Assembly (NCBI RefSeq): GCF_015207285.1
Contig: NZ_JADEXD010000010.1
Coordinates: 1-64,000, forward strand
Reading direction: 5' to 3'
Origin: Tychonema sp. LEGE 07203
GTDB taxonomy: Bacteria; Cyanobacteriota; Cyanobacteriia; Cyanobacteriales; Microcoleaceae
DNA: 64,000 nucleotides
Shown: positions 1 through 64,000 of the stretch, piece by piece
Numbering within the stretch: the first letter of the stretch is position 1
Layout of the letters: each line of letters begins with the position of its first letter
Made by a program: the position numbers and the translations under genes
Notes under the pieces: generated by a model
The model's input: only the letters and a program-made list of their open reading frames with translations
Databases searched by the model: none
What the model was told of the DNA's origin: nothing

Positions 1-260
1 AAATAACTCTTGTGGGATGGGCCGAAGAGCCCGTCCGCTCAATTGATGAAAAGGACTTTTGCAAAAGGTCTAGGGTAAAAAACCGGGTTTCTCGGTCGGG
101 AGTGCGGGCTGCTGGACTGAGGTATAACCCGAGGGGGTAGTTGACAAAAGCGTAATCTACCTGTTCGATCGACTATGCCGGAAAGTTCACATATTGTCGA
201 TCGCCCCAATGCCTGTGTTACCCTGTGACAACAACCTAGAGCCAAAGCTAGTCCTAGCAC
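1..260. other. Gap upstream of smc with one arm of a dispersed repeat
   Basis: No convincing coding region lies here. At about 77-95 it holds an AAACCGGGTTTCT motif that recurs as hairpin arms at 5425-5494, 17571-17647 and 18403-18478. Only one arm is visible here, so this may be a decayed copy. A minus-strand open frame that enters this region from inside smc has no features of a real protein and is taken as a shadow of smc. Confidence 0.5.
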
Positions 261-3200
261 ATGGTTCACATTAAGCGGATCGAACTCACTAACTTTAAAT
301 CTTTTGGCGGCACAACGTCCATTCCCGTGCTGCCCGGTTTTACTGTAGTTTCCGGGCCCAACGGTTCTGGGAAGTCCAATATCCTCGATGCTTTGCTGTT
401 TTGTCTGGGACTTTCGACTTCTAAGGGAATGCGGGCCGAACGTTTGCCCGATTTGGTCAACAGCGCCCAAAACAAGCGCGGTACGATTGAAGCTAGCGTG
501 ACTGCGACTTTTGCGCTGGAAGATGTGGGCGATGAATGGTTCGCGGGGGATGAAGATGAGGACGAAAACGCAGCGGATGATTTGTCGGTTGAAGCAGAAG
601 AAGTCGAAACCGTTGAAATCGCCGCAACTCAAAACAATAACGGACAATCCTCTGCTGCTAATCCAGAATCGCCGGAGTTGAATGTTGCAGAACTTGCAGA
701 AATTCGAGATAACAACGGACAATTCTCTGCTGCTAATTCCAAATCCTCCGATGATTTATCGGTTGAAGAAATCCAAGAAATAGAAATTGCAGCAACTCAA
801 GACAACAACGGACAACTGCTCGCTAACAATCGCAAATCCCCAATCCCAAATCCCAAATCCGACGAGTGGAGCGTGACGCGCAAACTGCGAGTAACTCGCC
901 AAGGTACTTACACTTCAACTTATTACATTAACGGCGCACCTTGTACGCTGACTCAACTGCACGAACAACTCAACCGCTTGCGAATTTATCCCGAAGGTTA
1001 TAACGTCGTTTTGCAAGGAGATGTTACCAGCATTATTTCGATGAATTCTAAGGAACGCCGAGAAATTATTGACGAACTTGCAGGAGTGGCTCAGTTCGAT
1101 CGCAAAATCTCCTTGGCAAAGCAGAAGTTGGATGAAGTTAAGGAAGTGGAAGAACGCAGCCAAATTGTGGAAAAAGAGCTGATTTCTCAGCGGGATAGGC
1201 TCGCTTCCGACCGCACAAAAGCGGAGAAATATCAAAAGTTGCGGGCGGAATTTCAAGAAAAGTCGCAGTGGGAAATTGTCCTGAAATTCCAACAGTTGCA
1301 AAAGCAAGAATGGAAACTGCGGGAACAAATCGAATCGGGCGATCGCAGTGTAGCTTCTCTCACCGAACAATTGCAAGCAATTAGCACCCAAATTCAAGAA
1401 TCAACCGCCGCACTCGATGCGCTGAACGCGCGGGTTAAAGCTTTGGGTGAGTCGGAATTGTTGGCTTTGCAAGCGGCGATTGCGACTCAGGAAGCCCAAG
1501 GGCGGCAACTGCAAAACCGCAAACAGGATTTGCAAACAACTGCTGGGCAAATGGCGGCAAACATAGCACAAACCGAGCAAGAAATTCGGCAATTTCGGCA
1601 AAGTTTGGAGCAAATTGAGATTGAAATATCTTATGTTAAGTCTCAGCAGGGGAGTTTTCAGGAACAGCGGGACGCAGCCCAGCAAAGTTTAGATGAAAGT
1701 CGGGAAGTTGCAAATGCGATCGCCTCGACGGCCGAAGTTTGGGTGCAGCAGCAAACGGAATTGCACCGCCAAATTGAAACAATTCAACAAGCTTTGGAAC
1801 CGCAGCGTACAGAGCAAGCTACTATCGGAGAAAGAGCCGATCGCCTGCAAGGTCAAATTCAAGAACAAAACCAATCGCTGCAAGTATTGGAACAGGAAAT
1901 TGCTGCCAAAAAAGAGCAGCAATCTCGCCTTGTCCAAACCAAAGGCGTGACATCGCTGCAAGTAGAATCGCTGAATCAGATTCTAGTCGAAGCCGAACAA
2001 GAATTGCAACTGCAACAGGAAACTCAAACTCGCTTGTTGGAAGAACAGCGGGAAAGACAGCGCAAATTAGACAAGCTCGAAGTGCAGTTTCAAGCCCTGC
2101 AAGAAGCGACAGGCACGTTTACTGCAAAAATTATCGCGCAAAGCGGAATTGGCGGAGTTTGCGGCTTGGTGGCCGGGCTGGGCCGGGTGGAGCCGCGCTA
2201 TCAGTTGGCGCTGGAAATTGCTGCGGGCGGGCGCATGGGAAATATGGTGGTGGAAAATGACAGCGCGGCTGCTGCGGCGATCGAATTGCTGAAACAAAAA
2301 CGGGCGGGAAGGATGACGTTTTTGCCTTTGAATAAGATTCGAGGCGGCAGGTATTCGGTGAATGAAAATTTGCGGCGCGCGGCTGGGTTTGTGGATGCGG
2401 CTGTGAATTTGATTGATTGCGATTCGCGCTATCAGGAAATTTTTGCTTACGTTTTTGGCAGTACGGTTGTGTTTAGCAATCTGGGCGACGCGCGCCGCTA
2501 TTTGGGACAGTACCGGATTGTGACTTTGGACGGGGAAATTTTGGAAACTAGCGGGGCGATGACTGGGGGAAGTTCTACTAATCGCTCTACTTTGCATTTT
2601 GGCACGGTTGATGCTAGTGTGGCGGCGGATGAAGCCCGGACAATTGCTGCTTTGCAAGAACGTCTAGAGGAAATTGAGCGGATTTTGGAACGGTGCAAAA
2701 TTGCGATCGATCGCGCTGCTGTTGCTGTCAAAACTCGCAGCCAAGAATTGATGGAGGCGAAACAGAATTTGCGCGAAAATCAGTTGCGAGGGGAACAGTT
2801 GGATTCGGAAATTAAGAAGCTGCAAGCGCAGCAGGAACAAGTGCGATCGCAAATTGCTAAAAATACTCAGGAATTAATTGATTCGCAGTCGAGATTGCAG
2901 TTGCTGGAGAGAGAATTGCCCGCCCAAGAAACTCAATTGCAGCAGTACCGCCAAACTTTGGCGCAGTTGGAAGAGTCCAACAGTCACAGCGAATGGCAGC
3001 AAATGCAGTCGGGTTTGCGCGCGCAAGAAGCCGAACTGCAAGAGCGAGAATTGGCTCTGAGAACCGCCCAGCAGCGCCTTGTAGACTTGGAAAATCAATT
3101 CGGGCGCTTGGAAGAGAAAATTAAGGAAGGCGGCGAGAAATTGCAGGAATGGCAAGTGCAGCAAAATGCGGGGGCGGATGCGATCGCTCTTATTGTTTCG

Positions 3201-4121
3201 CAGCAGTTGGAACTCGATCGCCAAATTGCGGAAGCTAAGGCTGCTTTGGCTCAAATTGAGGAAAAGTTGGGGGTGGAAAAGGGCGATCGCGATCGGGCGG
3301 AATCTCAACTGCGAGAGCAGCATTTAGCCAAACAGCAGTTGCAGTGGCAGTTGCAAAAACTCCACGAAACCCAGCAAGAACGCCGGGAACAATTAGCCGC
3401 AGTCCGCACTCTACTGGAAGCGCAGCGGGCGGAAATGCCCGACCCGGTGCCGTCGATTCCCGAAAATGTGGCTCAAGCTAATTTGACTGAATTGCAGCAG
3501 GAAGTAAAGGCGATCGCCAAACGCATTCAAGCCCTAGAACCGGTGAATATGCTAGCCTTGTCAGAGTACAACCGCACTCAAGAACGCCTGCAAGAATTGA
3601 GTCAAAAGCTGACCACCTTAGCAGGAGAACGCACTGAACTGTTGCTGAGAATCGAAAACTTTACCACGCTGAGGCGGCGCGCTTTTAAAGAAGCTTTTGA
3701 TGCGGTTAACGAAAACTTCCAGACGATTTTTGCGGAACTTTCCGAAGGGGACGGCTATCTCCAGCTAGATGACCAGGAAGACCCCTTTAGCAGCGGCTTG
3801 AATTTGGTCGCTCACCCGAAGGGGAAACCGGTACAGCGGCTGGCTTCTATGTCGGGAGGCGAAAAGTCCTTGACGGCGCTGAGTTTTATTTTTGCGCTGC
3901 AACGCTACCGCCCGTCTACGTTTTATGCTTTTGATGAAGTGGATATGTTTTTAGATGGGGCAAATGTGGAGCGATTAGCTAGAATGATAAAACGACAGTC
4001 TGAACAAGCCCAGTTTATTGTTGTGAGTTTGCGGCGACCTATGATTCAATCAGCAGAGCGTACAATTGGTGTTACTCAAGCGCGGGGAGCTTATACTCAA
4101 GTCATCGGACTTAAGTTGTAG
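261..4121 (+). CDS. smc: Chromosome segregation protein SMC
   Basis: SMC is the ATPase of the bacterial condensin complex, which holds DNA arms together during chromosome segregation with ScpA and ScpB. The Walker A motif GPNGSGKSN sits near residues 33-40. Long Gln/Glu-rich coiled coils flank a hinge at about residues 610-790. The C-terminal ABC signature SGGEKS and the Walker B segment AFDEVDMFLDG follow near residues 1190-1230. The ATG start fits the family N-terminus (KRIELTNFKSFG). At 1286 residues it is somewhat longer than typical bacterial SMC (about 1150-1200). Most of the excess is an acidic, Asn/Gln/Ser-rich insertion at about residues 95-203, in the N-terminal head. The identification is firm; the role of the insertion is unknown. 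Confidence 0.97.
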   Translation: MVHIKRIELTNFKSFGGTTSIPVLPGFTVVSGPNGSGKSNILDALLFCLGLSTSKGMRAERLPDLVNSAQNKRGTIEASVTATFALEDVGDEWFAGDEDEDENAADDLSVEAEEVETVEIAATQNNNGQSSAANPESPELNVAELAEIRDNNGQFSAANSKSSDDLSVEEIQEIEIAATQDNNGQLLANNRKSPIPNPKSDEWSVTRKLRVTRQGTYTSTYYINGAPCTLTQLHEQLNRLRIYPEGYNVVLQGDVTSIISMNSKERREIIDELAGVAQFDRKISLAKQKLDEVKEVEERSQIVEKELISQRDRLASDRTKAEKYQKLRAEFQEKSQWEIVLKFQQLQKQEWKLREQIESGDRSVASLTEQLQAISTQIQESTAALDALNARVKALGESELLALQAAIATQEAQGRQLQNRKQDLQTTAGQMAANIAQTEQEIRQFRQSLEQIEIEISYVKSQQGSFQEQRDAAQQSLDESREVANAIASTAEVWVQQQTELHRQIETIQQALEPQRTEQATIGERADRLQGQIQEQNQSLQVLEQEIAAKKEQQSRLVQTKGVTSLQVESLNQILVEAEQELQLQQETQTRLLEEQRERQRKLDKLEVQFQALQEATGTFTAKIIAQSGIGGVCGLVAGLGRVEPRYQLALEIAAGGRMGNMVVENDSAAAAAIELLKQKRAGRMTFLPLNKIRGGRYSVNENLRRAAGFVDAAVNLIDCDSRYQEIFAYVFGSTVVFSNLGDARRYLGQYRIVTLDGEILETSGAMTGGSSTNRSTLHFGTVDASVAADEARTIAALQERLEEIERILERCKIAIDRAAVAVKTRSQELMEAKQNLRENQLRGEQLDSEIKKLQAQQEQVRSQIAKNTQELIDSQSRLQLLERELPAQETQLQQYRQTLAQLEESNSHSEWQQMQSGLRAQEAELQERELALRTAQQRLVDLENQFGRLEEKIKEGGEKLQEWQVQQNAGADAIALIVSQQLELDRQIAEAKAALAQIEEKLGVEKGDRDRAESQLREQHLAKQQLQWQLQKLHETQQERREQLAAVRTLLEAQRAEMPDPVPSIPENVAQANLTELQQEVKAIAKRIQALEPVNMLALSEYNRTQERLQELSQKLTTLAGERTELLLRIENFTTLRRRAFKEAFDAVNENFQTIFAELSEGDGYLQLDDQEDPFSSGLNLVAHPKGKPVQRLASMSGGEKSLTALSFIFALQRYRPSTFYAFDEVDMFLDGANVERLARMIKRQSEQAQFIVVSLRRPMIQSAERTIGVTQARGAYTQVIGLKL
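543..869 (+). repeat. Low-complexity repeat-bearing insertion inside smc
   Basis: This in-frame stretch encodes about 108 extra residues between the Walker A lobe and the YINGAPC region of the SMC head. It contains three related peptide copies built on NNGQ-S-A-AN, the last ending in PIPNPKS, whose DNA resembles the CCCAAAT-type heptamer repeats found between genes elsewhere in the window. The reading frame stays open throughout, so it is presumably translated as a disordered acidic loop. Confidence 0.65.
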
Positions 4122-4189
4122 TCCCGGAGTCTCTGTTAACGATCGTGTTGAGTGATATATGTACTTGATAAATCAGGACTAAACTTATA

Positions 4190-5206
4190 ATGACATCCGA
4201 ACAAATCTGCCAACGCTCCGATATTCTAGGCACTCAAGTCATCACCCGCGACAGAGGCAAGCGCTTGGGTGTAGTCAGTCAATTGTGGGTGGACATCGAT
4301 CGGCGAGAGGTTGTGGCGATCGGTCTGCGCGATAATATGTTCGCAGTTGCTGGAATGCCGCGGTTTATGTTCCTCAGCAATGTTAGCGAAATCGGCGACG
4401 TGCTGTTGGTGGAAGATGAAAGCGCGATCGAAGATGATGTTGATGTTGAAATCTACAGCATTTTGATTAACAGCGAAGTTATTACCGAAACCGGCGAACT
4501 TTTGGGTAGGGTGCGCGGCTTTAGGTTCGACCCCGAAGACGGTAAGTTAGTTTCTATCATCATCGCTTCCCTGGGAATCCCCCAAATCCCCGACCAAGTT
4601 ATCAGCACCTACGAGTTAGGGATTGAAGAAATTGTCAGCAGCGGCCCCAACCGCTTGATTGTGTTTGAAGGTTCCGAAGAAAGACTAAGGCAGCTTAGCG
4701 TAGGCTTGCTAGAGCGCGTAGGTTTGGGCCAAGCACCTTGGGAACGGGAAGAGGACGAGCAAGGGTATTATCCCAAACCCGTTGCTACGGAATATCAATT
4801 GGGCCCCGGCGTGCGGATACCTGCACCGGAAATGCGTAGCCGAGTAGCAGCGCCTGCAGTGGAGGAAGTTCCTTGGGACGAGGATTCGCAGTGGAACCGG
4901 CCGCCGGTGCGACAGCAGATGCGCGCCGCAGTGCAGCCCGAGCCGACGATCGACGATTATGATGATTACGAAAAGGATAATTGGGGAGACGAGGACGATT
5001 ACGACGACGAAGAATACGAAGAGAAGCCGTACACTCGCCCTGAAATTTCTCGCCCGAAGCAGCCGGTGGTTGAATACGAGTACGAGGATGATATGGAGGC
5101 GGATGCTTGGGCTGACGATGAAGCGCCCAAGCCTTACAACCCTCCTCGGGTGAATATCCCTGAGAAAACTAAGACTCCCGAGTACGAGGAGGAAGCGAAT
5201 TATTAG
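4190..5206 (+). CDS. PRC-barrel domain protein with acidic disordered tail
   Basis: The first ~170 residues contain two PRC-barrel-like beta domains (for example the VITRDRGKRLGVVSQLWVD and VITETGELLGRVRGFRFD segments). This fold is found in the H subunit of purple bacterial reaction centres and in RimM, and usually mediates protein or RNA binding. Residues ~225-338 are very rich in Asp, Glu, Tyr and Pro and look disordered. The gene lies 68 bp after smc on the same strand, so the two may be co-transcribed. Related proteins are common in cyanobacteria, but I cannot assign a precise function. The ATG start is the first in frame and gives the expected N-terminus. Confidence 0.85.
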   Translation: MTSEQICQRSDILGTQVITRDRGKRLGVVSQLWVDIDRREVVAIGLRDNMFAVAGMPRFMFLSNVSEIGDVLLVEDESAIEDDVDVEIYSILINSEVITETGELLGRVRGFRFDPEDGKLVSIIIASLGIPQIPDQVISTYELGIEEIVSSGPNRLIVFEGSEERLRQLSVGLLERVGLGQAPWEREEDEQGYYPKPVATEYQLGPGVRIPAPEMRSRVAAPAVEEVPWDEDSQWNRPPVRQQMRAAVQPEPTIDDYDDYEKDNWGDEDDYDDEEYEEKPYTRPEISRPKQPVVEYEYEDDMEADAWADDEAPKPYNPPRVNIPEKTKTPEYEEEANY

Positions 5207-5250
5207 GAATTAATTAATTAGCTGAAACCAATATTTGGTATTCTTTTTAA

Positions 5251-5374
5251 GAACGGGCTAGAAGCCCGTTCCACAATTAAGATGCCCGTTCCACAATTAA
5301 GATGCCCGTTCCACAATTAAGATGCCCGTTCCACAATTAAGTTTACTTTTTGTGGAACGGGCTTCTAGCCCGTT
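5251..5374. repeat. Large hairpin with internal 20-bp tandem repeats
   Basis: The outer arms, GAACGGGCTAGAAGCCCGTT (5251-5270) and its near-complement ending at 5374, can pair, and each arm is itself a small palindrome. Between them, three exact 20-bp copies of GATGCCCGTTCCACAATTAA run from 5281 to 5340, following a partial copy in the left arm. The same GGGCTAGAAGCCC core occurs in the tandem repeat at 60897-61029, so this is a dispersed family. It is not CRISPR: the units abut directly and there are no spacers. Confidence 0.75.
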
Positions 5375-5424
5375 ACTGATACTGGTAGAAGATATCAGTT
5401 TAAACTGATAGAAGAGCACCTGTG

Positions 5425-5494
5425 GCAAAAACCGGGTTTCTGACCGCAAATTTAGCATCACAACCTATATCTCTCGTTCAGAAACCCGGTTTTT
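5425..5494. repeat. AAACCGGGTTT-type hairpin repeat
   Basis: The inverted arms AAAAACCGGGTTTCTGA and TCAGAAACCCGGTTTTT enclose about 35 bp. It belongs to the same dispersed family as the elements at 17571-17647 and 18403-18478, although the loop sequence differs. Its placement between genes would suit a bidirectional terminator or a small non-autonomous mobile element. Confidence 0.7.
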
Positions 5495-5700
5495 AAGAGC
5501 TTGTTGATAATAGTGCAAGATATCAGTTTAAACCAATATTTTCTAGGCACGGGTTTTACGAATAATATTTAATTCTCCCAAACAATCTCGCAGGGTAGGT
5601 TGGGGGATGCGGTAAAGGCGCTCAATCTAATTACATTAAATCCACGAACTAGATAATAATTGCATGGCAGTTTACTATACTTTTGCTGACACTTCATATC

Positions 5701-6732
5701 ATGTTAAAGGTCGAAAAAAAACTTGCTAAAAATATTGCTTTCAGATTAATAACCTATCTAATTTTTCCAATATTTATATCTGCAACCACCGCTGAAATTG
5801 TCTTGCGAGTAGCTGGATACAAACCCTGGCAAATAGAAAATGTCGATGTAGCCGTAGAACCGAAAGGTAACTTTTTTACTAAAGATTCGCAACTCGGTTA
5901 CAAGCATTTACCCGGAAAATTCAAAGTAACCCTTAACGGCAACTACTCATTTAACGCAACTCATCTCAATAATAGTTTAAGAATAACACACCCGCTCAAC
6001 ACCTACAATCAATCGTCAAACAAGCCGGAAATATGGATATTTGGCTGTTCTTTTACCTACGGTTGGTCATTGAATGACAGCGAAACTTATGCGTGGTTGT
6101 TACAACAAAGATTACCTGAATATGAAATAGTGAATTTTGGCGTTAACGGCTACGGCACGCTGCACTCGTTTATTCAATTCAAAGAAGCACTAAAACAAGG
6201 GAATAAACCCAAGATCGCCGTAATTGCCTATGCCGGATTTCACGATAGGCGCAATACTTTATTGAGGGCGAGAAGCAAACAAATGGTTGCTTGGAATAAA
6301 CTCGGCATTCTGTTGCAGCCCGATGCTAGGCTGAATGGAGAAAATAATTTTACCTACAGCATGACAAAACTTGAATATCAGGAGTGGCCGCTGATGCGGG
6401 TTTCGGCTTTAGTAAACTTGCTGGAGGTTAATTACAATCAATTTGAGGAGCAATTGTACCAAAGTCACGAGGTTTCTAAGGCAATTATTGAAGAATTTAA
6501 CCGCGTGGCTGAGGCTAATGGTGTTAAGTTAGTTGTGGCGGGAATTAATGCGGGTTCTGCTAAGATGTTGGATGAGTTAAGTCAGGATGGAATTGCGACA
6601 GTAGATATTTCGGTTGATTTGAAAGTACCGGGAAATAATAATTTGCCTCACGATATTCATCCGAGTGCGACGGCGAACCGGCAATATGCGGAAAAGTTGA
6701 ATAATTTTTTGCAAGGTACTATTTTAAAGTGA
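5701..6732 (+). CDS. Membrane-anchored SGNH/GDSL-type hydrolase
   Basis: The N-terminus has one hydrophobic anchor (about residues 11-30). It is followed by an SGNH-like fold: the nucleophile block appears as FGCSFTYG instead of GDS, a conserved Gly/Asn block as NFGVNGYG, and the catalytic Asp-His block as DIHPSA near the C-terminus. Such enzymes often remove or add acyl groups on polysaccharides. The position next to membrane proteins and glycosyltransferases suggests exopolysaccharide or glycolipid modification, which is inference. An in-frame TTG lies 18 bp upstream, but the ATG at 5701 gives the more normal N-terminus, with a Lys-rich stretch before the anchor. Confidence 0.75.
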   Translation: MLKVEKKLAKNIAFRLITYLIFPIFISATTAEIVLRVAGYKPWQIENVDVAVEPKGNFFTKDSQLGYKHLPGKFKVTLNGNYSFNATHLNNSLRITHPLNTYNQSSNKPEIWIFGCSFTYGWSLNDSETYAWLLQQRLPEYEIVNFGVNGYGTLHSFIQFKEALKQGNKPKIAVIAYAGFHDRRNTLLRARSKQMVAWNKLGILLQPDARLNGENNFTYSMTKLEYQEWPLMRVSALVNLLEVNYNQFEEQLYQSHEVSKAIIEEFNRVAEANGVKLVVAGINAGSAKMLDELSQDGIATVDISVDLKVPGNNNLPHDIHPSATANRQYAEKLNNFLQGTILK

Positions 6733-6734
6733 GT

Positions 6735-6782
6735 TAATGAACCGCGAAGGCGCTGAGGGCGCGAAGGAAGAAAGAGGAAGTT
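6735..6782. repeat. Dispersed ACCGC-GGCGC-GAG repeat
   Basis: The sequence GAACCGCGAAGGCGCTGAGG and its purine-rich continuation form a diverged member of a family also present at 12023-12054, 37828-37860 and 57753-57785. It sits in the short gap between two co-directional genes and is followed by a GAGGAAGTTGAGG purine run. Confidence 0.5.
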
Positions 6783-6809
6783 GAGGAGTTATTTGGGGTT
6801 GTTAGAGTG

Positions 6810-8954
6810 ATGGGATTATTTGATTTAAAATTGAGTCGCAAGTTTCTGATTGATGGACTTTTTCTGTTTTTAGTTGTTCTGGTAACAGTTGGAGTAACGT
6901 CAATTTATGTATCTAGCGAACGTACTTTTTATTGGTGGGATTACGCGGGATACAACACCGCTACAGTTAACACGGCTAATTTATTTCGAGAGTCGCCACA
7001 GAAAGCATTGGCTGGAGTTATAGAATCGCTGGCCAAGGAAAAAAATCTATTAATTTCTCTGCCGTTAGTGCCGTTTATTCTGTTATTTGGTGACTCTCGA
7101 TTGAGTTACATTCTCAGCATTTCGCTGATTTATGTGCTGCCTTTTCGCTTGTTGTTGGGGGCAATTTCTGCAAGGCTAATTCCAGTTTATCCGCAGCGGG
7201 TTTTTTGGTCTACTGTGCTCCTAAGTTTATTGATGCCGATGAGTTGGATTCCGACTTTGCGGGGATATTTGGATACTGGTGGCTGCGTATTTGTCGGGTT
7301 GGCGATTTTGGTTTATTTGCAGGATGTTCGACTAAAATCTTGGTGGAAGATTCCGTTAATTGGGGTTTTTCTGGCGGCGGCGATTCTGTTTCGCCGACAT
7401 TTTGCTTACAGCGCGATCGCCTTTTTGGGTGCGGCTATTTTACAGGCTTTGATAGAGTTTATTGTACAAATATACCGCAAGCAAGCGGCGATTAAATATA
7501 AATTACTGTTGGATTCTGGCATTAAAATTAGTTTAATAGCTGCGACTACTTTTAGTGTTTTAATGTTGGTGGCGGGAGATTTTACTCGCAGTGCTCTGAC
7601 AGTGAATTATGGCAATTTATATGAGGCTTGGAGTTTGCCGGTTAATGATATTTTAATTCGTTATGCGTCTTTTTACGGTTTGGGAACTTGGCTGTTGGTA
7701 CTGATTGGTTTTTCGGCGGGGATTCTGAGGCGGATTCTGGTGCCTGGGGCGGCTGTTTTTGTTTGTTTGTTTGGGGTTTTGTCGCTGGTTGAATGGCTTT
7801 TGGTGTTGCGTTACGGCTACTTGCACTATACAATTCACGTTACACCGATCGCACTTTTGGGATTGTCGGCATTTTTCTGGACAATTTGGCTGACACTTAA
7901 GGGAAAAGTCCGCTATTTGATGCTGGGCGCGGCGGCTTTTTACTTGATTGTGAATGCAGCCGTGGGGTTGATTCCTGTTAAGGTTGATTTGTCAAGACTG
8001 TTTGTGAGTAATTTTGGGCCGTTAGTGCGATCGGACTACGGCGAAGTTGTAAAATTAGTAGAGTTTCTGCGAAAATTAGCACCGGATGAAGAACCAATTT
8101 ATATTGCAGGTGCTTCTAACAGTTTTAATGCTAATATACTCAGACAAGCTAATCGCCAATTAAACCCGCCGGAGGGTTGGTGGAAGTTAAATACTATCGG
8201 GAGGCCGCAAATTGACTCGCGCGATAGTTACCCGCTACCGGAGTTGTTACAAGCGCAATATGCGGCGGTTGCTACACCTTTTCAGCAGGTGTTACCGGGT
8301 GACGAACAAGTTTTGCGATCGCACGAGCAAGATGTTGTTAAAGTTGTCTGGGATGCTTTTACTCAAAACTGGGAGATTTCCCGCGATTTCCAGTTGTTAC
8401 CACAACAGTTTAAGTTAGAAAACGGCGTGACTGTCAGGATTTATCGGAGAATTCGTCCGACGGATGCAGCCACAGCAGTTCGCACTTTATACGCGATGCA
8501 GCAACAAATAGTCGATCGACCGGGCGGGCAGTTAGATTGGATTAGTTTGCGTCAGTCAATTTACACAAGTGCCAATTATTCAGTCAGTCGAGAATCGGAT
8601 AACCTATATAAAATTGTAACTCATCCCATTAAAAATAGCACGAAACTCGATACATCTTTTCTGTATTTAGGTGCTATCTCAGACAAAGCGCAAGTTACCG
8701 GCAAACTCACTTTACTTAACCAGCAATGCCCCGGAGTTGCCCTGCGCTTGACTTTGTGGGACAAACAAGGTAAGTTGATAGACTCTGCAAGGATGGAGTA
8801 TGGTGCCAAAAGTGCGATCGATCTAAATCTATTAGTTGAGGGCAAAAATCCAACTTATCTGATGCTTGAAGTATTGAGTAGCGACAAACAGGAATTAACC
8901 AAGCAATGCCAGCTAGAAATTAACAATTTATCTGTAAGCAGCCAGCCTAAATAA
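6810..8954 (+). CDS. Polytopic membrane protein, possible GT-C-type glycosyltransferase
   Basis: Roughly the first 400 residues are a series of about 10-11 hydrophobic helices. A soluble C-terminal part of ~300 residues follows, beginning around SDYGEVVKLVEFLRKLAP. The first extracytoplasmic loop contains an acidic and aromatic patch (WWDYAGYN) before the second helix, reminiscent of the catalytic loop of PMT/ArnT-like GT-C enzymes. I cannot name the family with certainty. Neighbouring genes for glycan assembly support a role in transferring lipid-linked sugars at the membrane. GTG (6807) and ATG (6810) starts are adjacent; ATG was chosen. Confidence 0.6.
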   Translation: MGLFDLKLSRKFLIDGLFLFLVVLVTVGVTSIYVSSERTFYWWDYAGYNTATVNTANLFRESPQKALAGVIESLAKEKNLLISLPLVPFILLFGDSRLSYILSISLIYVLPFRLLLGAISARLIPVYPQRVFWSTVLLSLLMPMSWIPTLRGYLDTGGCVFVGLAILVYLQDVRLKSWWKIPLIGVFLAAAILFRRHFAYSAIAFLGAAILQALIEFIVQIYRKQAAIKYKLLLDSGIKISLIAATTFSVLMLVAGDFTRSALTVNYGNLYEAWSLPVNDILIRYASFYGLGTWLLVLIGFSAGILRRILVPGAAVFVCLFGVLSLVEWLLVLRYGYLHYTIHVTPIALLGLSAFFWTIWLTLKGKVRYLMLGAAAFYLIVNAAVGLIPVKVDLSRLFVSNFGPLVRSDYGEVVKLVEFLRKLAPDEEPIYIAGASNSFNANILRQANRQLNPPEGWWKLNTIGRPQIDSRDSYPLPELLQAQYAAVATPFQQVLPGDEQVLRSHEQDVVKVVWDAFTQNWEISRDFQLLPQQFKLENGVTVRIYRRIRPTDAATAVRTLYAMQQQIVDRPGGQLDWISLRQSIYTSANYSVSRESDNLYKIVTHPIKNSTKLDTSFLYLGAISDKAQVTGKLTLLNQQCPGVALRLTLWDKQGKLIDSARMEYGAKSAIDLNLLVEGKNPTYLMLEVLSSDKQELTKQCQLEINNLSVSSQPK

Positions 8955-9004
8955 TATCATCTTCCTTGGCTCGAAATGCAATTCCTGCTTAATTCATCAA
9001 GAGA

Positions 9005-10891
9005 GTGCCAAAATCCAAACAGTCTAACCTAATATCTGCTAAAAAAAATCAACTATTAATGCAGAAGCATCAAAAATCCCACAGGTATTTTAATCTATCT
9101 CTCTATACTTTTGTCATCATCGGTTCCCTGATGGCAACTGGCTACATTTTTCCCATTGGCGGCAATTTTCCCGAAGTGCCACCAATTGAATTTATGCTAA
9201 ATCCTGAACTGTACAAAAACGATTATTACGTTCAGGAAATGGTTAAGTTTAATCCCCGATACTACTATTATTATATCATCTATTTATTAGCCAACTTCGG
9301 AACAAGCATTCCCCTAGCACATTTTATTTATCAATTCCTAGCCTTCGGTTCATTTGTTCTAGCTTGCTACGCAATTATCAAGATTTATACTGATTCCAAA
9401 CTGCCCGCAGCAGCGATGGCTTTTTTATGTATAGCCGCTTCATTTACAGATGTTGGCAACACCCTGATATTTTCCACCAAATCAGTACCCAGTACCTTCG
9501 CGATGGCCTTCGCAATTTGGGGAATTTACTTTAGTGTGCGTCAAAAATGGTTGACAGGATATTTCTTTTTTGGACTGGCTTGTTTGCTGCAATTCTTAGT
9601 TGGTTTGTTACCAGGATTGATGATGGTTCCCGTTTTAATGATTGAATCTGTAAGGCGGCGGAAGTTCAAAACATTGATTTTGTCGATCGCACTTTTAGCC
9701 ACAATGGCAAGTATAGTATACGTACCCATGTTATTAACAGGTACTACGAGCACTCACACTATCGACAACGCCGAGTTTGTCTTCATTCACACCCAAGTCC
9801 GCAATCCCCACCACATCCTCCCGTCAAGTTGGGCTGTCGGGAATTGGTTCAACTTTATCTGTTTTATTCTGGGCGGCTTGCTTTGCATCAAAAAAACAAA
9901 TTTAATCCCAAAAAAAGACAAAATAAATTTTTACGTAATTCTCGGAACCTCAATTTTTGCACTATTCCTAAATTACATATTTGTGGAAGTTTACCCCCAG
10001 GCTTTTATTGCCAAACTACAACTAGCTAGAACAGTACCTTTCGCTCAAATAATTATATTTCTTGCTGTTGCTTTGACGCTAGATGAAGTTGACCCGCAAA
10101 AACAAGCACCTGTTAGCTTGCTAATACTCTCTGTAATGACTTTGCCTTTTCGAGGTATCATTTTCTTAGGATTAGCAATTTGGCAAAATAAAAACTACAT
10201 ACTTCCCCAAAAATACAATATATTGTTGTGGATTTTGGCAGTAGGAACCTTTGTTTTTAGCTTAACATATCCGCCGACTGATTCCTGGGAAATAATAGGC
10301 GATCGAATAATCACCCTCCCAGTCTTTTTCTCAATCCTCGCTTTTCCATTCATCCTCCAAAAAACATCATTTGCTACATCTATAAAACAGACTATAACTC
10401 ATATTTTAGCTTTGCTAGCCACTGCAATTTTAGTTCTGGGAGTAGCCGAAATTTTACCAAAACCCATATTAAATGTATTTCAAACAAGAATTAATATCAA
10501 TGCCGTTCCCACGGACGATTTAAGCCGGTTAGCCTTGCGATTTTCGCAACTTAGCAGCCCAGACGCACTCGTATTAATTCCACCATCAGTTACCAGTTTC
10601 CAATTTTTATCCCAAAGAGCGATTGTCGTCAACTTCAAGAACTTTCCTTTTACCGACAAAGGCATCAAACAGTGGAAAAATCGCATGGAAGATATTTTAG
10701 GAGTTCCCTTAAACCCGCAAATGATTTGGGGAGGAAAAAACTTATTCATCCGCCGCAGCAGTACGGATTTAGTCAAAGTAGCCCTAAACTATCATGCCGA
10801 TTATATCCTGACTCGCAGCGATTGGCATCCAAATATTGACGGACAAATAGTAGATAGACAAGGTAAATGGATTATATTTAAAATCAGGTAG
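9005..10891 (+). CDS. Polytopic membrane protein of the glycan island, function unknown
   Basis: It has about 11-12 hydrophobic segments and a C-terminal soluble region. The first loop contains acidic and Tyr-rich residues (FMLNPELYKNDYYVQEMV and a run of five Tyr). The C-terminus has YHADYILTRSDWHPN, resembling the tail of large cyanobacterial membrane proteins near polysaccharide genes. It lies 50 bp after the preceding membrane protein and is probably in the same operon. The start is uncertain: GTG at 9005 follows a purine-rich AAGAGA, while an ATG at 9059 would remove 18 Lys/Ser-rich residues. A transport or GT-C role is possible but not shown. Confidence 0.6.
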   Translation: MPKSKQSNLISAKKNQLLMQKHQKSHRYFNLSLYTFVIIGSLMATGYIFPIGGNFPEVPPIEFMLNPELYKNDYYVQEMVKFNPRYYYYYIIYLLANFGTSIPLAHFIYQFLAFGSFVLACYAIIKIYTDSKLPAAAMAFLCIAASFTDVGNTLIFSTKSVPSTFAMAFAIWGIYFSVRQKWLTGYFFFGLACLLQFLVGLLPGLMMVPVLMIESVRRRKFKTLILSIALLATMASIVYVPMLLTGTTSTHTIDNAEFVFIHTQVRNPHHILPSSWAVGNWFNFICFILGGLLCIKKTNLIPKKDKINFYVILGTSIFALFLNYIFVEVYPQAFIAKLQLARTVPFAQIIIFLAVALTLDEVDPQKQAPVSLLILSVMTLPFRGIIFLGLAIWQNKNYILPQKYNILLWILAVGTFVFSLTYPPTDSWEIIGDRIITLPVFFSILAFPFILQKTSFATSIKQTITHILALLATAILVLGVAEILPKPILNVFQTRININAVPTDDLSRLALRFSQLSSPDALVLIPPSVTSFQFLSQRAIVVNFKNFPFTDKGIKQWKNRMEDILGVPLNPQMIWGGKNLFIRRSSTDLVKVALNYHADYILTRSDWHPNIDGQIVDRQGKWIIFKIR

Positions 10892-11003
10892 CGGACAGGG
10901 CGGGTTTTTGAGATTGTCAATTATTGGCAAATATTGTTGGTTAACCCGCTCCTACCACAAACACATCTGCGTTAATCTGTGTTTATCTCCCCGACATCTG
11001 CGG

Positions 11004-11978
11004 TTAAACATCAAAACCCGAATCATCAATAATTTCACAAATCTGCTTGTCCACATAATCAGCAGCCACATTCCGCGCAATCAACTCAGCCAAAATGCCC
11101 AAAGATATCAACTGTACCGACAGAATTGTACACAAAATCCCAAAAAATAACAAAGGTCGATTGCCGATCGGCCCTAAATTCATCCCCGCCAAATTCAGAA
11201 ACCAAATAACAATCAAATAACCAAGCGAAATACTTCCCACCAAGCCAAAAGACAATCCCAATCCCCCAAACAAATGACCGGGTTTGTGCAAATAGTGCGT
11301 TGTGGCTAACACCGTCAACAAATCAATAAAACCCCGCGCATAACGTTCCCAACCATAATTAGATTTTCCATGTTTTCGCGGATGGTGTTCGACAACTACT
11401 TCGCCAATTTTAAATCCTAAATTGTTTGCTAAAGCAGGAATGTAGCGGTGCAATTCTCCGTACAATTTAATCGAGTGCAAAACTTCGCGGCGGTAAGCTT
11501 TGAAACCGCAATTCATATCGTGCATTTTTACCCCAGTCATCAAACACGCAACGGCATTAAACAGCTTGGAAGGTAAGGTTTTAGAAAGCGGGTCGTTCCG
11601 CTGTTTGCGCCAACCGGAAACTAAATCAAATCCCGATTTTAAACTCTCTAAGAATTTGGGAATTTCGGTGGGGTCGTCCTGCAAATCGGCATCGAGAGTA
11701 AAGATAATTCTCCCTGCTGCATTGCGAAACCCTGCTGAAAGTGCGGCCGATTTACCGAAGTTGCGGCGCATTTTAATTGCTTTAATTAGTTTGGGATGTT
11801 GGCTGGCTAAATCTGCAATTTCTCGCCAAGAAGCGTCGCGGCTGCCGTCGTCTATGAAAATGACTTCGTAACTGTTAATTCCGGTTTGGGACATGACAAT
11901 TTGGATCTTTTCAAACAGCAATTTGAGGGTGGCTTCTTCGTTGTGAACTGGAATTACGAAACTGAGGTTTTTTGACAT
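11004..11978 (-). CDS. GtrB/DPM1-like family 2 glycosyltransferase
   Basis: The enzyme probably transfers a sugar from a nucleotide donor to undecaprenyl phosphate on the cytoplasmic face. The N-terminal GT2 fold shows VIPVHNEE (residues ~8-15), FIDDGSRD and the metal-binding TLDADLQDDP. The acceptor-side segment NCGFKAYRREVL is typical of bacterial dolichyl-phosphate-mannose-synthase-like enzymes. Two C-terminal hydrophobic helices (about residues 230-255 and 270-300) match GtrB and ArnC. The gene converges on the upstream membrane protein (113-bp gap) and is co-directional with the polytopic protein at 12071, a likely partner that would use the lipid-linked sugar. Confidence 0.88.
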   Translation of the reverse strand: MSKNLSFVIPVHNEEATLKLLFEKIQIVMSQTGINSYEVIFIDDGSRDASWREIADLASQHPKLIKAIKMRRNFGKSAALSAGFRNAAGRIIFTLDADLQDDPTEIPKFLESLKSGFDLVSGWRKQRNDPLSKTLPSKLFNAVACLMTGVKMHDMNCGFKAYRREVLHSIKLYGELHRYIPALANNLGFKIGEVVVEHHPRKHGKSNYGWERYARGFIDLLTVLATTHYLHKPGHLFGGLGLSFGLVGSISLGYLIVIWFLNLAGMNLGPIGNRPLLFFGILCTILSVQLISLGILAELIARNVAADYVDKQICEIIDDSGFDV

Positions 11979-12022
11979 AAAGCTCTTCTATTTCATTTGT
12001 GTTGTAAATGAGATTTTTTTAT

Positions 12023-12054
12023 TAACCGCAGAGGGCGCAGAGGGCGCAGAGAAG
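12023..12054. repeat. AACCGCAGAGGGCGCAGAG dispersed repeat
   Basis: The element contains two GAGGGCGCA units and a following purine tail. Near-identical copies lie at 37828-37860 and 57753-57785. All three are intergenic. Confidence 0.7.
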
Positions 12055-12070
12055 GAGAAAGAGAGGTGTT

Positions 12071-13849
12071 TTAGTTTTTATCGAGAACTTGGGAGTTTCG
12101 CAAAGCTACCCAGCCTTGACGGTTTTTAAATGAGGTATAGGCTGTCAATAATGTATCTGTTGGCGATGTTTGAATGTATCCTCTCCAAGCTGCGAATTCG
12201 TAGGAAGGGCCAAATAATTTAACTAAGTCTGGGCGCGGAAATCCTGACACGGCGAAACCTCGAACGACATTTTCTTGGTTGAGAATGGCAATACATTTTA
12301 CATTGTTTTCGGGGTCTCCCACCCAGCCAATTACTCTGGCTGCTTGAGGTGCGAGTTTGGTAACACTATCAAAATATCCGGGTACTCCGTCTTTGGGCGC
12401 TGAGAGTAAATTGGGAGCGATTTTTGTGTCTAATGCTGCACAGAAGTTGTGTTTTTTGATGTTGCGATTGAAAGGAACTAAGTTGTTAGTTTTTAATGCG
12501 TCGATTAATCCGACAAATGCGGCAGGTTTGTTGCCTACTTTGTCTTTAATTAATGTTACGTCGGTGATGCCTAATTGCAAGGAAAGTGCTACTAGCGGTT
12601 GATAGGTTGCTCTGCGGGCGATCGCCATTGCAGTTTCGCCTCCCACCCCGTACATTAAAATAACGGCGGCTGTGGTGACTGCAAACAGCGGTATCAGCCA
12701 ACGTCCTTGAATTCTCGGTGCCGGCTGAAACTCCCGCACGCACAAGACTGCGAGAACAATTGTGCTCATCCAAAACAAGGCTGGGAGTGTCGCGTAGCGG
12801 GAAGCGGTGGCCTGTTCGATGCCAAATCCCGATCGGCTAACAGCGGCCATTAACGCCGTTTCCAGCGCGTACAATTGGATTGACAGCCAAGGCAGCCAAT
12901 TTAGGCGCTCTACTTTTTTTACAAATAGCCAATAACTGATAAAACCCGTTACAGCAATCAAACCAATTATACCAAAAATTGATGCGATAATCACATCTTC
13001 GCTAAAAATTCCACCGAGATAAATCGGAATATATTCGAGAGCTTTCAGCGGGTTAACTTTAGTTAAAGAAGGGTGATTTGCTGGAGTTTTATAAGTTAAG
13101 AAATAAAGACCCACCACTGCAATCGAAGCACCGAAATACCAATAAGTTATTCGCCGAGGAAACCGCAACACAACCGCCGCAGCACACAATATCGGCCACA
13201 AACCCAAAGGAGTGCTGTAACTAACACAGCCTAAAATTCCAAACACAATACTACCAATTACCCAGTTATTTGGTTTCCATCCCTCGTTTCCAGGCTCTGC
13301 AGGGGAATGAATATTCAGGGGTTGCGCCTCTTTTTTTTCTGACAAAAGCTTCGCATAAATTTGCAAACAAAATATTGAACAAATTACAAATAAATTAGCA
13401 ATTATCCAGTGAACACCGCTGAATCCCCGCATCCAATTGTGAGCTGCAGCCGGAGTAAAACTAAAAATAGAAATACTAAGTACGAGGGAAATAAATTGCA
13501 GAGGTTCGCGCCTCAAATTTAATGGCAGCAAAGCAATTAATACGTGGCACTGAATCAAAGCTAAAAACCAGGCAACTAAGCACAAACCAATATTTGAGCC
13601 TTTCGTGACAGCGATATTCAAAGCATAGATAATTGCCGGAATCAAGACAAAATGCTCGTTCGCCCGAAATATCCAATTAAAAGGATTTGTTGAGAAACCG
13701 CTTACTCCATAAAAATTCCATGTCATCCACCAATAATCAAAATTAGACAAGTCTCCCGCTTGCGATATCAGGTACAAAATATAGGAGGCTGGTATCAAAA
13801 TCGCGATAACTGATGCCGCAATTAAAATAGATTTTTGTTTTAATTTCAT
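12071..13849 (-). CDS. Polytopic membrane protein, paralogue of the one at 25796-27565
   Basis: About 11 hydrophobic helices fill the first two thirds, followed by a ~170-residue soluble tail. The loop after the first helix has acidic and aromatic residues and a later NEHF motif, suggestive of GT-C-type membrane glycosyltransferases. It shares ordered landmarks with the gene at 25796-27565: an NEHF/NHRI loop, an R-x-x-FG-x-x-QA-x-x-SRY-x-T segment, and a soluble tail with GYFD/GYLD and GW-x-x-x-PEN. It lies ~90 bp upstream of the GtrB-like gene on the same strand, which fits a flippase or transferase partner. The exact function is unknown. Confidence 0.65.
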   Translation of the reverse strand: MKLKQKSILIAASVIAILIPASYILYLISQAGDLSNFDYWWMTWNFYGVSGFSTNPFNWIFRANEHFVLIPAIIYALNIAVTKGSNIGLCLVAWFLALIQCHVLIALLPLNLRREPLQFISLVLSISIFSFTPAAAHNWMRGFSGVHWIIANLFVICSIFCLQIYAKLLSEKKEAQPLNIHSPAEPGNEGWKPNNWVIGSIVFGILGCVSYSTPLGLWPILCAAAVVLRFPRRITYWYFGASIAVVGLYFLTYKTPANHPSLTKVNPLKALEYIPIYLGGIFSEDVIIASIFGIIGLIAVTGFISYWLFVKKVERLNWLPWLSIQLYALETALMAAVSRSGFGIEQATASRYATLPALFWMSTIVLAVLCVREFQPAPRIQGRWLIPLFAVTTAAVILMYGVGGETAMAIARRATYQPLVALSLQLGITDVTLIKDKVGNKPAAFVGLIDALKTNNLVPFNRNIKKHNFCAALDTKIAPNLLSAPKDGVPGYFDSVTKLAPQAARVIGWVGDPENNVKCIAILNQENVVRGFAVSGFPRPDLVKLFGPSYEFAAWRGYIQTSPTDTLLTAYTSFKNRQGWVALRNSQVLDKN

Positions 13850-13993
13850 GGATTTGGGGAAGATTTTTAATTGATGGGGCAGGTTTTGCTCAATAAAGTT
13901 CAGTTAAGCCAGATTCCCCTAGATGCTGTACAGCTTGCAACAGATAATTTATGAACAAAACCCGCCCTCGCGTTTTGAGGTTTACTCAGTTTT

Positions 13994-14866
13994 TTATTTG
14001 ACTTCTTTTGCCAGCATTTGTCTGAGCCCTTGCCGCCAGTGGGGAGGATGCGCGCCCAGAAGTGCTGATATTTTCACCGTAGAGAGAACCGAAAATGCGG
14101 GACGTTTTGCTGGTGTTGGATACTCGGCGGTAGTGATGGGAATTACGCGCTTAATTTTGAGGGAAAAGCCGAGTTTTTCTGCTTCTTCAAAAATGGCGAT
14201 CGCAAAATCGTACCAACTACAAACTCCGCTGTTAGTATAGTGGTAAGTTCCAAAAGTTTCTGGCCCAAGGAGAGGGATAATTTGGGCAGTCGCAGCCCCC
14301 AAATCGGCCGTCCAAGTTGGACTGCCGATCTGATCTGCTACTACTCTAATTTCTTCTCTTTCCTTTCCCAACCTCAGCATAGTTTTGACAAAATTACCTT
14401 TGCCGCCGTTGCCGTAAACCCAGGCGGTTCTAATAATAATATGTCGGTTTCCCGCTTGCCGAATTGCTTCCTCGCCTGCTAATTTTGACTTGCCGTAAGT
14501 TCCCAGCGGGTTGGTATAATCTGTTTCGAGATAAGCAGAACCGCTGCTGCCGTCAAATACGTAATCGGTGGAAAAGTGAATCAAAGTTGCTCCCAGTTTT
14601 TCGCATTCTTCTGCGAAAATTCCCGGTGCAATGCCGTTGACTGTTTGTGCTAATTCTGGTTCGCTTTCGGCTTTGTCTACCGCAGTATAAGCGCCGGAAT
14701 TGATAACCAAATCTGGTTGGATTTCTGCCATTGCTTGGCGGATGGTTTCGGGTTGGGACAAATCGACGCGAGTGCGATCGACCGCAATAACCTCTCCCGA
14801 AGATAATAAAATCGCCTGCAATTCTTGAGCTAGCTGTCCGCTGCCGCCTGCGAGTAAAATTTTCAC
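13994..14866 (-). CDS. rfbD: dTDP-4-dehydrorhamnose reductase
   Basis: It catalyses the last step of dTDP-L-rhamnose synthesis, the NADPH-dependent reduction of dTDP-4-dehydro-L-rhamnose. The N-terminal nucleotide-binding motif GGSGQLAQEL, the VINSGAYTAVDKAE segment, FSTDYVFDG and the active-site TYGKSKLAGE are all as expected for RfbD/RmlD. At 290 residues it has the normal length. It starts 2 bp after the end of rfbC and is surely co-transcribed with it. rfbA and rfbB are not in this window. Confidence 0.96.
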   Translation of the reverse strand: MKILLAGGSGQLAQELQAILLSSGEVIAVDRTRVDLSQPETIRQAMAEIQPDLVINSGAYTAVDKAESEPELAQTVNGIAPGIFAEECEKLGATLIHFSTDYVFDGSSGSAYLETDYTNPLGTYGKSKLAGEEAIRQAGNRHIIIRTAWVYGNGGKGNFVKTMLRLGKEREEIRVVADQIGSPTWTADLGAATAQIIPLLGPETFGTYHYTNSGVCSWYDFAIAIFEEAEKLGFSLKIKRVIPITTAEYPTPAKRPAFSVLSTVKISALLGAHPPHWRQGLRQMLAKEVK

Positions 14867-14868
14867 GA

Positions 14869-15414
14869 TTAAAACACTTGAGCTTTTTTCAACGTTTGTC
14901 CGGCTTTGTCTTTAGCTGATAAGATTGGTTGGGCACCATCTAGCGGCCAGTCGATCGCCAAATCAGCGTCATTCCATACAATACACCGTTCGTGTCCGGG
15001 TGCATAGTAATCTGTAGTTTTGTACAAAACTTCAGCAATGTCCGACACTACTAAAAAACCGTGAGCAAAACCTGCGGGCACCCAAAGTTGCCGTTTATTT
15101 TCTGCACTCAACAAACAGCCTACGGACTTCCCAAAAGTCGGCGAACTTTTTCTGATATCCACCGCTACGTCAAATATTTCGCCCGCAATTACCCGCAGCA
15201 ATTTACCTTGAGGTTGCTGCATTTGGTAGTGCAAACCGCGCAGGACATTTTTAGAAGACTTGGAATGATTGTCTTGAACAAATTCTGTCGTTACGCCTGT
15301 TTTTTCTACGAAAGCTTGGTGATTGAAACTCTCGAAAAAGAAACCGCGATCGTCTCCAAAAATTTTCGGCTCAATTATCAAAACTTCAGGTATTTCGGTA
15401 GATATAACGTTCAT
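14869..15414 (-). CDS. rfbC: dTDP-4-dehydrorhamnose 3,5-epimerase
   Basis: It epimerises dTDP-4-dehydro-6-deoxy-glucose at C3 and C5 before reduction by RfbD. The cupin-like protein has the family marks FGDDRGFFFES, QDNHSKSSKNVLRGLHYQ (containing the catalytic His) and WVPAGFAHGFLV. Its 181 residues are normal for the family. It is the first gene of an rfbCD pair and is divergent from the methyltransferase at 15465. The ~50-bp spacer between them must hold both start signals. Confidence 0.96.
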   Translation of the reverse strand: MNVISTEIPEVLIIEPKIFGDDRGFFFESFNHQAFVEKTGVTTEFVQDNHSKSSKNVLRGLHYQMQQPQGKLLRVIAGEIFDVAVDIRKSSPTFGKSVGCLLSAENKRQLWVPAGFAHGFLVVSDIAEVLYKTTDYYAPGHERCIVWNDADLAIDWPLDGAQPILSAKDKAGQTLKKAQVF

Positions 15415-15464
15415 AGTTGCCTGTATCGCGTGATAAACTCATATTCAGTCTATGGTATTTTACT

Positions 15465-16133
15465 ATGAAAACTGACACATATCTCAAAAAATTGTACGCC
15501 AACCGATTTGATTCCCGACAAATGCAAGCCAAGGTGGCACTCTGGAAAGTTCTAATTGATGAGTTTTTACAAAATTATGTTCCTCCAGAGTCAGCCGTTT
15601 TAGATATTGGCGGCGGATATTGCGAGTTTATCAATCAAATTCGGGCTGACCAAAAATGTTTGATCGATCTCAATCCTGATTCAAAGTTATTTGCAAATTC
15701 CAATGTAAAAATACTGAATATCGATGTTTTGAACTGTGGAGATAAATCCGTTTTTGCCGAACAATTTGACCGGATATTTATCTCTAATTTTTTTGAACAT
15801 CTCCGCAACAAAGAAGAACTTGTAGAAATTATCTCGTTTTGCTTTGATGCGCTGAAGCCCAGCGGCTCACTTTTGGTGATTCAGCCTAATTTTAAATACT
15901 CTTACAAAGAATACTACGATTTTATCGACCATCAATTACCGATTACGCACTTATCGTTGCAAGAGCTTTTACAAACTGTGGGGTTTAAAGTTGAGGAAAT
16001 GATACCGAGATTTTTACCGTTTTCAACGAAAGGGCGCCCGGCCTCACCGCTGCTGTTAAAGATTTACTTAAAACTGCCTTTTTTGTGGCGGTTTTTGGGC
16101 GGGCAAATGTTTATTAAGGCCTCTAAGATATAA
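15465..16133 (+). CDS. SAM-dependent class I methyltransferase
   Basis: The SAM-binding motif I appears as VLDIGGGYCEFI, followed by an acidic LIDLNPD at the end of the second strand and FDRIFISNFFEHL as the motif IV region; a Methyltransf_11/23-type fold is likely. The substrate cannot be read from sequence. The neighbouring rhamnose and glycan genes make a sugar or lipid-linked acceptor plausible. The TTG 48 bp upstream would overlap the rfbC start region, so the ATG at 15465 was chosen. Confidence 0.82.
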   Translation: MKTDTYLKKLYANRFDSRQMQAKVALWKVLIDEFLQNYVPPESAVLDIGGGYCEFINQIRADQKCLIDLNPDSKLFANSNVKILNIDVLNCGDKSVFAEQFDRIFISNFFEHLRNKEELVEIISFCFDALKPSGSLLVIQPNFKYSYKEYYDFIDHQLPITHLSLQELLQTVGFKVEEMIPRFLPFSTKGRPASPLLLKIYLKLPFLWRFLGGQMFIKASKI

Positions 16134-16141
16134 CTTATAAT

Positions 16142-16192
16142 AGTCGGCGGTTGAAACCGCACCTACACAAACGATGTCGGCCTGCGCCGACT
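16142..16192. terminator. Hairpin repeat between convergent genes, likely bidirectional terminator
   Basis: The arms AGTCGGCG and CGCCGACT close a ~35-bp loop, which itself contains the inner palindrome GCGGTTGAAACCGC. The same core (GGCGGTTGAAACCGC, then ACAAACGATGTCGGCC) recurs at 48776-48897, so it is a dispersed element used in a terminator position. It lies between a plus-strand methyltransferase and a minus-strand Uma2 gene. Confidence 0.55.
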
Positions 16193-16204
16193 GAAGAAAA
16201 TAGC

Positions 16205-16753
16205 TCATTTTAATAATTCATCAACGGGAATGCTAAAACCAGGCAAAACAATTTGAGTTTTCACAACTTCCCCAGCAATAAAGATAATTCTGGTTTGTTT
16301 TGTTACTACAATAACCCATTGGTTTTCGGGATATACCAGCCAAACTTCCTCACTTCCCGATTCTAAATATTCCGTAGCTTTAGCAATTACATCTTCCGCT
16401 AAATCTGTTGGCGAAACAATTTCAGCACATAAAGGAAAACTTTGCGGCAGAACTTTGAGATTGCCAAATTGTGCTGCCAATTCTGGGGGAAGGTAGGCAA
16501 CATCAGGATAGCGTCCTTGCTGCTTTGTGCGGCAGGGAACGTCTGTATAAACCTCTCCTCCCTGTCCGCTGGACTCTTTGTAGTTTCTCCAACAAAAGTA
16601 AAGATTTCCTTGTACCCTACTATGCTTGAGAGTCATGCCATTTTTCTCCAATAATTCGCCATCAACCCACTCTTGGAGATCCGGTGGATTTTCCATCCAT
16701 GCTTCTAGAGAGTAGGTTTTTGATGCCGGGGCGACAACTGTAGAAGTTACCAT
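16205..16753 (-). CDS. Uma2 family putative nuclease
   Basis: This is a PD-(D/E)XK-like protein of the Uma2 (DUF820) family, hugely expanded in cyanobacteria. Visible marks are the N-terminal WMENPPDLQEWVDGELLE, the core acidic PDVAYLPPE, CAEIVSPTD, and KATEYLESGSEEVWLVYP, which holds the expected Lys and Glu. Length (182 residues) is typical. The biological role of these proteins is not settled. It is convergent with the methyltransferase and is one of four Uma2 genes in this window. Confidence 0.88.
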   Translation of the reverse strand: MVTSTVVAPASKTYSLEAWMENPPDLQEWVDGELLEKNGMTLKHSRVQGNLYFCWRNYKESSGQGGEVYTDVPCRTKQQGRYPDVAYLPPELAAQFGNLKVLPQSFPLCAEIVSPTDLAEDVIAKATEYLESGSEEVWLVYPENQWVIVVTKQTRIIFIAGEVVKTQIVLPGFSIPVDELLK

Positions 16754-16917
16754 TTTTCGGTTCTCCGTGTGGAACTTTTTTTATATGATATCAGATACGA
16801 TCGCCCTTTATGCCTGTAACTTCCAAGTGTTATCATAAAAACAACGAAGCCTCAAGCATTTCGGACTTTGGGCAATTAAAATAAAACCGCTATAAAAAGA
16901 TAGGTTTGAGGACAAAA

Positions 16918-17523
16918 ATGATGACACAAATTAAATCTGCCACCGCCCTTGCAATCAATATTCCACCAACACTAACGCTGACTGTCACCCGCGAACAGTT
17001 CATCGAATTGGCGATCGCAAATCGGGAGTTACAACTAGAACGCACAGCAACAGGAGAATTAATCGTGAACCCACCAACAGGCGGCGAAACAGGATATAGA
17101 AATCTGGATATAGAAGGACAACTCTGGCTGTGGAATCAGAGAACTAAACTCGGTAAAGCATTTAATTCTTCTACTGGTTTTCACTTGCCAAATGGGGCAG
17201 ATCGCTCTCCTGATGCGTCTTGGGTGCTTCAAGAAAGGTGGGATACACTTACTCCAGAAGAAAAAGAAGGCTTTCTTCCCTTAAGTCCTGATTTCGTGGT
17301 GGAACTCCGTTCTAAAAGTGACAATATGAAGCCGCTGCGAGATAAAATGAAAGAATATATGGACAACCAGGTGCGTTTAGGTTGGTTGATCGATCGGAAA
17401 AACCGAAAGGTTGAGATTTACAGGCTAAATCGAGAAGTGGAAGTGCTGGACAATCCTGCAACTTTGTCGGGTGAAGATGTGTTGCCGGGGTTTGTCTTGG
17501 ATTTGGCGGAAGTTTGGGCGTGA
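16918..17523 (+). CDS. Uma2 family putative nuclease
   Basis: Uma2 marks are the ITREQF-like start of the fold (TVTREQFIEL), the acidic RSPDASWVLQERW, VVELRSKSD and KMKEYMDNQVRLGWLIDRKNRKVEIYR. The translation start is set at the ATG at 16918, which has a TTGAGG six bases upstream; an in-frame TTG at 16906 is part of that ribosome-binding stretch. It is divergently placed from the Uma2 gene at 16205-16753 but not closely similar to it, so the two are not a recent duplication. Confidence 0.88.
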   Translation: MMTQIKSATALAINIPPTLTLTVTREQFIELAIANRELQLERTATGELIVNPPTGGETGYRNLDIEGQLWLWNQRTKLGKAFNSSTGFHLPNGADRSPDASWVLQERWDTLTPEEKEGFLPLSPDFVVELRSKSDNMKPLRDKMKEYMDNQVRLGWLIDRKNRKVEIYRLNREVEVLDNPATLSGEDVLPGFVLDLAEVWA

Positions 17524-17558
17524 AGTGCGATCGCCCTTAATATTATAGCTGAACAGAT

Positions 17559-18062
17559 TTATGAAATTAGGCAGAAACCGGGTTTTTGGAAAAATCTCCG
17601 CCGCAGCCTTAAGTCTCCGAAAAACCCGGTTTCTTTAAGTTCGATCGACCTTCTAAAATAACTACCAGCCCAATTTTCTATGATTAAACCTGGAATTCGT
17701 GACAATTCTCTCACGTTATTAGTAACTAAGATAAGTCCCTGGCTAATTGCTTGAGATGCAATCAGCATATCCATCGAACCAACTACGATACCTTGTCGTT
17801 CCAACTGCGATCGAATCTGTCCGTAAGTTTCGGTTGCCCGCTCATCAAAAGGTACAATTTCTAAAGGGATGAGAAATTGATTGAATGCAGCCCGATTTTG
17901 CTCGGTTCGCTGGCTTTTGTAAGCACCGTACTCAAGTTCTGCAATAGTAATAGATGAAATACCTATCTCAGATAGATCGAGTGTCCGAAATTTATCTAAG
18001 ACTTGAGGTGGCTGACGCTTGATGATGTAGATACAGATATTGGTATCCAGTAAAAATTTCAC
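17559..18062 (-). CDS. vapC: VapC-type PIN-domain toxin with repeat-derived tail
   Basis: PIN-domain ribonucleases of the VapC type cleave RNA and are held inactive by a VapB partner. The acidic residues expected in the active site are visible: D6 in LLDTN, E42 in IAELEYG, D98 in SMDML, with Asn rather than Asp at position 116 in VTNN. The normal PIN fold ends near residue 131 (IIENW). The last ~36 residues are encoded by the hairpin repeat at 17571-17647, so the original stop was probably lost when the repeat was inserted. The start overlaps the vapB stop by 4 bp (ATGA), the usual coupled arrangement. Confidence 0.9.
   Translation of the reverse strand: MKFLLDTNICIYIIKRQPPQVLDKFRTLDLSEIGISSITIAELEYGAYKSQRTEQNRAAFNQFLIPLEIVPFDERATETYGQIRSQLERQGIVVGSMDMLIASQAISQGLILVTNNVRELSRIPGLIIENWAGSYFRRSIELKETGFFGDLRLRRRFFQKPGFCLIS
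17571..17647. repeat. AAACCGGGTTT hairpin repeat, copy left of vapBC
   Basis: The inverted arms GCAGAAACCGGGTTTTT and AAAAACCCGGTTTCTTT bracket ATCTCCGCCGCAGCCTTAAG. The copy at 18403-18478 is nearly identical, including the loop and the trailing AAGTTCGATCG, and lies in the same orientation on the other side of vapBC. Read on the minus strand, this copy encodes the VapC C-terminal extension. Confidence 0.85.
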
Positions 18063-18289
18063 TCCAGTTCCTCTCTGAGGTCCAAAGCAGGCTGTTCTCT
18101 AGTTTCCATGAAGTCTTCAGAGAATAGTTTTAAACTATCAAACAAAATTTGCCACGGATTGTCTTTGGAGATTAAAACAACAACGTTACCTATTTTTTTG
18201 ATATAAACTTCGTTATCTTGAAACTGGTATTCTTTCGGTAAAACTACAGTTTGGCGATCGCCCTCGATCGATAATTTAACAGTGTTCAT
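18059..18289 (-). CDS. vapB: VapB-type antitoxin (AbrB/MazE-like)
   Basis: A 76-residue protein starting MNTVKLSIEGDRQTVVLPKE, with the beta-hairpin swapped-AbrB style DNA-binding N-terminus and an acidic Leu/Glu C-terminus that would wrap around the toxin. It lies directly upstream of and overlaps the PIN toxin, which fixes the assignment. A TTG five codons upstream also fits the frame; the ATG at 18289 is preferred. Such antitoxins normally repress their own promoter, but no clear operator is visible here. Confidence 0.88.
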   Translation of the reverse strand: MNTVKLSIEGDRQTVVLPKEYQFQDNEVYIKKIGNVVVLISKDNPWQILFDSLKLFSEDFMETREQPALDLREELE

Positions 18290-18402
18290 TTTAGCAAATC
18301 CCAAAATTCACTACTTATACTTAAGCATATCACAAACAATAGCGATCCCCTCCGCTTCGCTCCGCCCGCAACATCATCCCAGCACTGGTTGATGAAATCA
18401 GT

Positions 18403-18478
18403 CAGAAACCGGGTTTTTACCAAAATCTCGGTCGCAGCCTTAAATCTCCGAAAAACCCGGTTTCTTGAAGTTCGATCG
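18403..18478. repeat. AAACCGGGTTT hairpin repeat, copy right of vapBC
   Basis: CAGAAACCGGGTTTTT and AAAAACCCGGTTTCTTG form the arms, and the loop (AATCTCGGTCGCAGCCTTAAA) matches the copy at 17571-17647 almost base for base. The pair sits in direct orientation about 830 bp apart with the toxin-antitoxin genes between them. Confidence 0.85.
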
Positions 18479-18487
18479 CCCGCAATA

Positions 18488-18685
18488 TTAAACCAGATCG
18501 CACACTGCCCCTAAAGATGCGATCGTTGCTTTCTCAACATCCGTAAAACCCCTAACGCGCGCAATACTCATGCCATCATAAGGTATGTCAATCAAAGTTT
18601 TTAAGCACTCACCGACAGAAAAACCGTCCCCTTGCTGCAGTGCGGAACTCCCAGAAGTGTCCGCCGCATCATTGACATCCTGCAC
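18488..18685 (-). CDS. Small open frame of unknown nature, possible gene remnant
   Basis: A 65-residue frame with balanced composition and no repeats (it includes DIPYDGMSIARVRGFTDVEK). The frame stays open further upstream, towards the end of the lipase gene, without a good start codon; a GTG is the first usable one. I recognise no family. It could be the C-terminal remnant of a larger gene or a small real protein in the same minus-strand run as the lipase. Confidence 0.25.
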   Translation of the reverse strand: MQDVNDAADTSGSSALQQGDGFSVGECLKTLIDIPYDGMSIARVRGFTDVEKATIASLGAVCDLV

Positions 18686-18744
18686 GTCTTGGGTTTCGCG
18701 AAGATTGCGGAAGGCGCCCGCCTTTTGGCAAACATTTATTCTAC

Positions 18745-19710
18745 CTACTTAATCCAAGGTGGAAGATTACCAAAATTCAGCCTTTCTACATATTTAATAG
18801 CGCGATGTTCTTGTAATGAGGCTTGAATCAAAGTTTGAACCAGCTTTCTCAATCTAGCCTTAACACCCGATTTTTCTTCATCTCCTTGGGTTTTAACTCG
18901 TAGCTGTGGCAGTAAAATTCTCGAAAACTGAACCCACTGCCAAATCTTACTGATGTCGGGTTCATCTAACTGACGGCATGAATAATCATTTTCTATAAGA
19001 TACTCAGCCTCTAAATGGGAATAGTTAGAAAGTGTTTCTAACAAACCAGGTTTCCAGTTAGCAATCGCCCCTCGTAAACCTGGTATCCGCTTAATTGCAA
19101 CGGCAATTATTTCTGGCAAGTGCGGGATGAAGTCCCCAGCATTACGAAATCTGTATAACGGCGTATCTAGTATGAATTCTTCGGTGCTGACTGGCGGTGC
19201 GCCAAAAGTGTAAGTTTCTAAAACATAAGGCTCAATTAGCTTCAAACCAGATTTTTGAAGCCGTTTGGTAATGAGTGTAGCTGCTGCGCCTCCCAAACTG
19301 TGTCCAGTAATAAAAATATCTTTTCTGCTATTATATTCTCGAAATATAAACTCTTGCAATTGTTCCCAAAAACGCTCTACAAAAGTGTCAAATCCTGAAT
19401 GAATGCCTTGTGAATTAGACTTTGCCAGTAAATTTAAAAAATAATCGTCTAAGTTTTCTGTTCCTCTAATGGCGATCGCAATCTCGTTCGGTGCAGACAA
19501 AGCCAAACCGCAGCAAGCAAAATCACTTGTTGAAATCAACGCACGCGGCGCTTGAATAAACTCTATTGTTTCGTACTGACGGACTAAGGGTAAACATCCT
19601 GATTTGAGGATATCGCGCACAACTTCTAAGCCTTCGTTGTATGCGACGTAGGTTAGTTGGGACAGACAGGCCATTTTGAGCGATCGCTGACGGTTCAGAG
19701 TGTGTTTCAT
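18745..19710 (-). CDS. Class 3 (alpha/beta-hydrolase) lipase-like protein
   Basis: The fold resembles fungal-type class 3 lipases, with the nucleophile elbow ITGHSLGGAAATL (Ser near residue 138). The preceding AIRGTENLDDYFLNL strand would form the oxyanion region. An Asp in the GDFIPHLPE segment and a His in the YSHLEAEYL segment are candidates for the remaining triad residues. No signal peptide is evident, so a cytoplasmic location is likely. It is the last clear gene of a minus-strand run headed by two proteins with Gly/Ala-rich membrane-type segments, so a membrane lipid substrate is a reasonable guess, but this is inference. Confidence 0.85.
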   Translation of the reverse strand: MKHTLNRQRSLKMACLSQLTYVAYNEGLEVVRDILKSGCLPLVRQYETIEFIQAPRALISTSDFACCGLALSAPNEIAIAIRGTENLDDYFLNLLAKSNSQGIHSGFDTFVERFWEQLQEFIFREYNSRKDIFITGHSLGGAAATLITKRLQKSGLKLIEPYVLETYTFGAPPVSTEEFILDTPLYRFRNAGDFIPHLPEIIAVAIKRIPGLRGAIANWKPGLLETLSNYSHLEAEYLIENDYSCRQLDEPDISKIWQWVQFSRILLPQLRVKTQGDEEKSGVKARLRKLVQTLIQASLQEHRAIKYVERLNFGNLPPWIK

Positions 19711-19749
19711 TTTTATTTATTGGGTAGGAGTAGGGTGCGATTTTTAATT

Positions 19750-20052
19750 TTATCCTCTTGGGTACAGCGACCTAAACTTTAATTCAGGAAAGGTTCCATC
19801 TTGCACAAATCGTTGAAGAACTGGACGAAGTTCTTCAAGTTCTGATTTATTCAGAGAAGGGCGCGCCTCAAATTTAATTACACCTAATATTTTGTTGAGT
19901 GTTGAAATTTTATTGTTTATTTCATGGTCTTTTTTTACTACTATCATTTTCATCCGCTCGCTTTGAACTTCAGCGAGAGTAGGCTCTAGTCTAGCTATCA
20001 TCTCTTCGCGACTCAAGCCTTCGAGTTGTTTGAGTATAGATGTAATTGTCAT
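19750..20052 (-). CDS. Small hypothetical protein, helical
   Basis: A 100-residue protein, mostly predicted helix, beginning MTITSILKQLEGLSREEMIARLE, with a central Lys-rich part and a C-terminal LEELRPVLQRFVQDGTFPEL. I recognise no family. It lies 39 bp upstream of the lipase start and 64 bp after the next gene of the run, so it is probably part of the same operon. A GGAGATTG purine patch upstream of its ATG supports translation. Confidence 0.6.
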   Translation of the reverse strand: MTITSILKQLEGLSREEMIARLEPTLAEVQSERMKMIVVKKDHEINNKISTLNKILGVIKFEARPSLNKSELEELRPVLQRFVQDGTFPELKFRSLYPRG

Positions 20053-20116
20053 ATTCTACAATCTCCTTTTCTTGACAAAATGAAATCAATTGAGTTTTTG
20101 AGAATGATAGGGCAGA

Positions 20117-20521
20117 TTAAAACTCCCATTCATGATCTGGATCGTCAAGGGCTGTTCTGACAGATGTCAAATCAGCAAGGTCTTTGAACGGACTGGAATT
20201 AGCTATTTCAGTAATTGAAGTCATGGCTAAAGATAACTGGTTGTTATCACGGATTGCTATGGCCTCATCGACTTTTTCAAAGAGAAATTTAAAGTTATTA
20301 GCACGTTCATCAAACGAGCCTTCAAGATACTTGATTAAAACATCGCGTTTTGCTTGAATGTCAGCAATCGTTGCTTTTTCCCAAGCTTCAATACCACGCC
20401 GTTTAGTCCGCTCTTGCTCTGCAACTATCTTGTACTCGGTGTAAGCTTCCACAACATCGCGGAAGTAGTCAGCAGCGGAGTCTGGATTAAAGATTTTTAC
20501 AGGAACTTTTTTACCTATCAT
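20117..20521 (-). CDS. Hypothetical helical protein
   Basis: A 134-residue protein from the ATG at 20521 (MIGKKVPVKIFNPDSAADYF), rich in charged helices (AYTEYKIVAEQERTKRRGIE) and without membrane segments. The frame is open for another 23 codons upstream. Those codons fall inside a copy of the 3' end of the gene at 22109-23011 read in another frame, so the shorter start is preferred. I recognise no family. Membership of the lipase/TPR gene run is the only clue to its function. Confidence 0.6.
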   Translation of the reverse strand: MIGKKVPVKIFNPDSAADYFRDVVEAYTEYKIVAEQERTKRRGIEAWEKATIADIQAKRDVLIKYLEGSFDERANNFKFLFEKVDEAIAIRDNNQLSLAMTSITEIANSSPFKDLADLTSVRTALDDPDHEWEF

Positions 20522-20553
20522 TTCTATTTGCCTGGTAAAATTCGATATTTCTA
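20519..20553 (-). pseudogene. Remnant of the 3' end of a 22109-23011-like gene
   Basis: On the minus strand this segment reads AAA-TAT-CGA-ATT-TTA-CCA-GG in one frame, encoding KYRILPGK and a TAG stop. The gene at 22109-23011 ends in exactly the same peptide, with about 33 aligned bases and only 2 differences, including bases after the stop. It abuts the ATG of the gene at 20117-20521. It looks like the leftover end of a second copy of that gene. Confidence 0.75.
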
Positions 20554-20565
20554 CAGAACAGAATC

Positions 20566-22014
20566 CTAAAACACCCGCGTCTGCCACCAAGGAGTATTCT
20601 TAATTTCCTTTTGAAGATTGCGGACTTCTTTTTGAAGATTGCGGACTTCATCCATCATGGATTCTTTGCGAAAGAGGCTGATAGCTTTCTGAAAATCTGC
20701 TACCGCTTCCTCTCTTTTTGCCTTTTCTCTGCGTAGAGAACCCCTTTTAACGTAGGCATAAGCATTGTCTGGCTCTATTTTGATGACCTGATTGTAGTCG
20801 GCAATAGCTCCCCGCTTGTCTCCCTTTTCATGGCGGACGCATCCCCGATGAAAATAAGCATCTGTACAGTTTGGTTCTATCTTGATGACTTGATTGTAGT
20901 CAGCTATTGCACTATCATAATCCTTGTTTGCTGCGCGTGCATGACCGCGATACAAATAATTAATTGCTTCATTAGGGCTAAGCTTGATAACCTGAGTGAA
21001 ATCGGCAATAGCTCCTTTATAATTCTTTACTTTGGCGCGAGCATAACCCCGCTGAAAATACAGGTTAACATCATTAGGTTTAGTTTTGATAACTTGAGTG
21101 AAGTCAGCAATGGCTTTTTTGTAATGTTCTAGCTCAACAAGTAAGCAGCCCCGCGTGAAGTAGGCATCCACACAGTTAGGGTCAAGTTTGATAACTTGAG
21201 TATAATCAGCAATAGCACTCTCATAATCCTCTAGTTCAGTATATGCTAAACCACGACAGTAGCAGGCATTCACATTACTAGGATCGATAGTGATAACTTG
21301 AGTGAAGTCAGCAATGGCTTCTTTGTAATTTTTTAGTTCGCTGTAGGCACTACCTCGTATTAAGTAGATATCCGCATTGCCGGGAGAGAGTTTGATGACT
21401 TGGGTGTAGTCGGCAATTGCCTTGATATAATCATTTTTAGCGACGTAAATGTTACCTCGATTGCGGTAAGCATCTACATAGCTAGGATCGAGCTGGATAG
21501 TTTTAGTATAATCTGAAATTGCTCCTGCATAATTGTGCTGTTCATCGAGAATACAGCCGCGCACAAAATAGGCATAAATATTTTGAGAATTGAGTTCGAT
21601 CGCTTTAGTAAAATCTTCAAGAGCGGCCCCGTACTCTCCACTTTCAAGCTTTTCTATTCCTCGGTTAAAAAAGTCTTCATCGCTTTTGAAAAAATCAAAA
21701 AATCCTGTAATTCCCTTAGATACGCCTTTGCCTACATTCTTAACTGTAGATTCTGCTTTGGCACCAGCCATTGCTACGCCTTTGCCTACATTCTTAAATG
21801 TAGATTCTGCTGTGGCACCAGCCATTGCACCGCCAACCATGATTAAAGGAATAGCCACAGGCCCTAGAGCAGCCGCACCCAAAAAAGTTACACCAGCCGC
21901 AAGTGCTGCACCTCCTCCTACAACTGCACCCGCTTGATTTTTTTTTGCGAACTCATTCTCAGTACATACCGTATGTAAATCACCAACATTTCCTAAAATT
22001 TCCCAGGGATTCAT
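20566..22014 (-). CDS. TPR-repeat protein with N-terminal Gly/Ala-rich membrane-type segment
   Basis: Residues ~28-70 are Gly/Ala/Val-rich (AGAVVGGGAALAAGVTFLGA and following), like glycine-zipper segments that insert into or pack against membranes. Two 18-residue copies of AMAGA-x-AEST-x-KNVGKGV follow (a 54-bp DNA duplication at 21722-21829). Residues ~120-450 hold about ten 34-residue TPR units of the form YDSAIADYNQVIKIEPN, a scaffold for protein contacts. It stands between two unassigned genes in the lipase run. It has a standard ATG start with AAGGAGG directly upstream. Function unknown; a membrane-tethered scaffold is likely. Confidence 0.85.
   Translation of the reverse strand: MNPWEILGNVGDLHTVCTENEFAKKNQAGAVVGGGAALAAGVTFLGAAALGPVAIPLIMVGGAMAGATAESTFKNVGKGVAMAGAKAESTVKNVGKGVSKGITGFFDFFKSDEDFFNRGIEKLESGEYGAALEDFTKAIELNSQNIYAYFVRGCILDEQHNYAGAISDYTKTIQLDPSYVDAYRNRGNIYVAKNDYIKAIADYTQVIKLSPGNADIYLIRGSAYSELKNYKEAIADFTQVITIDPSNVNACYCRGLAYTELEDYESAIADYTQVIKLDPNCVDAYFTRGCLLVELEHYKKAIADFTQVIKTKPNDVNLYFQRGYARAKVKNYKGAIADFTQVIKLSPNEAINYLYRGHARAANKDYDSAIADYNQVIKIEPNCTDAYFHRGCVRHEKGDKRGAIADYNQVIKIEPDNAYAYVKRGSLRREKAKREEAVADFQKAISLFRKESMMDEVRNLQKEVRNLQKEIKNTPWWQTRVF
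21722..21829 (-). repeat. 54-bp tandem duplication inside the TPR gene
   Basis: Two adjacent 54-bp units (21722-21775 and 21776-21829) differ at only about three bases and keep the frame. Each encodes the 18-residue block AMAGA-x-AEST-x-KNVGKGV between the Gly-rich segment and the TPR array. The low divergence suggests a recent duplication. Confidence 0.85.
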
Positions 22015-22108
22015 TGCAACCTCCTTATTTTTAAGCAGTAAGGTGGGAAATGCCCACTCTACAAATAGATTTTCTGCGTAAGTCTTGAGACTACTTCGAT
22101 CGTGATTT

Positions 22109-23011
22109 CTATTTCCCTGGTAAAATCCGATATTTCTCCAAAACCTTCACAGTACCGAGGTTAAGCTTACCGTCATTGTTTAAGACAGGAGTTTTCAACA
22201 TTTCTACAAGTCCCTTCATCAGAAGGCCTACCTGTTGGAACTTCTCAGCATCCCTCTTAGCATCAAACGGCTGAGATTCAAGTTGACTCAGACCTTTAAC
22301 AGCACGAGTGTTCATAGATTCAAACACTTTTCTCAACTCAATTATTCGCTGTCTTACCTGTTGAGCAAAATCCTTAGCAAGTTTCATGTCTGCGATCGCC
22401 TTATTGACTTGAGCTTCATGCTCTCGCGCCTTTGTCATCGCTTTCTCGCCTTCACTAGCAGCAAAAAAGCCACCAATCGCCAAAGCTGGTAAAAGGGTGA
22501 TACCGCCTAGCACAGCAGCACCCAGAGCCATACCGCCGCCACCAGCCGCGATCGCTCCACCGCCAAACCATGCTAAAGTTGCATTCCAAGCAGCCGCTCC
22601 ACTGAGAGTTGAGATAGCGGTTCCCGTGCTTGCTGCTCCTAGTGAAGTAACAGCACCAATAGCACCGCCGTAACCTGCTGCGGCTGCTCCAGCAGATTTA
22701 ACGCCAGCCATAAAATATTGTTCTGCTCCTACCGCCGCAGCTTTGTACTCCTTCATCTGCTGAACTGAAAAATCCATCCCTTCTAAAAGCCGCTTTTCAC
22801 TTTCTGAAGCCTTCCGACCACTATTTTCAAGGAAGGTAACAAAGCGCTTAATTGTGCTTCTTATGACATTCAGTTGAAGTTGGCCATACTCTTCTGCCAA
22901 TTTGTTTGTGGCTGCTTCTTCTCTTTTCAAATCTTCAACCGCACGCTCGAATCGCTCTTGAGCTTCCTTGGCAAGTTCATTAGCTTTCTGACCTGGATAG
23001 AATGAAGGCAT
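22109..23011 (-). CDS. Coiled-coil protein with central Gly/Ala-rich hydrophobic segment
   Basis: The N-terminal ~100 residues are charged helices (KANELAKEAQERFERAVEDL). Residues ~105-185 are very rich in Gly, Ala and hydrophobics, including runs such as AGAAAAGYGGAIGAV and GGGAIAAGGGGMALGAAVLG. A second charged helical region then leads to the C-terminus (VLEKYRILPGK). This helix / hydrophobic core / helix layout resembles proteins that insert hairpins into membranes, including some pore formers. That is only a structural analogy. It heads the minus-strand run with the TPR protein and the lipase, and is divergent from the vMAP-N-like gene. Confidence 0.75.
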   Translation of the reverse strand: MPSFYPGQKANELAKEAQERFERAVEDLKREEAATNKLAEEYGQLQLNVIRSTIKRFVTFLENSGRKASESEKRLLEGMDFSVQQMKEYKAAAVGAEQYFMAGVKSAGAAAAGYGGAIGAVTSLGAASTGTAISTLSGAAAWNATLAWFGGGAIAAGGGGMALGAAVLGGITLLPALAIGGFFAASEGEKAMTKAREHEAQVNKAIADMKLAKDFAQQVRQRIIELRKVFESMNTRAVKGLSQLESQPFDAKRDAEKFQQVGLLMKGLVEMLKTPVLNNDGKLNLGTVKVLEKYRILPGK

Positions 23012-23270
23012 AAAATACTCCTAAGTATGAGTTTTAAGTCTGATATTTCTACATCTTAAAAACAGGCGATTTTTTAGATACTTTGGCTTGATAACTCTCT
23101 CCAGCACAAAACAACACTCCGCAAGAAGTGAGCTTTTCCGTGACAGCTAGAGCTCGAGAATTAACCTGTACTTTTTAATATAACTTAACCAAGATTATCT
23201 AAGAAACTAATAAGCATTAGAAATTGTGTTAGAATCAGATTAGGAAAACTCCAAACACACACTCCCCCCA

Positions 23271-23756
23271 ATGAACACGATCAGCGATCGCTTCCCCGAA
23301 GCTGCCCGCGACTGGGACTTAGAAACCCTTTATACAGACCTCGCATCCGCCAAAGGCAAGCGTCTCACGCCCACAGAGAAACAACATCTACGCGGTCTAC
23401 TCTGCGGCCACAGTCCCACCGAAATTGCCGAAACGCTCAGTAAAAACCCCAAGGGGATTGCCGTAGATTTCTGTAACACATTATACCAATATGTTAAAAA
23501 TCTTGTAGGCAAAGCTGATGAAAAGGTAGAGAACTGGAGAAAGATTTGTGAATGGCTGGAGGACGCAGGATATAAAACTCTGTCGTCTCCCGAACCTGAA
23601 TCAGGTGATTGTTTATCAGCAAAAATTATAATAAAAAAAGCAAATGTAGTTCTTGATAAAAATCAAATAATAGTTGATATTAACCTGCGGATAATAGCCT
23701 CTTCACCTTCAGAAATTCCCATCATCGAAAACCTCGACCTCAACGGCAATAATTAA
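23271..23756 (+). CDS. Protein with vMAP-N/effector-associated-like helical domain
   Basis: The first ~105 residues (LTPTEKQHLRGLLCGHSPTE, then a KGIAVDFCNTLYQYVKNLVG segment and a WRKICEWLEDAGY end) match the helix-turn-helix-like domain found at the N-terminus of many cyanobacterial STAND NTPases, WD40 proteins and vWA-MoxR-associated (vMAP) proteins. Usually it is fused to a large NTPase or effector. Here it is followed only by ~55 residues of unassigned sequence, so this is a stand-alone or truncated version. It is divergent from the coiled-coil/TPR/lipase run across a 260-bp spacer, which suggests a shared function. Start ATG at 23271. Confidence 0.7.
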   Translation: MNTISDRFPEAARDWDLETLYTDLASAKGKRLTPTEKQHLRGLLCGHSPTEIAETLSKNPKGIAVDFCNTLYQYVKNLVGKADEKVENWRKICEWLEDAGYKTLSSPEPESGDCLSAKIIIKKANVVLDKNQIIVDINLRIIASSPSEIPIIENLDLNGNN

Positions 23757-23878
23757 TACTGCCGAAAATGGCGTTACACCCGAAGGGATGAAACAGGACA
23801 GGGTACTGCCGTTTCCTTAGCGCAGAATAAATGGTTTTCTTACCGAATTTCACAAAACATCTGCGGTGTAAAAAATCC

Positions 23879-24943
23879 CTACAAAATCGAACTTAAAACC
23901 GCCTCATTAGCCGCAATCCAATCATAAATATCCTGCAAAGCCGCCTCCGGCCCAATCCTAGGCTGCCATCCTGTTTTTTCCATCACCTTAGAAGAATCGG
24001 TAATAAAAATCGGAATATCCCCCGCCCGTTCCTCCAAAACAGGATGAATCGGAATCGATTTCCCGGTAATTTTTTGGCACAAATCAGTTGTCTCAACCAA
24101 AGAAAGACTGTTGCTCAAACCGCCGCCTACATTGAAAACTTCGCCGTCAAATTTAGCAAAATGTTCTAACTGATAATTAACTAATCTCAACAAATCTTCA
24201 ACGTGCAGCAAATCCCTAACTTGCTTCCCGCTGCCGCCAAAACCGATATAATTCAGCGACTTTTGGAAATAGTGAGCAGCCACCCACAAACCGCAAACTC
24301 CTTGATCGACTTTACCCATTTGCCAAGCACCGGTAATTAAGCCGCAGCGGTTAATAATTGCCTGCAGGTTGTATGCTTCTCTGTATTCCTCAATCAGCAA
24401 TTCCGATGCTAATTTAGTTGCTCCGTAAAGCGAACGGTGTCCTTTTAATGGGAAGTCTTCTGATATGCCCAACTCCGATATACCGGGTAATGTTTGCTCC
24501 GGGGCGATCGCAAATCTCTCATCCAACTCCAACAGCTTAACAGATTTGACAAGGGCGATCGGATAAACCCGACTCGTAGACAAAAACAACAAACTCGCAC
24601 CAGTCTGTCTCGCCAACTCCAAAACATTCACAGTACCCAATAAATTCGTCTGCAAAACGTACTGAGGCGAACTAAAACCAGCCAGCACAGAAGGCTCCGC
24701 AGCGCAATCGATAATGCAGTCAGCATTGAGTGCAACTGGATCTAAATCTGCCGCAGTGCGAATATCCCCGTAAACAAACTGAATCCCGCAACTTTTAAGC
24801 CGAGACAAATTCAATTCCGAACCCCGGCGGCGCAGGTTGTCCAAACAAATTATTTGCCATTCTGGGTGCAGTTTCTTCAGGCCAATTGCCAAACAACTGC
24901 CGATAAAACCCGCACCGCCAACAATTAAAATTCTTTCAGGCAT
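23879..24943 (-). CDS. NAD-dependent SDR, CDP-paratose 2-epimerase-like
   Basis: An extended short-chain dehydrogenase with the cofactor motif GGAGFIGS at the N-terminus and the catalytic YGATK motif in SLYGATKLASELL. Features known from CDP-paratose 2-epimerases are present, such as NLRRRGSELNLSRLK, RCGLITGAWQMGKVDQGV and YIGFGGSGKQVRDLLHVEDL. It would act on a nucleotide sugar in the cytoplasm to make a donor for surface glycans. The precise substrate remains open. It lies 49 bp after a GT2 gene in a run with a polytopic membrane protein. Confidence 0.82.
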   Translation of the reverse strand: MPERILIVGGAGFIGSCLAIGLKKLHPEWQIICLDNLRRRGSELNLSRLKSCGIQFVYGDIRTAADLDPVALNADCIIDCAAEPSVLAGFSSPQYVLQTNLLGTVNVLELARQTGASLLFLSTSRVYPIALVKSVKLLELDERFAIAPEQTLPGISELGISEDFPLKGHRSLYGATKLASELLIEEYREAYNLQAIINRCGLITGAWQMGKVDQGVCGLWVAAHYFQKSLNYIGFGGSGKQVRDLLHVEDLLRLVNYQLEHFAKFDGEVFNVGGGLSNSLSLVETTDLCQKITGKSIPIHPVLEERAGDIPIFITDSSKVMEKTGWQPRIGPEAALQDIYDWIAANEAVLSSIL

Positions 24944-24991
24944 TAACTAAAATTATTGCTAAAATATGTTTCGCAGTAAGGACTTCAGTCT

Positions 24992-25792
24992 TTATTCGTT
25001 CGTAGTAAGGGCTTCAGTCCTTGACTTTGCCAATAAATCTAATTTCAACTCATTCATCTTTCTAGTCCTGTGGTAGTCGCCGCGAGAGAGATGTTTTTCT
25101 AGCCAGACATACAAGACAATAAATAAATACCGGCTGCCCATTTCTTTGATTTTTAGCTTGGAAATACCAGCAGTCCGATTGTACCACCTCAGAGGAATTA
25201 CCGCATAGGAAAAACCCCGGACAATGGCTTTCAAAGGCAGTTCGACAGTTAAATTAAAATGATGGCTTAAAATCGGCTGCACGCCTTCAATTACTTCTCG
25301 GCGGTAGAGTTTAAAAGCATTGGTAACATCGTTGTAGCGCCAGCCAAAAATAGTTTTGACAAACCAGTTTGCTAAGCGGTTAATTGCTAACTTGTGAATT
25401 GGATAATCAACTACAAAGCCGCCTTTGATAAATCGGGAACCGAAAACGCAGTCATATCCTGCTTGCAATTTGCGGTATCCTGCTACTAAATCCTTCGGAT
25501 CGTCGGAAGCATCCGCCATCACAATTGCCACAGCATCGCCGTCAAATTCCGCTAAACCTCGTCGCACGGCAAATCCAAAACCGTTGGGAGGTTGATTGTT
25601 GATGTATCTAACTGTGGGAAATTCCCGCGATAATTCCTGGCAAATGTCAATTGTTCGATCGACACTATTGTCATTCACAATCAAAATTTCGTGCGGAATG
25701 CCTTCTAAATCGAGCGTCTGGGCGATCGCCCGCACAGTACCTTCCAAACAGCCCTCTTCGTTGTGGGCTGGTACAATCACCGAAATTTTCAC
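24992..25792 (-). CDS. Family 2 glycosyltransferase, dolichyl-phosphate-mannose-synthase-like
   Basis: The GT2 marks are VIVPAHNEEG near the start, IVNDNSVDRT, VMADASDDPKD (metal site), and NAFKLYRREVIEG in the acceptor region. Unlike the related enzyme at 11004-11978 it lacks C-terminal membrane helices and ends with a charged tail. It probably glycosylates undecaprenyl phosphate for the membrane protein encoded 3 bp upstream. The close spacing to that gene implies one transcript. Confidence 0.87.
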   Translation of the reverse strand: MKISVIVPAHNEEGCLEGTVRAIAQTLDLEGIPHEILIVNDNSVDRTIDICQELSREFPTVRYINNQPPNGFGFAVRRGLAEFDGDAVAIVMADASDDPKDLVAGYRKLQAGYDCVFGSRFIKGGFVVDYPIHKLAINRLANWFVKTIFGWRYNDVTNAFKLYRREVIEGVQPILSHHFNLTVELPLKAIVRGFSYAVIPLRWYNRTAGISKLKIKEMGSRYLFIVLYVWLEKHLSRGDYHRTRKMNELKLDLLAKSRTEALTTNE

Positions 25793-25795
25793 TCC

Positions 25796-27565
25796 TCATC
25801 CTCCGCGCAACTGGACAAATTGGTTGTCCACAGGATTATACACCCAAGCTTTAATTTCAGTTTGGGCGATCGACAAATTGCCACCCGACACATCAACCGC
25901 CCACCTCGCATTATTGTACAACTGCGATTTCAAAATCTTAGCAATATCGGGACTGTCCAAATTTACATAAGCGTTAGCAAAAAAAGATTGTTTGTCGCCG
26001 ACAGATAGCAGTACAATCTTCGGCTGTTGCAAATTTTCTGGCAAAACTGCCCAACCAGCAGCCTTGAAAGATTTTTCGCCCGTTGGGGGTTTGTCTAAAT
26101 AGCCGTAAACTTTCTGGGGATTAGCAATAAACTCTACATTTTTCGCGAACTTTCTCCAACCTATTCGATCGAGAATTGCAGCGCCTTCTCTCACCAGCCA
26201 GGTTTTTTTGCTCAGCACCCTCAAACAGCTTTCCGGCGAATTATTGAAAAAGTCCGACGGTTCCAAATAGTTAATTAATTGCAAACAATTTTGAGCGCCT
26301 TGTTTGTAAAGGAGTGCCGAGCTAGTTTGGGCGATAGCCTGCTGAGAGTTAACAATAATTATCCCAATTAACAGCCCTGCCAATCCCCGATAAATAAATT
26401 TATAGTTGCGATTTCTGGCAGCAATATTACCTCGGACAAACAATTGCCCTAGCTGAACCAAAGCAATCAACAGCAAAATCGAATTAGTCGTATATCTCGA
26501 AGATTCGATCGCCTGAACCGCCCCAAACTCTGCCCTACCAGCCGTAATAAACAAAGACGACAAAACCGAAAACAACCCTATTGACAGCCAAGGTAAAGCC
26601 TCACGCTGCTCGGTAATCTTTCTCCCAAAATGCCATACAAAAAATATAAAACTTGCGAATATTACCAATCCTACCAATGCTGAAACTCCGGGCGATCGCA
26701 CAATTGGCGAACCCAACAAACTCAACAAATAATCAATCACCACCAGCGGCTTATTCAACAATGAAATAATACTTGTTTTCCGAGTCGGATGATAATCTAT
26801 TGAGTAAACAGCACAAGTTGCCACAAACAGCAACATCCATACAATTAATCCGATCTTTTTATGTACTCTTTTTCCTTCTAAAGCCATCACAGCAGGAATT
26901 GCCACCAGCCAAGAAAGCAAACCTTGAGCCAGGGAAAAACTAGCAATAAAGCAGAATACAGCAGCAAGAGATATTCTAATTTTAGGCGAAAAATTGTTAT
27001 TTGAAACCAGCACATTAACCGCTGATACAAAACACAAATTTACCAAAAACCAGGCTGATTGAAATCCCCACAGCCAGTTTTCGTGCTGAACCAGGGAGAA
27101 CACCAAAATACAAGTTAAAATATTAGCTAAATGCCACAAATTATCTCCATTTTTACATTTTTTTGTAGGGGCGGTGGATGGTGCGGGCCCGCCCTCTTGA
27201 TGCCCTCGATGCCCGAAATCTGCTGTAACCTTCATCGAAGATAACTTGTAGGTGGCGATAAAAGTTAGCCCCGCCAAACCTATACTGAGACACAACTGAT
27301 AATTAATATTCCATCTAGAAGCAAAAGCCAGCAGCGAAATAATTATTTTCGGGAACACTATGCGGTGGTTGCTGTGCAAGGCCCAAAAATCGTTAAAAGT
27401 TATATTTCCCCGAGCGATTTTTTCAAATAAGGGGGCTAATCTCCACTCGTCATCGATGGGAACGTTGATGCTAAAATGCGCTACAAATCCGATTAATATA
27501 ACAACAGGAATTAGGTATAGACTACATAAAATAATTTTTTTCATTAACATCAAATCCGGTAGCAT
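25796..27565 (-). CDS. Polytopic membrane protein, paralogue of the one at 12071-13849
   Basis: About 11 hydrophobic helices and a C-terminal soluble region of ~170 residues. Landmarks shared with the gene at 12071-13849 are the NHRIVFPK loop (NEHFVLIP there), GRAEFGAVQAIESSRYTTNS, and the tail with GYLD and GWAVLPEN. Both copies are encoded next to DPM1-like glycosyltransferases, which suggests a family of lipid-linked sugar transferases or flippases. Three in-frame ATGs lie close together (27565, 27550, 27544) with no strong ribosome-binding signal, so the exact start is uncertain. Confidence 0.65.
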   Translation of the reverse strand: MLPDLMLMKKIILCSLYLIPVVILIGFVAHFSINVPIDDEWRLAPLFEKIARGNITFNDFWALHSNHRIVFPKIIISLLAFASRWNINYQLCLSIGLAGLTFIATYKLSSMKVTADFGHRGHQEGGPAPSTAPTKKCKNGDNLWHLANILTCILVFSLVQHENWLWGFQSAWFLVNLCFVSAVNVLVSNNNFSPKIRISLAAVFCFIASFSLAQGLLSWLVAIPAVMALEGKRVHKKIGLIVWMLLFVATCAVYSIDYHPTRKTSIISLLNKPLVVIDYLLSLLGSPIVRSPGVSALVGLVIFASFIFFVWHFGRKITEQREALPWLSIGLFSVLSSLFITAGRAEFGAVQAIESSRYTTNSILLLIALVQLGQLFVRGNIAARNRNYKFIYRGLAGLLIGIIIVNSQQAIAQTSSALLYKQGAQNCLQLINYLEPSDFFNNSPESCLRVLSKKTWLVREGAAILDRIGWRKFAKNVEFIANPQKVYGYLDKPPTGEKSFKAAGWAVLPENLQQPKIVLLSVGDKQSFFANAYVNLDSPDIAKILKSQLYNNARWAVDVSGGNLSIAQTEIKAWVYNPVDNQFVQLRGG

Positions 27566-27604
27566 CGGAAGTGTAAAATCCAGTCATCAGCTTTTCGACT
27601 GACA

Positions 27605-27752
27605 ATCAACAGTCAACAGTCAACAGTCAACAGTCAACAGTCAACCGTCAACAGTCAACCGTCAACCGTCAACCGTCAACAGTCAACCGTCAACAGTCAA
27701 CCGTCAACAGTCAACCGTCAACAGTCAACCGTCAACAGTCAACTGTCAACTG
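27605..27752. repeat. Heptanucleotide array (CAGTCAA/CCGTCAA), about 21 units
   Basis: Roughly 21 units of a 7-bp sequence alternate between CAGTCAA and CCGTCAA with a few CTGTCAA at the right end. The array fills the space between the membrane-protein gene and the stop codon of the HlyD gene. It has no spacers, so it is not CRISPR. It is of the cyanobacterial short-tandem heptamer class. Confidence 0.9.
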
Positions 27753-27756
27753 TTCG

Positions 27757-29763
27757 CTACTTAACAGTCTTGAACGTATCCAGTTTTCCAGTAAATCGGT
27801 TGATAAACATCTGCAAAACAGTCCGCTTGCCGATATTGATATTAGAACTTACAGCCATTCCCGACTGCAAGTTAACTTCCTGTTGATTTGGCTTGTTCTT
27901 GTTCAAAACAAACTTTTGATTCTTGAGCTTGATTTTTGTTTTGAAAGAGTAGTATTTCCGCAATTCGGTAGGAGGCTCAGCATCCTTGCTAATCTCTTTC
28001 ACTTCACCCTCAGCAGTACCAAACTCCAAGGCCGGGAAAGCTTCAACATTGACTTCTACAGGCACGCAGGCGTATTTCGTCAGACCCAATTTCTCTCTGT
28101 TAACTTCCTTCTCCGGACAAACGCAACTTTTACCTTTTTCGCAATCAATTTTTTCTCCATCTAATTGTTTGCCGTGATACGGCTCCAATTTCTCGCGCTT
28201 CTGTCTCATGGCATCCAATACCAGAGCTACGTTGCTGTTTTCCAGGTAAACAACTGCTTCCAGACCGTTTTCGTCGTCCAACACCTTGAGCAGCTTCTCG
28301 GTTTGCTGCGCTTCGTAATAAGCTTCTTCGCAGCGTTTCGGGCGGGGATCTCCAGGCTTTACCACTGAGTTAATGATGGATTGGCAAATCGGATCTTTCG
28401 CTATATCCAACTTCGCATCCTGCTTCTTAGAAGGTTTCAAATCAAAGATTACCCCCGATACTGGAGACTTCATCACTTGAGTATCGCGATTTTGCTGCGC
28501 TTTTTCTAGCTGAGCATTTACCTCGGACAGCTTTTTGAGGTTTTCCACTTTGAAGCGGCTAAGCTGAGAATCGCTGCTGGCAATTTGTTTTTCGTTTTCA
28601 GCAATTTTGGTGTACAGTTCTCTGGCCCAAGCATCCTTAGTGTTTTTTAACTGTTCTTCGGCGCGGGCGATCGACTCCTGAATGCGCGCTTGCTCTCCTT
28701 GCTGGCGCTCTATTTCAGCAGTAATTTTTTCGATGTCGCCTTGACGGGCGTTCATTTCGCCTCGGCGCGTATTTATTTCACCGAGGCGCGTGTTAATTTC
28801 GCCTTTGCGGGCGTTGATTTCACCTTCGCGCTGCTTGATTTGATCTTGCTGTTTGAGAACGTCGCTTTGCCCTCTGAAAACATCTTGTTCCTGCTTTTCT
28901 TTTTGCAGTTCGGCGATCGCTCCTTGCTCTACCAGCGGGCCTAGTCTGCCCAGAATGGCTTGATTAGACTTCAGTACCTGTTTGGATTTTGCTAACTGTT
29001 CGTCAGCCAAATCTTTCTGAGCCAGGGCTGATTTGACTTGCTCTTGCGAAGAAGCTAACTGCTGTTGGGAATAATTTAATTGGTTCTGAGCAAAACCCAA
29101 TTGTTGCTGTGCGACGGTCATTTGAGCGCCGGCAGCTTTTTCAGCATTCTCAGCTTGCTTCAGTTGTTTGTCCAACTCCTGAACTTGACCTTGGGCTGCG
29201 GCTACGCGAGAGAGAAATTCCGATCGATAATTAACATAAAGTCCTTGCTGGGAGGAATCAAAATTTCCGCTCGATCCCCTGTTGAGGTACAGCTCGTCAA
29301 TCAAAGCTTGCAGCACTTGATTTTGTGCCGCGAGGCTCTGTCTGTCCTTGATTGTGGATGCTAGGTTAGAAGGAATAGGGCCTTGAACTTTGCCGTTAAC
29401 AACATCTTCGTAAAATTTATTTTCTTTTTCCAGGGCCTCTTTAGTTTTCTGGACTGACGTTAAATCTGCTGCGGGTGCTAGGGGGTTGAAAGTGAGCAGA
29501 GGCTGGTTTTTTTCCACGCGATCGCCATTTTCAACGTGAAGTCTCACCACCGCCCCTGTAGCGGGTGCTTGGATGTCTCTAGCACCATCTTTAAGTTCCA
29601 ATTGGCCCACAGCCGGGACAGCTTGTTCTACGCTAGCAAAATAAGCCCAAACCACACCCGAAGTGGTCATTAGCATGATCATCCACAAAAACAAGTGCGA
29701 CCAAATCGCTGGTTTTTCGAGAATGATTGGTTGCTCAGAAAGCGTGATCGATTTCATAGCCAT
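27757..29763 (-). CDS. HlyD-type membrane fusion protein of a type I secretion system
   Basis: The periplasmic adaptor links an inner-membrane ABC exporter to an outer-membrane TolC channel. One N-terminal helix (about residues 22-45) anchors it. A biotinyl-lipoyl-like half (ATGAVVRLHVENGDRVEKNQ) comes next, then an exceptionally long coiled coil (about residues 85-430) and the second half with the MKSPVSGVIFDLKPS segment. At 668 residues it is much longer than classical HlyD (~478). Part of the coil is built from 7-residue repeats (DNA at 28732-28824). It lies 59 bp downstream of its ABC partner on the same strand. Confidence 0.93.
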   Translation of the reverse strand: MAMKSITLSEQPIILEKPAIWSHLFLWMIMLMTTSGVVWAYFASVEQAVPAVGQLELKDGARDIQAPATGAVVRLHVENGDRVEKNQPLLTFNPLAPAADLTSVQKTKEALEKENKFYEDVVNGKVQGPIPSNLASTIKDRQSLAAQNQVLQALIDELYLNRGSSGNFDSSQQGLYVNYRSEFLSRVAAAQGQVQELDKQLKQAENAEKAAGAQMTVAQQQLGFAQNQLNYSQQQLASSQEQVKSALAQKDLADEQLAKSKQVLKSNQAILGRLGPLVEQGAIAELQKEKQEQDVFRGQSDVLKQQDQIKQREGEINARKGEINTRLGEINTRRGEMNARQGDIEKITAEIERQQGEQARIQESIARAEEQLKNTKDAWARELYTKIAENEKQIASSDSQLSRFKVENLKKLSEVNAQLEKAQQNRDTQVMKSPVSGVIFDLKPSKKQDAKLDIAKDPICQSIINSVVKPGDPRPKRCEEAYYEAQQTEKLLKVLDDENGLEAVVYLENSNVALVLDAMRQKREKLEPYHGKQLDGEKIDCEKGKSCVCPEKEVNREKLGLTKYACVPVEVNVEAFPALEFGTAEGEVKEISKDAEPPTELRKYYSFKTKIKLKNQKFVLNKNKPNQQEVNLQSGMAVSSNINIGKRTVLQMFINRFTGKLDTFKTVK
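28732..28824 (-). repeat. 21-bp tandem repeat coding for heptads in HlyD
   Basis: Four to five 21-bp units encode the successive heptads GEINARK, GEINTRL, GEINTRR, GEMNARQ and GD, exactly matching the period of a coiled coil. The DNA units differ at a minority of positions, so the coil length could change by whole-heptad slippage without losing frame. Confidence 0.85.
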
Positions 29764-29822
29764 TTGTTACTTCCCAATTATTAATTGTTCGTTATCGGTT
29801 GTGAGTTGTGAGTTGTGAGATA

Positions 29823-32800
29823 TCAAGTATTCGATGACTCTTGTTGTTGGAAGAGGCAATAGTAACGTCCTCTAAGAGCCATTAATTCTTTGTGAGTTCC
29901 CTGCTCGACTACAGAGCCTTGATCCATCATAATAATTAAGTCGGCGTTTTGGATGGTAGTCAGGCGGTGAGTGATAAAAAACACCGTGCGGCCGGCGAAA
30001 GCCTCTGCTAAGTTATTGCAAACTTGGCGTTCGGAATGATAGTCGAGGGCGCTTGTAGCTTCGTCTAAAATCAGCAATTTCGGGTTTTGCAAAATCGTGC
30101 GGGCGATCGCCAAACGCTGTCTTTGACCCCCAGAAAGCGACGCACCCCGCTCTCCGACTATCGTATTGTAGCCAGCAGGCAAGCCCATAATAAAATCGTG
30201 AGCTACCGCTAATTTTGCAGCTCGCACAATCTCATCGGTACTCGCATCGGGATTGCTCAGAGCAATATTTTCCTGTACCGAGCAGTTAAACAGCAAAGTA
30301 TCTTGCAGCACCACCCCTAATTGGCTGCGGAGCGAATATAATTCCACCTTGGCAATGTCGTAACCGTCAATAAAAATTCGGCCCGACAGCGGCGGGTACA
30401 GACGCTGCAACAGCTTCATCGCCGTACTTTTACCGGAACCGCTTCCCCCCACAATTCCCACAAAACTACCAGCGGGAAATTCCAAATTCACATTAGCTAA
30501 TTGCAGCGGCCCGCTTTCTAGGAATCGGAAGGAAACCTCCTCATACTTAACCTCCCCTTGAATTGCCGGCAGCGGGATATTGCTCCTGTCTTCCTCGCTG
30601 GTTTCCGTCGGTTTATCGACGATATCCTTCAGCATATCGATCGACATCGAGACTTCTTGGAAACTCTGCCAAACGCTCACAAAACGCAGCAGCGAACCAG
30701 TCACGTTTCCCGAAATAATTCGGAAAGCAATCAACTGACCCAAAGTAATCTCATTTCCCAGTACCAAATAAGCTCCCACCCACAACTGAGCTAAGTTACC
30801 CACCTGGTTTAAAAAGCTGCTAATCGTGCCTGCTGTTGTCCCCGTGATAATTGTTTTAAAACTGGCTGTAATGTATTTAGCGTAGCGGCTCGACCACTCC
30901 CAGCGAGATTTCAATTCAATATTTTGAGCTTTAACAGTTTGAATCCCGCTGACTACTTCTACCAGATAAGATTGAGAGTCAGCAAAACGCATATTTCTTT
31001 GTTTGATCAGGCGCAGCACCAGCGGATTGATCAGAACAATCATCAGCGCCAGTATCGGTACCACTGCCAAAGATACGAAGGTTAGCTTCACGCTGTAGGA
31101 AAGCATAACGGCGACGTAGACCACCGAGAATACTGCATCGAGAACAACTGTCAAAGCTGTACTCGTCATGAATTCCCGAATCTGGCCCATCATGCTAAAT
31201 TTGTAAACCAAATCTCCCACGCGCCGGTTGTCAAAGTAATTCTGGGGCAGCCGCAGCAAGTGGTCGATCACCTCCGCACTCAATTTGACATCAATGCGGT
31301 TTGAGGTGTCGATAAACAAAAAGGTACGCAAACCGTTGAGCAGTCCTTCAAACAGGGCAACACCTAACAGAAATGCCCCCAAAATATCCAAGGTGTCAAT
31401 GCTGCGCTGACCTAAGACTTTATCAATAATTACTTGGCTGATTAACGGGTTGGCAAGGCCGAATAGCTGTACAAAAAACGAAGCGAGCAACACCTCAAAA
31501 AACACTGTTTTGTGTTCCATCAGCGCCGGCACAAACCACCAGAAGCTGAACTGCTCTTTTTGTTCGACTTGCGGAGCTTGCAGCAGCAGGACTTCTCCCA
31601 GTTCTCCCCAGATTTCTTTAAACTGAGGTATCCGCTTCCGCATCAGCCCCTTTTCTGGGGTTGCCATCACCAATTCTTGCTCGGTGATGCTGTAAATAAT
31701 CGCAAAGCTGTCTTCCCATTTAATCATTACCGGAGCTTTGATGCGGTTGATGGCTTCGGCTGGGACTTGAGCTAATTGGGGCGTGAGGCCGATGCTTTGG
31801 GCGATCGCCCCGCAAGCTTGCATACTAATAGCACCAGCGGTTTTGAGCTGATTTTCTAGAACTTTGCGGATAATATCTCGACGAAATTTGATCCCGAAAT
31901 ACTTGCTCAACATCTGGAAGCAAGCTAGCGGCGCATCTATTTTCCCTTTGGCGCGGAAAACCGGATATCTCCCGGCATCCTTTGGTTGGTTGTCTCCGGG
32001 TGCTGGGGGCTGATCGGGGGCGCTCTTAACCTCGATCGATTTTCCCGCAGGCAGTTCCAACCCAGGGGCTGGTGTCTCTGCCGTGCCATTTAATGACTCT
32101 GGCTCTGGTTGGGGTTCTGGGGGTTCCCGGAAGCCGACCAACCGTGCGCCGGCGCGGCCTTCTACTTTCAAGGATTTGGCTGCATTTTCCACAGAGAAGC
32201 GGCTGCCGGTGGGAAAGTCGCCCAAAACGCCGCTGCTGACGAGCCAAATGCGATCGGCATCTAAGTCTTGGGCGATGTCTTGAGTTTTTTTGTTGCCGTT
32301 TGGCACGTTGACAACTTTCGCGTCTTCCCAAGCGTGCAGGGTGAGTTCCTTGAGATTGGAAGTACCGTCAGCTTGGCGCTGCAATTCCAGGCTCAACAGT
32401 TCAAATACTTCGCTCAAGGAACAGCGTTCGCGAAAGGCTTCTCCAAAGGTCGGCTGTTTTTCTACTGCGTTCAGGAAATCTTCGGCAGGTAGGACGATCG
32501 CAATTACGTCTGTAGAGGCAATCGCCGTTTCGCAGGGAACTCCCCTGACCAAGCCAGCCCAGCCGAGAATTTCCTTTGACTGCACCAATCGCAAACTGAC
32601 GTGGCGCTGCGAGCGCTGGTCAAAGCCCAGCAGCCTGGCCTGACCTTGATAGATAATTGCCACCTGAGTCGGCATTTTTTCCCGTTCAAACACGGGCTGC
32701 CCCGTCCGGTAGCCTAGGAGTTGGCATTTAGCCACCAAGGCTGACAGAGCTGTCTCTGAGAGTCGGTCAAACGGGGGTGTTTTAGCTAAAAAATCCTGAA

Positions 32801-32831
32801 TTTGGGAGAGGGAAACAGCGGAAGAAGTCAT
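29823..32831 (-). CDS. ABC exporter with N-terminal cNMP-binding-like and degenerate C39-like domains
   Basis: Four parts are visible. A cyclic-nucleotide-binding-like fold covers residues ~1-150 and a Pro-rich linker ~225-285. A peptidase-C39-like domain (~288-410) has lost its nucleophile: the expected D-C-G around the catalytic Cys reads D-A-P near residue 299. Six membrane helices (~430-720) precede a nucleotide-binding domain with GGSGSGKST (~795), LSGGQRQRLAIA and LLILDEATSALD. C39-like domains without Cys bind unprocessed substrates rather than cleaving leaders. With the adjacent HlyD and PpiC genes it forms a type I export set; its substrate is not evident in the window. Confidence 0.93.
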   Translation of the reverse strand: MTSSAVSLSQIQDFLAKTPPFDRLSETALSALVAKCQLLGYRTGQPVFEREKMPTQVAIIYQGQARLLGFDQRSQRHVSLRLVQSKEILGWAGLVRGVPCETAIASTDVIAIVLPAEDFLNAVEKQPTFGEAFRERCSLSEVFELLSLELQRQADGTSNLKELTLHAWEDAKVVNVPNGNKKTQDIAQDLDADRIWLVSSGVLGDFPTGSRFSVENAAKSLKVEGRAGARLVGFREPPEPQPEPESLNGTAETPAPGLELPAGKSIEVKSAPDQPPAPGDNQPKDAGRYPVFRAKGKIDAPLACFQMLSKYFGIKFRRDIIRKVLENQLKTAGAISMQACGAIAQSIGLTPQLAQVPAEAINRIKAPVMIKWEDSFAIIYSITEQELVMATPEKGLMRKRIPQFKEIWGELGEVLLLQAPQVEQKEQFSFWWFVPALMEHKTVFFEVLLASFFVQLFGLANPLISQVIIDKVLGQRSIDTLDILGAFLLGVALFEGLLNGLRTFLFIDTSNRIDVKLSAEVIDHLLRLPQNYFDNRRVGDLVYKFSMMGQIREFMTSTALTVVLDAVFSVVYVAVMLSYSVKLTFVSLAVVPILALMIVLINPLVLRLIKQRNMRFADSQSYLVEVVSGIQTVKAQNIELKSRWEWSSRYAKYITASFKTIITGTTAGTISSFLNQVGNLAQLWVGAYLVLGNEITLGQLIAFRIISGNVTGSLLRFVSVWQSFQEVSMSIDMLKDIVDKPTETSEEDRSNIPLPAIQGEVKYEEVSFRFLESGPLQLANVNLEFPAGSFVGIVGGSGSGKSTAMKLLQRLYPPLSGRIFIDGYDIAKVELYSLRSQLGVVLQDTLLFNCSVQENIALSNPDASTDEIVRAAKLAVAHDFIMGLPAGYNTIVGERGASLSGGQRQRLAIARTILQNPKLLILDEATSALDYHSERQVCNNLAEAFAGRTVFFITHRLTTIQNADLIIMMDQGSVVEQGTHKELMALRGRYYCLFQQQESSNT

Positions 32832-32832
32832 C

Positions 32833-32866
32833 CGATTTTAGATTTTAGATTTTAGATTTTAGATTG
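32833..32866. repeat. Heptamer array (TTTTAGA)
   Basis: About four and a half copies of the 7-bp unit TTTTAGA follow the start codon region of the ABC gene on its upstream side. Related units occur at 46811-46846 and 47128-47151. Confidence 0.75.
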
Positions 32867-32911
32867 ATGTCGCGGCCGCGCAACCGGGGCAACATACCCC
32901 ATTGCTTGCGG

Positions 32912-33661
32912 TCAAGATATTGAAGACACCGAAGAGAGGGGCTGTAGCGGGCCAATTTCCGATACCTGTTGGGTCAGCCAGCTTTCAAAGAGTTCGTTAA
33001 TCAAGTGCAGCCGCATCGATTCATCGAGCTGGGCCGGCATAAACTTTTCTAGTCGAATAATTACCATCCATTCTGCCAGAGGACGCGGCGTCCAGAGTTG
33101 ATTTGGCTGGCTGACGGACAAAAGTTTGCTGATTGCCGGGTGAGGCTGGCTCAAGGGGACTGGGCCCAACAAGCCGCCGGACTTGGATTCGGGCCCTTCG
33201 GAAAAGTCTCGTGCCACTTCAGCAAAGCTTTGTTCCCCTTCCAGGATGCGAAAGTAAAGTTCGTTTGCCAGTGCTGGATTTTTAGTGCGTACCAGCGAAT
33301 AGACTACGTGATCTAAACTGGCTTTGCGGGTTAAAAAATAATTATCTACTTTAGGTCTCCAAGTCTCTTGCTTAAATTTTTCGATCAGCAAGGGCCTGAC
33401 GGCCATCTCTTGAAGTTCTTCTGCCGTCATATTTTGTTGGCGCAGCCAAGCTTCTTTGGCTTCCGGGGCTGTCAGTTGGTGCTGTGCCAGAAAGTTCTCA
33501 ACAGCGGATTGACGTTCTTCGTCGCTGCAACTAAAGGATGCGATCGCTTGGTCTACTATTACACCCCGCAAAAATTGGGGCATCAACTGATAGCGCTTCA
33601 GGAGCGATGGCATATCCTGAGCTTGAAGTAATTTATCGCCTATTTGAAAAAGTCCTGTCAT
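32912..33661 (-). CDS. PpiC/SurA-type peptidylprolyl isomerase
   Basis: The parvulin domain is seen around residues 130-220 (AEVARDFSEGPESKSGGLLGPVP is the characteristic part, here cut by its Gly-rich GGLLGPV core). It is preceded by a SurA-like helical region (AVENFLAQHQLTAPEAKEAW). There is no signal peptide, so it may act on the cytoplasmic side. In cyanobacteria such genes commonly sit upstream of ABC and HlyD genes and are presumed to help fold or hold the exported polypeptide. It is the first gene of the ppiC-ABC-hlyD run. Confidence 0.88.
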   Translation of the reverse strand: MTGLFQIGDKLLQAQDMPSLLKRYQLMPQFLRGVIVDQAIASFSCSDEERQSAVENFLAQHQLTAPEAKEAWLRQQNMTAEELQEMAVRPLLIEKFKQETWRPKVDNYFLTRKASLDHVVYSLVRTKNPALANELYFRILEGEQSFAEVARDFSEGPESKSGGLLGPVPLSQPHPAISKLLSVSQPNQLWTPRPLAEWMVIIRLEKFMPAQLDESMRLHLINELFESWLTQQVSEIGPLQPLSSVSSIS

Positions 33662-33758
33662 TTTTTTATCTCCAACTGACTTGCGCTTTCCCTTTTAATT
33701 TAGCTGTGGCAGGAAAAAAGCGACAACCACTAACCTCTTAATCCCCCGATGATAGCAG

Positions 33759-33802
33759 AGCGTCAAGAAAGCTAGCGCTATTGCTGTCTATTTCTTGACG
33801 CT
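33759..33802 (-). terminator. Perfect 12-bp hairpin after the triple glycosyltransferase gene
   Basis: AGCGTCAAGAAA (33759-33770) and TTTCTTGACGCT (33791-33802) are exact inverted copies around a 20-bp loop. The hairpin lies just past the stop codon of the gene at 33811-37656, upstream of ppiC. There is no strong U-run, so it could be a terminator or an RNA-stability element. Confidence 0.55.
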
Positions 33803-33810
33803 TTGCCTCG

Positions 33811-36800
33811 CTAAGGGTTCCTTTCAAATAGTTTGCCTATCCGGTAGGAGTAAGCGCGACTGTCAAGAATTTTGGGGTTGGCCGCCATTGTTTGCTGGAC
33901 TCGATCCCGATAGTGCCGGCGCAGTTTTGGGTTGGTTCCCAGTGCTGTACCCAGCTCTATATAAGAGTTCTCGCTCTGTACTACCAGTTCCGGAAGTTGT
34001 AGTTCTTCGAGGATGGCGGCCGCGCGGCGCGATCGTCCTGAAAGCCCTTTTCTTGCCACTGCTGGCAACCCCACCAACAGCGCTTCTGCTAAGGAGCAGA
34101 TATCGCTGCACGGATAGGGTTCTAAATATATATCAGCCAATTTCAGACATTTTATGCAATCTGCACGATTTGGTAGCGCACGTATCACAACAACCCGCTG
34201 TTTGTCAATCCCAAATTTCCCTAGGGTCGATCGAATTTGGTTGTAAAAAGACACCGCCGCCCAGCTTTCTCGGCCCGAACCAAAGGGATACAAAACTAAA
34301 ATAGAATTCGGTACAGCAGCAATAATTTTTGCCCAAGTTTCTCTCAATTCGGGGATAATTGTCGAAGCAGGAGCGCCAGAAACGAACACTACAGATTCAT
34401 CGGTGGCTCCCCAACTGCTGCGAGTCGGTTCAACCCTCGCAGGCGCTGGCGCTACCGGATAGCTCAAACAAATTCCCGAACCTTCTAAAGCAATTAATTT
34501 TTCGCGGTACTCTGCTGCTGCACCTGCGGGCAATGTCAAATCTCCAGCAATCAAATAATCGATATTTCCGGCTGCGGTGGTGGCGGGCGTTGATGCGGCA
34601 GTAGCCATTTGCACCCGCGCCAGTCGGTGCAAACACAGCAGCGAGGCGGGTTGAGAAGTGTCAGTAATATTGGTGCTAATTAACAGAATATCTAAATCGT
34701 GCGATCGAATTTCCTCTACTTGCTTCGACAAATCCTCCGATAGTTGCACCATCTTGTCAGCGCAACTTTCGCAATATTTCCCCAGTCGCTCATCCAGTAC
34801 CTGGAAATTATACGCGATAACTTCAAATTTGTCTCTGTCTAAATATTCAAACGCTGGAATCGCCGCCAAAAACTCTGCATTCAAACTAATTTCATCGAGC
34901 AAAAAACCCACTCTAATTTTAGTTCTTCCAACATCTCTGAAAGCAAAATCCCAGTTAATTTGACAGCCAATAATTCTTAAATAAAATTCCATAATATCAG
35001 CTCGCCGACTCAAAACATCGAGCAAATTTGCCTCGCTCAAATACAAAGCCTTGAAGCTAACACTCTCAGCAATAAAAGCCGCCAAATAACGCCAAACTTC
35101 CGCATCGGGAAAAGCGGCAATATGAGCAGCGGCGTACTTAATCAACTCCTGGAAATATTCCGAGTACCTTTCAACTTCTCCCGTTTCTTGAAAACAAGTC
35201 GGAGACTGAAATAGAAACTTCATAAAATCCTCAAAAAACCACTGAGGAATCGCTGCATTTTTATACTCTAGCGGCAACTGATAAGCCTCGCCGTACAGCA
35301 TCGCTGCCAGGAGATATTGCACCCGCTCGGCAATTTCCCCTGCTTCAGCAAGTTTCGCAGCTAACTGCCGCACAAAACTTTGTTCCGACTCAGTTAAAAT
35401 TTCATTTTTGAGGTGGCTTTCCATCAGCAACTTATGAGCTTTCCCCGCTTCTTGCGAATAAGCAATTTCTATTTTTTCGACCGGGAAATTCAGCCAATAT
35501 TCCGCTAGCTGTTGGCGGTATTGGCGGATTTTTGCCAGAATAGATTGGTTTGACGGCGATTTTTTGTACTGTGCCACCAGCCCTGACAAATCAGATATAT
35601 TGGGCTGGGTTCTCAACGCCAACTTTTGGCGGATTGTCTGTTTGATTTCGCGATTCAGAAAACTGTAATCAGGACTATTTAGTAGTTTTTTGTAAAATCT
35701 GACCACATCTTTATGATTTTCCCCAGCGCCGAAGTTTTTCCAAGTTTGTTGTTCGGGATGAATCCTGAGCGAGGAAAGTTTTTCATCTACAAATCCGATG
35801 TGATAGTTTCCCATGATTCGCCACCACATATCTAAGTCTACATACTGAGATAATCCAGAATCAAACAATCCTATTTCGGCAAAAACTCGCGCGGCAATTA
35901 AGACGGTACTCGGTTCGCCAATTTTGTTAATCGGGTTTTTCAAGCAGTTAGCATCTGCCAGCAATTCTTTTCCTGGCTGGATAGATTTTAAATTCGACCA
36001 ACTTTTATGCAAATCTTTAATTGATTGGGAAGCTTTCCGCAAAATTGGGTTGGATTCACTGTCAGCTATGGTGATGCCGCGCGGGGAGAAAACCATGCCT
36101 ATTTCTGGGTTTTGTTGGGCGAGGGCGACCATTTTCTCGATACATTCTGCTTCTAGCAAGTCGTCTTGAAACAGAAATTTAATGTATTCGCCTTTGGCTT
36201 GGGATATGCAGAAGTTCCAGTTTTGCGATAAGCCGTAGTTGCGGTGGAGGATGATGCGGAAGTCGGCGGTTGTCTGGGATTGGAAGGATTGGGCGATCGC
36301 AATTGTGCGGTCTGTGGAGCCGTCGTCTGATACAATCAGTTCTATGTTGGGATATGTCTGAGCCAAAGCACTTTTGATTGTTTCCTCAATAAACGCTTCT
36401 CCGTTGTACGTCGGAATGCAAATGCTCACCAAAGGCTGCCAGTTTTGCAGTTGGGCTTTTGATTTAGTTTTGGGTTGTGATGATTGCAAGTCAGCCTTAA
36501 TTTTTGCAGACTCTGCTTTGGCTGTTGCAGACAGAGGCAAGTTTTGAAAGTTATCAGTAATCTCGGCAATATATTCGAGACGTTTTCTAATTTTACTACC
36601 CGTAACTTGCGGGTTGAGTAAAGTTTTGATTTGTTCGGCACCTGCCGCTCCAATTTGTTGAGCTTTTTGGTAATTATTAAAAACTTTCCGCATTAAATCA
36701 GCAGCGTGTTCGACATCCGGTTGGGCCCAAATATTGCCTTTTTTGTAAGGCCCGCAATCTTCCTCAATTGGGATTAATTTATACTTGACTAAAAAGCTGT

Positions 36801-37656
36801 TGCCGACGTTCATAAATTCTGTATTTGATGAATAGCCGGTGGCAATTACGGGTTTGCCGTAAAACATTGCCTCAGCCATTGTTAAGCCGAATCCTTCGCA
36901 GCGGTGCAGCGAGATGTAGCAGTCGCAATTGTAGAGCAAACTGTTGATTTTATCTTTGGACAAATACCCGTCTAGATGTTTGATGTTTGAATTGTTGGCT
37001 ATGGCTGAGTTTAAGGCGGTTTTAGCTTCGGGAAATTGATGTGAATTGGAAGATTTGATAATTAATAATAGGCGTTCATCTTCGCCGAAAGCTTGTTTAA
37101 ATGCTTGAATTGCCTCTAAAGGATTTTTGCGCTCGATGCGGCTGCAAAAGTCGAATATAAATAGGAAAATAAATTTATTTTTAGGTAAACCCAGTGCTTC
37201 TCTGTTCAGAGAAGCTGCGGGCAATTCGATACTGGGCATGATTTTGATGACGGGAATTGGCGAGACTTGGGAAATTGTTTCGGCACAATAATTGCTGTAA
37301 GTCCAGATTTCGTGAAATTGATTGAATGCTGGCTGCCATTTGGGGGGAAATGCGGGAATTTCCCAGGCCCAAAATCCGATGTTGTATTTGTTTTTAAAAT
37401 AGCTGGAACCTGTATGTTTGATAAAGGTTGCCACTTCGTCGGCGTTGATTTGAATTAAGTTTGCTGGGTGGGGATTTTCTGGGCTGAAATTTTGATAGGT
37501 GGTGTCTTGTTTGCGGTGGGGATAGCGGGTGAAATTGTTGATTGTTAAGGGGATTTTGGCTGTTTCTGCGGCTCGGATGTTGGCTCGAACGCCTTCTCCT
37601 ATGCCAAATTCGCCGTTGATGTAGCCGGCGATGTTGATTCCTAAATTTTGATTCAT
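33811..37656 (-). CDS. Triple glycosyltransferase: GT4 + GT2 + OGT-like (GT41) fusion
   Basis: Three glycosyltransferase modules are joined in 1281 residues. Residues ~1-380 are a GT4/GT-B unit with the acidic motif RCEGFGLTMAEAMFYGKPVI. Residues ~405-650 are a GT2/GT-A unit with SICIPTYNGE, VSDDGSTDRT and FQDDLLEAE. Residues ~925-1281 resemble the catalytic half of SPINDLY/OGT enzymes (RVGFLLDEISLNAEFLAAI, PNSILVLYPFGSG, LADIYLEPYPCSDICSLAEA). A helical ~270-residue linker separates the last two. It could build more than one linkage of a surface glycan or glycoprotein. No membrane segment is seen. It lies upstream of the ppiC/ABC/hlyD set on the same strand. Confidence 0.88.
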   Translation of the reverse strand: MNQNLGINIAGYINGEFGIGEGVRANIRAAETAKIPLTINNFTRYPHRKQDTTYQNFSPENPHPANLIQINADEVATFIKHTGSSYFKNKYNIGFWAWEIPAFPPKWQPAFNQFHEIWTYSNYCAETISQVSPIPVIKIMPSIELPAASLNREALGLPKNKFIFLFIFDFCSRIERKNPLEAIQAFKQAFGEDERLLLIIKSSNSHQFPEAKTALNSAIANNSNIKHLDGYLSKDKINSLLYNCDCYISLHRCEGFGLTMAEAMFYGKPVIATGYSSNTEFMNVGNSFLVKYKLIPIEEDCGPYKKGNIWAQPDVEHAADLMRKVFNNYQKAQQIGAAGAEQIKTLLNPQVTGSKIRKRLEYIAEITDNFQNLPLSATAKAESAKIKADLQSSQPKTKSKAQLQNWQPLVSICIPTYNGEAFIEETIKSALAQTYPNIELIVSDDGSTDRTIAIAQSFQSQTTADFRIILHRNYGLSQNWNFCISQAKGEYIKFLFQDDLLEAECIEKMVALAQQNPEIGMVFSPRGITIADSESNPILRKASQSIKDLHKSWSNLKSIQPGKELLADANCLKNPINKIGEPSTVLIAARVFAEIGLFDSGLSQYVDLDMWWRIMGNYHIGFVDEKLSSLRIHPEQQTWKNFGAGENHKDVVRFYKKLLNSPDYSFLNREIKQTIRQKLALRTQPNISDLSGLVAQYKKSPSNQSILAKIRQYRQQLAEYWLNFPVEKIEIAYSQEAGKAHKLLMESHLKNEILTESEQSFVRQLAAKLAEAGEIAERVQYLLAAMLYGEAYQLPLEYKNAAIPQWFFEDFMKFLFQSPTCFQETGEVERYSEYFQELIKYAAAHIAAFPDAEVWRYLAAFIAESVSFKALYLSEANLLDVLSRRADIMEFYLRIIGCQINWDFAFRDVGRTKIRVGFLLDEISLNAEFLAAIPAFEYLDRDKFEVIAYNFQVLDERLGKYCESCADKMVQLSEDLSKQVEEIRSHDLDILLISTNITDTSQPASLLCLHRLARVQMATAASTPATTAAGNIDYLIAGDLTLPAGAAAEYREKLIALEGSGICLSYPVAPAPARVEPTRSSWGATDESVVFVSGAPASTIIPELRETWAKIIAAVPNSILVLYPFGSGRESWAAVSFYNQIRSTLGKFGIDKQRVVVIRALPNRADCIKCLKLADIYLEPYPCSDICSLAEALLVGLPAVARKGLSGRSRRAAAILEELQLPELVVQSENSYIELGTALGTNPKLRRHYRDRVQQTMAANPKILDSRAYSYRIGKLFERNP

Positions 37657-37827
37657 AGTTTTTGATTTACTGAGTTAAGTGTTGGGTTACTTTTTTGATT
37701 GACAAGCTGAATTAATTGATATTCTCAATGGCGCTTGAGGAGGGTAGGAGTTGAGAATAAACGATCGTGTTCTCAATATTTGCTAAGATGTAGCAATCTT
37801 TGCTGGATGGGGGAACAGGATTTAATT

Positions 37828-37860
37828 GAACCGCAGAGGGCGCAGAGTACGCTGAGGAAG
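37828..37860. repeat. AACCGCAGAGGGCGCAGAG dispersed repeat
   Basis: This copy reads GAACCGCAGAGGGCGCAGAG then TACGCTGAGGAAG. It is the same family as 12023-12054 and 57753-57785 and lies in the divergent intergenic region upstream of two glycosyltransferase genes. Confidence 0.7.
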
Positions 37861-37910
37861 AGAAGGGAGGGAAGGGCAAAAGAATGAGTTGGTGGCTGAA
37901 AATTTTGTTC

Positions 37911-37941
37911 TTGACAAATGTGCCGATCGCCATTGTATACT
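37911..37941 (+). promoter_or_regulatory. Candidate sigma-70 promoter for the methyltransferase-GT gene
   Basis: TTGACA (37911-37916) and TATACT (37936-37941) lie 19 bp apart, slightly wider than the ideal 17. A TG precedes the -10 box. The start codon of the downstream gene is ~90 bp away. Confidence 0.4.
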
Positions 37942-38031
37942 GGCATCGCTATGCTAACTTTCGGCTGGTTGTCTGTCGCATGGGTTGCTCTGTTTGATTT
38001 TACAATAAACTAATCAGGAATTTTAGACAAA

Positions 38032-39705
38032 GTGATCGATCGCGCCAACCACGATTTCTTGAAGCTGCTACCGCCGGATGCTAAAGTCATTGTCGAAATT
38101 GGCTGCGGTACGGGTTCGACTGGTGAAGAATACAGGCAGGTAAATCCCCACTGTCAGTATATTGGTATTGAGCGCGATCGCGAAAAAGCTAAAATTGCAG
38201 TCGATCGGCTAAACTGGGTGACGGTAGCCGATATTGAAGAACTTGCCGTCGAAAGTCTCGACATCGCCCCCGGCAGCGTCGATTGTTTGATTTTTGGCGA
38301 CTTGCTACCCTATCTCAAAAATCCCTGGGATATCCTCAAACAGTACAGTGCTTTGCTCAACCAAGACGGGCAAATTTTCGCCGCCATCCCCAACGCTCAA
38401 TACTGGCGGCGCATTGTCAATCTGTTGCGGGGAAATTGGGAAAATCCCGACAGCAAGATGCAGCACTGGTTTACCCTAGAAAGTATTAAATCATTATTTG
38501 CTGATGCCGGATTGCAGGTTTACGAACTGCAAGGGAAGGGACACAAAACCGAAACTTTTGTCCGCTTCCAGCAATTGCTGCATCCAATGGTGAAGGCTTT
38601 AGAGCTGACAGCGACGGATTTTGCTACGGAAACAGGTGCTGAATATTATATCGCGCGATCGACCAAATCGGCCGTACCGCCCCGCAGACTTCTGATCCAA
38701 ACTATCATTATGGCTCCTACAGGGTGCGATCGCGTCCGAGTTTTGGAACCAGACAAATTTAGCGCCACAATTCCCGGTGTCCGCACCGTCTCCGGAGTGA
38801 AAGCAGCAGAATTAATTAGCCCCCTAGCTGGAGAAGAAAAAGTCTTCATCTGGCAGCGGACAATCATGCAATATCCCGCTTACATTCCCAAACTCAAAGA
38901 ACTGCTAAAACAAGACTACTTAATAGTAGCTGAAATTGACGACAATCCCATCCGCCGCCGCGAATATGCAGACAACAATTACCTCAGCTATCGCGGCTGT
39001 CACTGCGTTCAAACAACGACTGAACCGCTAGCAAAAATTTTGCGGCACTACAATCCCAATGTTGCCGTATTTCCCAATCAATTAGCTTATCTCCCCCCGC
39101 CGCGAATTTACCCCACAGAAGATACAGTCACCATATTTTTTGGTGCGCTCAACCGCGAACAAGATTGGCAGCCGATTATGGCAGCGCTCAATCGAGTTTT
39201 GTCCGCACACAAACATCGGGTTCGAGTTAAAGTAATCCACGACAGCAAATTTTTTGAAGCATTGGAAATAAAGCAAAAAGAATTTGAACCGTTTTGCAGT
39301 TACGAACGGTATCAAGAAATCATGTACAGTTGCGATATAGCTTTGCTGCCGCTCGTTCCCAACCCAGTTAACGAAATGAAATCCGATTTAAAATTCATTG
39401 AATGTGCGGCGCGGGGAGTAGCGGTGCTGGCAAGTCCCGCCGTCTACGAACATTCGATTGTCGAAGGTGAAACCGGATTGATTTACAGATATGAAAAAGA
39501 TTTTGAAATTAAGCTAAATTTGTTAATTAATGATAGTTTTTTGCGCCAACAAATAGCAGCGAATGCTTACGAATGGGTGCGCGACAACCGCTTGCTGTGC
39601 GGGCACTACCGGCAGCGGCGAGACTGGTACTTGCAAATGCGGGACGAGTTGCCGCGTTTGAATGCTGAGTTGCGAGGAAGATTGCCGGAGTTATTTGGTG
39701 ACTAA
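38032..39705 (+). CDS. Fusion of SAM-methyltransferase and GT4-like glycosyltransferase
   Basis: The N-terminal ~215 residues are a class I methyltransferase with motif I VIVEIGCGTGSTGEEY and an acidic IGIERDREKA. The remaining part is GT-B/GT4-like, with LAYLPPPRIYPTEDTVTIFF, IALLPLVPNPVNEMKSDLKF and ECAARGVAVLASPAV, which would bind a nucleotide sugar. Such fused enzymes are frequent in cyanobacterial polysaccharide clusters and probably modify and extend the same glycan. The start is GTG. The following N-terminus (NHDFLKLLPPDAKVIVEIGC) matches the usual beginning of this methyltransferase family, which supports the GTG. Confidence 0.85.
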   Translation: MIDRANHDFLKLLPPDAKVIVEIGCGTGSTGEEYRQVNPHCQYIGIERDREKAKIAVDRLNWVTVADIEELAVESLDIAPGSVDCLIFGDLLPYLKNPWDILKQYSALLNQDGQIFAAIPNAQYWRRIVNLLRGNWENPDSKMQHWFTLESIKSLFADAGLQVYELQGKGHKTETFVRFQQLLHPMVKALELTATDFATETGAEYYIARSTKSAVPPRRLLIQTIIMAPTGCDRVRVLEPDKFSATIPGVRTVSGVKAAELISPLAGEEKVFIWQRTIMQYPAYIPKLKELLKQDYLIVAEIDDNPIRRREYADNNYLSYRGCHCVQTTTEPLAKILRHYNPNVAVFPNQLAYLPPPRIYPTEDTVTIFFGALNREQDWQPIMAALNRVLSAHKHRVRVKVIHDSKFFEALEIKQKEFEPFCSYERYQEIMYSCDIALLPLVPNPVNEMKSDLKFIECAARGVAVLASPAVYEHSIVEGETGLIYRYEKDFEIKLNLLINDSFLRQQIAANAYEWVRDNRLLCGHYRQRRDWYLQMRDELPRLNAELRGRLPELFGD

Positions 39706-39784
39706 GTGCGGTAAGATTTACAGGCGTGATTGTTGTGCGAACTTTCTGTTTTATTGTTTAATTTTTAATTCTTAATCAACTCCA

Positions 39785-40654
39785 ATGCGAATTCTCTTCA
39801 CTATTGCTCACTTTTACAATCCCAGCGGCGACGGGAAACACGCTTCCCAGCGAAACGACCCGCAACCCCGACTCAATGCTTTAACTGCTTGCGTCACATC
39901 GCTGCAAGCTTTGTACGGCAAATCTCAGTGCATGATTCACATTAGCGAATGTGCAACTATCCCATCAAATCAAGCTCAAAAACACGAAATTGACATTGTT
40001 GTTTGCACGACTCAAGGCTATCACCTCTTGCCTCAACTGCCGGTACAGCCTAGGTCTTTTATGCACCACGCTACAAAATGCGAGCCGCTGCTGTTGGGGT
40101 TTGAGTGTCAAGCAGTTTTGCGAGCTTGTCTTGACAAATACGATTATTTTTGTTATTTGGAAGATGATTTGATTCTGCACGACCCGTGGTTTTTTAGTAA
40201 ATTAAATTGGTTTACGCATCACGGGGGAAATGCAAATTTGCTGCAACCTAACCGTTACGAAATATCGCCTCAAGGAGCTGTTTTTAAAGCATATATTGAT
40301 GGGGATTTAGCGGGAGGAGCTACTGCTAAGTTTCAAAATGTGGAGGAGCAGCGGGAGTTGGCGGGAAAAATTATGGAACAGCCAATTTCTTTTGAGCGGG
40401 CTTTGAATCCTCATTCCGGCTGTTATTTTTTGAATGCGAAACAGATGGCTCACTGGGCCGAGCAGTCTCATTTTTTGGACAGGGATACTAGCTTTATCGG
40501 CCCGCTGGAAAGTGCGGCGACTTTGGGGATTATGCGGACTTTTAGAGTTTACAAGTCAACTCCTGCTTGTGCTAATTTTTTGGAAATTCAACATTTTGGA
40601 GCGAGTTTTCTGAAGTTGATCGGTAATAAGGTGAGGATTTCGGAGGAAGGTTGA
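39785..40654 (+). CDS. Putative glycosyltransferase-like protein
   Basis: A soluble 289-residue protein beginning MRILFTIAHFYNPSGDGKHAS. A YLEDDLILHDPWFF segment looks like the metal-binding DxD region of a GT-A glycosyltransferase, and a later NPHSGCYFLNAKQM segment may form the acceptor side. I cannot assign a family. It follows the methyltransferase-GT fusion by 79 bp on the same strand, which supports a role in the same glycan pathway. Start ATG at 39785. Confidence 0.6.
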   Translation: MRILFTIAHFYNPSGDGKHASQRNDPQPRLNALTACVTSLQALYGKSQCMIHISECATIPSNQAQKHEIDIVVCTTQGYHLLPQLPVQPRSFMHHATKCEPLLLGFECQAVLRACLDKYDYFCYLEDDLILHDPWFFSKLNWFTHHGGNANLLQPNRYEISPQGAVFKAYIDGDLAGGATAKFQNVEEQRELAGKIMEQPISFERALNPHSGCYFLNAKQMAHWAEQSHFLDRDTSFIGPLESAATLGIMRTFRVYKSTPACANFLEIQHFGASFLKLIGNKVRISEEG

Positions 40655-40694
40655 GTTAAGATATTCAGGTAAGCTGCAATATTTGAGAGGTCGC

Positions 40695-41564
40695 ATGACT
40701 CAGGCAACCGAAAAGATTGTCCTCCCCTCTCCCTTCCCCGACCACACTCAACTGCCAGAGGAAGACGGCACTTTCGTGAAGAATTTTCAGGAGCATCCGC
40801 AGAGTATTATTTTAACTGATTCGATCGGGCTGGTTTTGCAGGGGCTTCATCCCGACGGGCAATATGCTATAGGCCAAGACTGCGGCATCTACTGGCGAGA
40901 AACTGAACCGCTGGAAAAGGGAGCGGAAGCTCCTGATTGGTTCTACGTGCCGAATGTGCCACCAACACTAGGAAATCAGATCCGTCGCTCTTACGTGCTG
41001 TGGCGGGAATTCATGGCTCCGATGATTGCTTTGGAGTTCGCATCGGGAGACGGTTTAGAAGAGCGGGACACAACGCCGCTATCCTACTCGGAAGTTGGAG
41101 CGACGCAAAGACCTGGGAAGTTTTGGGTATATGAGCGGATCATGCGGATTCCGTATTATGGCATCTATGAGATCAATAGTGGTCGGCTGGAGGTTTACAG
41201 CCTGAACAATGGGTTTTACCAGCAGTTGCTTCCGAACGATCGCGCTCATTATTCGATCGCGCCAATGGGCGTAGAATTAGGACTGTGGGAAGGCAGTTAT
41301 CAAAACCAGACTATGCTGTGGCTGCGGTGGTGGGACAGCGAGGGCAATTTGCTGCTGACAGGTACAGAACGAGCTGCTGTCGAACAGCAACGAGCTAATG
41401 TTGAACAGCAACGAGCTTCCTTAGCAGAGCAGGCTTTGACGGCAGAAGCCAGAGCGCGGCGGGATGCTATCCCTCGGTTGTTGGCAATGGGATTGAATAC
41501 AGAGCAAGTGGCAGAAGCGCTGGGTTTATCTGCAGACGAAGTTAGGCAGCATTCACAATCTTGA
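40695..41564 (+). CDS. Uma2 family putative nuclease with Gln/Arg-rich coiled tail
   Basis: The first ~215 residues contain the long version of the Uma2 fold (SPFPDHTQLPEEDGTFVKNF start, then APDWFYVPNVPP, MIALEFASGDGLEERD and YYGIYEINSGRLEVYSL). The C-terminus is a charged coil with the QQRANVEQQRAS repeat. It ends in LLAMGLNTEQVAEALGLSAD, which resembles the helix-turn-helix-like tail often found in cyanobacterial Uma2 and Rpn-type nucleases. The ATG at 40695 is preferred to a TTG 12 bp earlier. Confidence 0.87.
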   Translation: MTQATEKIVLPSPFPDHTQLPEEDGTFVKNFQEHPQSIILTDSIGLVLQGLHPDGQYAIGQDCGIYWRETEPLEKGAEAPDWFYVPNVPPTLGNQIRRSYVLWREFMAPMIALEFASGDGLEERDTTPLSYSEVGATQRPGKFWVYERIMRIPYYGIYEINSGRLEVYSLNNGFYQQLLPNDRAHYSIAPMGVELGLWEGSYQNQTMLWLRWWDSEGNLLLTGTERAAVEQQRANVEQQRASLAEQALTAEARARRDAIPRLLAMGLNTEQVAEALGLSADEVRQHSQS

Positions 41565-41576
41565 TGTCGCTTTTTA

Positions 41577-42383
41577 TTAATTAGAAGTCAAAACATCGCC
41601 GATTTTAACTGTGCCGCTGTTGATGATTTTCGCTAAAACTCCGGTTTGTGCGTGACCGAATTCTTGTTTGAGTAAACTCAGTAGGGGAATATCCCGATCG
41701 CCCGTTTCTGGATTTACTTCTATATTGACACAGCGACCGATTCGTGCTGTCACTTCGATCAGAGCTGTACCTAATTGAAACTGTTTTCCTATCCAGTCAA
41801 ATTCCGACCACGCTTCCATGCCTTCTAGCAGAATGTTCGGGCGAAATCGGCGCACGTCTATCTGTTGGTTGGCCTTTTCGGTTAATTCGTCTAGGGTGGC
41901 TTGGGCGAGGAGAGAAATGTGTACGGGTGCTCGATCGGGATAGCGAGTTTCGCCGCTGCTGTCGCCGACTAAGCGCAAAGGTGCAAACTGCGGGTGTCTC
42001 GCTTCTTTTGTTGGCTGCATTTCCGCCAAATATTCGCTAAAAAAGCTGCTGATGCGATCGCGCCCCGCTGCAGTATTCGTTGCTGCTGATAACACTGCAA
42101 CTCCTTGACGCTGGACTGTTAAAACGGTCGTTTCCGGTTGATAGTGGCATTCTAAAGCTGCTAAATGCGGCCAATCGTTTTGAACGGCAAAATATTTTTT
42201 GCTCATCCAAGGTACATTTTCGGCGGGCATTTTTGCAGCTTCTATATTATCTGCAAACATTAAGGCAAAAGCGCGATCGCCCTTAATTCCATGTCCTGCT
42301 GTTAAAGCAAACTCCGACATTGCTTGCGGTGTCAGCCCTTTAATGGGGTAAATGAATAACTGTTTTATGGTTGCTAATGTCAT
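41577..42383 (-). CDS. MOSC-domain protein
   Basis: MOSC proteins carry a domain related to the C-terminus of molybdenum cofactor sulfurases and the mARC reductases and often handle sulfur or the molybdenum cofactor. An N-terminal MOSC-associated beta-barrel (IKQLFIYPIKGLTPQAM) is followed by the MOSC core with LLEGMEAWSEFDWIG and ARIGRCVNIEVNPETG, where the Cys may be the cofactor ligand. The 268-residue length is usual. The gene converges on the Uma2 gene, with 12 bp between stops. Confidence 0.9.
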   Translation of the reverse strand: MTLATIKQLFIYPIKGLTPQAMSEFALTAGHGIKGDRAFALMFADNIEAAKMPAENVPWMSKKYFAVQNDWPHLAALECHYQPETTVLTVQRQGVAVLSAATNTAAGRDRISSFFSEYLAEMQPTKEARHPQFAPLRLVGDSSGETRYPDRAPVHISLLAQATLDELTEKANQQIDVRRFRPNILLEGMEAWSEFDWIGKQFQLGTALIEVTARIGRCVNIEVNPETGDRDIPLLSLLKQEFGHAQTGVLAKIINSGTVKIGDVLTSN

Positions 42384-42418
42384 ATTTTTTTTAGCTGCGC
42401 TTCCATTTCATCTGAACT

Positions 42419-42453
42419 CTTGTCCCCCCCTTATTAAGGGGGGCTAGGGGGGT
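42419..42453. repeat. CCCCCC-TT-AAGGGGGG-type hairpin repeat
   Basis: CTTGTCCCCCCCTTATTAAGGGGGGCTAGG and following G-run form a short C/G-rich hairpin. A longer copy with the same core is at 55777-55880. Confidence 0.65.
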
Positions 42454-42498
42454 AAAAGCTAATTCAAAAACATTAATAAAATTGCTATAAACAGCCCA

Positions 42499-42798
42499 TC
42501 AAGCTAACAATTCATAGCGGCGGATATCGGGAGGCCCAACGGCCAAACCGTCTAATTTCTGCACGGCGGCTTGAAGGTGATTTGAAGCGAGATGTTGTTC
42601 TAGCAAAGCTGAACTTTCCCACTCTTCAACAAAGGTGAAATCTGTAGGATCGGCTTGATTTTGCAACAGTTCGTATTTGATACAGCCTTTTTCTTGGCGA
42701 GTTGGCTCTATAATGCTCAGCAGCAGGGATTTAAGTTCTGCTACTTTGTCGGGATTGGCGGCGAGGCGGGCGACTACTCGCAAGGTTGGTTTGGACAT
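42499..42798 (-). CDS. ABM-type antibiotic biosynthesis monooxygenase-like protein
   Basis: A small ferredoxin-like-fold protein of 99 residues with the family phrases VVARLAANPDKVAELKSLLL, QEKGCIKYELLQNQ and FVEEWESSALLEQH. Members are cofactor-free quinol or polyketide oxygenases or stress proteins; the substrate is unknown here. It is divergent from the BglII-like gene, whose ribosome-binding site lies immediately upstream of its start. No Shine-Dalgarno-like motif is visible on its own strand. Confidence 0.85.
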   Translation of the reverse strand: MSKPTLRVVARLAANPDKVAELKSLLLSIIEPTRQEKGCIKYELLQNQADPTDFTFVEEWESSALLEQHLASNHLQAAVQKLDGLAVGPPDIRRYELLA

Positions 42799-42804
42799 AG
42801 GAGA

Positions 42805-42812
42805 AAGGAGGA
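42805..42812 (+). promoter_or_regulatory. Strong ribosome-binding site that decides a non-standard start
   Basis: AAGGAGGA is an almost ideal anti-16S match. The only codon at the right distance (6 bp) that also aligns with the N-terminus of BglII is ATT at 42819. An in-frame stop TAG at 42798-42800 excludes any start further upstream. No ATG, GTG or TTG occurs in this frame before 42915. Confidence 0.8.
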
Positions 42813-42818
42813 TCTGCT

Positions 42819-43481
42819 ATTTTAATTGAATTTACGGATTTCAATGGGGCAAGCACTGTCATCGGTAACTACTGTAGCGCAGAGTGGAACCAAATCAGCA
42901 GCGTACTTGCTGCTATGCCGCTGCACGTAAAAGCTTCAGCTCAAGCTGGATTTCTGGGCGATGCAGTTTTCGATCCTGTAGCAACAAATCAATACATCAA
43001 AACAGAGTTGGTCAAACTTGGATGGCAAGCGAGAATCCCGATTCCGCCGGTGTACCGATTTTTGGGAACAGATGTTGACTTTGGCTCTGCTGGTGCGATT
43101 GTAGAAGTTCAGTTTTCTCACTATTCATTTCTCTTAAACAATACAGTGCGATCGCAATTGTTTTTTAACACTAATACACCTCTCACAGGACAGCCCGTTA
43201 GGGTTGTTATTATAGTTACAAAATCACAAATGTTTCCTGCTGCTAATAGCAGCCTTTACTACGAGCAAGCTGTGAACCAGTTAACAGTATTATCTGCCAA
43301 TCTATTTAATGTACCGATCAGAATAGTTGGTTTGTTCAAGGAAAGGAATACAACAGTACCTGCAAAATTGACTGTTTACAGCGCTCAAACATCAAGGACA
43401 ATAGTAACTCAGGAAGAGCGTGAATGTCAAATAATTTCAGGGCGCTCGCCCCGCAGTCGCAGTTTTATTCGGATGATGTGA
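42819..43481 (+). CDS. Type II restriction endonuclease, BglII-like, with apparent ATT start
   Basis: The protein is clearly homologous to BglII, which cuts A/GATCT. From residue 33 it reads MPLHVKASAQAGFLGDAVFDP, TNQYIKTELVK, FLGTDVDFG, VEVQFSHYSFLLNNTVRS and SSLYYEQAVNQL, all close to the BglII sequence as I recall it. The catalytic set D84, E93 and Q95 of BglII corresponds to D87, E96 and Q98 here. Counting from the ATT at 42819 gives 221 residues (BglII 223), and the first residues (ILIEFTDFNG) align with the BglII start. The ATG at 42915 would lose 32 residues. It is tail-to-tail with its methyltransferase, 11 bp apart. Confidence 0.88.
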   Translation: MLIEFTDFNGASTVIGNYCSAEWNQISSVLAAMPLHVKASAQAGFLGDAVFDPVATNQYIKTELVKLGWQARIPIPPVYRFLGTDVDFGSAGAIVEVQFSHYSFLLNNTVRSQLFFNTNTPLTGQPVRVVIIVTKSQMFPAANSSLYYEQAVNQLTVLSANLFNVPIRIVGLFKERNTTVPAKLTVYSAQTSRTIVTQEERECQIISGRSPRSRSFIRMM

Positions 43482-43492
43482 AAAACGCTGTA

Positions 43493-44590
43493 CTAGCTCC
43501 ACAACTCAAGTTCTAATTGCTCTCCAATTTTAGTAGAATTCAGTGTTTTCTTACCGTTGCCATTTAGCTTGAGGTCTACTGGTGGAGCTTTTCCCCGAAT
43601 ATTCGCAGCAAAAGCAGCTTCCTCATAGAGCAAGCGTTTCTCCATTTCTTCTAAGTGATACTCTTCGGGATATATTTTTGCTTTGCTGCGTTCTGTTGGT
43701 TTTTTACCTACTTGTACGTCAAACCGAAATGCTTCTATTGGCTGTCCGGTTTTTTCTACATAGTCTCGCAGAGTTTTTAAGTTGGGGAAATAGCCGCGCT
43801 CGTCCGGTTCCCCGCTTAAACGACGCAGCGCAACTTGATAATATTTTAGCTCCAATTCTGCACCGATAAAATGCCGATCGCACTTTTTAGCTACAACGGC
43901 CGCCGTACCCGAACCCATATAAGGATCGAGAACAACATTACCTTTCAAGGTTGTAGTCAAGACAATTCTAGCTATTAAGTCTTCGGGAAATTGACAGGGA
44001 TGTATAGTTTGTTCTTCGTGGTTGTGTTTGACGTTGCGGAACATCCAAATGTCGCCTGGGTTTTTCCCGTCAGGATTACATGAAAGTTCGCCTTTGCGAG
44101 AACCCCGGTAATGTTTTTTATTTTGATACTTTTGCGGTACTCTAATATCGTCTAAGTTAAATGTATATTCATCGGATTTAGTAAACCAAAGAATTGTCTC
44201 GTGGCGGCATGAGAATTTCTTCCGGCCGTGCAAACCGTGCTGTCTCCCCCAGATAATTCGATTCCGAGGAATTAACCCGCAGGATTCGAGAATTGGGAAC
44301 AAGCGAATATCGAGCGGAATTAGCATACCCCGATCGGAGAAAGCACCGACTTGCCAGAACAGCGAACCTGATTTTTTGAGAATTCGGCTGCACTCTTGCA
44401 GCACAATTCTCTGTTCTTCTAAATAAATATTGAGAGCTTGCTTGGTCTCGTATTCCTTGCCCAAATTGTAGGGAGGAGAGGATACTACTAAATCAACGCA
44501 TTCATCTGGCAAGCTGCTCAGAAGTTCCAGACAATTTCCCAGAAATATCCGATCTAGCGGGAGCTGTTCTCGGTTCTGGTGCTGCTGCAT
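43493..44590 (-). CDS. DNA methyltransferase (beta-type, N4-cytosine or N6-adenine), partner of the BglII-like enzyme
   Basis: It should protect the host from the adjacent endonuclease. The catalytic SSPPYNLGKEYE motif IV stands near the N-terminus. The SAM-binding DPYMGSGTAAVVAKKC motif I lies near residue 222, the order typical of the beta class. SPPY favours N4-cytosine methylation, as reported for M.BglII, but N6-adenine cannot be excluded. The 365-residue protein appears intact. A TTG is in frame seven codons upstream, but the ATG at 44590 is preferred because an AAAGG lies just ahead of it. Confidence 0.9.
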   Translation of the reverse strand: MQQHQNREQLPLDRIFLGNCLELLSSLPDECVDLVVSSPPYNLGKEYETKQALNIYLEEQRIVLQECSRILKKSGSLFWQVGAFSDRGMLIPLDIRLFPILESCGLIPRNRIIWGRQHGLHGRKKFSCRHETILWFTKSDEYTFNLDDIRVPQKYQNKKHYRGSRKGELSCNPDGKNPGDIWMFRNVKHNHEEQTIHPCQFPEDLIARIVLTTTLKGNVVLDPYMGSGTAAVVAKKCDRHFIGAELELKYYQVALRRLSGEPDERGYFPNLKTLRDYVEKTGQPIEAFRFDVQVGKKPTERSKAKIYPEEYHLEEMEKRLLYEEAAFAANIRGKAPPVDLKLNGNGKKTLNSTKIGEQLELELWS

Positions 44591-44664
44591 TTGCTTTGCC
44601 TTTAATTTCAAAAAAAGTTAGACCTCAACTGAAGATAACCCAAACCAGTCAATTAGTCAATACC

Positions 44665-45342
44665 TCAATCTTTGGGATAAAATCGCTTTTTTTCTGTAGA
44701 ATATTCCCAGGCGAGATTCTCCGGGTCTTTTTCGCGGCTCCAGTCAGCAAACTCCGGTTTAATTTTCCATTTGCCGATCGTAGTTGCGTGAACTTTGAAC
44801 CGGCGGGAGAGTTCCGTCTGGGTAAAAGAGATTTTGGGTTTTTCAGGAGTCTTGGTTTGAGCGATCGGAAATAAATTTGGTTTTTTATCTTGTGCTTTTT
44901 CCAGATTTGCGGGATGCTCTCGAACAGCTATTGCCGTGTTAGGTGTGGCGCTTTGATTGACAGTTGGAGCTATTTGAAAATAATACAAAATTCCGCCTTG
45001 TTCCGTAACTTCAAAATCGGCGGCAAACTCAGAGGCTCTTTCGTCGAGATATTCTTGAACCTTTTCTCCGGGGAGTTTTGCATTCATCGCCAAATCCAAA
45101 GCCGTAACTCGCCCTTGATTTTCCTTGATTAACCTGTAGAAAACCGAGTCTAAATGAGCGAGTTTATGTTTTTGCTGCTGCTGGTAGAGCTTGTAAGCCC
45201 AAGCAATTCCGGCTGTAGTGGCGATCGCCCAAAACATCGTTCCCGACTCGAAACTGGCAACCGCCGTCAAACAAATAGGCAAAAGCAGGGTAAGATATCC
45301 CCAAATGCTGCCCTTCTGTAGGTTATTGCTGTTTTTGACCAT
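44665..45342 (-). CDS. Membrane-anchored protein with C-terminal HTH-like segment
   Basis: Two N-terminal hydrophobic helices (about residues 14-50) are followed by a charged region starting KLAHLDSVFYRLIKENQGRV. Its pattern (ALDLAMNAKLPGEKVQEYLD) resembles a winged-helix fold. A second helix-turn-helix-like phrase near the C-terminus reads TELSRRFKVHATTIGKWK. I recognise no named family; it could be a membrane-bound regulator. The ATG at 45342 is preferred to a TTG three codons earlier. It is co-directional with the DNA methyltransferase, 74 bp upstream of that gene. Confidence 0.65.
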   Translation of the reverse strand: MVKNSNNLQKGSIWGYLTLLLPICLTAVASFESGTMFWAIATTAGIAWAYKLYQQQQKHKLAHLDSVFYRLIKENQGRVTALDLAMNAKLPGEKVQEYLDERASEFAADFEVTEQGGILYYFQIAPTVNQSATPNTAIAVREHPANLEKAQDKKPNLFPIAQTKTPEKPKISFTQTELSRRFKVHATTIGKWKIKPEFADWSREKDPENLAWEYSTEKKRFYPKD

Positions 45343-45487
45343 AGTTCCCAAACAGGTACGTAGTTTAGCTTAGCAGAGCGTGTCAGGATGCGGCGAAAGT
45401 GTTTTGACGGTCGGTCGCGATCGGCTAATCGCTGGCGCACTCTACTACCTCATCCCAGAATCTACTTTTTTTCGCAACCGAGGATTC

Positions 45488-45967
45488 ATGTACTTTTTTC
45501 GCAAACAGATTGCCATCCTGTTCGTAGTTGTTGCTTGCTGTACGCTGACGGTTAGTTGCGGCGAGAACCGAACTGTCCAGTGTACTAAATTTACAGAAAT
45601 TGTCACCAAAGGCAACACTCTAATCGATCTTAAGAAAGACAGCAACGATGCTGCAAGCACCAAGAACTTAGCTAAAGATTTGAACGAGACAGCGCAACAA
45701 CTTGAGGCTTTGGAAATCACAGATGCTACTCTCAAAGAGATTCAAGGCCCCTCTGTTAAATCCTTCCGCTCCATAGGTGAATCCCTCGCCGACATAGCCA
45801 AAGCTCTTGAGACAGGAAATCAGGCTACTACCAGTATAAAAGGTCGAGAGCAAATTCAAAAAGCTAGAACCGATATTATTCGAGCCGGACAGCAGGCGAA
45901 TCAAGCCGCCGAAAATCTAGACGCTTTGACTGGCAAACTGATTAAATATTGTAAGAGCGATCGGTAA
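45488..45967 (+). CDS. Putative lipoprotein with helical mature part
   Basis: The ATG at 45488 gives a signal peptide (MYFFRKQIAILFVVVACCTL) ending in a lipobox LTVSC. The mature part is rich in Lys, Asp, Gln and Ala and predicted almost wholly helical (AKDLNETAQQLEALEI, LADIAKALETGNQA). The frame stays open 36 codons further upstream, but that part lacks any secretion signal. Similar small lipoproteins are common in cyanobacteria. Function unknown. Confidence 0.72.
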   Translation: MYFFRKQIAILFVVVACCTLTVSCGENRTVQCTKFTEIVTKGNTLIDLKKDSNDAASTKNLAKDLNETAQQLEALEITDATLKEIQGPSVKSFRSIGESLADIAKALETGNQATTSIKGREQIQKARTDIIRAGQQANQAAENLDALTGKLIKYCKSDR

Positions 45968-45999
45968 GTAATATCAATTCGGGTTGCACTCAAACATGA

Positions 46000-46271
46000 T
46001 TGTTGACTGTTGACTGTTGACTGTTAGCTGTTAGCTGTTAGCTGTTATTTGTTATTTGTTATTTGTTATTTGTTATTTGTTATTTGTTGGAACTTGAGAA
46101 TTGGAAATTGGGAATTCGTAACAAGTAACCAATAACCAATAACCAACAACCAACAACCAACAACCAATAACCAACAACCAACAACCAACAACCAATAACC
46201 AATAACCAATAACCAATAACCAATAACCAACAACCAACAACTAATGACTAATGACTAATGACTAATGACTA
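46000..46271. repeat. Two facing heptanucleotide arrays
   Basis: The left array (about 46000-46089) runs TTGACTG, TTAGCTG, TTATTTG in blocks. The right array (about 46120-46271) runs CAATAAC, CAACAAC and GACTAAT in blocks. The TTATTTG and CAATAAC types are close to reverse complements, so the two halves could pair. Together they fill nearly the whole 314-bp gap between the lipoprotein gene and the next gene. Confidence 0.85.
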
Positions 46272-46281
46272 ATTACCAAAT

Positions 46282-46776
46282 TTAGTGATGAATTTCTAGA
46301 TTCAAAATATAGCGACCGAGTTGCACTTTTTCCGACCACAACTCGTATTCTAACCGCAGGTGTTCCGGTTCCGGCTTTCCTGTCAGCGTTAAGTTGCGGG
46401 TGAAGTTGCGGAGGCGCAACTGTTCGGGAGTCGCCAGCGATTCGCCTTGAAGCCAGTAACGGCTCAGCCCGTACATTCCGCGTTCCCAGCAGTGGCGGTA
46501 GCTGTATTTGCCGTTGCCTTGCATGGTCATAATCACTCGATAGGGCGAAACTTCTAGCCACAGCAACCGGGGTTTTGTGGTTGTTGGCAAGATAGCAACT
46601 TCCTCGGCAGATTCCTGGGAAAATTGGCGATCGAGTATTGCTGGTTCGTGCAACAACAAGTGAAAGCGATCGCTGTCTTTTTGATAAAGCGTACCAGCGG
46701 TTTCAACGAACGACCACAAAGGTAAATCTGTGGATACCAGTGATAAACTTACAGGCTTGCGGTGATGCGTCAGCAT
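46282..46776 (-). CDS. Conserved-type hypothetical cyanobacterial protein
   Basis: A soluble 164-residue protein beginning MLTHHRKPVSLSLVSTDLPL, rich in aromatic and Arg residues (YRVIMTMQGNGKYSYRHCWE, GMYGLSRYWLQG) and ending with a beta-rich LRLEYELWSEKVQLGRYILN segment. There is no signal peptide or membrane helix. I do not recognise a family. Its codon use and composition look like a real gene. Confidence 0.6.
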   Translation of the reverse strand: MLTHHRKPVSLSLVSTDLPLWSFVETAGTLYQKDSDRFHLLLHEPAILDRQFSQESAEEVAILPTTTKPRLLWLEVSPYRVIMTMQGNGKYSYRHCWERGMYGLSRYWLQGESLATPEQLRLRNFTRNLTLTGKPEPEHLRLEYELWSEKVQLGRYILNLEIHH

Positions 46777-47213
46777 AAATAAAAGTCTAGGAGTTATGGT
46801 GGATCGGGGGTTTGAGATTTGAGATTGGAGACTTTAGATTCTAGATGGGCTCAGTTGCAAATTCCGGAGATTTTACTTAAAAAAATGAAAAATCTACAAG
46901 TAGCAGTCGCCAATCTAAAATTGTTCGGTCAAAGTTCAATCATCTGGTCGATAATTGAGAGCAGAACATGAAATTTACGCAAATCTACGAAATAGTATTT
47001 GTGAAATTAAGGTAAAATCTGTACAGTTGCATCTGCTCTCCTCTGTCGCCGATACGAGTTTTACAAAATAAGAAAACTGTGGGTCTGTGTTCCAAATCCT
47101 TATGGGGTGAGTCATTCCCCATTCTATAATTTCAAATCTCAAATCTCAAACGGTATGACTCAGGACTGGAAAAGGGTAGGATAGCTAACACCGTTCCATC
47201 CTAGTTTATCTCA
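46777..47213. other. Gap upstream of aroA
   Basis: It contains heptamer-like runs of GATTTGAGATT at 46811-46846 and its near-inverse CAAATCTCAAATCTC at 47128-47151, so the region could fold over ~300 bp. The rest is AT-rich and no coding region is evident. The aroA promoter should lie here; I could not choose a box with confidence. Confidence 0.5.
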
Positions 47214-48569
47214 ATGCAAGCTGATATTATAACTACTTCGCTTCTGGGCGAAAGTCAAACTTTAAGCATTCAAAAACCTGCGTCAGGCTTGTGGCTGACT
47301 GGGAGGATTCGAGTGCCGGGGGATAAGTCGATTTCTCACCGAGCTTTGATGTTGGGTGCGATCGCCAGCGGTAAAACTACAATTGAAGGACTGCTGCTAG
47401 GAGAGGACCCCTGCAGCACGGCTAAATGTTTCTCGCTCCTGGGAGCCTCTGTTTCCGAACTCAACGCGGAACGGGTGACAGTCCGGGGCGTCGGAATTGG
47501 CGAGTTAGAGGAGCCTCTGGAAGTCTTGGACGCGGGCAATTCCGGCACGACGATGCGGTTGATGTTGGGAATTTTAGCGTCTCATCCGGGGCGTTTTTTT
47601 GCGGTAACGGGTGACAGTTCTCTGCGATCGCGCCCGATGTCGCGCGTCATTAAACCGCTGCAACAAATGGGAGCGCAAATTTGGGGTAGAAAAAGCAATT
47701 CTTTAGCTCCCTTAGCGATACTCGGACAGCAGTTAAAACCCATTCACTACCGTTCGCCGATCGCCTCTGCTCAAGTTAAATCCTGCATTTTGCTGGCCGG
47801 TTTGATGGCTGAGGGAGAAACTACAGTCACAGAACCCGCTCTGTCGCGGGATCACAGCGAGCGGATGCTGCGGGCGTTTGGAGCCAAATTGAGCGTCGAT
47901 CCAGAAACTTGCAGCGTGACAGTCACTGGGCCGACAAAACTGCAAGGACAGCATGTGATTGTACCGGGGGATATTAGTTCGGCGGCATTTTGGCTGGTGG
48001 CTGGGGCGATCGTCCCCGGTTCCGAGCTCGTAGTTGAAAATGTCGGCGTGAACCCTACTCGCACGGGCATTTTGGAAGCTTTGGAGATGATGGGGGCCGA
48101 CATTGAACTACAAAATCAGCGAGAGGCGGCTGGGGAACCGGTAGCGGATATTTTGGTTCGCGGAGGCGGCCAATTGCGGGGATGCACCATTGCTGGCGAC
48201 TTAATTCCCCGACTAATTGACGAAATCCCGATTTTGGCAGTAGCGGCGGCTTTTGCCAACGGTACTACGATAATTCGAGATGCGGCCGAGTTGCGAGTCA
48301 AAGAGAGCGATCGGCTGGCCGTGACTGCTGCGGAACTCAACCGCATGGGAGCCAAGATTACCGAGTTACCTGACGGTTTAGAAATTACCGGCGGAACTCC
48401 TTTAACTGGCGCGGATGTTGACAGCTACACCGACCACAGAATTGCGATGAGTTTGGCGATCGCAGCCCTGAATGCCACAGGTATTACTAACATTCACCGC
48501 GCCGAAGCCGCTGCCATTTCCTACCCCGATTTTACCGCTACTTTGCAACAAGTTTGCCATCCAAATTAA
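47214..48569 (+). CDS. aroA: 3-phosphoshikimate 1-carboxyvinyltransferase (EPSP synthase)
   Basis: It joins shikimate-3-phosphate and phosphoenolpyruvate in the shikimate pathway towards aromatic amino acids and, in cyanobacteria, plastoquinone and tocopherol precursors. Family marks are [46 protein letters not shown], and the active-site loop [17 protein letters not shown]. The length (451 residues) is normal. The gene stands alone, with repeat-filled gaps on both sides. Confidence 0.98.
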
Positions 48570-48775
48570 GGAAGATTGGCCAAACAGGGCATTGGGCATT
48601 GGGCATTGGGCGGAGCGAAGCGGAGGGATTGGGCATTGGTTATTTGTTATTTGTTATTGGTATAGCCTCATAAATAACAAATAACCGCTAACCAATAACC
48701 AATAACTAATCACCAATAACTGATGACTGATGACCATTAACCAATAACCATTAACCAATAACCAATAACCACTGA
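48570..48775. repeat. Repeat-filled gap after aroA
   Basis: A GGCATTG heptamer run and a GGCGGAGCGAAGCGGAGGG phrase (48589-48640, same family as 63121-63350) are followed by TTATTTG- and CAATAAC-type heptamers up to about 48770. The TTATTTG and CAATAAC runs are near-complements. I see no coding region here. Confidence 0.8.
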
Positions 48776-48897
48776 TACCAAATTCGGGTAACATACCCCT
48801 TGATGATTCGGCGGTTGAAACCGCATCTAAACAAACGATGTCGGCCCCAAGACCGACTGGTTGATAAAGGGTAGGTATCCCAAACCCGAATTTGGTA
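48776..48897. repeat. MITE-like inverted repeat element
   Basis: The terminal arms TACCAAATTCGGGT (48776-48789) and ACCCGAATTTGGTA (48884-48897) are perfect inverted copies. Inside is the GGCGGTTGAAACCGC / ACAAACGATGTCGGCC core that also occurs at 16142-16192. Arms, size (~122 bp) and lack of coding sequence fit a non-autonomous mobile element. Confidence 0.75.
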
Positions 48898-48960
48898 TGA
48901 CTAATGACTAATGACTAATGACTAATGACTAATGACTAATGACTAATGACTAATGACTAA
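48898..48960. repeat. Heptamer array (GACTAAT) touching the CAAD stop codon
   Basis: About nine GACTAAT units run without interruption into the stop codon of the minus-strand CAAD gene at 48957-48959. The stop (TAG on the minus strand) is itself part of a repeat unit. Confidence 0.85.
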
Positions 48961-49394
48961 GCATCTTTGCCTACAACTTGTTCTTTAAAAGCATCAACTT
49001 CCGTTAATAACTCTTGGCGGGTAGAAGCCTTGAGGAGATAGCGATAAACGAACCAACCCGTATATCCCATGCCAATCAACTCAAAAACTGGAGCTACCAA
49101 AGGCACATCATTAAGAGCAGCTAAAACTCCCAGCATTACCTTGATGCTAATACCGCCTGCCAGGATTAAACCAACTGTTATTAGAGGCTTTTGGTATTCA
49201 GTAAAAAAATTGGAGAGATAGACTGGAAGTTCGGACACAATTGTGAGAACTTGGTCTTTAATATCTTGGAACTGGCTCGTCGGTGTTTCTGGGGTTGTGA
49301 CTGCAGTCATGGCCCCCGGTTTGTCAGCCACTAGGTCTACTGTGACGACTTCAGTCATCGTTTCTGTGTTGTCAGAAAAGTTAGCTTGTGTCAT
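48957..49394 (-). CDS. CAAD/CURT1-type thylakoid membrane protein
   Basis: CAAD domains are found appended to cyanobacterial aminoacyl-tRNA synthetases and alone as homologues of plant CURT1, which bends thylakoid edges. This stand-alone protein has a disordered, Thr-rich N-terminus, an amphipathic helix, two membrane helices (KPLITVGLILAGGISIKVML and PVFELIGMGYTGWFVYRYLL) and the signature C-terminal LLTEVDAFKEQVVG. The length (145 residues) fits. It probably locates to thylakoids. A GGAGGAAG patch precedes its ATG. Confidence 0.88.
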   Translation of the reverse strand: MTQANFSDNTETMTEVVTVDLVADKPGAMTAVTTPETPTSQFQDIKDQVLTIVSELPVYLSNFFTEYQKPLITVGLILAGGISIKVMLGVLAALNDVPLVAPVFELIGMGYTGWFVYRYLLKASTRQELLTEVDAFKEQVVGKDA

Positions 49395-49590
49395 TTGATA
49401 CTTCCTCCGGTGTCAAGTAAAATTGCAGGCTTGGAATTGCTACCAGTGTAATTCTCCGGCAATCAGTACGGGATTCTGGCAGCCGGGACTAATTGATGAG
49501 ATTAAGCCAGACCTTCACAAATTGCAAGCAAAAATAAGGATATGAGTTGATTTTAAACAATTGCCCTCGCTGCAAAATCGCTCTTTTGAC

Positions 49591-50598
49591 TCATTTTTTC
49601 AATTCACTGAGGTCGATTTGATTGGGACAAGTGCGTCCTCGTTCAAAATCGGTGATATTGCCGATCGTGGTTTCGGCGATATTTTTCAAAGCTTCGCGAG
49701 TGAAAAAAGCTTGATGTCCGGTAATCAGGACGTTGGGGAAAGTCAGCAAGCGCTGAAATACGTCGTCTTGAATCACCCGATCGGACAAATCCTCAAAAAA
49801 CAGATCCGTCTCTTGTTCGTACACATCCAAGCCGAGGTAGCCAATTTTACCAGACTTCAGTCCTTTGGTGACAGCTTTAGTGTCAATCAACTGACCGCGG
49901 CTGGTGTTGATCAGCATGATCCCCGGCTTCATTTGCTCGATCGCTAGGGCACCGATCAAATGGTAAGTTTCCGGTATCAGCGGACAGTGGAGGCTGACAA
50001 TATCAGAGGCCGCGAACAGTTCCGGGAGTGCGACGTATTCCATGCCTAGGGCGAGGCAATCTGGGTTTTGGTAAACATCGTATCCCAAGAGGCGACAGCC
50101 GAATCCGTGCAGAATTTTGGCAGTAAGCGAGCCAATTTTGCCAGTACCGACAATTCCCACCGTTTTACCGTAGAGGTCAAAACCCAACAAGCCGTCTAGG
50201 GCGAAATTGCCTTCGCGGACGCGGTTGTAGGCGCGGTGGATTTTGCGGTTGAGGGACAAAATCATGGCGACTGCGTGTTCGGCGACGGCGTAGGGAGAAT
50301 AAGCCGGAACTCGCAGGAGAGTTAGGTCTAAATCGCGGGCTGTTTCTAAATCAACGTGATTGAATCCGGCCGATCGCAGCGCCAGCAAGCGCACGCCATT
50401 TTGGGCGATCGCCCGGAGCGTTGGAGCGTCCAAACAGTCGTTAACGAAGGCGCAGACGGCCGGAAAACCCGCAGCCAAAACGCTGGTTTCCAGATTCAGA
50501 CGCGGTTCAAAAAACACCAACTCGTGTTGGCCGCCGACATTGGCTGCTTCCAGAAAAGTGCGATCGTAGGACTTGGTGCTGAATACGGCTACCTTCAT
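49591..50598 (-). CDS. D-2-hydroxyacid dehydrogenase (D-lactate dehydrogenase type)
   Basis: It reduces a 2-keto acid with NADH, most likely pyruvate to D-lactate. The NAD-binding [13 protein letters not shown] motif and the catalytic residues are visible: Arg in [13 protein letters not shown], Glu in [14 protein letters not shown] and His in [10 protein letters not shown]. The [16 protein letters not shown] start is that of the LdhA-like group, so the ATG at 50598 is preferred over a TTG five codons upstream. It faces the ion channel gene divergently. Confidence 0.92.
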
Positions 50599-50836
50599 GA
50601 TTTTTGCGGGCAAATCTCGTAATAGTGGGAAATTCTTTCCAGATTAACTCTCTTTGCTTGCCAGAACTCGATTGCCCTAAAAAAAATCAGTTTTCCAGAG
50701 AAATCTGGGGTTTGGCAAGAGAGCATCTCTGAATCAACCAGATTTTTAGCTTCTTGGCAAGTCCTGCTTTTCAAAAAAAATCTTAGACTAGAGTAAAGTG
50801 CGATCGTTAACTGCTAATTTTTTAGGAGAAAATCCG

Positions 50837-51841
50837 ATGCCTCCAAAATTTAAACGAATACTTTATCAAGTTTTAGAAACCTCAAAAAGCAGTAATGTAT
50901 ACAGTTTAGCCGATGACTTTATTATCACTTGTTTGATCCTGATTAACGTCGCAGCTTTTATTGCTTCTACTTCCCCCAGCTTTTACCGAGAATACCAATC
51001 AATTCTGGAAAGCATCGAAATTGTTTCATCGTTAGTATTTACAATAGAATATGCTTTGAGGCTGTGGGTGTGTACGGTCGATAGCAAATACAGCCACCCG
51101 ATTCGAGGAAGATTGAGATACGCTCTAACACCGCTAGCTATTATCGATTTAGTTTCATTTTTACCATTTTACGCCTTGCTATTATTTCCCCATTTAAGCG
51201 TTTTTAATTTAATTAGCCTGCTGCGCTTGTTGCGGTTGCTGAAAATGAGCCGATATTCAGAGTCAGTGCGAACTCTGGGAGCAGTATTGCACGCTAAAAA
51301 AGAGGAGCTGCTCGCCACTGCCTTTGCTGTTTTCATTTTGTTAATATTTGCCTCTAGCATCATGTATTTTGTTGAATCCGAGGCGCATCCCGAAGCTTTT
51401 GCAAGCATCCCCGATGCAATGTGGTGGGGAGTTGTGACATTAACTACTGTCGGTTACGGCGATATTTATCCTATCACTCCTTTAGGCAAATTTTTAGGAG
51501 CAATTTTAGCATTTTTGGGAATCGGAATTTTTGCGCTGCCGGCAGGGATAATTGCTTCTGGTTTTTCCGAGGAAGTGCAAAGAAAAAAGCAGGAAAAAAT
51601 TGCCGCAAATTTAGAGCGATCTGCGAATTATCAGTCGGTAAAAATGCTGCCGGACATTGATATCAGTTTGGAACAACAGCAAAGGGATCTCGCCCTTTAC
51701 GTCGAAAGTTCCGCCGAGTTGATGGAAATGTGCATCCAAACAGCGAAACAGAAGTTAGGAAGTCATATTGAAAATGAAGAAATCCTTCGCGATTTAGCTA
51801 TTCATCTGTACAGCGAAACTGTTCGCAAATTCGAGCTTTAA
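50837..51841 (+). CDS. Voltage-gated-type potassium channel
   Basis: Six membrane helices are arranged as in Kv channels. The fourth carries Arg residues (LISLLRLLRLLKMSRYSESV). The selectivity filter reads TLTTVGYGDIYP before the last helix. The cytoplasmic C-terminus (EVQRKKQEKIAANLERS) is helical and may form a tetramerising coil. A TTTTAGGAGAAAATCCG ribosome-binding region just ahead of the ATG at 50837 decides the start; a GTG 39 bp earlier is not used in this reading. Confidence 0.93.
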   Translation: MPPKFKRILYQVLETSKSSNVYSLADDFIITCLILINVAAFIASTSPSFYREYQSILESIEIVSSLVFTIEYALRLWVCTVDSKYSHPIRGRLRYALTPLAIIDLVSFLPFYALLLFPHLSVFNLISLLRLLRLLKMSRYSESVRTLGAVLHAKKEELLATAFAVFILLIFASSIMYFVESEAHPEAFASIPDAMWWGVVTLTTVGYGDIYPITPLGKFLGAILAFLGIGIFALPAGIIASGFSEEVQRKKQEKIAANLERSANYQSVKMLPDIDISLEQQQRDLALYVESSAELMEMCIQTAKQKLGSHIENEEILRDLAIHLYSETVRKFEL

Positions 51842-52250
51842 TTACATCCTTCCACTAACCGCGCTGCTCTAATCAAACGTCAGATACGATCGCCCTTTTT
51901 ATCCTGCAGGCTTAAACAAGCTGGAAATCTCGATATTCTCTTCTCAAAATTCCATTAATTCTGAAAAAGGCAGCTACAGATAATTTCTCAGAAGAATGCT
52001 ATACAAAAAAGTCAGAACTTTCTGTGTAGCTCGAATTTAAATAAATTGTATAAGTCAGGATGAGGAAAGCTAACTGAAGTATTTACTGTTAATTGGCAAC
52101 CCTCAACTCGAAAAAGCCGCGAGCAACTGTCACCAATTACCTGCGATCGCACATTCGCCCTCAAAAAGTATACGATAATAGGTACGATCGCAGAAATAAC
52201 CGTTTGAAGCTGGAAAGGGTGCCGATTGTTGTTATGGGAAAAGCACCACT
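51842..52250. other. Intergenic gap, no feature recognised
   Basis: The 409-bp stretch between the channel and the sensor-cyclase gene contains scattered CGATCG and one GCGATCGC site, and no clear repeat, RNA gene or open frame. The promoter of the downstream gene is expected here but no convincing box is visible. Confidence 0.5.
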
Positions 52251-55200
52251 ATGTTCTTGAAATCTTTGACTGATTCAATTTCCAAAATTTCGGGTAAAGT
52301 TCCCCTACGCACTGTTCTGGTTGTGCCGTTTGTACTCCAGATTGTCGGTGCAGTGGGAGTAGTCGGGTATCTGTCATTTAGAAACGGACAGCAAGCAGTC
52401 AATGATGTTGCTTCGCAGTTGCGGCAAGAAATTAGCGATCGAATTAGCGATCGTCTTCAAGCATACATGGACGTTCCCCACAAACTCAATCAAGTCAAAG
52501 CTAATGCTTTTGAATTAGGCGATCTTAACTTGCAGGAAATTCCCAGAATCCAGCGTCATTTCTGGAAACAAATGCAAGCCTTTGACACAGTAAGCGTAAC
52601 ATATATTGCTACTCCCGCTGGAGACTTTATTGCCGCCAGACGCAACAATGACGGCACTTTTTTGTTGCAAGAAAAAACCGAACTTACAGGCGGCGACATG
52701 AATTATTACGCTGCCAACAATCGCGGTGAACCCACCTCATTAGTTACAGTAAAACCCAAATACGATCCGCGAGTCCGTCCCTGGTACACGGCAGCAGTGG
52801 CAGCCAGAACCCCAACTTGGAGCAAAATTTACGCCGACTTTACTAGCAAAGGACTTGGCATTACCGCCGCCCAACCGCTATATGATGAATCTGGGCAATT
52901 GCAGGTGGTTTTTGGCACGGACTTGCTTTTTACTCAGGTCAATCAATTTCTGCAAAGTCTCAAAATTGGCAAATCAGGACAGACTTTTATTATCGAGCGA
53001 TCGGGCGATTTAGTTACAACATCCACCTCCGATCCGGTTTTCTCAGTTAAGGGCGAGGAAACAGAGAGAATTAAGGCTGCCGACAGCCAAAATATTCTCA
53101 TTAGTCTTACGACTAAATATCTGCAAAATTACTTTCGAGACTTGAGAAATATCCAGCAAAACCAACAACTTAACTTCGACATTAAAAATAAAAAACAATT
53201 CCTGCAAGTCACTCCATTAAAAGACAATAAAGGTTTAGACTGGCTAATTGTAGTAGTCATCCCAGAGTCAGACTTCATGGAGCAAATCGACGCGAACAAC
53301 CACACTACTATTTTGCTTTGTATCGCTGCATTGGGATTAGCAATACTTATAGGATTGGCTACCTCAAAATATATTGTCCAACCGATTTCAAGCCTCAAAT
53401 TGGCTGCTACTGCTTTTGCGAGAGGAGAATTTAACCAAATGGTCAACCTAGATCGCGATGACGAACTAGGCGTGCTCGCAAAAGCTTTTAATAGTATGGC
53501 AAGTCAATTGCGATCGTCATTCACCGCACTGGAAGCCAAAAATATCGAATTGCAGCACCTAAATCAGCTAAAAGACGAATTTCTTGCCAATACTTCCCAC
53601 GAACTTCGCACACCTTTAAATGGAATTATTGGCATTGCAGAATCCCTAATTGATGGCGCTACCGGGCTGTTACCAGAAAAAACAAATTCTAATTTAATCT
53701 TAATTATCTCGTCCGGCAAAAGATTGTCTACCTTAATCAACGATATCCTCGATTTTTCCAAACTCAAACACCAAACTATTGAGCTGCAAATTAAACCAAT
53801 AGGTTTGCGAGAAATAGCTGCTCTAGTTTTGAATTTATCCCAGCCACTTATCGGCACAAAAAACTTACATTTAATTAACAATATTAGTCCTGCATTGCCT
53901 CTGGCTGCCGCCGATGAGAATCGCCTGCACCAAATCCTTTGTAACTTAATCGGCAATGCTATTAAGTTTACAGAAAGCGGTACTGTAGAAATTTCAGCCA
54001 AAGTAATTCAAAGTTCGGTATTAGTGGATAATGAAATATCAACAGCCAGTAATGAACTATTAGCAATTACTGTGTCAGATACAGGCATCGGTATACCTGA
54101 AGATAAGTTAGACAAAATTTTTGAATCCTTTGAACAAGGAGACGGTTCGACTGCGAGAAATTATGGCGGAACAGGTTTAGGTTTGGCTGTTACTAAACAA
54201 TTAGTAGAATTGCACGGCAGCAAAATCTGGGTTTCTTCAACAGTAGGTGGCGGTTCTAAGTTCACCTTCACCTTACCAATATCTCACAGTCAGTTAGAAT
54301 TCACAAATCAAAAGTCATCTTCACCGGAAAAACTTCAACATTTAATAACTCGTCCGCTGGAAAAGTTAATTACTGCTAATCTCTCAGAATTAACGGTTAA
54401 GGAAATCGGAGAAAATCACCAACTTAAAATCATGGTCGTCGATGATGAACCCATCAATATACAGGTGATAATCAACAATCTCGCCCTAGAAAAATATACC
54501 ATAATTCAAGCTTCTAATGGCATAGAAGCTATAGAAATGATCGAGAAAGGATTGAAGCCCGATCTAATTTTGCTGGATGTAATGATGCCGCGCATGACTG
54601 GTTACGAAGTTTGCCAAAAAGTGCGAGAAAGATTTGCAGCACTGGAAATGCCGATTGTCATGCTGACAGCTAAAAATCAAACGGAAGATTTGGTGGAAGG
54701 CTTTAATTTAGGAGCAAATGATTATTTGACTAAACCTTTTGTAAAAAAAGAGTTGTTAGCGAGAATCAAAACTCACATTCATCTAGCAAAACTCAATGCT
54801 GCCTACGGCAAATTCGTACCTCACGAGTTTTTAAGGTTGCTGGGACAAGAAAGTATTATCGATGTCAAACTAGGTGATAATTTGCAAAGAGAAATGTCGG
54901 TAATGTTTTCTGATATTCGCTCTTTTACCAGTATTTCTGAACTGATGACACCGCAAGAAAATTTTGCTTTTATCAATAGCTATTTGGGGAGAGTTAGCCC
55001 GGTAATTAGAAAACATCACGGTTTTATTGATAAATATATTGGCGATGCTGTGATGGCACTATTTCCCGAATCTGCTGATGATGCTTTGCAAGCCGCTATT
55101 GAAATTCAGCAGGAAGTAATTGTTTTCAATCAGCACAGGCAAACCAACGGCTATCTGCCGGTTACTATTGGGGTTGGTTTGCATACTGGTAATTTAATGT

Positions 55201-55661
55201 TAGGTACGATTGGCGAAGAACAGCGGATGGAAAGTACAGTGATTGCTGATGCGGTTAATTTAGCTTCTCGTTTGGAGGGTTTAACTAAGCTGTATGCTGC
55301 GGGTATTTTGATTAGCGATCGCACTTTGTGGAAGCTTGATGATTTAACTAAGTACAGCTATCGGTTTGTCGATCGCGTCAAGGTGAAAGGCAAAAATAAA
55401 CCCGTAGCCGTTTTTGAAGTCTACGACGGAGATGCTCCACCGATCAAGCAATTAAAGAAACAAACTCAGACAAACTTTGAACAAGCTGTTGTGGTTTATC
55501 ACCAACAAAATTTTGTGCAAGCCCAACAAATGTTTCAGGCAATAATAGCTATAAATCCTGTTGATAAAGCAGCCAAGTTATATTGCGATCGCTGTGCAAA
55601 ATATCTCAAAGATGGGATTCCCGAAGGATGGACAGGAATTGAGGCGATCGATGAGAAATAA
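52251..55661 (+). CDS. Sensor histidine kinase - receiver - adenylate cyclase hybrid
   Basis: One chain of 1136 residues. A membrane helix (~22-40), a dCache-like sensor domain (~45-340) and a second helix (~355-375) are followed by HAMP (~380-430). HisKA has its phospho-His in NTSHELRTPLN (~449), and HATPase shows NLIGNAIKF, SDTGIGIP and GGTGLGLAV. A receiver has its Asp in LLDVMMPRMTGYE (~776). The class III cyclase has the metal Asp in FSDIRSFTS (~887) and in IGDAVMALF, and the adenine-type Lys in FIDKYIGDA. A short TPR-like tail ends the protein. An external signal should control cAMP production through phosphorylation of the receiver. The start ATG is at 52251. Confidence 0.94.
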   Translation: MFLKSLTDSISKISGKVPLRTVLVVPFVLQIVGAVGVVGYLSFRNGQQAVNDVASQLRQEISDRISDRLQAYMDVPHKLNQVKANAFELGDLNLQEIPRIQRHFWKQMQAFDTVSVTYIATPAGDFIAARRNNDGTFLLQEKTELTGGDMNYYAANNRGEPTSLVTVKPKYDPRVRPWYTAAVAARTPTWSKIYADFTSKGLGITAAQPLYDESGQLQVVFGTDLLFTQVNQFLQSLKIGKSGQTFIIERSGDLVTTSTSDPVFSVKGEETERIKAADSQNILISLTTKYLQNYFRDLRNIQQNQQLNFDIKNKKQFLQVTPLKDNKGLDWLIVVVIPESDFMEQIDANNHTTILLCIAALGLAILIGLATSKYIVQPISSLKLAATAFARGEFNQMVNLDRDDELGVLAKAFNSMASQLRSSFTALEAKNIELQHLNQLKDEFLANTSHELRTPLNGIIGIAESLIDGATGLLPEKTNSNLILIISSGKRLSTLINDILDFSKLKHQTIELQIKPIGLREIAALVLNLSQPLIGTKNLHLINNISPALPLAAADENRLHQILCNLIGNAIKFTESGTVEISAKVIQSSVLVDNEISTASNELLAITVSDTGIGIPEDKLDKIFESFEQGDGSTARNYGGTGLGLAVTKQLVELHGSKIWVSSTVGGGSKFTFTLPISHSQLEFTNQKSSSPEKLQHLITRPLEKLITANLSELTVKEIGENHQLKIMVVDDEPINIQVIINNLALEKYTIIQASNGIEAIEMIEKGLKPDLILLDVMMPRMTGYEVCQKVRERFAALEMPIVMLTAKNQTEDLVEGFNLGANDYLTKPFVKKELLARIKTHIHLAKLNAAYGKFVPHEFLRLLGQESIIDVKLGDNLQREMSVMFSDIRSFTSISELMTPQENFAFINSYLGRVSPVIRKHHGFIDKYIGDAVMALFPESADDALQAAIEIQQEVIVFNQHRQTNGYLPVTIGVGLHTGNLMLGTIGEEQRMESTVIADAVNLASRLEGLTKLYAAGILISDRTLWKLDDLTKYSYRFVDRVKVKGKNKPVAVFEVYDGDAPPIKQLKKQTQTNFEQAVVVYHQQNFVQAQQMFQAIIAINPVDKAAKLYCDRCAKYLKDGIPEGWTGIEAIDEK

Positions 55662-55668
55662 TAGAGAA

Positions 55669-56139
55669 GAAGTCAGTAGTCAGTAGTCAGTAGTCAGTAG
55701 TTATTTGTTATTTGTTGTTGGTTATTTGTTGGTTGTTAGTGATTTGTTGTTAGTGATTTGTTGTTAGTGATTTGTTATACCAATTTCAAAAAATAATGCA
55801 ATAGTATTCTTGTCCCCCCCCTTAGCAAGGGGGGGCTAGGGGGGGTCAAAGAGTATTGCATGATTTTAGAGAAATGGTATTATTTGTTGTTGGTTATTTG
55901 TTATTTGTTATGGGTAACAACTGGCAACTGGCAACTGGCAACTAAGGGCGGGCACTCTTGGCACCGCCCCTACCAACTGGCAACTGGCAACTGACAACTG
56001 GCAACTGCTTTCCGTACAACGTCATCAGGAAGAAGGAAGACGTAGGGTGCGTCGCCATGAATAATTTTTGATATAAAAAGAGAGAAAATTCAGGCTACTT
56101 TTGGTGGGTTAACGGGAATGTAGGTAAGCGTAAATACAG
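55669..56139. repeat. Repeat-filled gap after the cyclase gene
   Basis: From left to right it holds TAGTCAG heptamers, TTATTTG and TTAGTGA runs, an inverted-repeat element (55777-55880), more TTATTTG heptamers, ACTGGCA heptamers interrupted by GGGCGGGCACTCTTGGCACCGCC, and the phrase CCGTACAACGTCATCAGGAA, which recurs at about 63007-63080. No gene is visible. Confidence 0.8.
55777..55880. repeat. MITE-like element with C/G-rich core hairpin
   Basis: The outer arms ATACCAATTTC and GAAATGGTAT, then inner arms GCAATAGTATTC and GAGTATTGCA, enclose CCCCCCCCTTAGCAAGGGGGG and a second G-run. Nested inverted arms of decreasing distance give a long fold-back. The core is shared with 42419-42453. Confidence 0.7.
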
Positions 56140-56823
56140 TTACGATCGCCCTGCCAATTCTTGAATAAACGCCTGATGCGCGCCGTCAGCAATCCCTCGT
56201 TGCAGCACATTCAGCACTTCCATCATATTGCCCTCCAACAACGCAGGCACTGCTAGCCACAACCCTGGAAAAGTGCTGCTGCGAATAATGCCACCGGCAT
56301 CAGGTTCAATTAACACAAATTCTTCGGCTTGCAATCTGAACCAACTCAAACGATTCTCAAAAGTTTGCCAAACCAAATACTCCTGCACTCCATTGCGGCG
56401 GTAGGCGTTTTTCTTTGCTCCTAAATCAATTGTGGCGCTGCTGGCAGCAATTTCCGCTACAAGTTCCGGTGCTCCTTCAATGTAGCCATCATCGCTAATG
56501 GTAGAAGTGCCGCCAATTTGAATCCGCAGCAGTGCATCCGGTTGGGGTTCATTGTCCAAATCCAGTCGCGCAGTCGTATTATCGGCGGCACTTACGCCTG
56601 GTGTGGCACTCCAATAAACTCCCAGCCAAGTGATTAAGGCTGCATGAGGTGTGCCATGAAAAACTCTTACAGGGGATGCCACGTAAACTACTCCTTCAAT
56701 TAGTTCTGCTTTAAATTTCTCCGGTGTCGCTTCATAGCGACGTTCAAACTCAGCACGAGTCAGGCGATCGCCACTTTCCAAAGCTGGAACTGGTATGGAA
56801 CGGGCAGGCTGCTGCAACACCAT
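56140..56823 (-). CDS. Uma2 family putative nuclease
   Basis: Uma2 landmarks are LTRAEFERRYEATPEKFKAE with the following LIEGVVYVASP, the acidic DLDNEPQPDALLRI, PELVAEIAASS and KNAYRRNGVQEYLVWQTFEN. The C-terminal FVQ-like helix (AHQAFIQELAGR) is common in the longer members. The length (227 residues) is usual. It lies alone on the minus strand upstream of a repeat-rich gap. Confidence 0.9.
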   Translation of the reverse strand: MVLQQPARSIPVPALESGDRLTRAEFERRYEATPEKFKAELIEGVVYVASPVRVFHGTPHAALITWLGVYWSATPGVSAADNTTARLDLDNEPQPDALLRIQIGGTSTISDDGYIEGAPELVAEIAASSATIDLGAKKNAYRRNGVQEYLVWQTFENRLSWFRLQAEEFVLIEPDAGGIIRSSTFPGLWLAVPALLEGNMMEVLNVLQRGIADGAHQAFIQELAGRS

Positions 56824-56982
56824 AATCTACCTCTAGAACGTGAACTAAATAGTTTAATTATAGCCTTTCTCAGCTACATTCAGTAACATGATGTGCGGTG
56901 GCAATTGGTAATAGTTGAAAGCTGGTAGGGCGGGGGCACCGTGCCCGCGCTTGTTCTTAGTTGATAGTTGACAAATGATTAA

Positions 56983-57717
56983 TTACCAATCTGGTGGCAA
57001 ATTATAATGTTCGAGAGTCGATCGATCTTTTAGCAATTCTGGCGTTTCCCGATCGATCCGAATCTCACCATCCGCCAAAACTAACGCCCTTTGAGTCGTT
57101 TTCCCGATCCAATTCAAATCATGGGAGGCGATCAAAATTACCTCGATCGGCAATTGCGACAAAACCTTAGCCAAATGCCTGCGCCACGACGGATCGAGTC
57201 CGCTAGTCGGCTCATCCAAAATTAAAATTGCCGGATCTAATGCTAAAATTGCTGCTAATGCTGCCAACCTTCTCTGACCCCCGGAAAGTTCGTGGGCCGA
57301 ACGGTTGGCAAATTCGACTAAACCGAATTCCTCTAATAAAGCTAAAGCTCGATCGCGCGCCACTGCCGGTGACACCCCATAATTCCGCGGCCCGAACATC
57401 ACATCCTCTAAAATAGTCGGCATAAATAGCTGATCGTTAGCATCTTGAAAGCAAAATCCAATCTGCCTCCGTACTTGCGATAAAGTCGCCTCTTCCAGCT
57501 TGATTCCCTGCACTTTGATCTCGCCGGATTGAGGCATTTTTAAGCCGATCAAGTTTTCCAGCAAAGTGCTTTTCCCAGCGCCAGTCAAACCGAGTAAAGC
57601 AACTCTTTCTCCCGGTTGTAAGGTGAAGGAAATTCCTTGCAATACTGGTTTCTGCTGCGGGTATCCGAATACTAAGTCTTGTACTTCGATTGTTGGCGTC
57701 ATTTTGAGATTAGTCAA
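56983..57717 (-). CDS. cbiO: ATP-binding protein of an energy-coupling-factor Ni/Co importer
   Basis: The ATPase subunit for the CbiM/CbiQ membrane pair encoded just upstream. Walker A is LLGLTGAGKSTLLENL, the signature LSGGQRRLAALAAIL, Walker B ILILDEPTSGLDP and the H-loop IASHD. The 244-residue length and the FCFQDANDQLFMPTILEDV segment, with the ECF-type Q-loop, fit CbiO. It is separated from cbiQ by 184 bp that contain a repeat. Confidence 0.93.
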   Translation of the reverse strand: MTNLKMTPTIEVQDLVFGYPQQKPVLQGISFTLQPGERVALLGLTGAGKSTLLENLIGLKMPQSGEIKVQGIKLEEATLSQVRRQIGFCFQDANDQLFMPTILEDVMFGPRNYGVSPAVARDRALALLEEFGLVEFANRSAHELSGGQRRLAALAAILALDPAILILDEPTSGLDPSWRRHLAKVLSQLPIEVILIASHDLNWIGKTTQRALVLADGEIRIDRETPELLKDRSTLEHYNLPPDW

Positions 57718-57752
57718 TTTTTATTTGCCTTGATTTTAGGATGAGGATTTTT

Positions 57753-57910
57753 TAACCGCAGAGGGCGCAGAGAGCGCAGAGAGGGGAATGGAGAAGGCAA
57801 AAGGTAAAAAGTTAAAATATAGATGCCTGAATTAATCAATTACCAATGCCCTATGCCCTATGCCCTATGCCCTATGCCCGGTTTGGCCTATGCCCTATGC
57901 CCTATGCCCA
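57753..57910. repeat. Dispersed repeat and ATGCCCT heptamer array
   Basis: An AACCGCAGAGGGCGCAGAG element (57753-57785) is followed, after a short spacer, by about nine ATGCCCT-like units (57846-57910). The last units overlap the 3' end of cbiQ, whose stop codon falls at 57902. Confidence 0.8.
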
Positions 57911-58561
57911 ATTTCCATAAGAAGCTATTGTTAATCCTGTTGCGGTTAAAATTGCTAATGTCAGCCACAGTCGCTGTTTTGGTGTCGATCGCGTGTCGGC
58001 GGGCAAAGTTCCTTGATAGCCGCGAATTAGCATGGCTGCGTGTACTCTTTCTGCGCGATCGAGACTTCGCAAATAAAGCGCTCCTATGGTGGAAGCACTG
58101 ACGTAACGCAGCCATCCTCCCGTACCAGATAAGCCTCGCAGTTCGGCGGATCTTTTCATGCGGTTGACTTCAGCCAGCAGGATTTCTAAGTATTGTCCTG
58201 CTAAAAGAACAATCTCTTGCAAACCTGCTGGTAGGGGCAATCCTTTGAGGGCGATTCCGAAACTGTGGGGCGGCAAAGTTAGCAGAAAACTGTTCATAAT
58301 TAGCAGGCAAATCAGGGAACGCAGCAACAGAAAACTAGCGCGTTCCCAACCTTGGGGCAGGACTAATAAGGACAGGAAAATTAACTCCGATCCTAACAGT
58401 TTTACTAGGGTTCGCAGCGGTGCCCTCAGCCAAAATGACCAACAAAGTGCGATCGCCCCATAAATCCCCAGCCACAGCCAAGCGCCTGTCTTCATAAAAC
58501 CAATGCCAATCACAATTATGAGAGACAGTCGCAATCGAAAGGGTATGGAGAGTTTAAGCAT
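57902..58561 (-). CDS. cbiQ: Transmembrane component CbiQ of the Ni/Co importer
   Basis: A membrane protein with about five helices and the cytoplasmic coupling motif in the region AEVNRMKRSAELRGLSG, with the following ASTIGALYLRSLDRAERVH, as expected for CbiQ T-subunits. It overlaps the cbiM stop by 8 bp. The very C-terminal residues (TIASYGNWA) run into the heptamer array, so its end may have been altered by repeats. Confidence 0.9.
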   Translation of the reverse strand: MLKLSIPFRLRLSLIIVIGIGFMKTGAWLWLGIYGAIALCWSFWLRAPLRTLVKLLGSELIFLSLLVLPQGWERASFLLLRSLICLLIMNSFLLTLPPHSFGIALKGLPLPAGLQEIVLLAGQYLEILLAEVNRMKRSAELRGLSGTGGWLRYVSASTIGALYLRSLDRAERVHAAMLIRGYQGTLPADTRSTPKQRLWLTLAILTATGLTIASYGNWA

Positions 58562-59480
58562 CTTTTGGTTTTACCAGTTTAGCAATGCCAAAAGCCGCGC
58601 CGAAGCAGATTGCAGAACCTACAACTCCAGCAATGCTGGTACCAATCGGCTGTTCTTCTAATCCTTTAACTGTGTAATCTGCGAAAGGAGTAGGATTTTC
58701 GATCGCCACCGCTTCTTTATCTTTAAAGCCATAATTTTCTGCTACCGCTTCTAACCCGTCGGGCCAACTTGAAGCGAACAGCGAAAGCACTCCAGAAATT
58801 AACAAAACCCCGATTACTGGCACTACCCATTTTTGCAATTGCGGCTGTTCTCCCGGTAACAAATCCGGCCGTACTTTGACGAGATAAGTTAAAACTGCAC
58901 CTGTAATTATCCCTTCGCCAATGCCAATTAAAATATGTACGCCTACCATTGCCGGCAATGCGATATTCAGCGCTACTGTACCAGAAATTGCCAGTTGGAT
59001 CGCCACACAAATAGAAGCAGCAACAACGCTGAGGGCGGCTGCAATCCCCGCAGCTAGCGGCAAACGGTTTCTGGAACCTCCCAACAGTTGCTGCAACGGC
59101 TGCAACAGCCACCAGCCCACCCAAATGCCGACTAGCCCCATGTTAAAAATATTGGCTCCCAGGGCGGTGATGCCTCCGTCGGCAAACAACACGCTTTGAA
59201 TTATAAAAACCGTGCTCATTGCCAGAGTTGCCGCCCAAGGACTCCCCAAAACTACAGATGCCAGCGCGCCTCCCAACAAGTGCCCGCTGGTGCCGCCGGC
59301 TACGGGAAAGTTGATCATTTGGGCTGCAAACACGAAAGCTGTGGTTAAGCCCATGATTGGGGCTTGCCGCAATCCAAGACTGGCGCGGGTTTTATTTAGG
59401 GCAACTGCAATTACTGCTGCGCTTGCTATGCCGGTGGCAATGGCTACCGGCGGTGAAAGAAAACCATCAGGTATGTGCAT
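58554..59480 (-). CDS. cbiM: Substrate-specific component CbiM/NikM with fused C-terminal domain
   Basis: The N-terminus MHIPDGFLSPP has the invariant His2 that forms the metal site of CbiM/NikM proteins. A group of six to seven helices follows, including GGTSGHLLGGALASVVLGSP and a VGVHILIGIGEGIITGA segment. A C-terminal region with SWPDGLEAV and a last membrane helix is like the CbiN-type part fused in NikMN. Whether the metal is nickel or cobalt cannot be decided. It is the first gene of the cbiMQO run. Confidence 0.93.
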   Translation of the reverse strand: MHIPDGFLSPPVAIATGIASAAVIAVALNKTRASLGLRQAPIMGLTTAFVFAAQMINFPVAGGTSGHLLGGALASVVLGSPWAATLAMSTVFIIQSVLFADGGITALGANIFNMGLVGIWVGWWLLQPLQQLLGGSRNRLPLAAGIAAALSVVAASICVAIQLAISGTVALNIALPAMVGVHILIGIGEGIITGAVLTYLVKVRPDLLPGEQPQLQKWVVPVIGVLLISGVLSLFASSWPDGLEAVAENYGFKDKEAVAIENPTPFADYTVKGLEEQPIGTSIAGVVGSAICFGAAFGIAKLVKPKDA

Positions 59481-59717
59481 TGATGTATCCCAAACGAGAG
59501 AACTGCAACCCTTTAGTCAACTATTTTTTACAATAATTTACAATCCCCTCTGGGGGTATTGCTGCCGGCGGGCGATCGGGGGACTTGTGGCGGGCGATCG
59601 CTTGTCTTACAAGGATTCCGGCAACAGGCCGCCAGCATTTTCACTCCCGGGCGATCGTAGATTAAGTAATTCTTAACAATTAATCGAATTTTATACCTAC
59701 AGCCCGTACATTCCAGC

Positions 59718-59966
59718 TTATTGATAAGTATTATCAACATTTGTTTGCCGATTCAACTGCCTAATTTGGGCAGCGTCCAGGTAAAGCCAGAATATTAAAA
59801 AAATATAAAGAATAAACCGAAAATCCTTAATTGGTTTTATTCTCAGTTTTTGAGAATTAATTGCATTAATTTTTTGACGCAGCAGCAGTAGAATTGCCAG
59901 AAAGCTCGTCAAAGTCAAAGTATTGGGCGTTAGAGAAACCAAAAAGCCCGAATTATTGCTAGTCAA
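59718..59966 (-). CDS. Possible small two-helix membrane protein
   Basis: An 82-residue frame from a TTG with two hydrophobic stretches (LTSFLAILLLLRQK and FILYIFLIFWLYLDAAQI) separated by a Lys-rich loop. No family is recognised and there is no good start codon or ribosome-binding site. It could be real or chance AT-rich coding. Confidence 0.3.
   Translation of the reverse strand: MTSNNSGFLVSLTPNTLTLTSFLAILLLLRQKINAINSQKLRIKPIKDFRFILYIFLIFWLYLDAAQIRQLNRQTNVDNTYQ
59721..59737. promoter_or_regulatory. Fur/PerR-box-like palindrome
   Basis: TTGATAAGTATTATCAA is a perfect 7-3-7 palindrome. Aligned as 7-1-7 it differs by one base from the consensus TGATAATNATTATCA recognised by Fur-family repressors. 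It lies about 240 bp from the cbiM start and about 375 bp from the start of the iron-block membrane gene, so either side could be controlled. Confidence 0.45.
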
Positions 59967-60111
59967 TATAGTTAGCAGTATGTTTGCGGTTGTCGGTCGC
60001 GCCCATGTGCGATCGGCTTTTTCCGCACGGGTGCATTCTCAAGAATCTCAAAAACTTAATGCAATTATTCTCAAGTAATTTTCCGCACAAAATACAGGAG
60101 GCCCGCCAGCG

Positions 60112-60744
60112 GTGCAAAACTCAACCCCAGACTCAACTACCGATTTAGTGACATCGGAATTTCCCAAACAGTTAGATATTGCTCAAGTTTCTATCTACGG
60201 GCTGAGCTTTTTATCCGCTGGTTTATTTCTGTTTTTACCTCTAGTTAACCTACTGCATCCGAGCCCTTGGCAGCGGTTGATGGGAACAATTCACGGCATG
60301 GGTGCAATGTTCGCATTAGTAGTAATGGTTTATACCGGACATTTGGCATTTCCATTATTGCGAGGTGCCGCTAAAATCTTACCCCAAATGCGTACATTAG
60401 CCTTTTGGTCAACTATTTTGAGTTTTTTAGCCATCGCTAGCGGCAATTGGGCTTATATGCGGTATCGAGCAGGCGCAGATTTCGGCGGAGCAAGAGCAGC
60501 GTTGAAAGAAAACTCTCCTCTAGCCCAGTACGTTTTGATGGAATACCACGAATTTAGCGTGCTGTTTACATTGCCTTTAACAGTAGCTTGTACGTGGATT
60601 TTGTGGAACTACGGCGATGCAATTTTAGAGAAACAAAATCGCCCAGTTTTAACCGCTACCTGCGTTGCTTTGATGGCAATCATGTTTTTTGCAATGGGCG
60701 GCATGGTAAGCGGACTTGGTGTCGCCAAAATTCACGCTTTGTAA
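60112..60744 (+). CDS. Five-helix membrane protein of the iron block, function unknown
   Basis: A 210-residue protein with about five membrane helices and conserved-looking His residues near membrane edges (IHGMGAMFALV, VYTGHLAFP, MEYHEFSVLF). These could bind haem or metal in the way of small b-type cytochromes; that is inference. The start is a GTG preceded by an AGGAGG 10 bp upstream. It is the first gene of a plus-strand run leading to a bacterioferritin-like gene and FTR1, so a part in iron uptake or reduction is likely. Confidence 0.65.
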   Translation: MQNSTPDSTTDLVTSEFPKQLDIAQVSIYGLSFLSAGLFLFLPLVNLLHPSPWQRLMGTIHGMGAMFALVVMVYTGHLAFPLLRGAAKILPQMRTLAFWSTILSFLAIASGNWAYMRYRAGADFGGARAALKENSPLAQYVLMEYHEFSVLFTLPLTVACTWILWNYGDAILEKQNRPVLTATCVALMAIMFFAMGGMVSGLGVAKIHAL

Positions 60745-61105
60745 GCTATTCTGCATTTAAACTGTATGTCAAAAAACAATAAAACTCCTGTGGGGTAGGC
60801 ATCCTGCCCGCCCTAAACATGCAATTCAAAGGCGCGACAGCTTAGTTGACAGTTAATCTATCTAAGATTTTGCACCATTTTTCACAATCTTTTTATGGGC
60901 GGGCTAGGAGCAACAGCCCACAACAAAATTAAATTTTTGTGAAGCCGGAGAGCCTGTTAAGCGGGCGGGCTAGAAGCCCACCCCACAACAAAATTAAATT
61001 TTTTGTGAAGCCGGACAGCCTGTTAAGCCAGAATAGTGTTCTTCGATTAATTGACTCTATTAACAACGGCAAATTACCAACTACCAACCTTAGGATATTT
61101 TTGCA
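60745..61105. repeat. Gap with ~66-bp imperfect tandem duplication
   Basis: Units 60897-60962 and 60963-61029 share GGGCGGGCTAG at the start, a CACAACAAAATTAAATTTTT centre and AGCCTGTTAAGC at the end. Each unit can form hairpins with its own GGGCT/AGCCC arms. The core resembles 5251-5374. A further GTGGGGTAGGCATCCTGCCC hairpin is near 60791. No gene is seen here. Confidence 0.75.
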
Positions 61106-61579
61106 ATGACCAGACAATTATTTCGCCAAAATCATGCGGACAATCAACCCTTCTACGGAAAATTATGGAGCAAATTAAAACAATTTCCCAGCGGTTTAGC
61201 TGAAGGCTCGGAAACAGCACCTCACGTCTCCGGGCCGGCAGCGGCAGCAGTAATTAGTGCGGCGATTGGTTGTTTTACCATGATGGTGACTCACCACTTG
61301 TCAGACACATCCAAAGCCACAGAAAAAATTGTTTGGAATCTCGGTACTTGGATTCCCGGAAGCAAGACTAATGATGAAATGTGGGGAAATATCGGCAGTT
61401 ACACGGGCAAAGAAACTATGTTGCTTGTGGGCTGGCTTGTCAGTTGGCCAATTCTCCATGCTTTATGGAAAAACAAGAACATTAAAAGCCGCACCATCTT
61501 TTTCTGGATGTTTGGTTTGTTGGTTGCTTCCACAGCTATGTGCTGGCATCCTCTATTTCCCTATTTGCCGTTAACTTAA
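61106..61579 (+). CDS. Three-helix membrane protein of the iron block, function unknown
   Basis: A 157-residue protein with a hydrophilic N-terminus and three membrane helices (starting near AAAAVISAAIGCFTMMV, LLVGWLVSWPILHAL and IFFWMFGLLVASTAMC). VTHHLSD contains a His pair at the membrane edge. The ends have Cys-Trp-His (MCWHPLFPYLP). Unnamed, but its place between the five-helix protein and the TonB-like protein suggests a joint membrane complex. Start ATG at 61106. Confidence 0.6.
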   Translation: MTRQLFRQNHADNQPFYGKLWSKLKQFPSGLAEGSETAPHVSGPAAAAVISAAIGCFTMMVTHHLSDTSKATEKIVWNLGTWIPGSKTNDEMWGNIGSYTGKETMLLVGWLVSWPILHALWKNKNIKSRTIFFWMFGLLVASTAMCWHPLFPYLPLT

Positions 61580-61594
61580 TTAATGTGAGGTTTG

Positions 61595-62323
61595 ATGATG
61601 ACAACAAAAAATAAGCCGCTCCCAGCTAGGGAAATGCACAAAATAGTCTGGGTTAGCGTCGGAGTTTTAACTCTTTTCTTTGTGACTTATCCTATCGCAA
61701 TGTGGCGTGTCAGCCAAAAAGAAAAGTTCCTCGGTTCCCACGTCAAGTCTTTCACTGTTGAGGGGCAAAAATCTGCTAGTGCTGTTGCTAATAAACCCGC
61801 CGAAACAACAGCAGCTAACATCAGCGCACCAATTGCTGCAGATAATTTAGCTGCTGGCTATCCGGCGGAAAAAATGGCCCAAAAACCTCTTGAATCTGTA
61901 CCTTTCACTAATAACTCCGCTCAAAGGCCTGTGACGAGCAACCCTGCAGATAAGACTGTCCGAGCTGCACCTGTATCAGCAGCTAAACAGGAAGTTGTGG
62001 CGGTGGATGGGACTAATCAGACTGCAGAAATTACCGATCGCGCTAAACTAGATGAATTAGCTCTCAAAGTGTACGATCGCATCGATCGAAGTTGGCAGAC
62101 TAGCCCTACCTTCACACAAAATCTAGTCTATCGCATCAGTGCAAGTCAAGAAGGGGCGATCGCCAATTTCGAGCCACTCAATCAACCAGCCAAGGATTAC
62201 ACCCAAGAAACTCCTTTGCCAAATCTGCTCAAATCTGCCGAAACTAGCAGCAGCAGTACAACACCCGTAGCTAAATTGACAGTAGTATTTGCACCCGCTG
62301 GAACCTTAGAAGTTAACCCCTAA
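61595..62323 (+). CDS. Membrane-anchored protein with TonB-like domain organisation
   Basis: A short cytoplasmic N-terminus, one helix (IVWVSVGVLTLFFVTYPIAM), an Ala/Pro/Lys-rich linker of ~110 residues, and a C-terminal compact region (KVYDRIDRSWQTSPTFTQNL, then YRISASQEGAIANFEPLN). This layout and the last domain resemble TonB and related energy transducers, but the match is not certain. The gene starts 15 bp after the preceding stop. A GAGG lies 4-7 bp before the two adjacent ATGs (61595 and 61598). Confidence 0.6.
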   Translation: MMTTKNKPLPAREMHKIVWVSVGVLTLFFVTYPIAMWRVSQKEKFLGSHVKSFTVEGQKSASAVANKPAETTAANISAPIAADNLAAGYPAEKMAQKPLESVPFTNNSAQRPVTSNPADKTVRAAPVSAAKQEVVAVDGTNQTAEITDRAKLDELALKVYDRIDRSWQTSPTFTQNLVYRISASQEGAIANFEPLNQPAKDYTQETPLPNLLKSAETSSSSTTPVAKLTVVFAPAGTLEVNP

Positions 62324-62440
62324 CTCGCATACAACATTTCTCCCGTAACCTGCACATTATGTACCTTACTTTTGCTTGTCAACTAAAATGTGATATCATA
62401 AACAGCACCCTGTAAAACATTCTACCTCTCAGACAAAAAA

Positions 62441-62875
62441 ATGAAAGAACTCGACGATAAAAAAACCCAAGAACTGCTATCCACCATCATGGAATGGGAA
62501 CTAGCAGGAGTAGTGCGCTACACCCACTATGCACTAATGGTTACAGGGCCAAACCGAATTCCCATCGTGCAGTTTTTTCAAACACAAGCAACCGAATCCC
62601 TACTCCACGCCCAACAAGCCGGAGAAATTCTCACAGGTTTAGACGGACATCCCAGCCAGAAAATTGCTCCCATTGAAGAAACCTACAAACACTCCGTCAA
62701 AGATTTGTTGGAAGAAAGTCTTAACCACGAGAAAAAAGCGATCAAAAAGTATAAAGCCTTACTTGAAGTCGTCACAGACTCCAGCGTTTATCTCGAAGAA
62801 TATGCCCGCACTATGATCGGACAAGAAGAATTGCACCAAGTAGAACTAAAAAAAATGCTGCGGGATTACAGTTGA
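62441..62875 (+). CDS. Bacterioferritin-like iron storage/oxidation protein
   Basis: A four-helix ferritin-like protein of 144 residues. The diiron ligands expected in bacterioferritins are visible in order: Glu in MEWELAGVVRY (residue ~18-20), Glu and His in ATESLLHAQQ (~52, 56), Glu in NHEKKAIKKY (~97) and Glu with His in IGQEELHQVEL (~129, 132). It would oxidise and store ferrous iron in the cytoplasm. It lies between the TonB-like gene and FTR1, which completes an iron-handling theme. Confidence 0.88.
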   Translation: MKELDDKKTQELLSTIMEWELAGVVRYTHYALMVTGPNRIPIVQFFQTQATESLLHAQQAGEILTGLDGHPSQKIAPIEETYKHSVKDLLEESLNHEKKAIKKYKALLEVVTDSSVYLEEYARTMIGQEELHQVELKKMLRDYS

Positions 62876-63352
62876 TTTTATTGAAGTCATTAGTCCAACG
62901 TCATTAGTCATTTGTTATTTGTTATTTGTTATTGGTAACAACTGGCAACTGACAACTAAGAGGGCCCGCCCGCACCATCCACCGCCCCTACCAACTGACA
63001 ACTGCTTTCCGTACAACGTCCAACGTCCAACGTCATCAGTGCTGTCGCCTCCGAGCTTTCCGTACAGCGCCATCAGGAAGAAGGAAGAATCGCAAATTCT
63101 ACCTTCTTCCTTGTTTCCAAATTCCCGATGCCCAATCCCTCCGCAACGCTAGAGCCCAATCCCTCCGCAACGCTAGAGCCCAATGCCCAATGCCCGATGC
63201 CCAATCCCTCCGCTTCGCTCCGCCCAATCCCTCCGCAACGCTAGAGCCCAATCCCTCCGCTTCGCTAGAGCCCAATCCCTCCGCTTCGCTCCGCCCAATT
63301 GCCCTGTTTGGCCAATGCCCGATGCCCGATGCCCAATTCCCAATTCCCATAA
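62876..63352. repeat. Dense heptamer and phrase repeats upstream of FTR1
   Basis: This 477-bp gap contains TTATTTG and ACTGGCA heptamers, a CCGTACAACGTCCAACGTCC phrase, and from 63121 many copies of CCCAATCCCTCCGC followed by AACGCTAGAG or TTCGCTCCG, mixed with ATGCCCA and ATGCCCG. These give artefact frames rich in GIGHW-like peptides on the minus strand. No real gene is seen. The array ends only ~5 bp before the FTR1 start codon. Confidence 0.85.
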
Positions 63353-64000
63353 ATGAACTTTACTGAAGCTATCCCAACTTTTGTAATTACCCTCCGCGAA
63401 GGTGTTGAAGCTGCTTTAATCGTCGGAATAGTCCTAGCTTGCTTAAAAAAAGCCGAGCAAAGCAATCTCAATTCCTGGGTTTATGCAGGTGTCGGAGCCG
63501 GCATTGCTGCTAGCGGTTTTGTCGGTGTATTGTTTAATGGATTGCTCGCCGCACTATCAACATCTAATCAGCCTTACGCACCGGCAATTAAACAGCTATT
63601 AGAAGGCGTGTTGGGAATTGTGGCGATCGCCATGCTAAGCTGGATGCTAATTTGGATGACTCAGCAAGCCCGCTTTCTCAAAGCAGAAGTGGAAGGAGCC
63701 GTTACAGCAGCTCTGACAGAAAATACTCAAGCTGGTTGGGGCGTGTTCGGCTTAATCTTTATCGCCGTACTTCGCGAAGGTTTTGAAACAGTTATATTTG
63801 TCAGCGCTCAATTTCAACAAGGTTTAAGTCCGGCTTTAGGTGCCTTAGGCGGTTTGATTGGCGCTGCGATATTTGGCGCGCTGCTGTTCAAATGGGGTAT
63901 CAAAATTGATATCCGCCAGTTTTTCAAGTTTATGGGGATTTTGTTGCTGTTAATTGTAGCAGGTTTGGCAGTATCTGCACTGAAACATTTTGACTCCTCT
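63353..64000 (+). CDS. FTR1-family iron permease, truncated by the window end
   Basis: A multi-helix membrane protein with two REGxE motifs, the hallmark of FTR1/EfeU permeases that import ferric iron: REGVE at residues 15-19 (helix 1) and REGFE near residue 141 (helix 4). The visible 216 residues include about six helices; the C-terminus lies beyond the window. It is preceded by a bacterioferritin-like gene and membrane proteins on the same strand. The ATG at 63353 gives MNFTEAIPTFVITL, the usual beginning. Confidence 0.92.
   Translation, partial: MNFTEAIPTFVITLREGVEAALIVGIVLACLKKAEQSNLNSWVYAGVGAGIAASGFVGVLFNGLLAALSTSNQPYAPAIKQLLEGVLGIVAIAMLSWMLIWMTQQARFLKAEVEGAVTAALTENTQAGWGVFGLIFIAVLREGFETVIFVSAQFQQGLSPALGALGGLIGAAIFGALLFKWGIKIDIRQFFKFMGILLLLIVAGLAVSALKHFDSS

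Follow-up and report, generated by a model that had tools for sequence, protein, structure and literature searches.

The window, by which we mean the whole stretch of 64,000 nucleotides that was analysed, carries a gene similar to that of the restriction endonuclease BglII, with a divergent gene before it and a convergent methyltransferase gene after it. The features of this locus are the following.

42499..42798, minus strand: divergent gene for an ABM-domain protein (Pfam ABM, 1.1e-19; orthologue in 28 of 29 genus genomes)
42804..42811, plus strand: Shine-Dalgarno (SD) sequence AAAGGAGG, 7 nt before the ATT (duplex energy with the anti-SD core -11.9 kcal/mol)
42819..42821, plus strand: ATT, putative translation start codon, aligned with BglII residue 1 and with the ATG of six relatives
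42819..43481, plus strand: gene for a BglII-like type II restriction endonuclease, 220 codons plus TGA (phmmer, PADLOC, AlphaFold2, Foldseek)
42915..42917, plus strand: codon of the internal Met33 (in the conserved MPLH); no canonical codon precedes it, but translation probably does not begin here (SD energy -0.9; codons 2-32 constrained)
43493..44590, minus strand: convergent gene for the partner DNA methyltransferase (N6_N4_Mtase), with ATG at 44590 or TTG at 44611 (Pfam PF01555, 5.6e-56; PADLOC MTase_II, 6.3e-120)

By direct reading of the plus strand, TAG at 42798-42800 closes the frame upstream, and frame 42801-43481 is open to the TGA at 43479-43481, with 220 codons when counted from the ATT at 42819. 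Canonical codons (ATG, GTG or TTG) are absent in frame between this TAG and the ATT at 42819-42821, and the first one is the ATG at 42915 (codon 33), just as a preliminary description of this DNA had stated. That description also mentioned a nearly perfect SD 6 bp ahead of the ATT, and AAGGAGGA is found at 42805-42812 with the ATT six bases on. Its span for the gene, 42805-43481, was right at the end and not at the start, where 42805 belongs to the SD and the gene would begin at 42819. Only 20 nt separate the ATG of the ABM gene from the ATT. RNA folding near the start showed nothing unusual (z 0.90), and for this reason a hairpin brake is not claimed. A sigma-70 promoter scan of 42450-43600 gave none on the plus strand upstream of the start.

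The protein was matched with BglII (1d2i) by phmmer with an E-value of 3.5e-60, query residues 9-221 aligning with BglII residues 3-214, and with REase_II by PADLOC (1.1e-62). The AlphaFold2 model had a mean pLDDT of 90.5, and its best solved match in Foldseek was again BglII 1d2i, with TM 0.94 and 47% identity; Pfam and NCBIfam searched with the endonuclease matched no family. The active-site residues of BglII, which we take to be Asp84, Glu93 and Gln95, have their equivalents in D87, E96 and Q98, of which D87 and E96 are invariant and Q98 is nearly invariant in 29 sequences. By homology the gene would encode a BglII-type endonuclease with the site A^GATCT. It resembles BglII (1d2i, 1dfm, 1es8) by homology over nearly the whole length and by the same predicted fold, but it differs in having an AUN codon where BglII residue 1 aligns. 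The first residue of BglII is presumably Met, and the ATT was said to align with it; this agrees with the pairing of query residue 9 with BglII residue 3, which puts residue 1 on the ATT.

A putative cognate methylase lies alongside the endonuclease, as in a BglII-type system. Among the 59 homologous loci compared below (L001-L059), tblastn found a match to it in 54, the others being L010, L026, L033, L035 and L058. Neither a collection of phages nor viral contigs scanned by pattern contained a match to the endonuclease; plasmids gave one distant relative with 26.7% identity.

The first 32 residues look like part of the protein. Over ten pairs of related genes dN/dS was 0.217 in codons 2-32 versus 0.203 in the rest. 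AlphaFold2, with 29 aligned sequences, predicted residues 2-8 as a strand and residues 11-18 and 20-32 as helices, with pLDDT of 93-98 across the first 40 residues (the first four blocks of ten). Translation could instead begin at the ATG of Met33, giving 188 residues and leaving the upstream homology as a relic; Met33 is the first canonical codon and is at least 90% conserved among the 29 sequences. But the SD is essentially absent there (energies with a median of 0.4 over 28 rows, best -3.9, window -0.9), and the equivalent Met is internal in BglII. Given the constraint on codons 2-32 and their predicted secondary structure, we consider a start at Met33 very unlikely and regard residues 2-32 as translated. 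The preliminary description had traced BglII homology upstream of this ATG to the N-terminus; the alignment reaches BglII residue 3, and the constraint upstream is equal.

Homologues were searched in several overlapping genome sets. Matches were present in 2 of the 29 genomes of the genus (the window's own counted), in 24 of 388 genomes sampled from the order, in 6 of 388 sampled from the class (five already known and one weak) and, for the family of G259, in 31 of 217. Ten loci came from named genomes, nine of Nostoc or Richelia and one of Phorm 6. From the 59 loci, 12 duplicates over the compared stretch and 8 loci without a readable 5' end were removed, which left 39 non-redundant rows.

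The column aligned with the ATT contained ATT in 20 rows, ATC in 10, ATA in 2, ATG in 6 (L014, L023, L025, L028, L029 and L033) and CCT in one, L009, whose 5' end is broken; the ten ATC rows are close relatives and were counted as one lineage. ATG, GTG or TTG occurred between this column and the upstream in-frame stop in 0 of 39 rows, the stop lying 2-20 codons upstream. It lies two codons before the column in L004 and five codons in L024, L026 and L052, so that there is little room for another start in these four. As judged from the alignment, this column is a start column, because six rows have ATG there and BglII begins there. A non-canonical AUN codon at the homologous position is conserved across species, in 32 of 39 rows; these 32 belong to one clade, whose members span four family groups (f1, f4, f8 and f33). 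Sister genomes had been proposed as a check, and both a congener and members of other genera had ATT. Full length (at least 200 codons) was reached by 25 of the 32 AUN rows, and early stops were found in L005, L010, L026, L034, L035, L040 and L053.

The neighbouring genes were examined by a like search in the 39 loci. All 34 methylase genes whose 5' end could be read offered a canonical start (in one further match it could not be read, and the other loci had no match). So did all 29 controller-like genes, which are described below, with GTG among the choices in 28 of the 29. By this comparison the AUN start is specific to the endonuclease gene, and its neighbours are canonical. As a side observation, GTG is the sole available start in 23 of the 29 controller-like genes, which is another weak-start habit of the same systems.

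The AUN codons stand behind strong SD sequences. In the 20 nt before the start column, the SD energy of the 32 AUN rows was -5.8 to -11.9 kcal/mol with a median of -8.9, and that of the six ATG rows was +1.3 to -6.3 (p 0.00013 by the Mann-Whitney test). The two ranges overlap between L014, which has the strongest pairing of the ATG rows, and L054 and L056, which have the weakest of the AUN rows. For 2000 random 20-mers taken from the window the median was -1.9, with 1.4% reaching -8.9 and 8.9% reaching -5.8. For ATG-started open frames of at least 200 codons, whose starts were set mechanically, the median was -2.95 in the window (34 frames) and -2.8 in loci L002-L010 (33 frames), and -5.8 was reached by 21% and 24% of them, respectively. 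The longest exact match to the SD core ends 6-9 nt before the start in 26 of 32 AUN rows, at 8 nt in 20 of these; the remaining six (L020, L021, L022, L054, L055 and L056) have variant cores, in which the match measure picks another piece. The contrast does not amount to 32 independent events, because the AUN rows are one clade, and the association of strong SD and AUN is largely one evolutionary event.

Since an AUN codon behind an SD-like sequence is common to a clade across four family groups, a functional rare ATT start appears strongly supported, and initiation at the AUN codon is in our judgement very probable.

The history of the codon was followed on trees. A tree of 30 full-length proteins and BglII gave one ATG/non-ATG change by parsimony, the broken L009 being scored as non-ATG. 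With the partial rows included, the AUN rows and L014 formed a clade (support 85/85) with the other ATG rows basal, and two changes were obtained; the second falls on L014, a pseudogene that has ATG at the column and stops within its frame and that groups with the window's lineage (91/85). Several deep tree branches are weakly supported. Inside the AUN clade no full-length row has ATG. By parsimony, the AUN genes would derive from one ATG-to-AUN change deep in the family. The 25 full-length AUN rows showed two changes within AUN, one to ATC and one to ATA, versus 2-5 changes at each of six conserved internal Ile columns. Because these internal columns drift alike, the drift count by itself does not prove constraint on a start codon.

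A recent ATG-to-ATT mutation attenuating the gene had been offered in the preliminary description, and a sequencing error at 42819-42821 had been named as what would refute the ATT. The error is excluded because many independent genomes have AUN there, and the mutation does not fit a change which by parsimony is single and deep. As a congener and other genera share the ATT, we give a recent mutation or error in the window genome a negligible chance.

Genus genomes without the gene keep traces of it. A pattern search found a 5'-end stump of about 12 codons beside the ABM gene in 16 of 26 of them (L062-L088 except L076), with ATG in the start column of 7, AGG in 7, ATA in 1 and AGA in 1. Because these stumps remain beside the ABM gene, an ancestor probably had the system at this site, and most members of the genus have lost it by deletion. 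The ATG of some dead stumps may come from decay or may be an ancestral ATG, and the latter would weaken the single-origin picture locally. ATT is kept in G253, which belongs to another genus of the same family, and in the remnant of L088. When inspected by eye, the stumps had no SD at proper spacing, and the stump of L071 was also seen by eye. The deletion remnant at 1762-1882 of L088 reads ATT TTA ATT, followed by a stretch matching window positions 43008-43063, and is thus a dead copy with ATT.

In 29 of 39 rows a small XRE protein is encoded within 700 nt upstream of the endonuclease, a place that in the window is occupied by the ABM gene. The window has no controller-like gene within 700 nt upstream and so does not count as a controller-dependent system; it is one of 7 of 32 AUN rows where none was found in this distance, with the SD and the AUN kept. 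We call the XRE protein a "controller" from its place and size, because the copy in L002, which matched Control_protein of PADLOC (4.2e-07) and weakly C.BclI (1.9e-05) and C.AhdI (0.00013), matched other XRE families as well or better (HTH_VI of PADLOC, 9.7e-08; 3f6w, 2.9e-14). Among the 25 AUN rows having such a gene, 23 have its stop exactly 2 nt ahead of the AUN; the distance is 3 nt in L004, and in L044 there is an overlap by 1. On the strand opposite to the ABM gene, a frame of about 50 codons ending at +8 of the ATT is open in L001, L005 and L034, and it is probably a shadow of the ABM coding.

The 2 nt distance in these 23 rows would also be compatible with a controller-endonuclease fusion made by frameshifting or stop read-through, the AUN then being an internal Ile codon; ATT, ATC and ATA are Ile synonyms, and a C-R fusion is mentioned in PMC4824078. 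But the window and the other rows just counted have no controller-like gene within 700 nt to be fused with, the frame relation varies in L004 and L044 while the SD spacing is 8-9 nt in both, and outgroups have ATG at the same column. Such a fusion is therefore very improbable, and we return to the AUN codon as a start.

How an AUN start may act can be proposed as follows. The strong SD would set the 30S subunit so that the initiator tRNA sits on the near-cognate AUN, which initiation factor 3 (IF3) would tend to reject, and the endonuclease output per transcript would be slow. In the ancestor of the cyanobacterial clade ATG would have changed to AUN, and the codon would then have drifted among ATT, ATC and ATA. 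A weak start with an SD just strong enough would make a fixed translational brake keeping the endonuclease below the methylase. In most lineages this brake would add to the controller-like protein, and in the window's lineage it would work with no controller gene adjacent. Because of the known biology of IF3, it is plausible that the ATT keeps the enzyme level low, and reduced output from the AUN start is likely. We infer discrimination by IF3, and low dosage as the selected benefit. A strong SD could, however, offset the weak codon so that the output is not low at all. The best explanation, to which we incline with moderate confidence, is that the endonuclease is throttled by a conserved AUN start, which IF3 disfavours and the SD rescues in part; that AUN was selected as a brake has in our view a similar, somewhat favourable chance. 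The infC gene of the window genome appears by eye to be ATG-started, so autocontrol of IF3 through AUU is not seen there.

The AUN start may also be real but neutral, tolerated with a strong SD and low demand. A single origin and a column drift that resembles ordinary synonymous drift are compatible with this, and SD strength may compensate, as reported for GUG and UUG starts (PMC5622118). On the other hand, ATG is one base away, yet 0 of 25 full-length AUN genes have it on a tree of 5.1 changes per site; within the clade ATG is found only in dead copies (L014 and the deletion stumps), and switches from AUG to AUU were reported as one in 61,358 ancestral AUG starts (PMC5622118). We regard the neutral start as unlikely but serious, and prefer the selected brake. 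Extended to the whole clade, a selected AUN with a tuned SD would hold the endonuclease below the AUG level, restriction would be sensitive to IF3 or the ribosome state, and reversion to AUG would be self-destructive and found only in dead copies; this extension is tentative, and we would sooner doubt than assert it.

Some non-canonical starts are already known. The infC gene of E. coli (ATT) and sigR of Streptomyces (GTC, with a conserved AGGAGGTG) are examples (PMC5472188). Like the gene studied here, sigR has a conserved non-canonical start with an extensive SD across species and was misannotated; its start is GTC in 32 of 34 cases and GTT in 2, and it is repressed by IF3 (PMC5472188). In contrast, sigR encodes a sigma factor with a GUN start proven by experiment, whereas here a putative AUN start of a restriction gene in several families is read from sequence. 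E. coli infC shares the AUU start and the discrimination by IF3, which is conjectural here, but its AUU serves autoregulation, and infC of the window genome appears to start with ATG (E. coli infC is named in PMC5472188). When IF3 was raised in vitro, the full-length share became smaller for AUU read by a CAU anticodon (PMC10158994). In a reconstruction of 61,358 AUG starts, a switch to AUU was counted once, and stronger SDs tended to accompany GUG and UUG starts (PMC5622118).

In PvuII-type systems the controller gene likewise ends beside the start of R, and a delay of the endonuclease is needed; translation of C and R is coupled in Esp1396I, and in Eco72I a role of C in translation is described (PMC2997769). 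For pvuIIR, tests of the overlap and of hairpins showed no translational control of R, and the way the endonuclease is delayed or limited is said to be unknown for most restriction systems (PMC2997769). The present case differs in that the brake would be the start codon, and in that no controller gene adjoins the endonuclease in the window.

No restriction gene with an AUU, AUC or AUA start was found among the literature matches listed, from a search with subscription journals mostly outside its coverage. As far as this literature goes, a clade-wide AUN start on a restriction endonuclease is new, while conserved non-canonical starts as such are not. A conserved weak start codon, if true, would mean a simple dosage control that is readable from the sequence, and it would add a broadly conserved gene to the list of those starting with AUU, AUC or AUA, which to our knowledge is short. 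If ATG, GTG and TTG are the sole starts that an annotation accepts, these genes would be shortened to begin at an internal Met or at some codon further on.

The genomes were also examined for the supposed site. AGATCT occurs 0 times in the window versus 12.8 expected, and the two genus carriers, with 77 and 75 sites, rank lowest among the 29 genomes of the genus; the chance of this ranking would be 1 in 406 for unrelated genomes and is weakened by relatedness, and one of the two carriers, G004, has a broken gene. Congeners without the gene are also low (G024 95, G015 100, G026 124), which suggests that the gene was lost recently or that a different system has a site overlapping this one. Across the family of G259, the AGATCT/TCTAGA ratio had a median of 0.023 in 31 carriers (23 judged full length, one of the 23 ATG-started) and of 0.143 in the remaining 186 genomes (p 5e-6 by the Mann-Whitney test and 0.0035 by permutation within genera), while 78 of the 186 non-carriers were also below 0.08 and several genera showed no difference or the reverse. 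Carriers that are not low were G749 (0.527, with an open ATT gene), G370 (0.255, with an ATG start), G231 (0.245, partial) and G738 (0.143). Site avoidance in most carriers is thus confounded by their relatives, and restriction at AGATCT is likely in these lineages as a whole, not gene by gene. In the congener Phorm 6 (G004; L005, L012 and L013) the SD and the ATT are kept, the endonuclease is broken into two pieces in different frames, and the methylase is 94% identical to that of the window.
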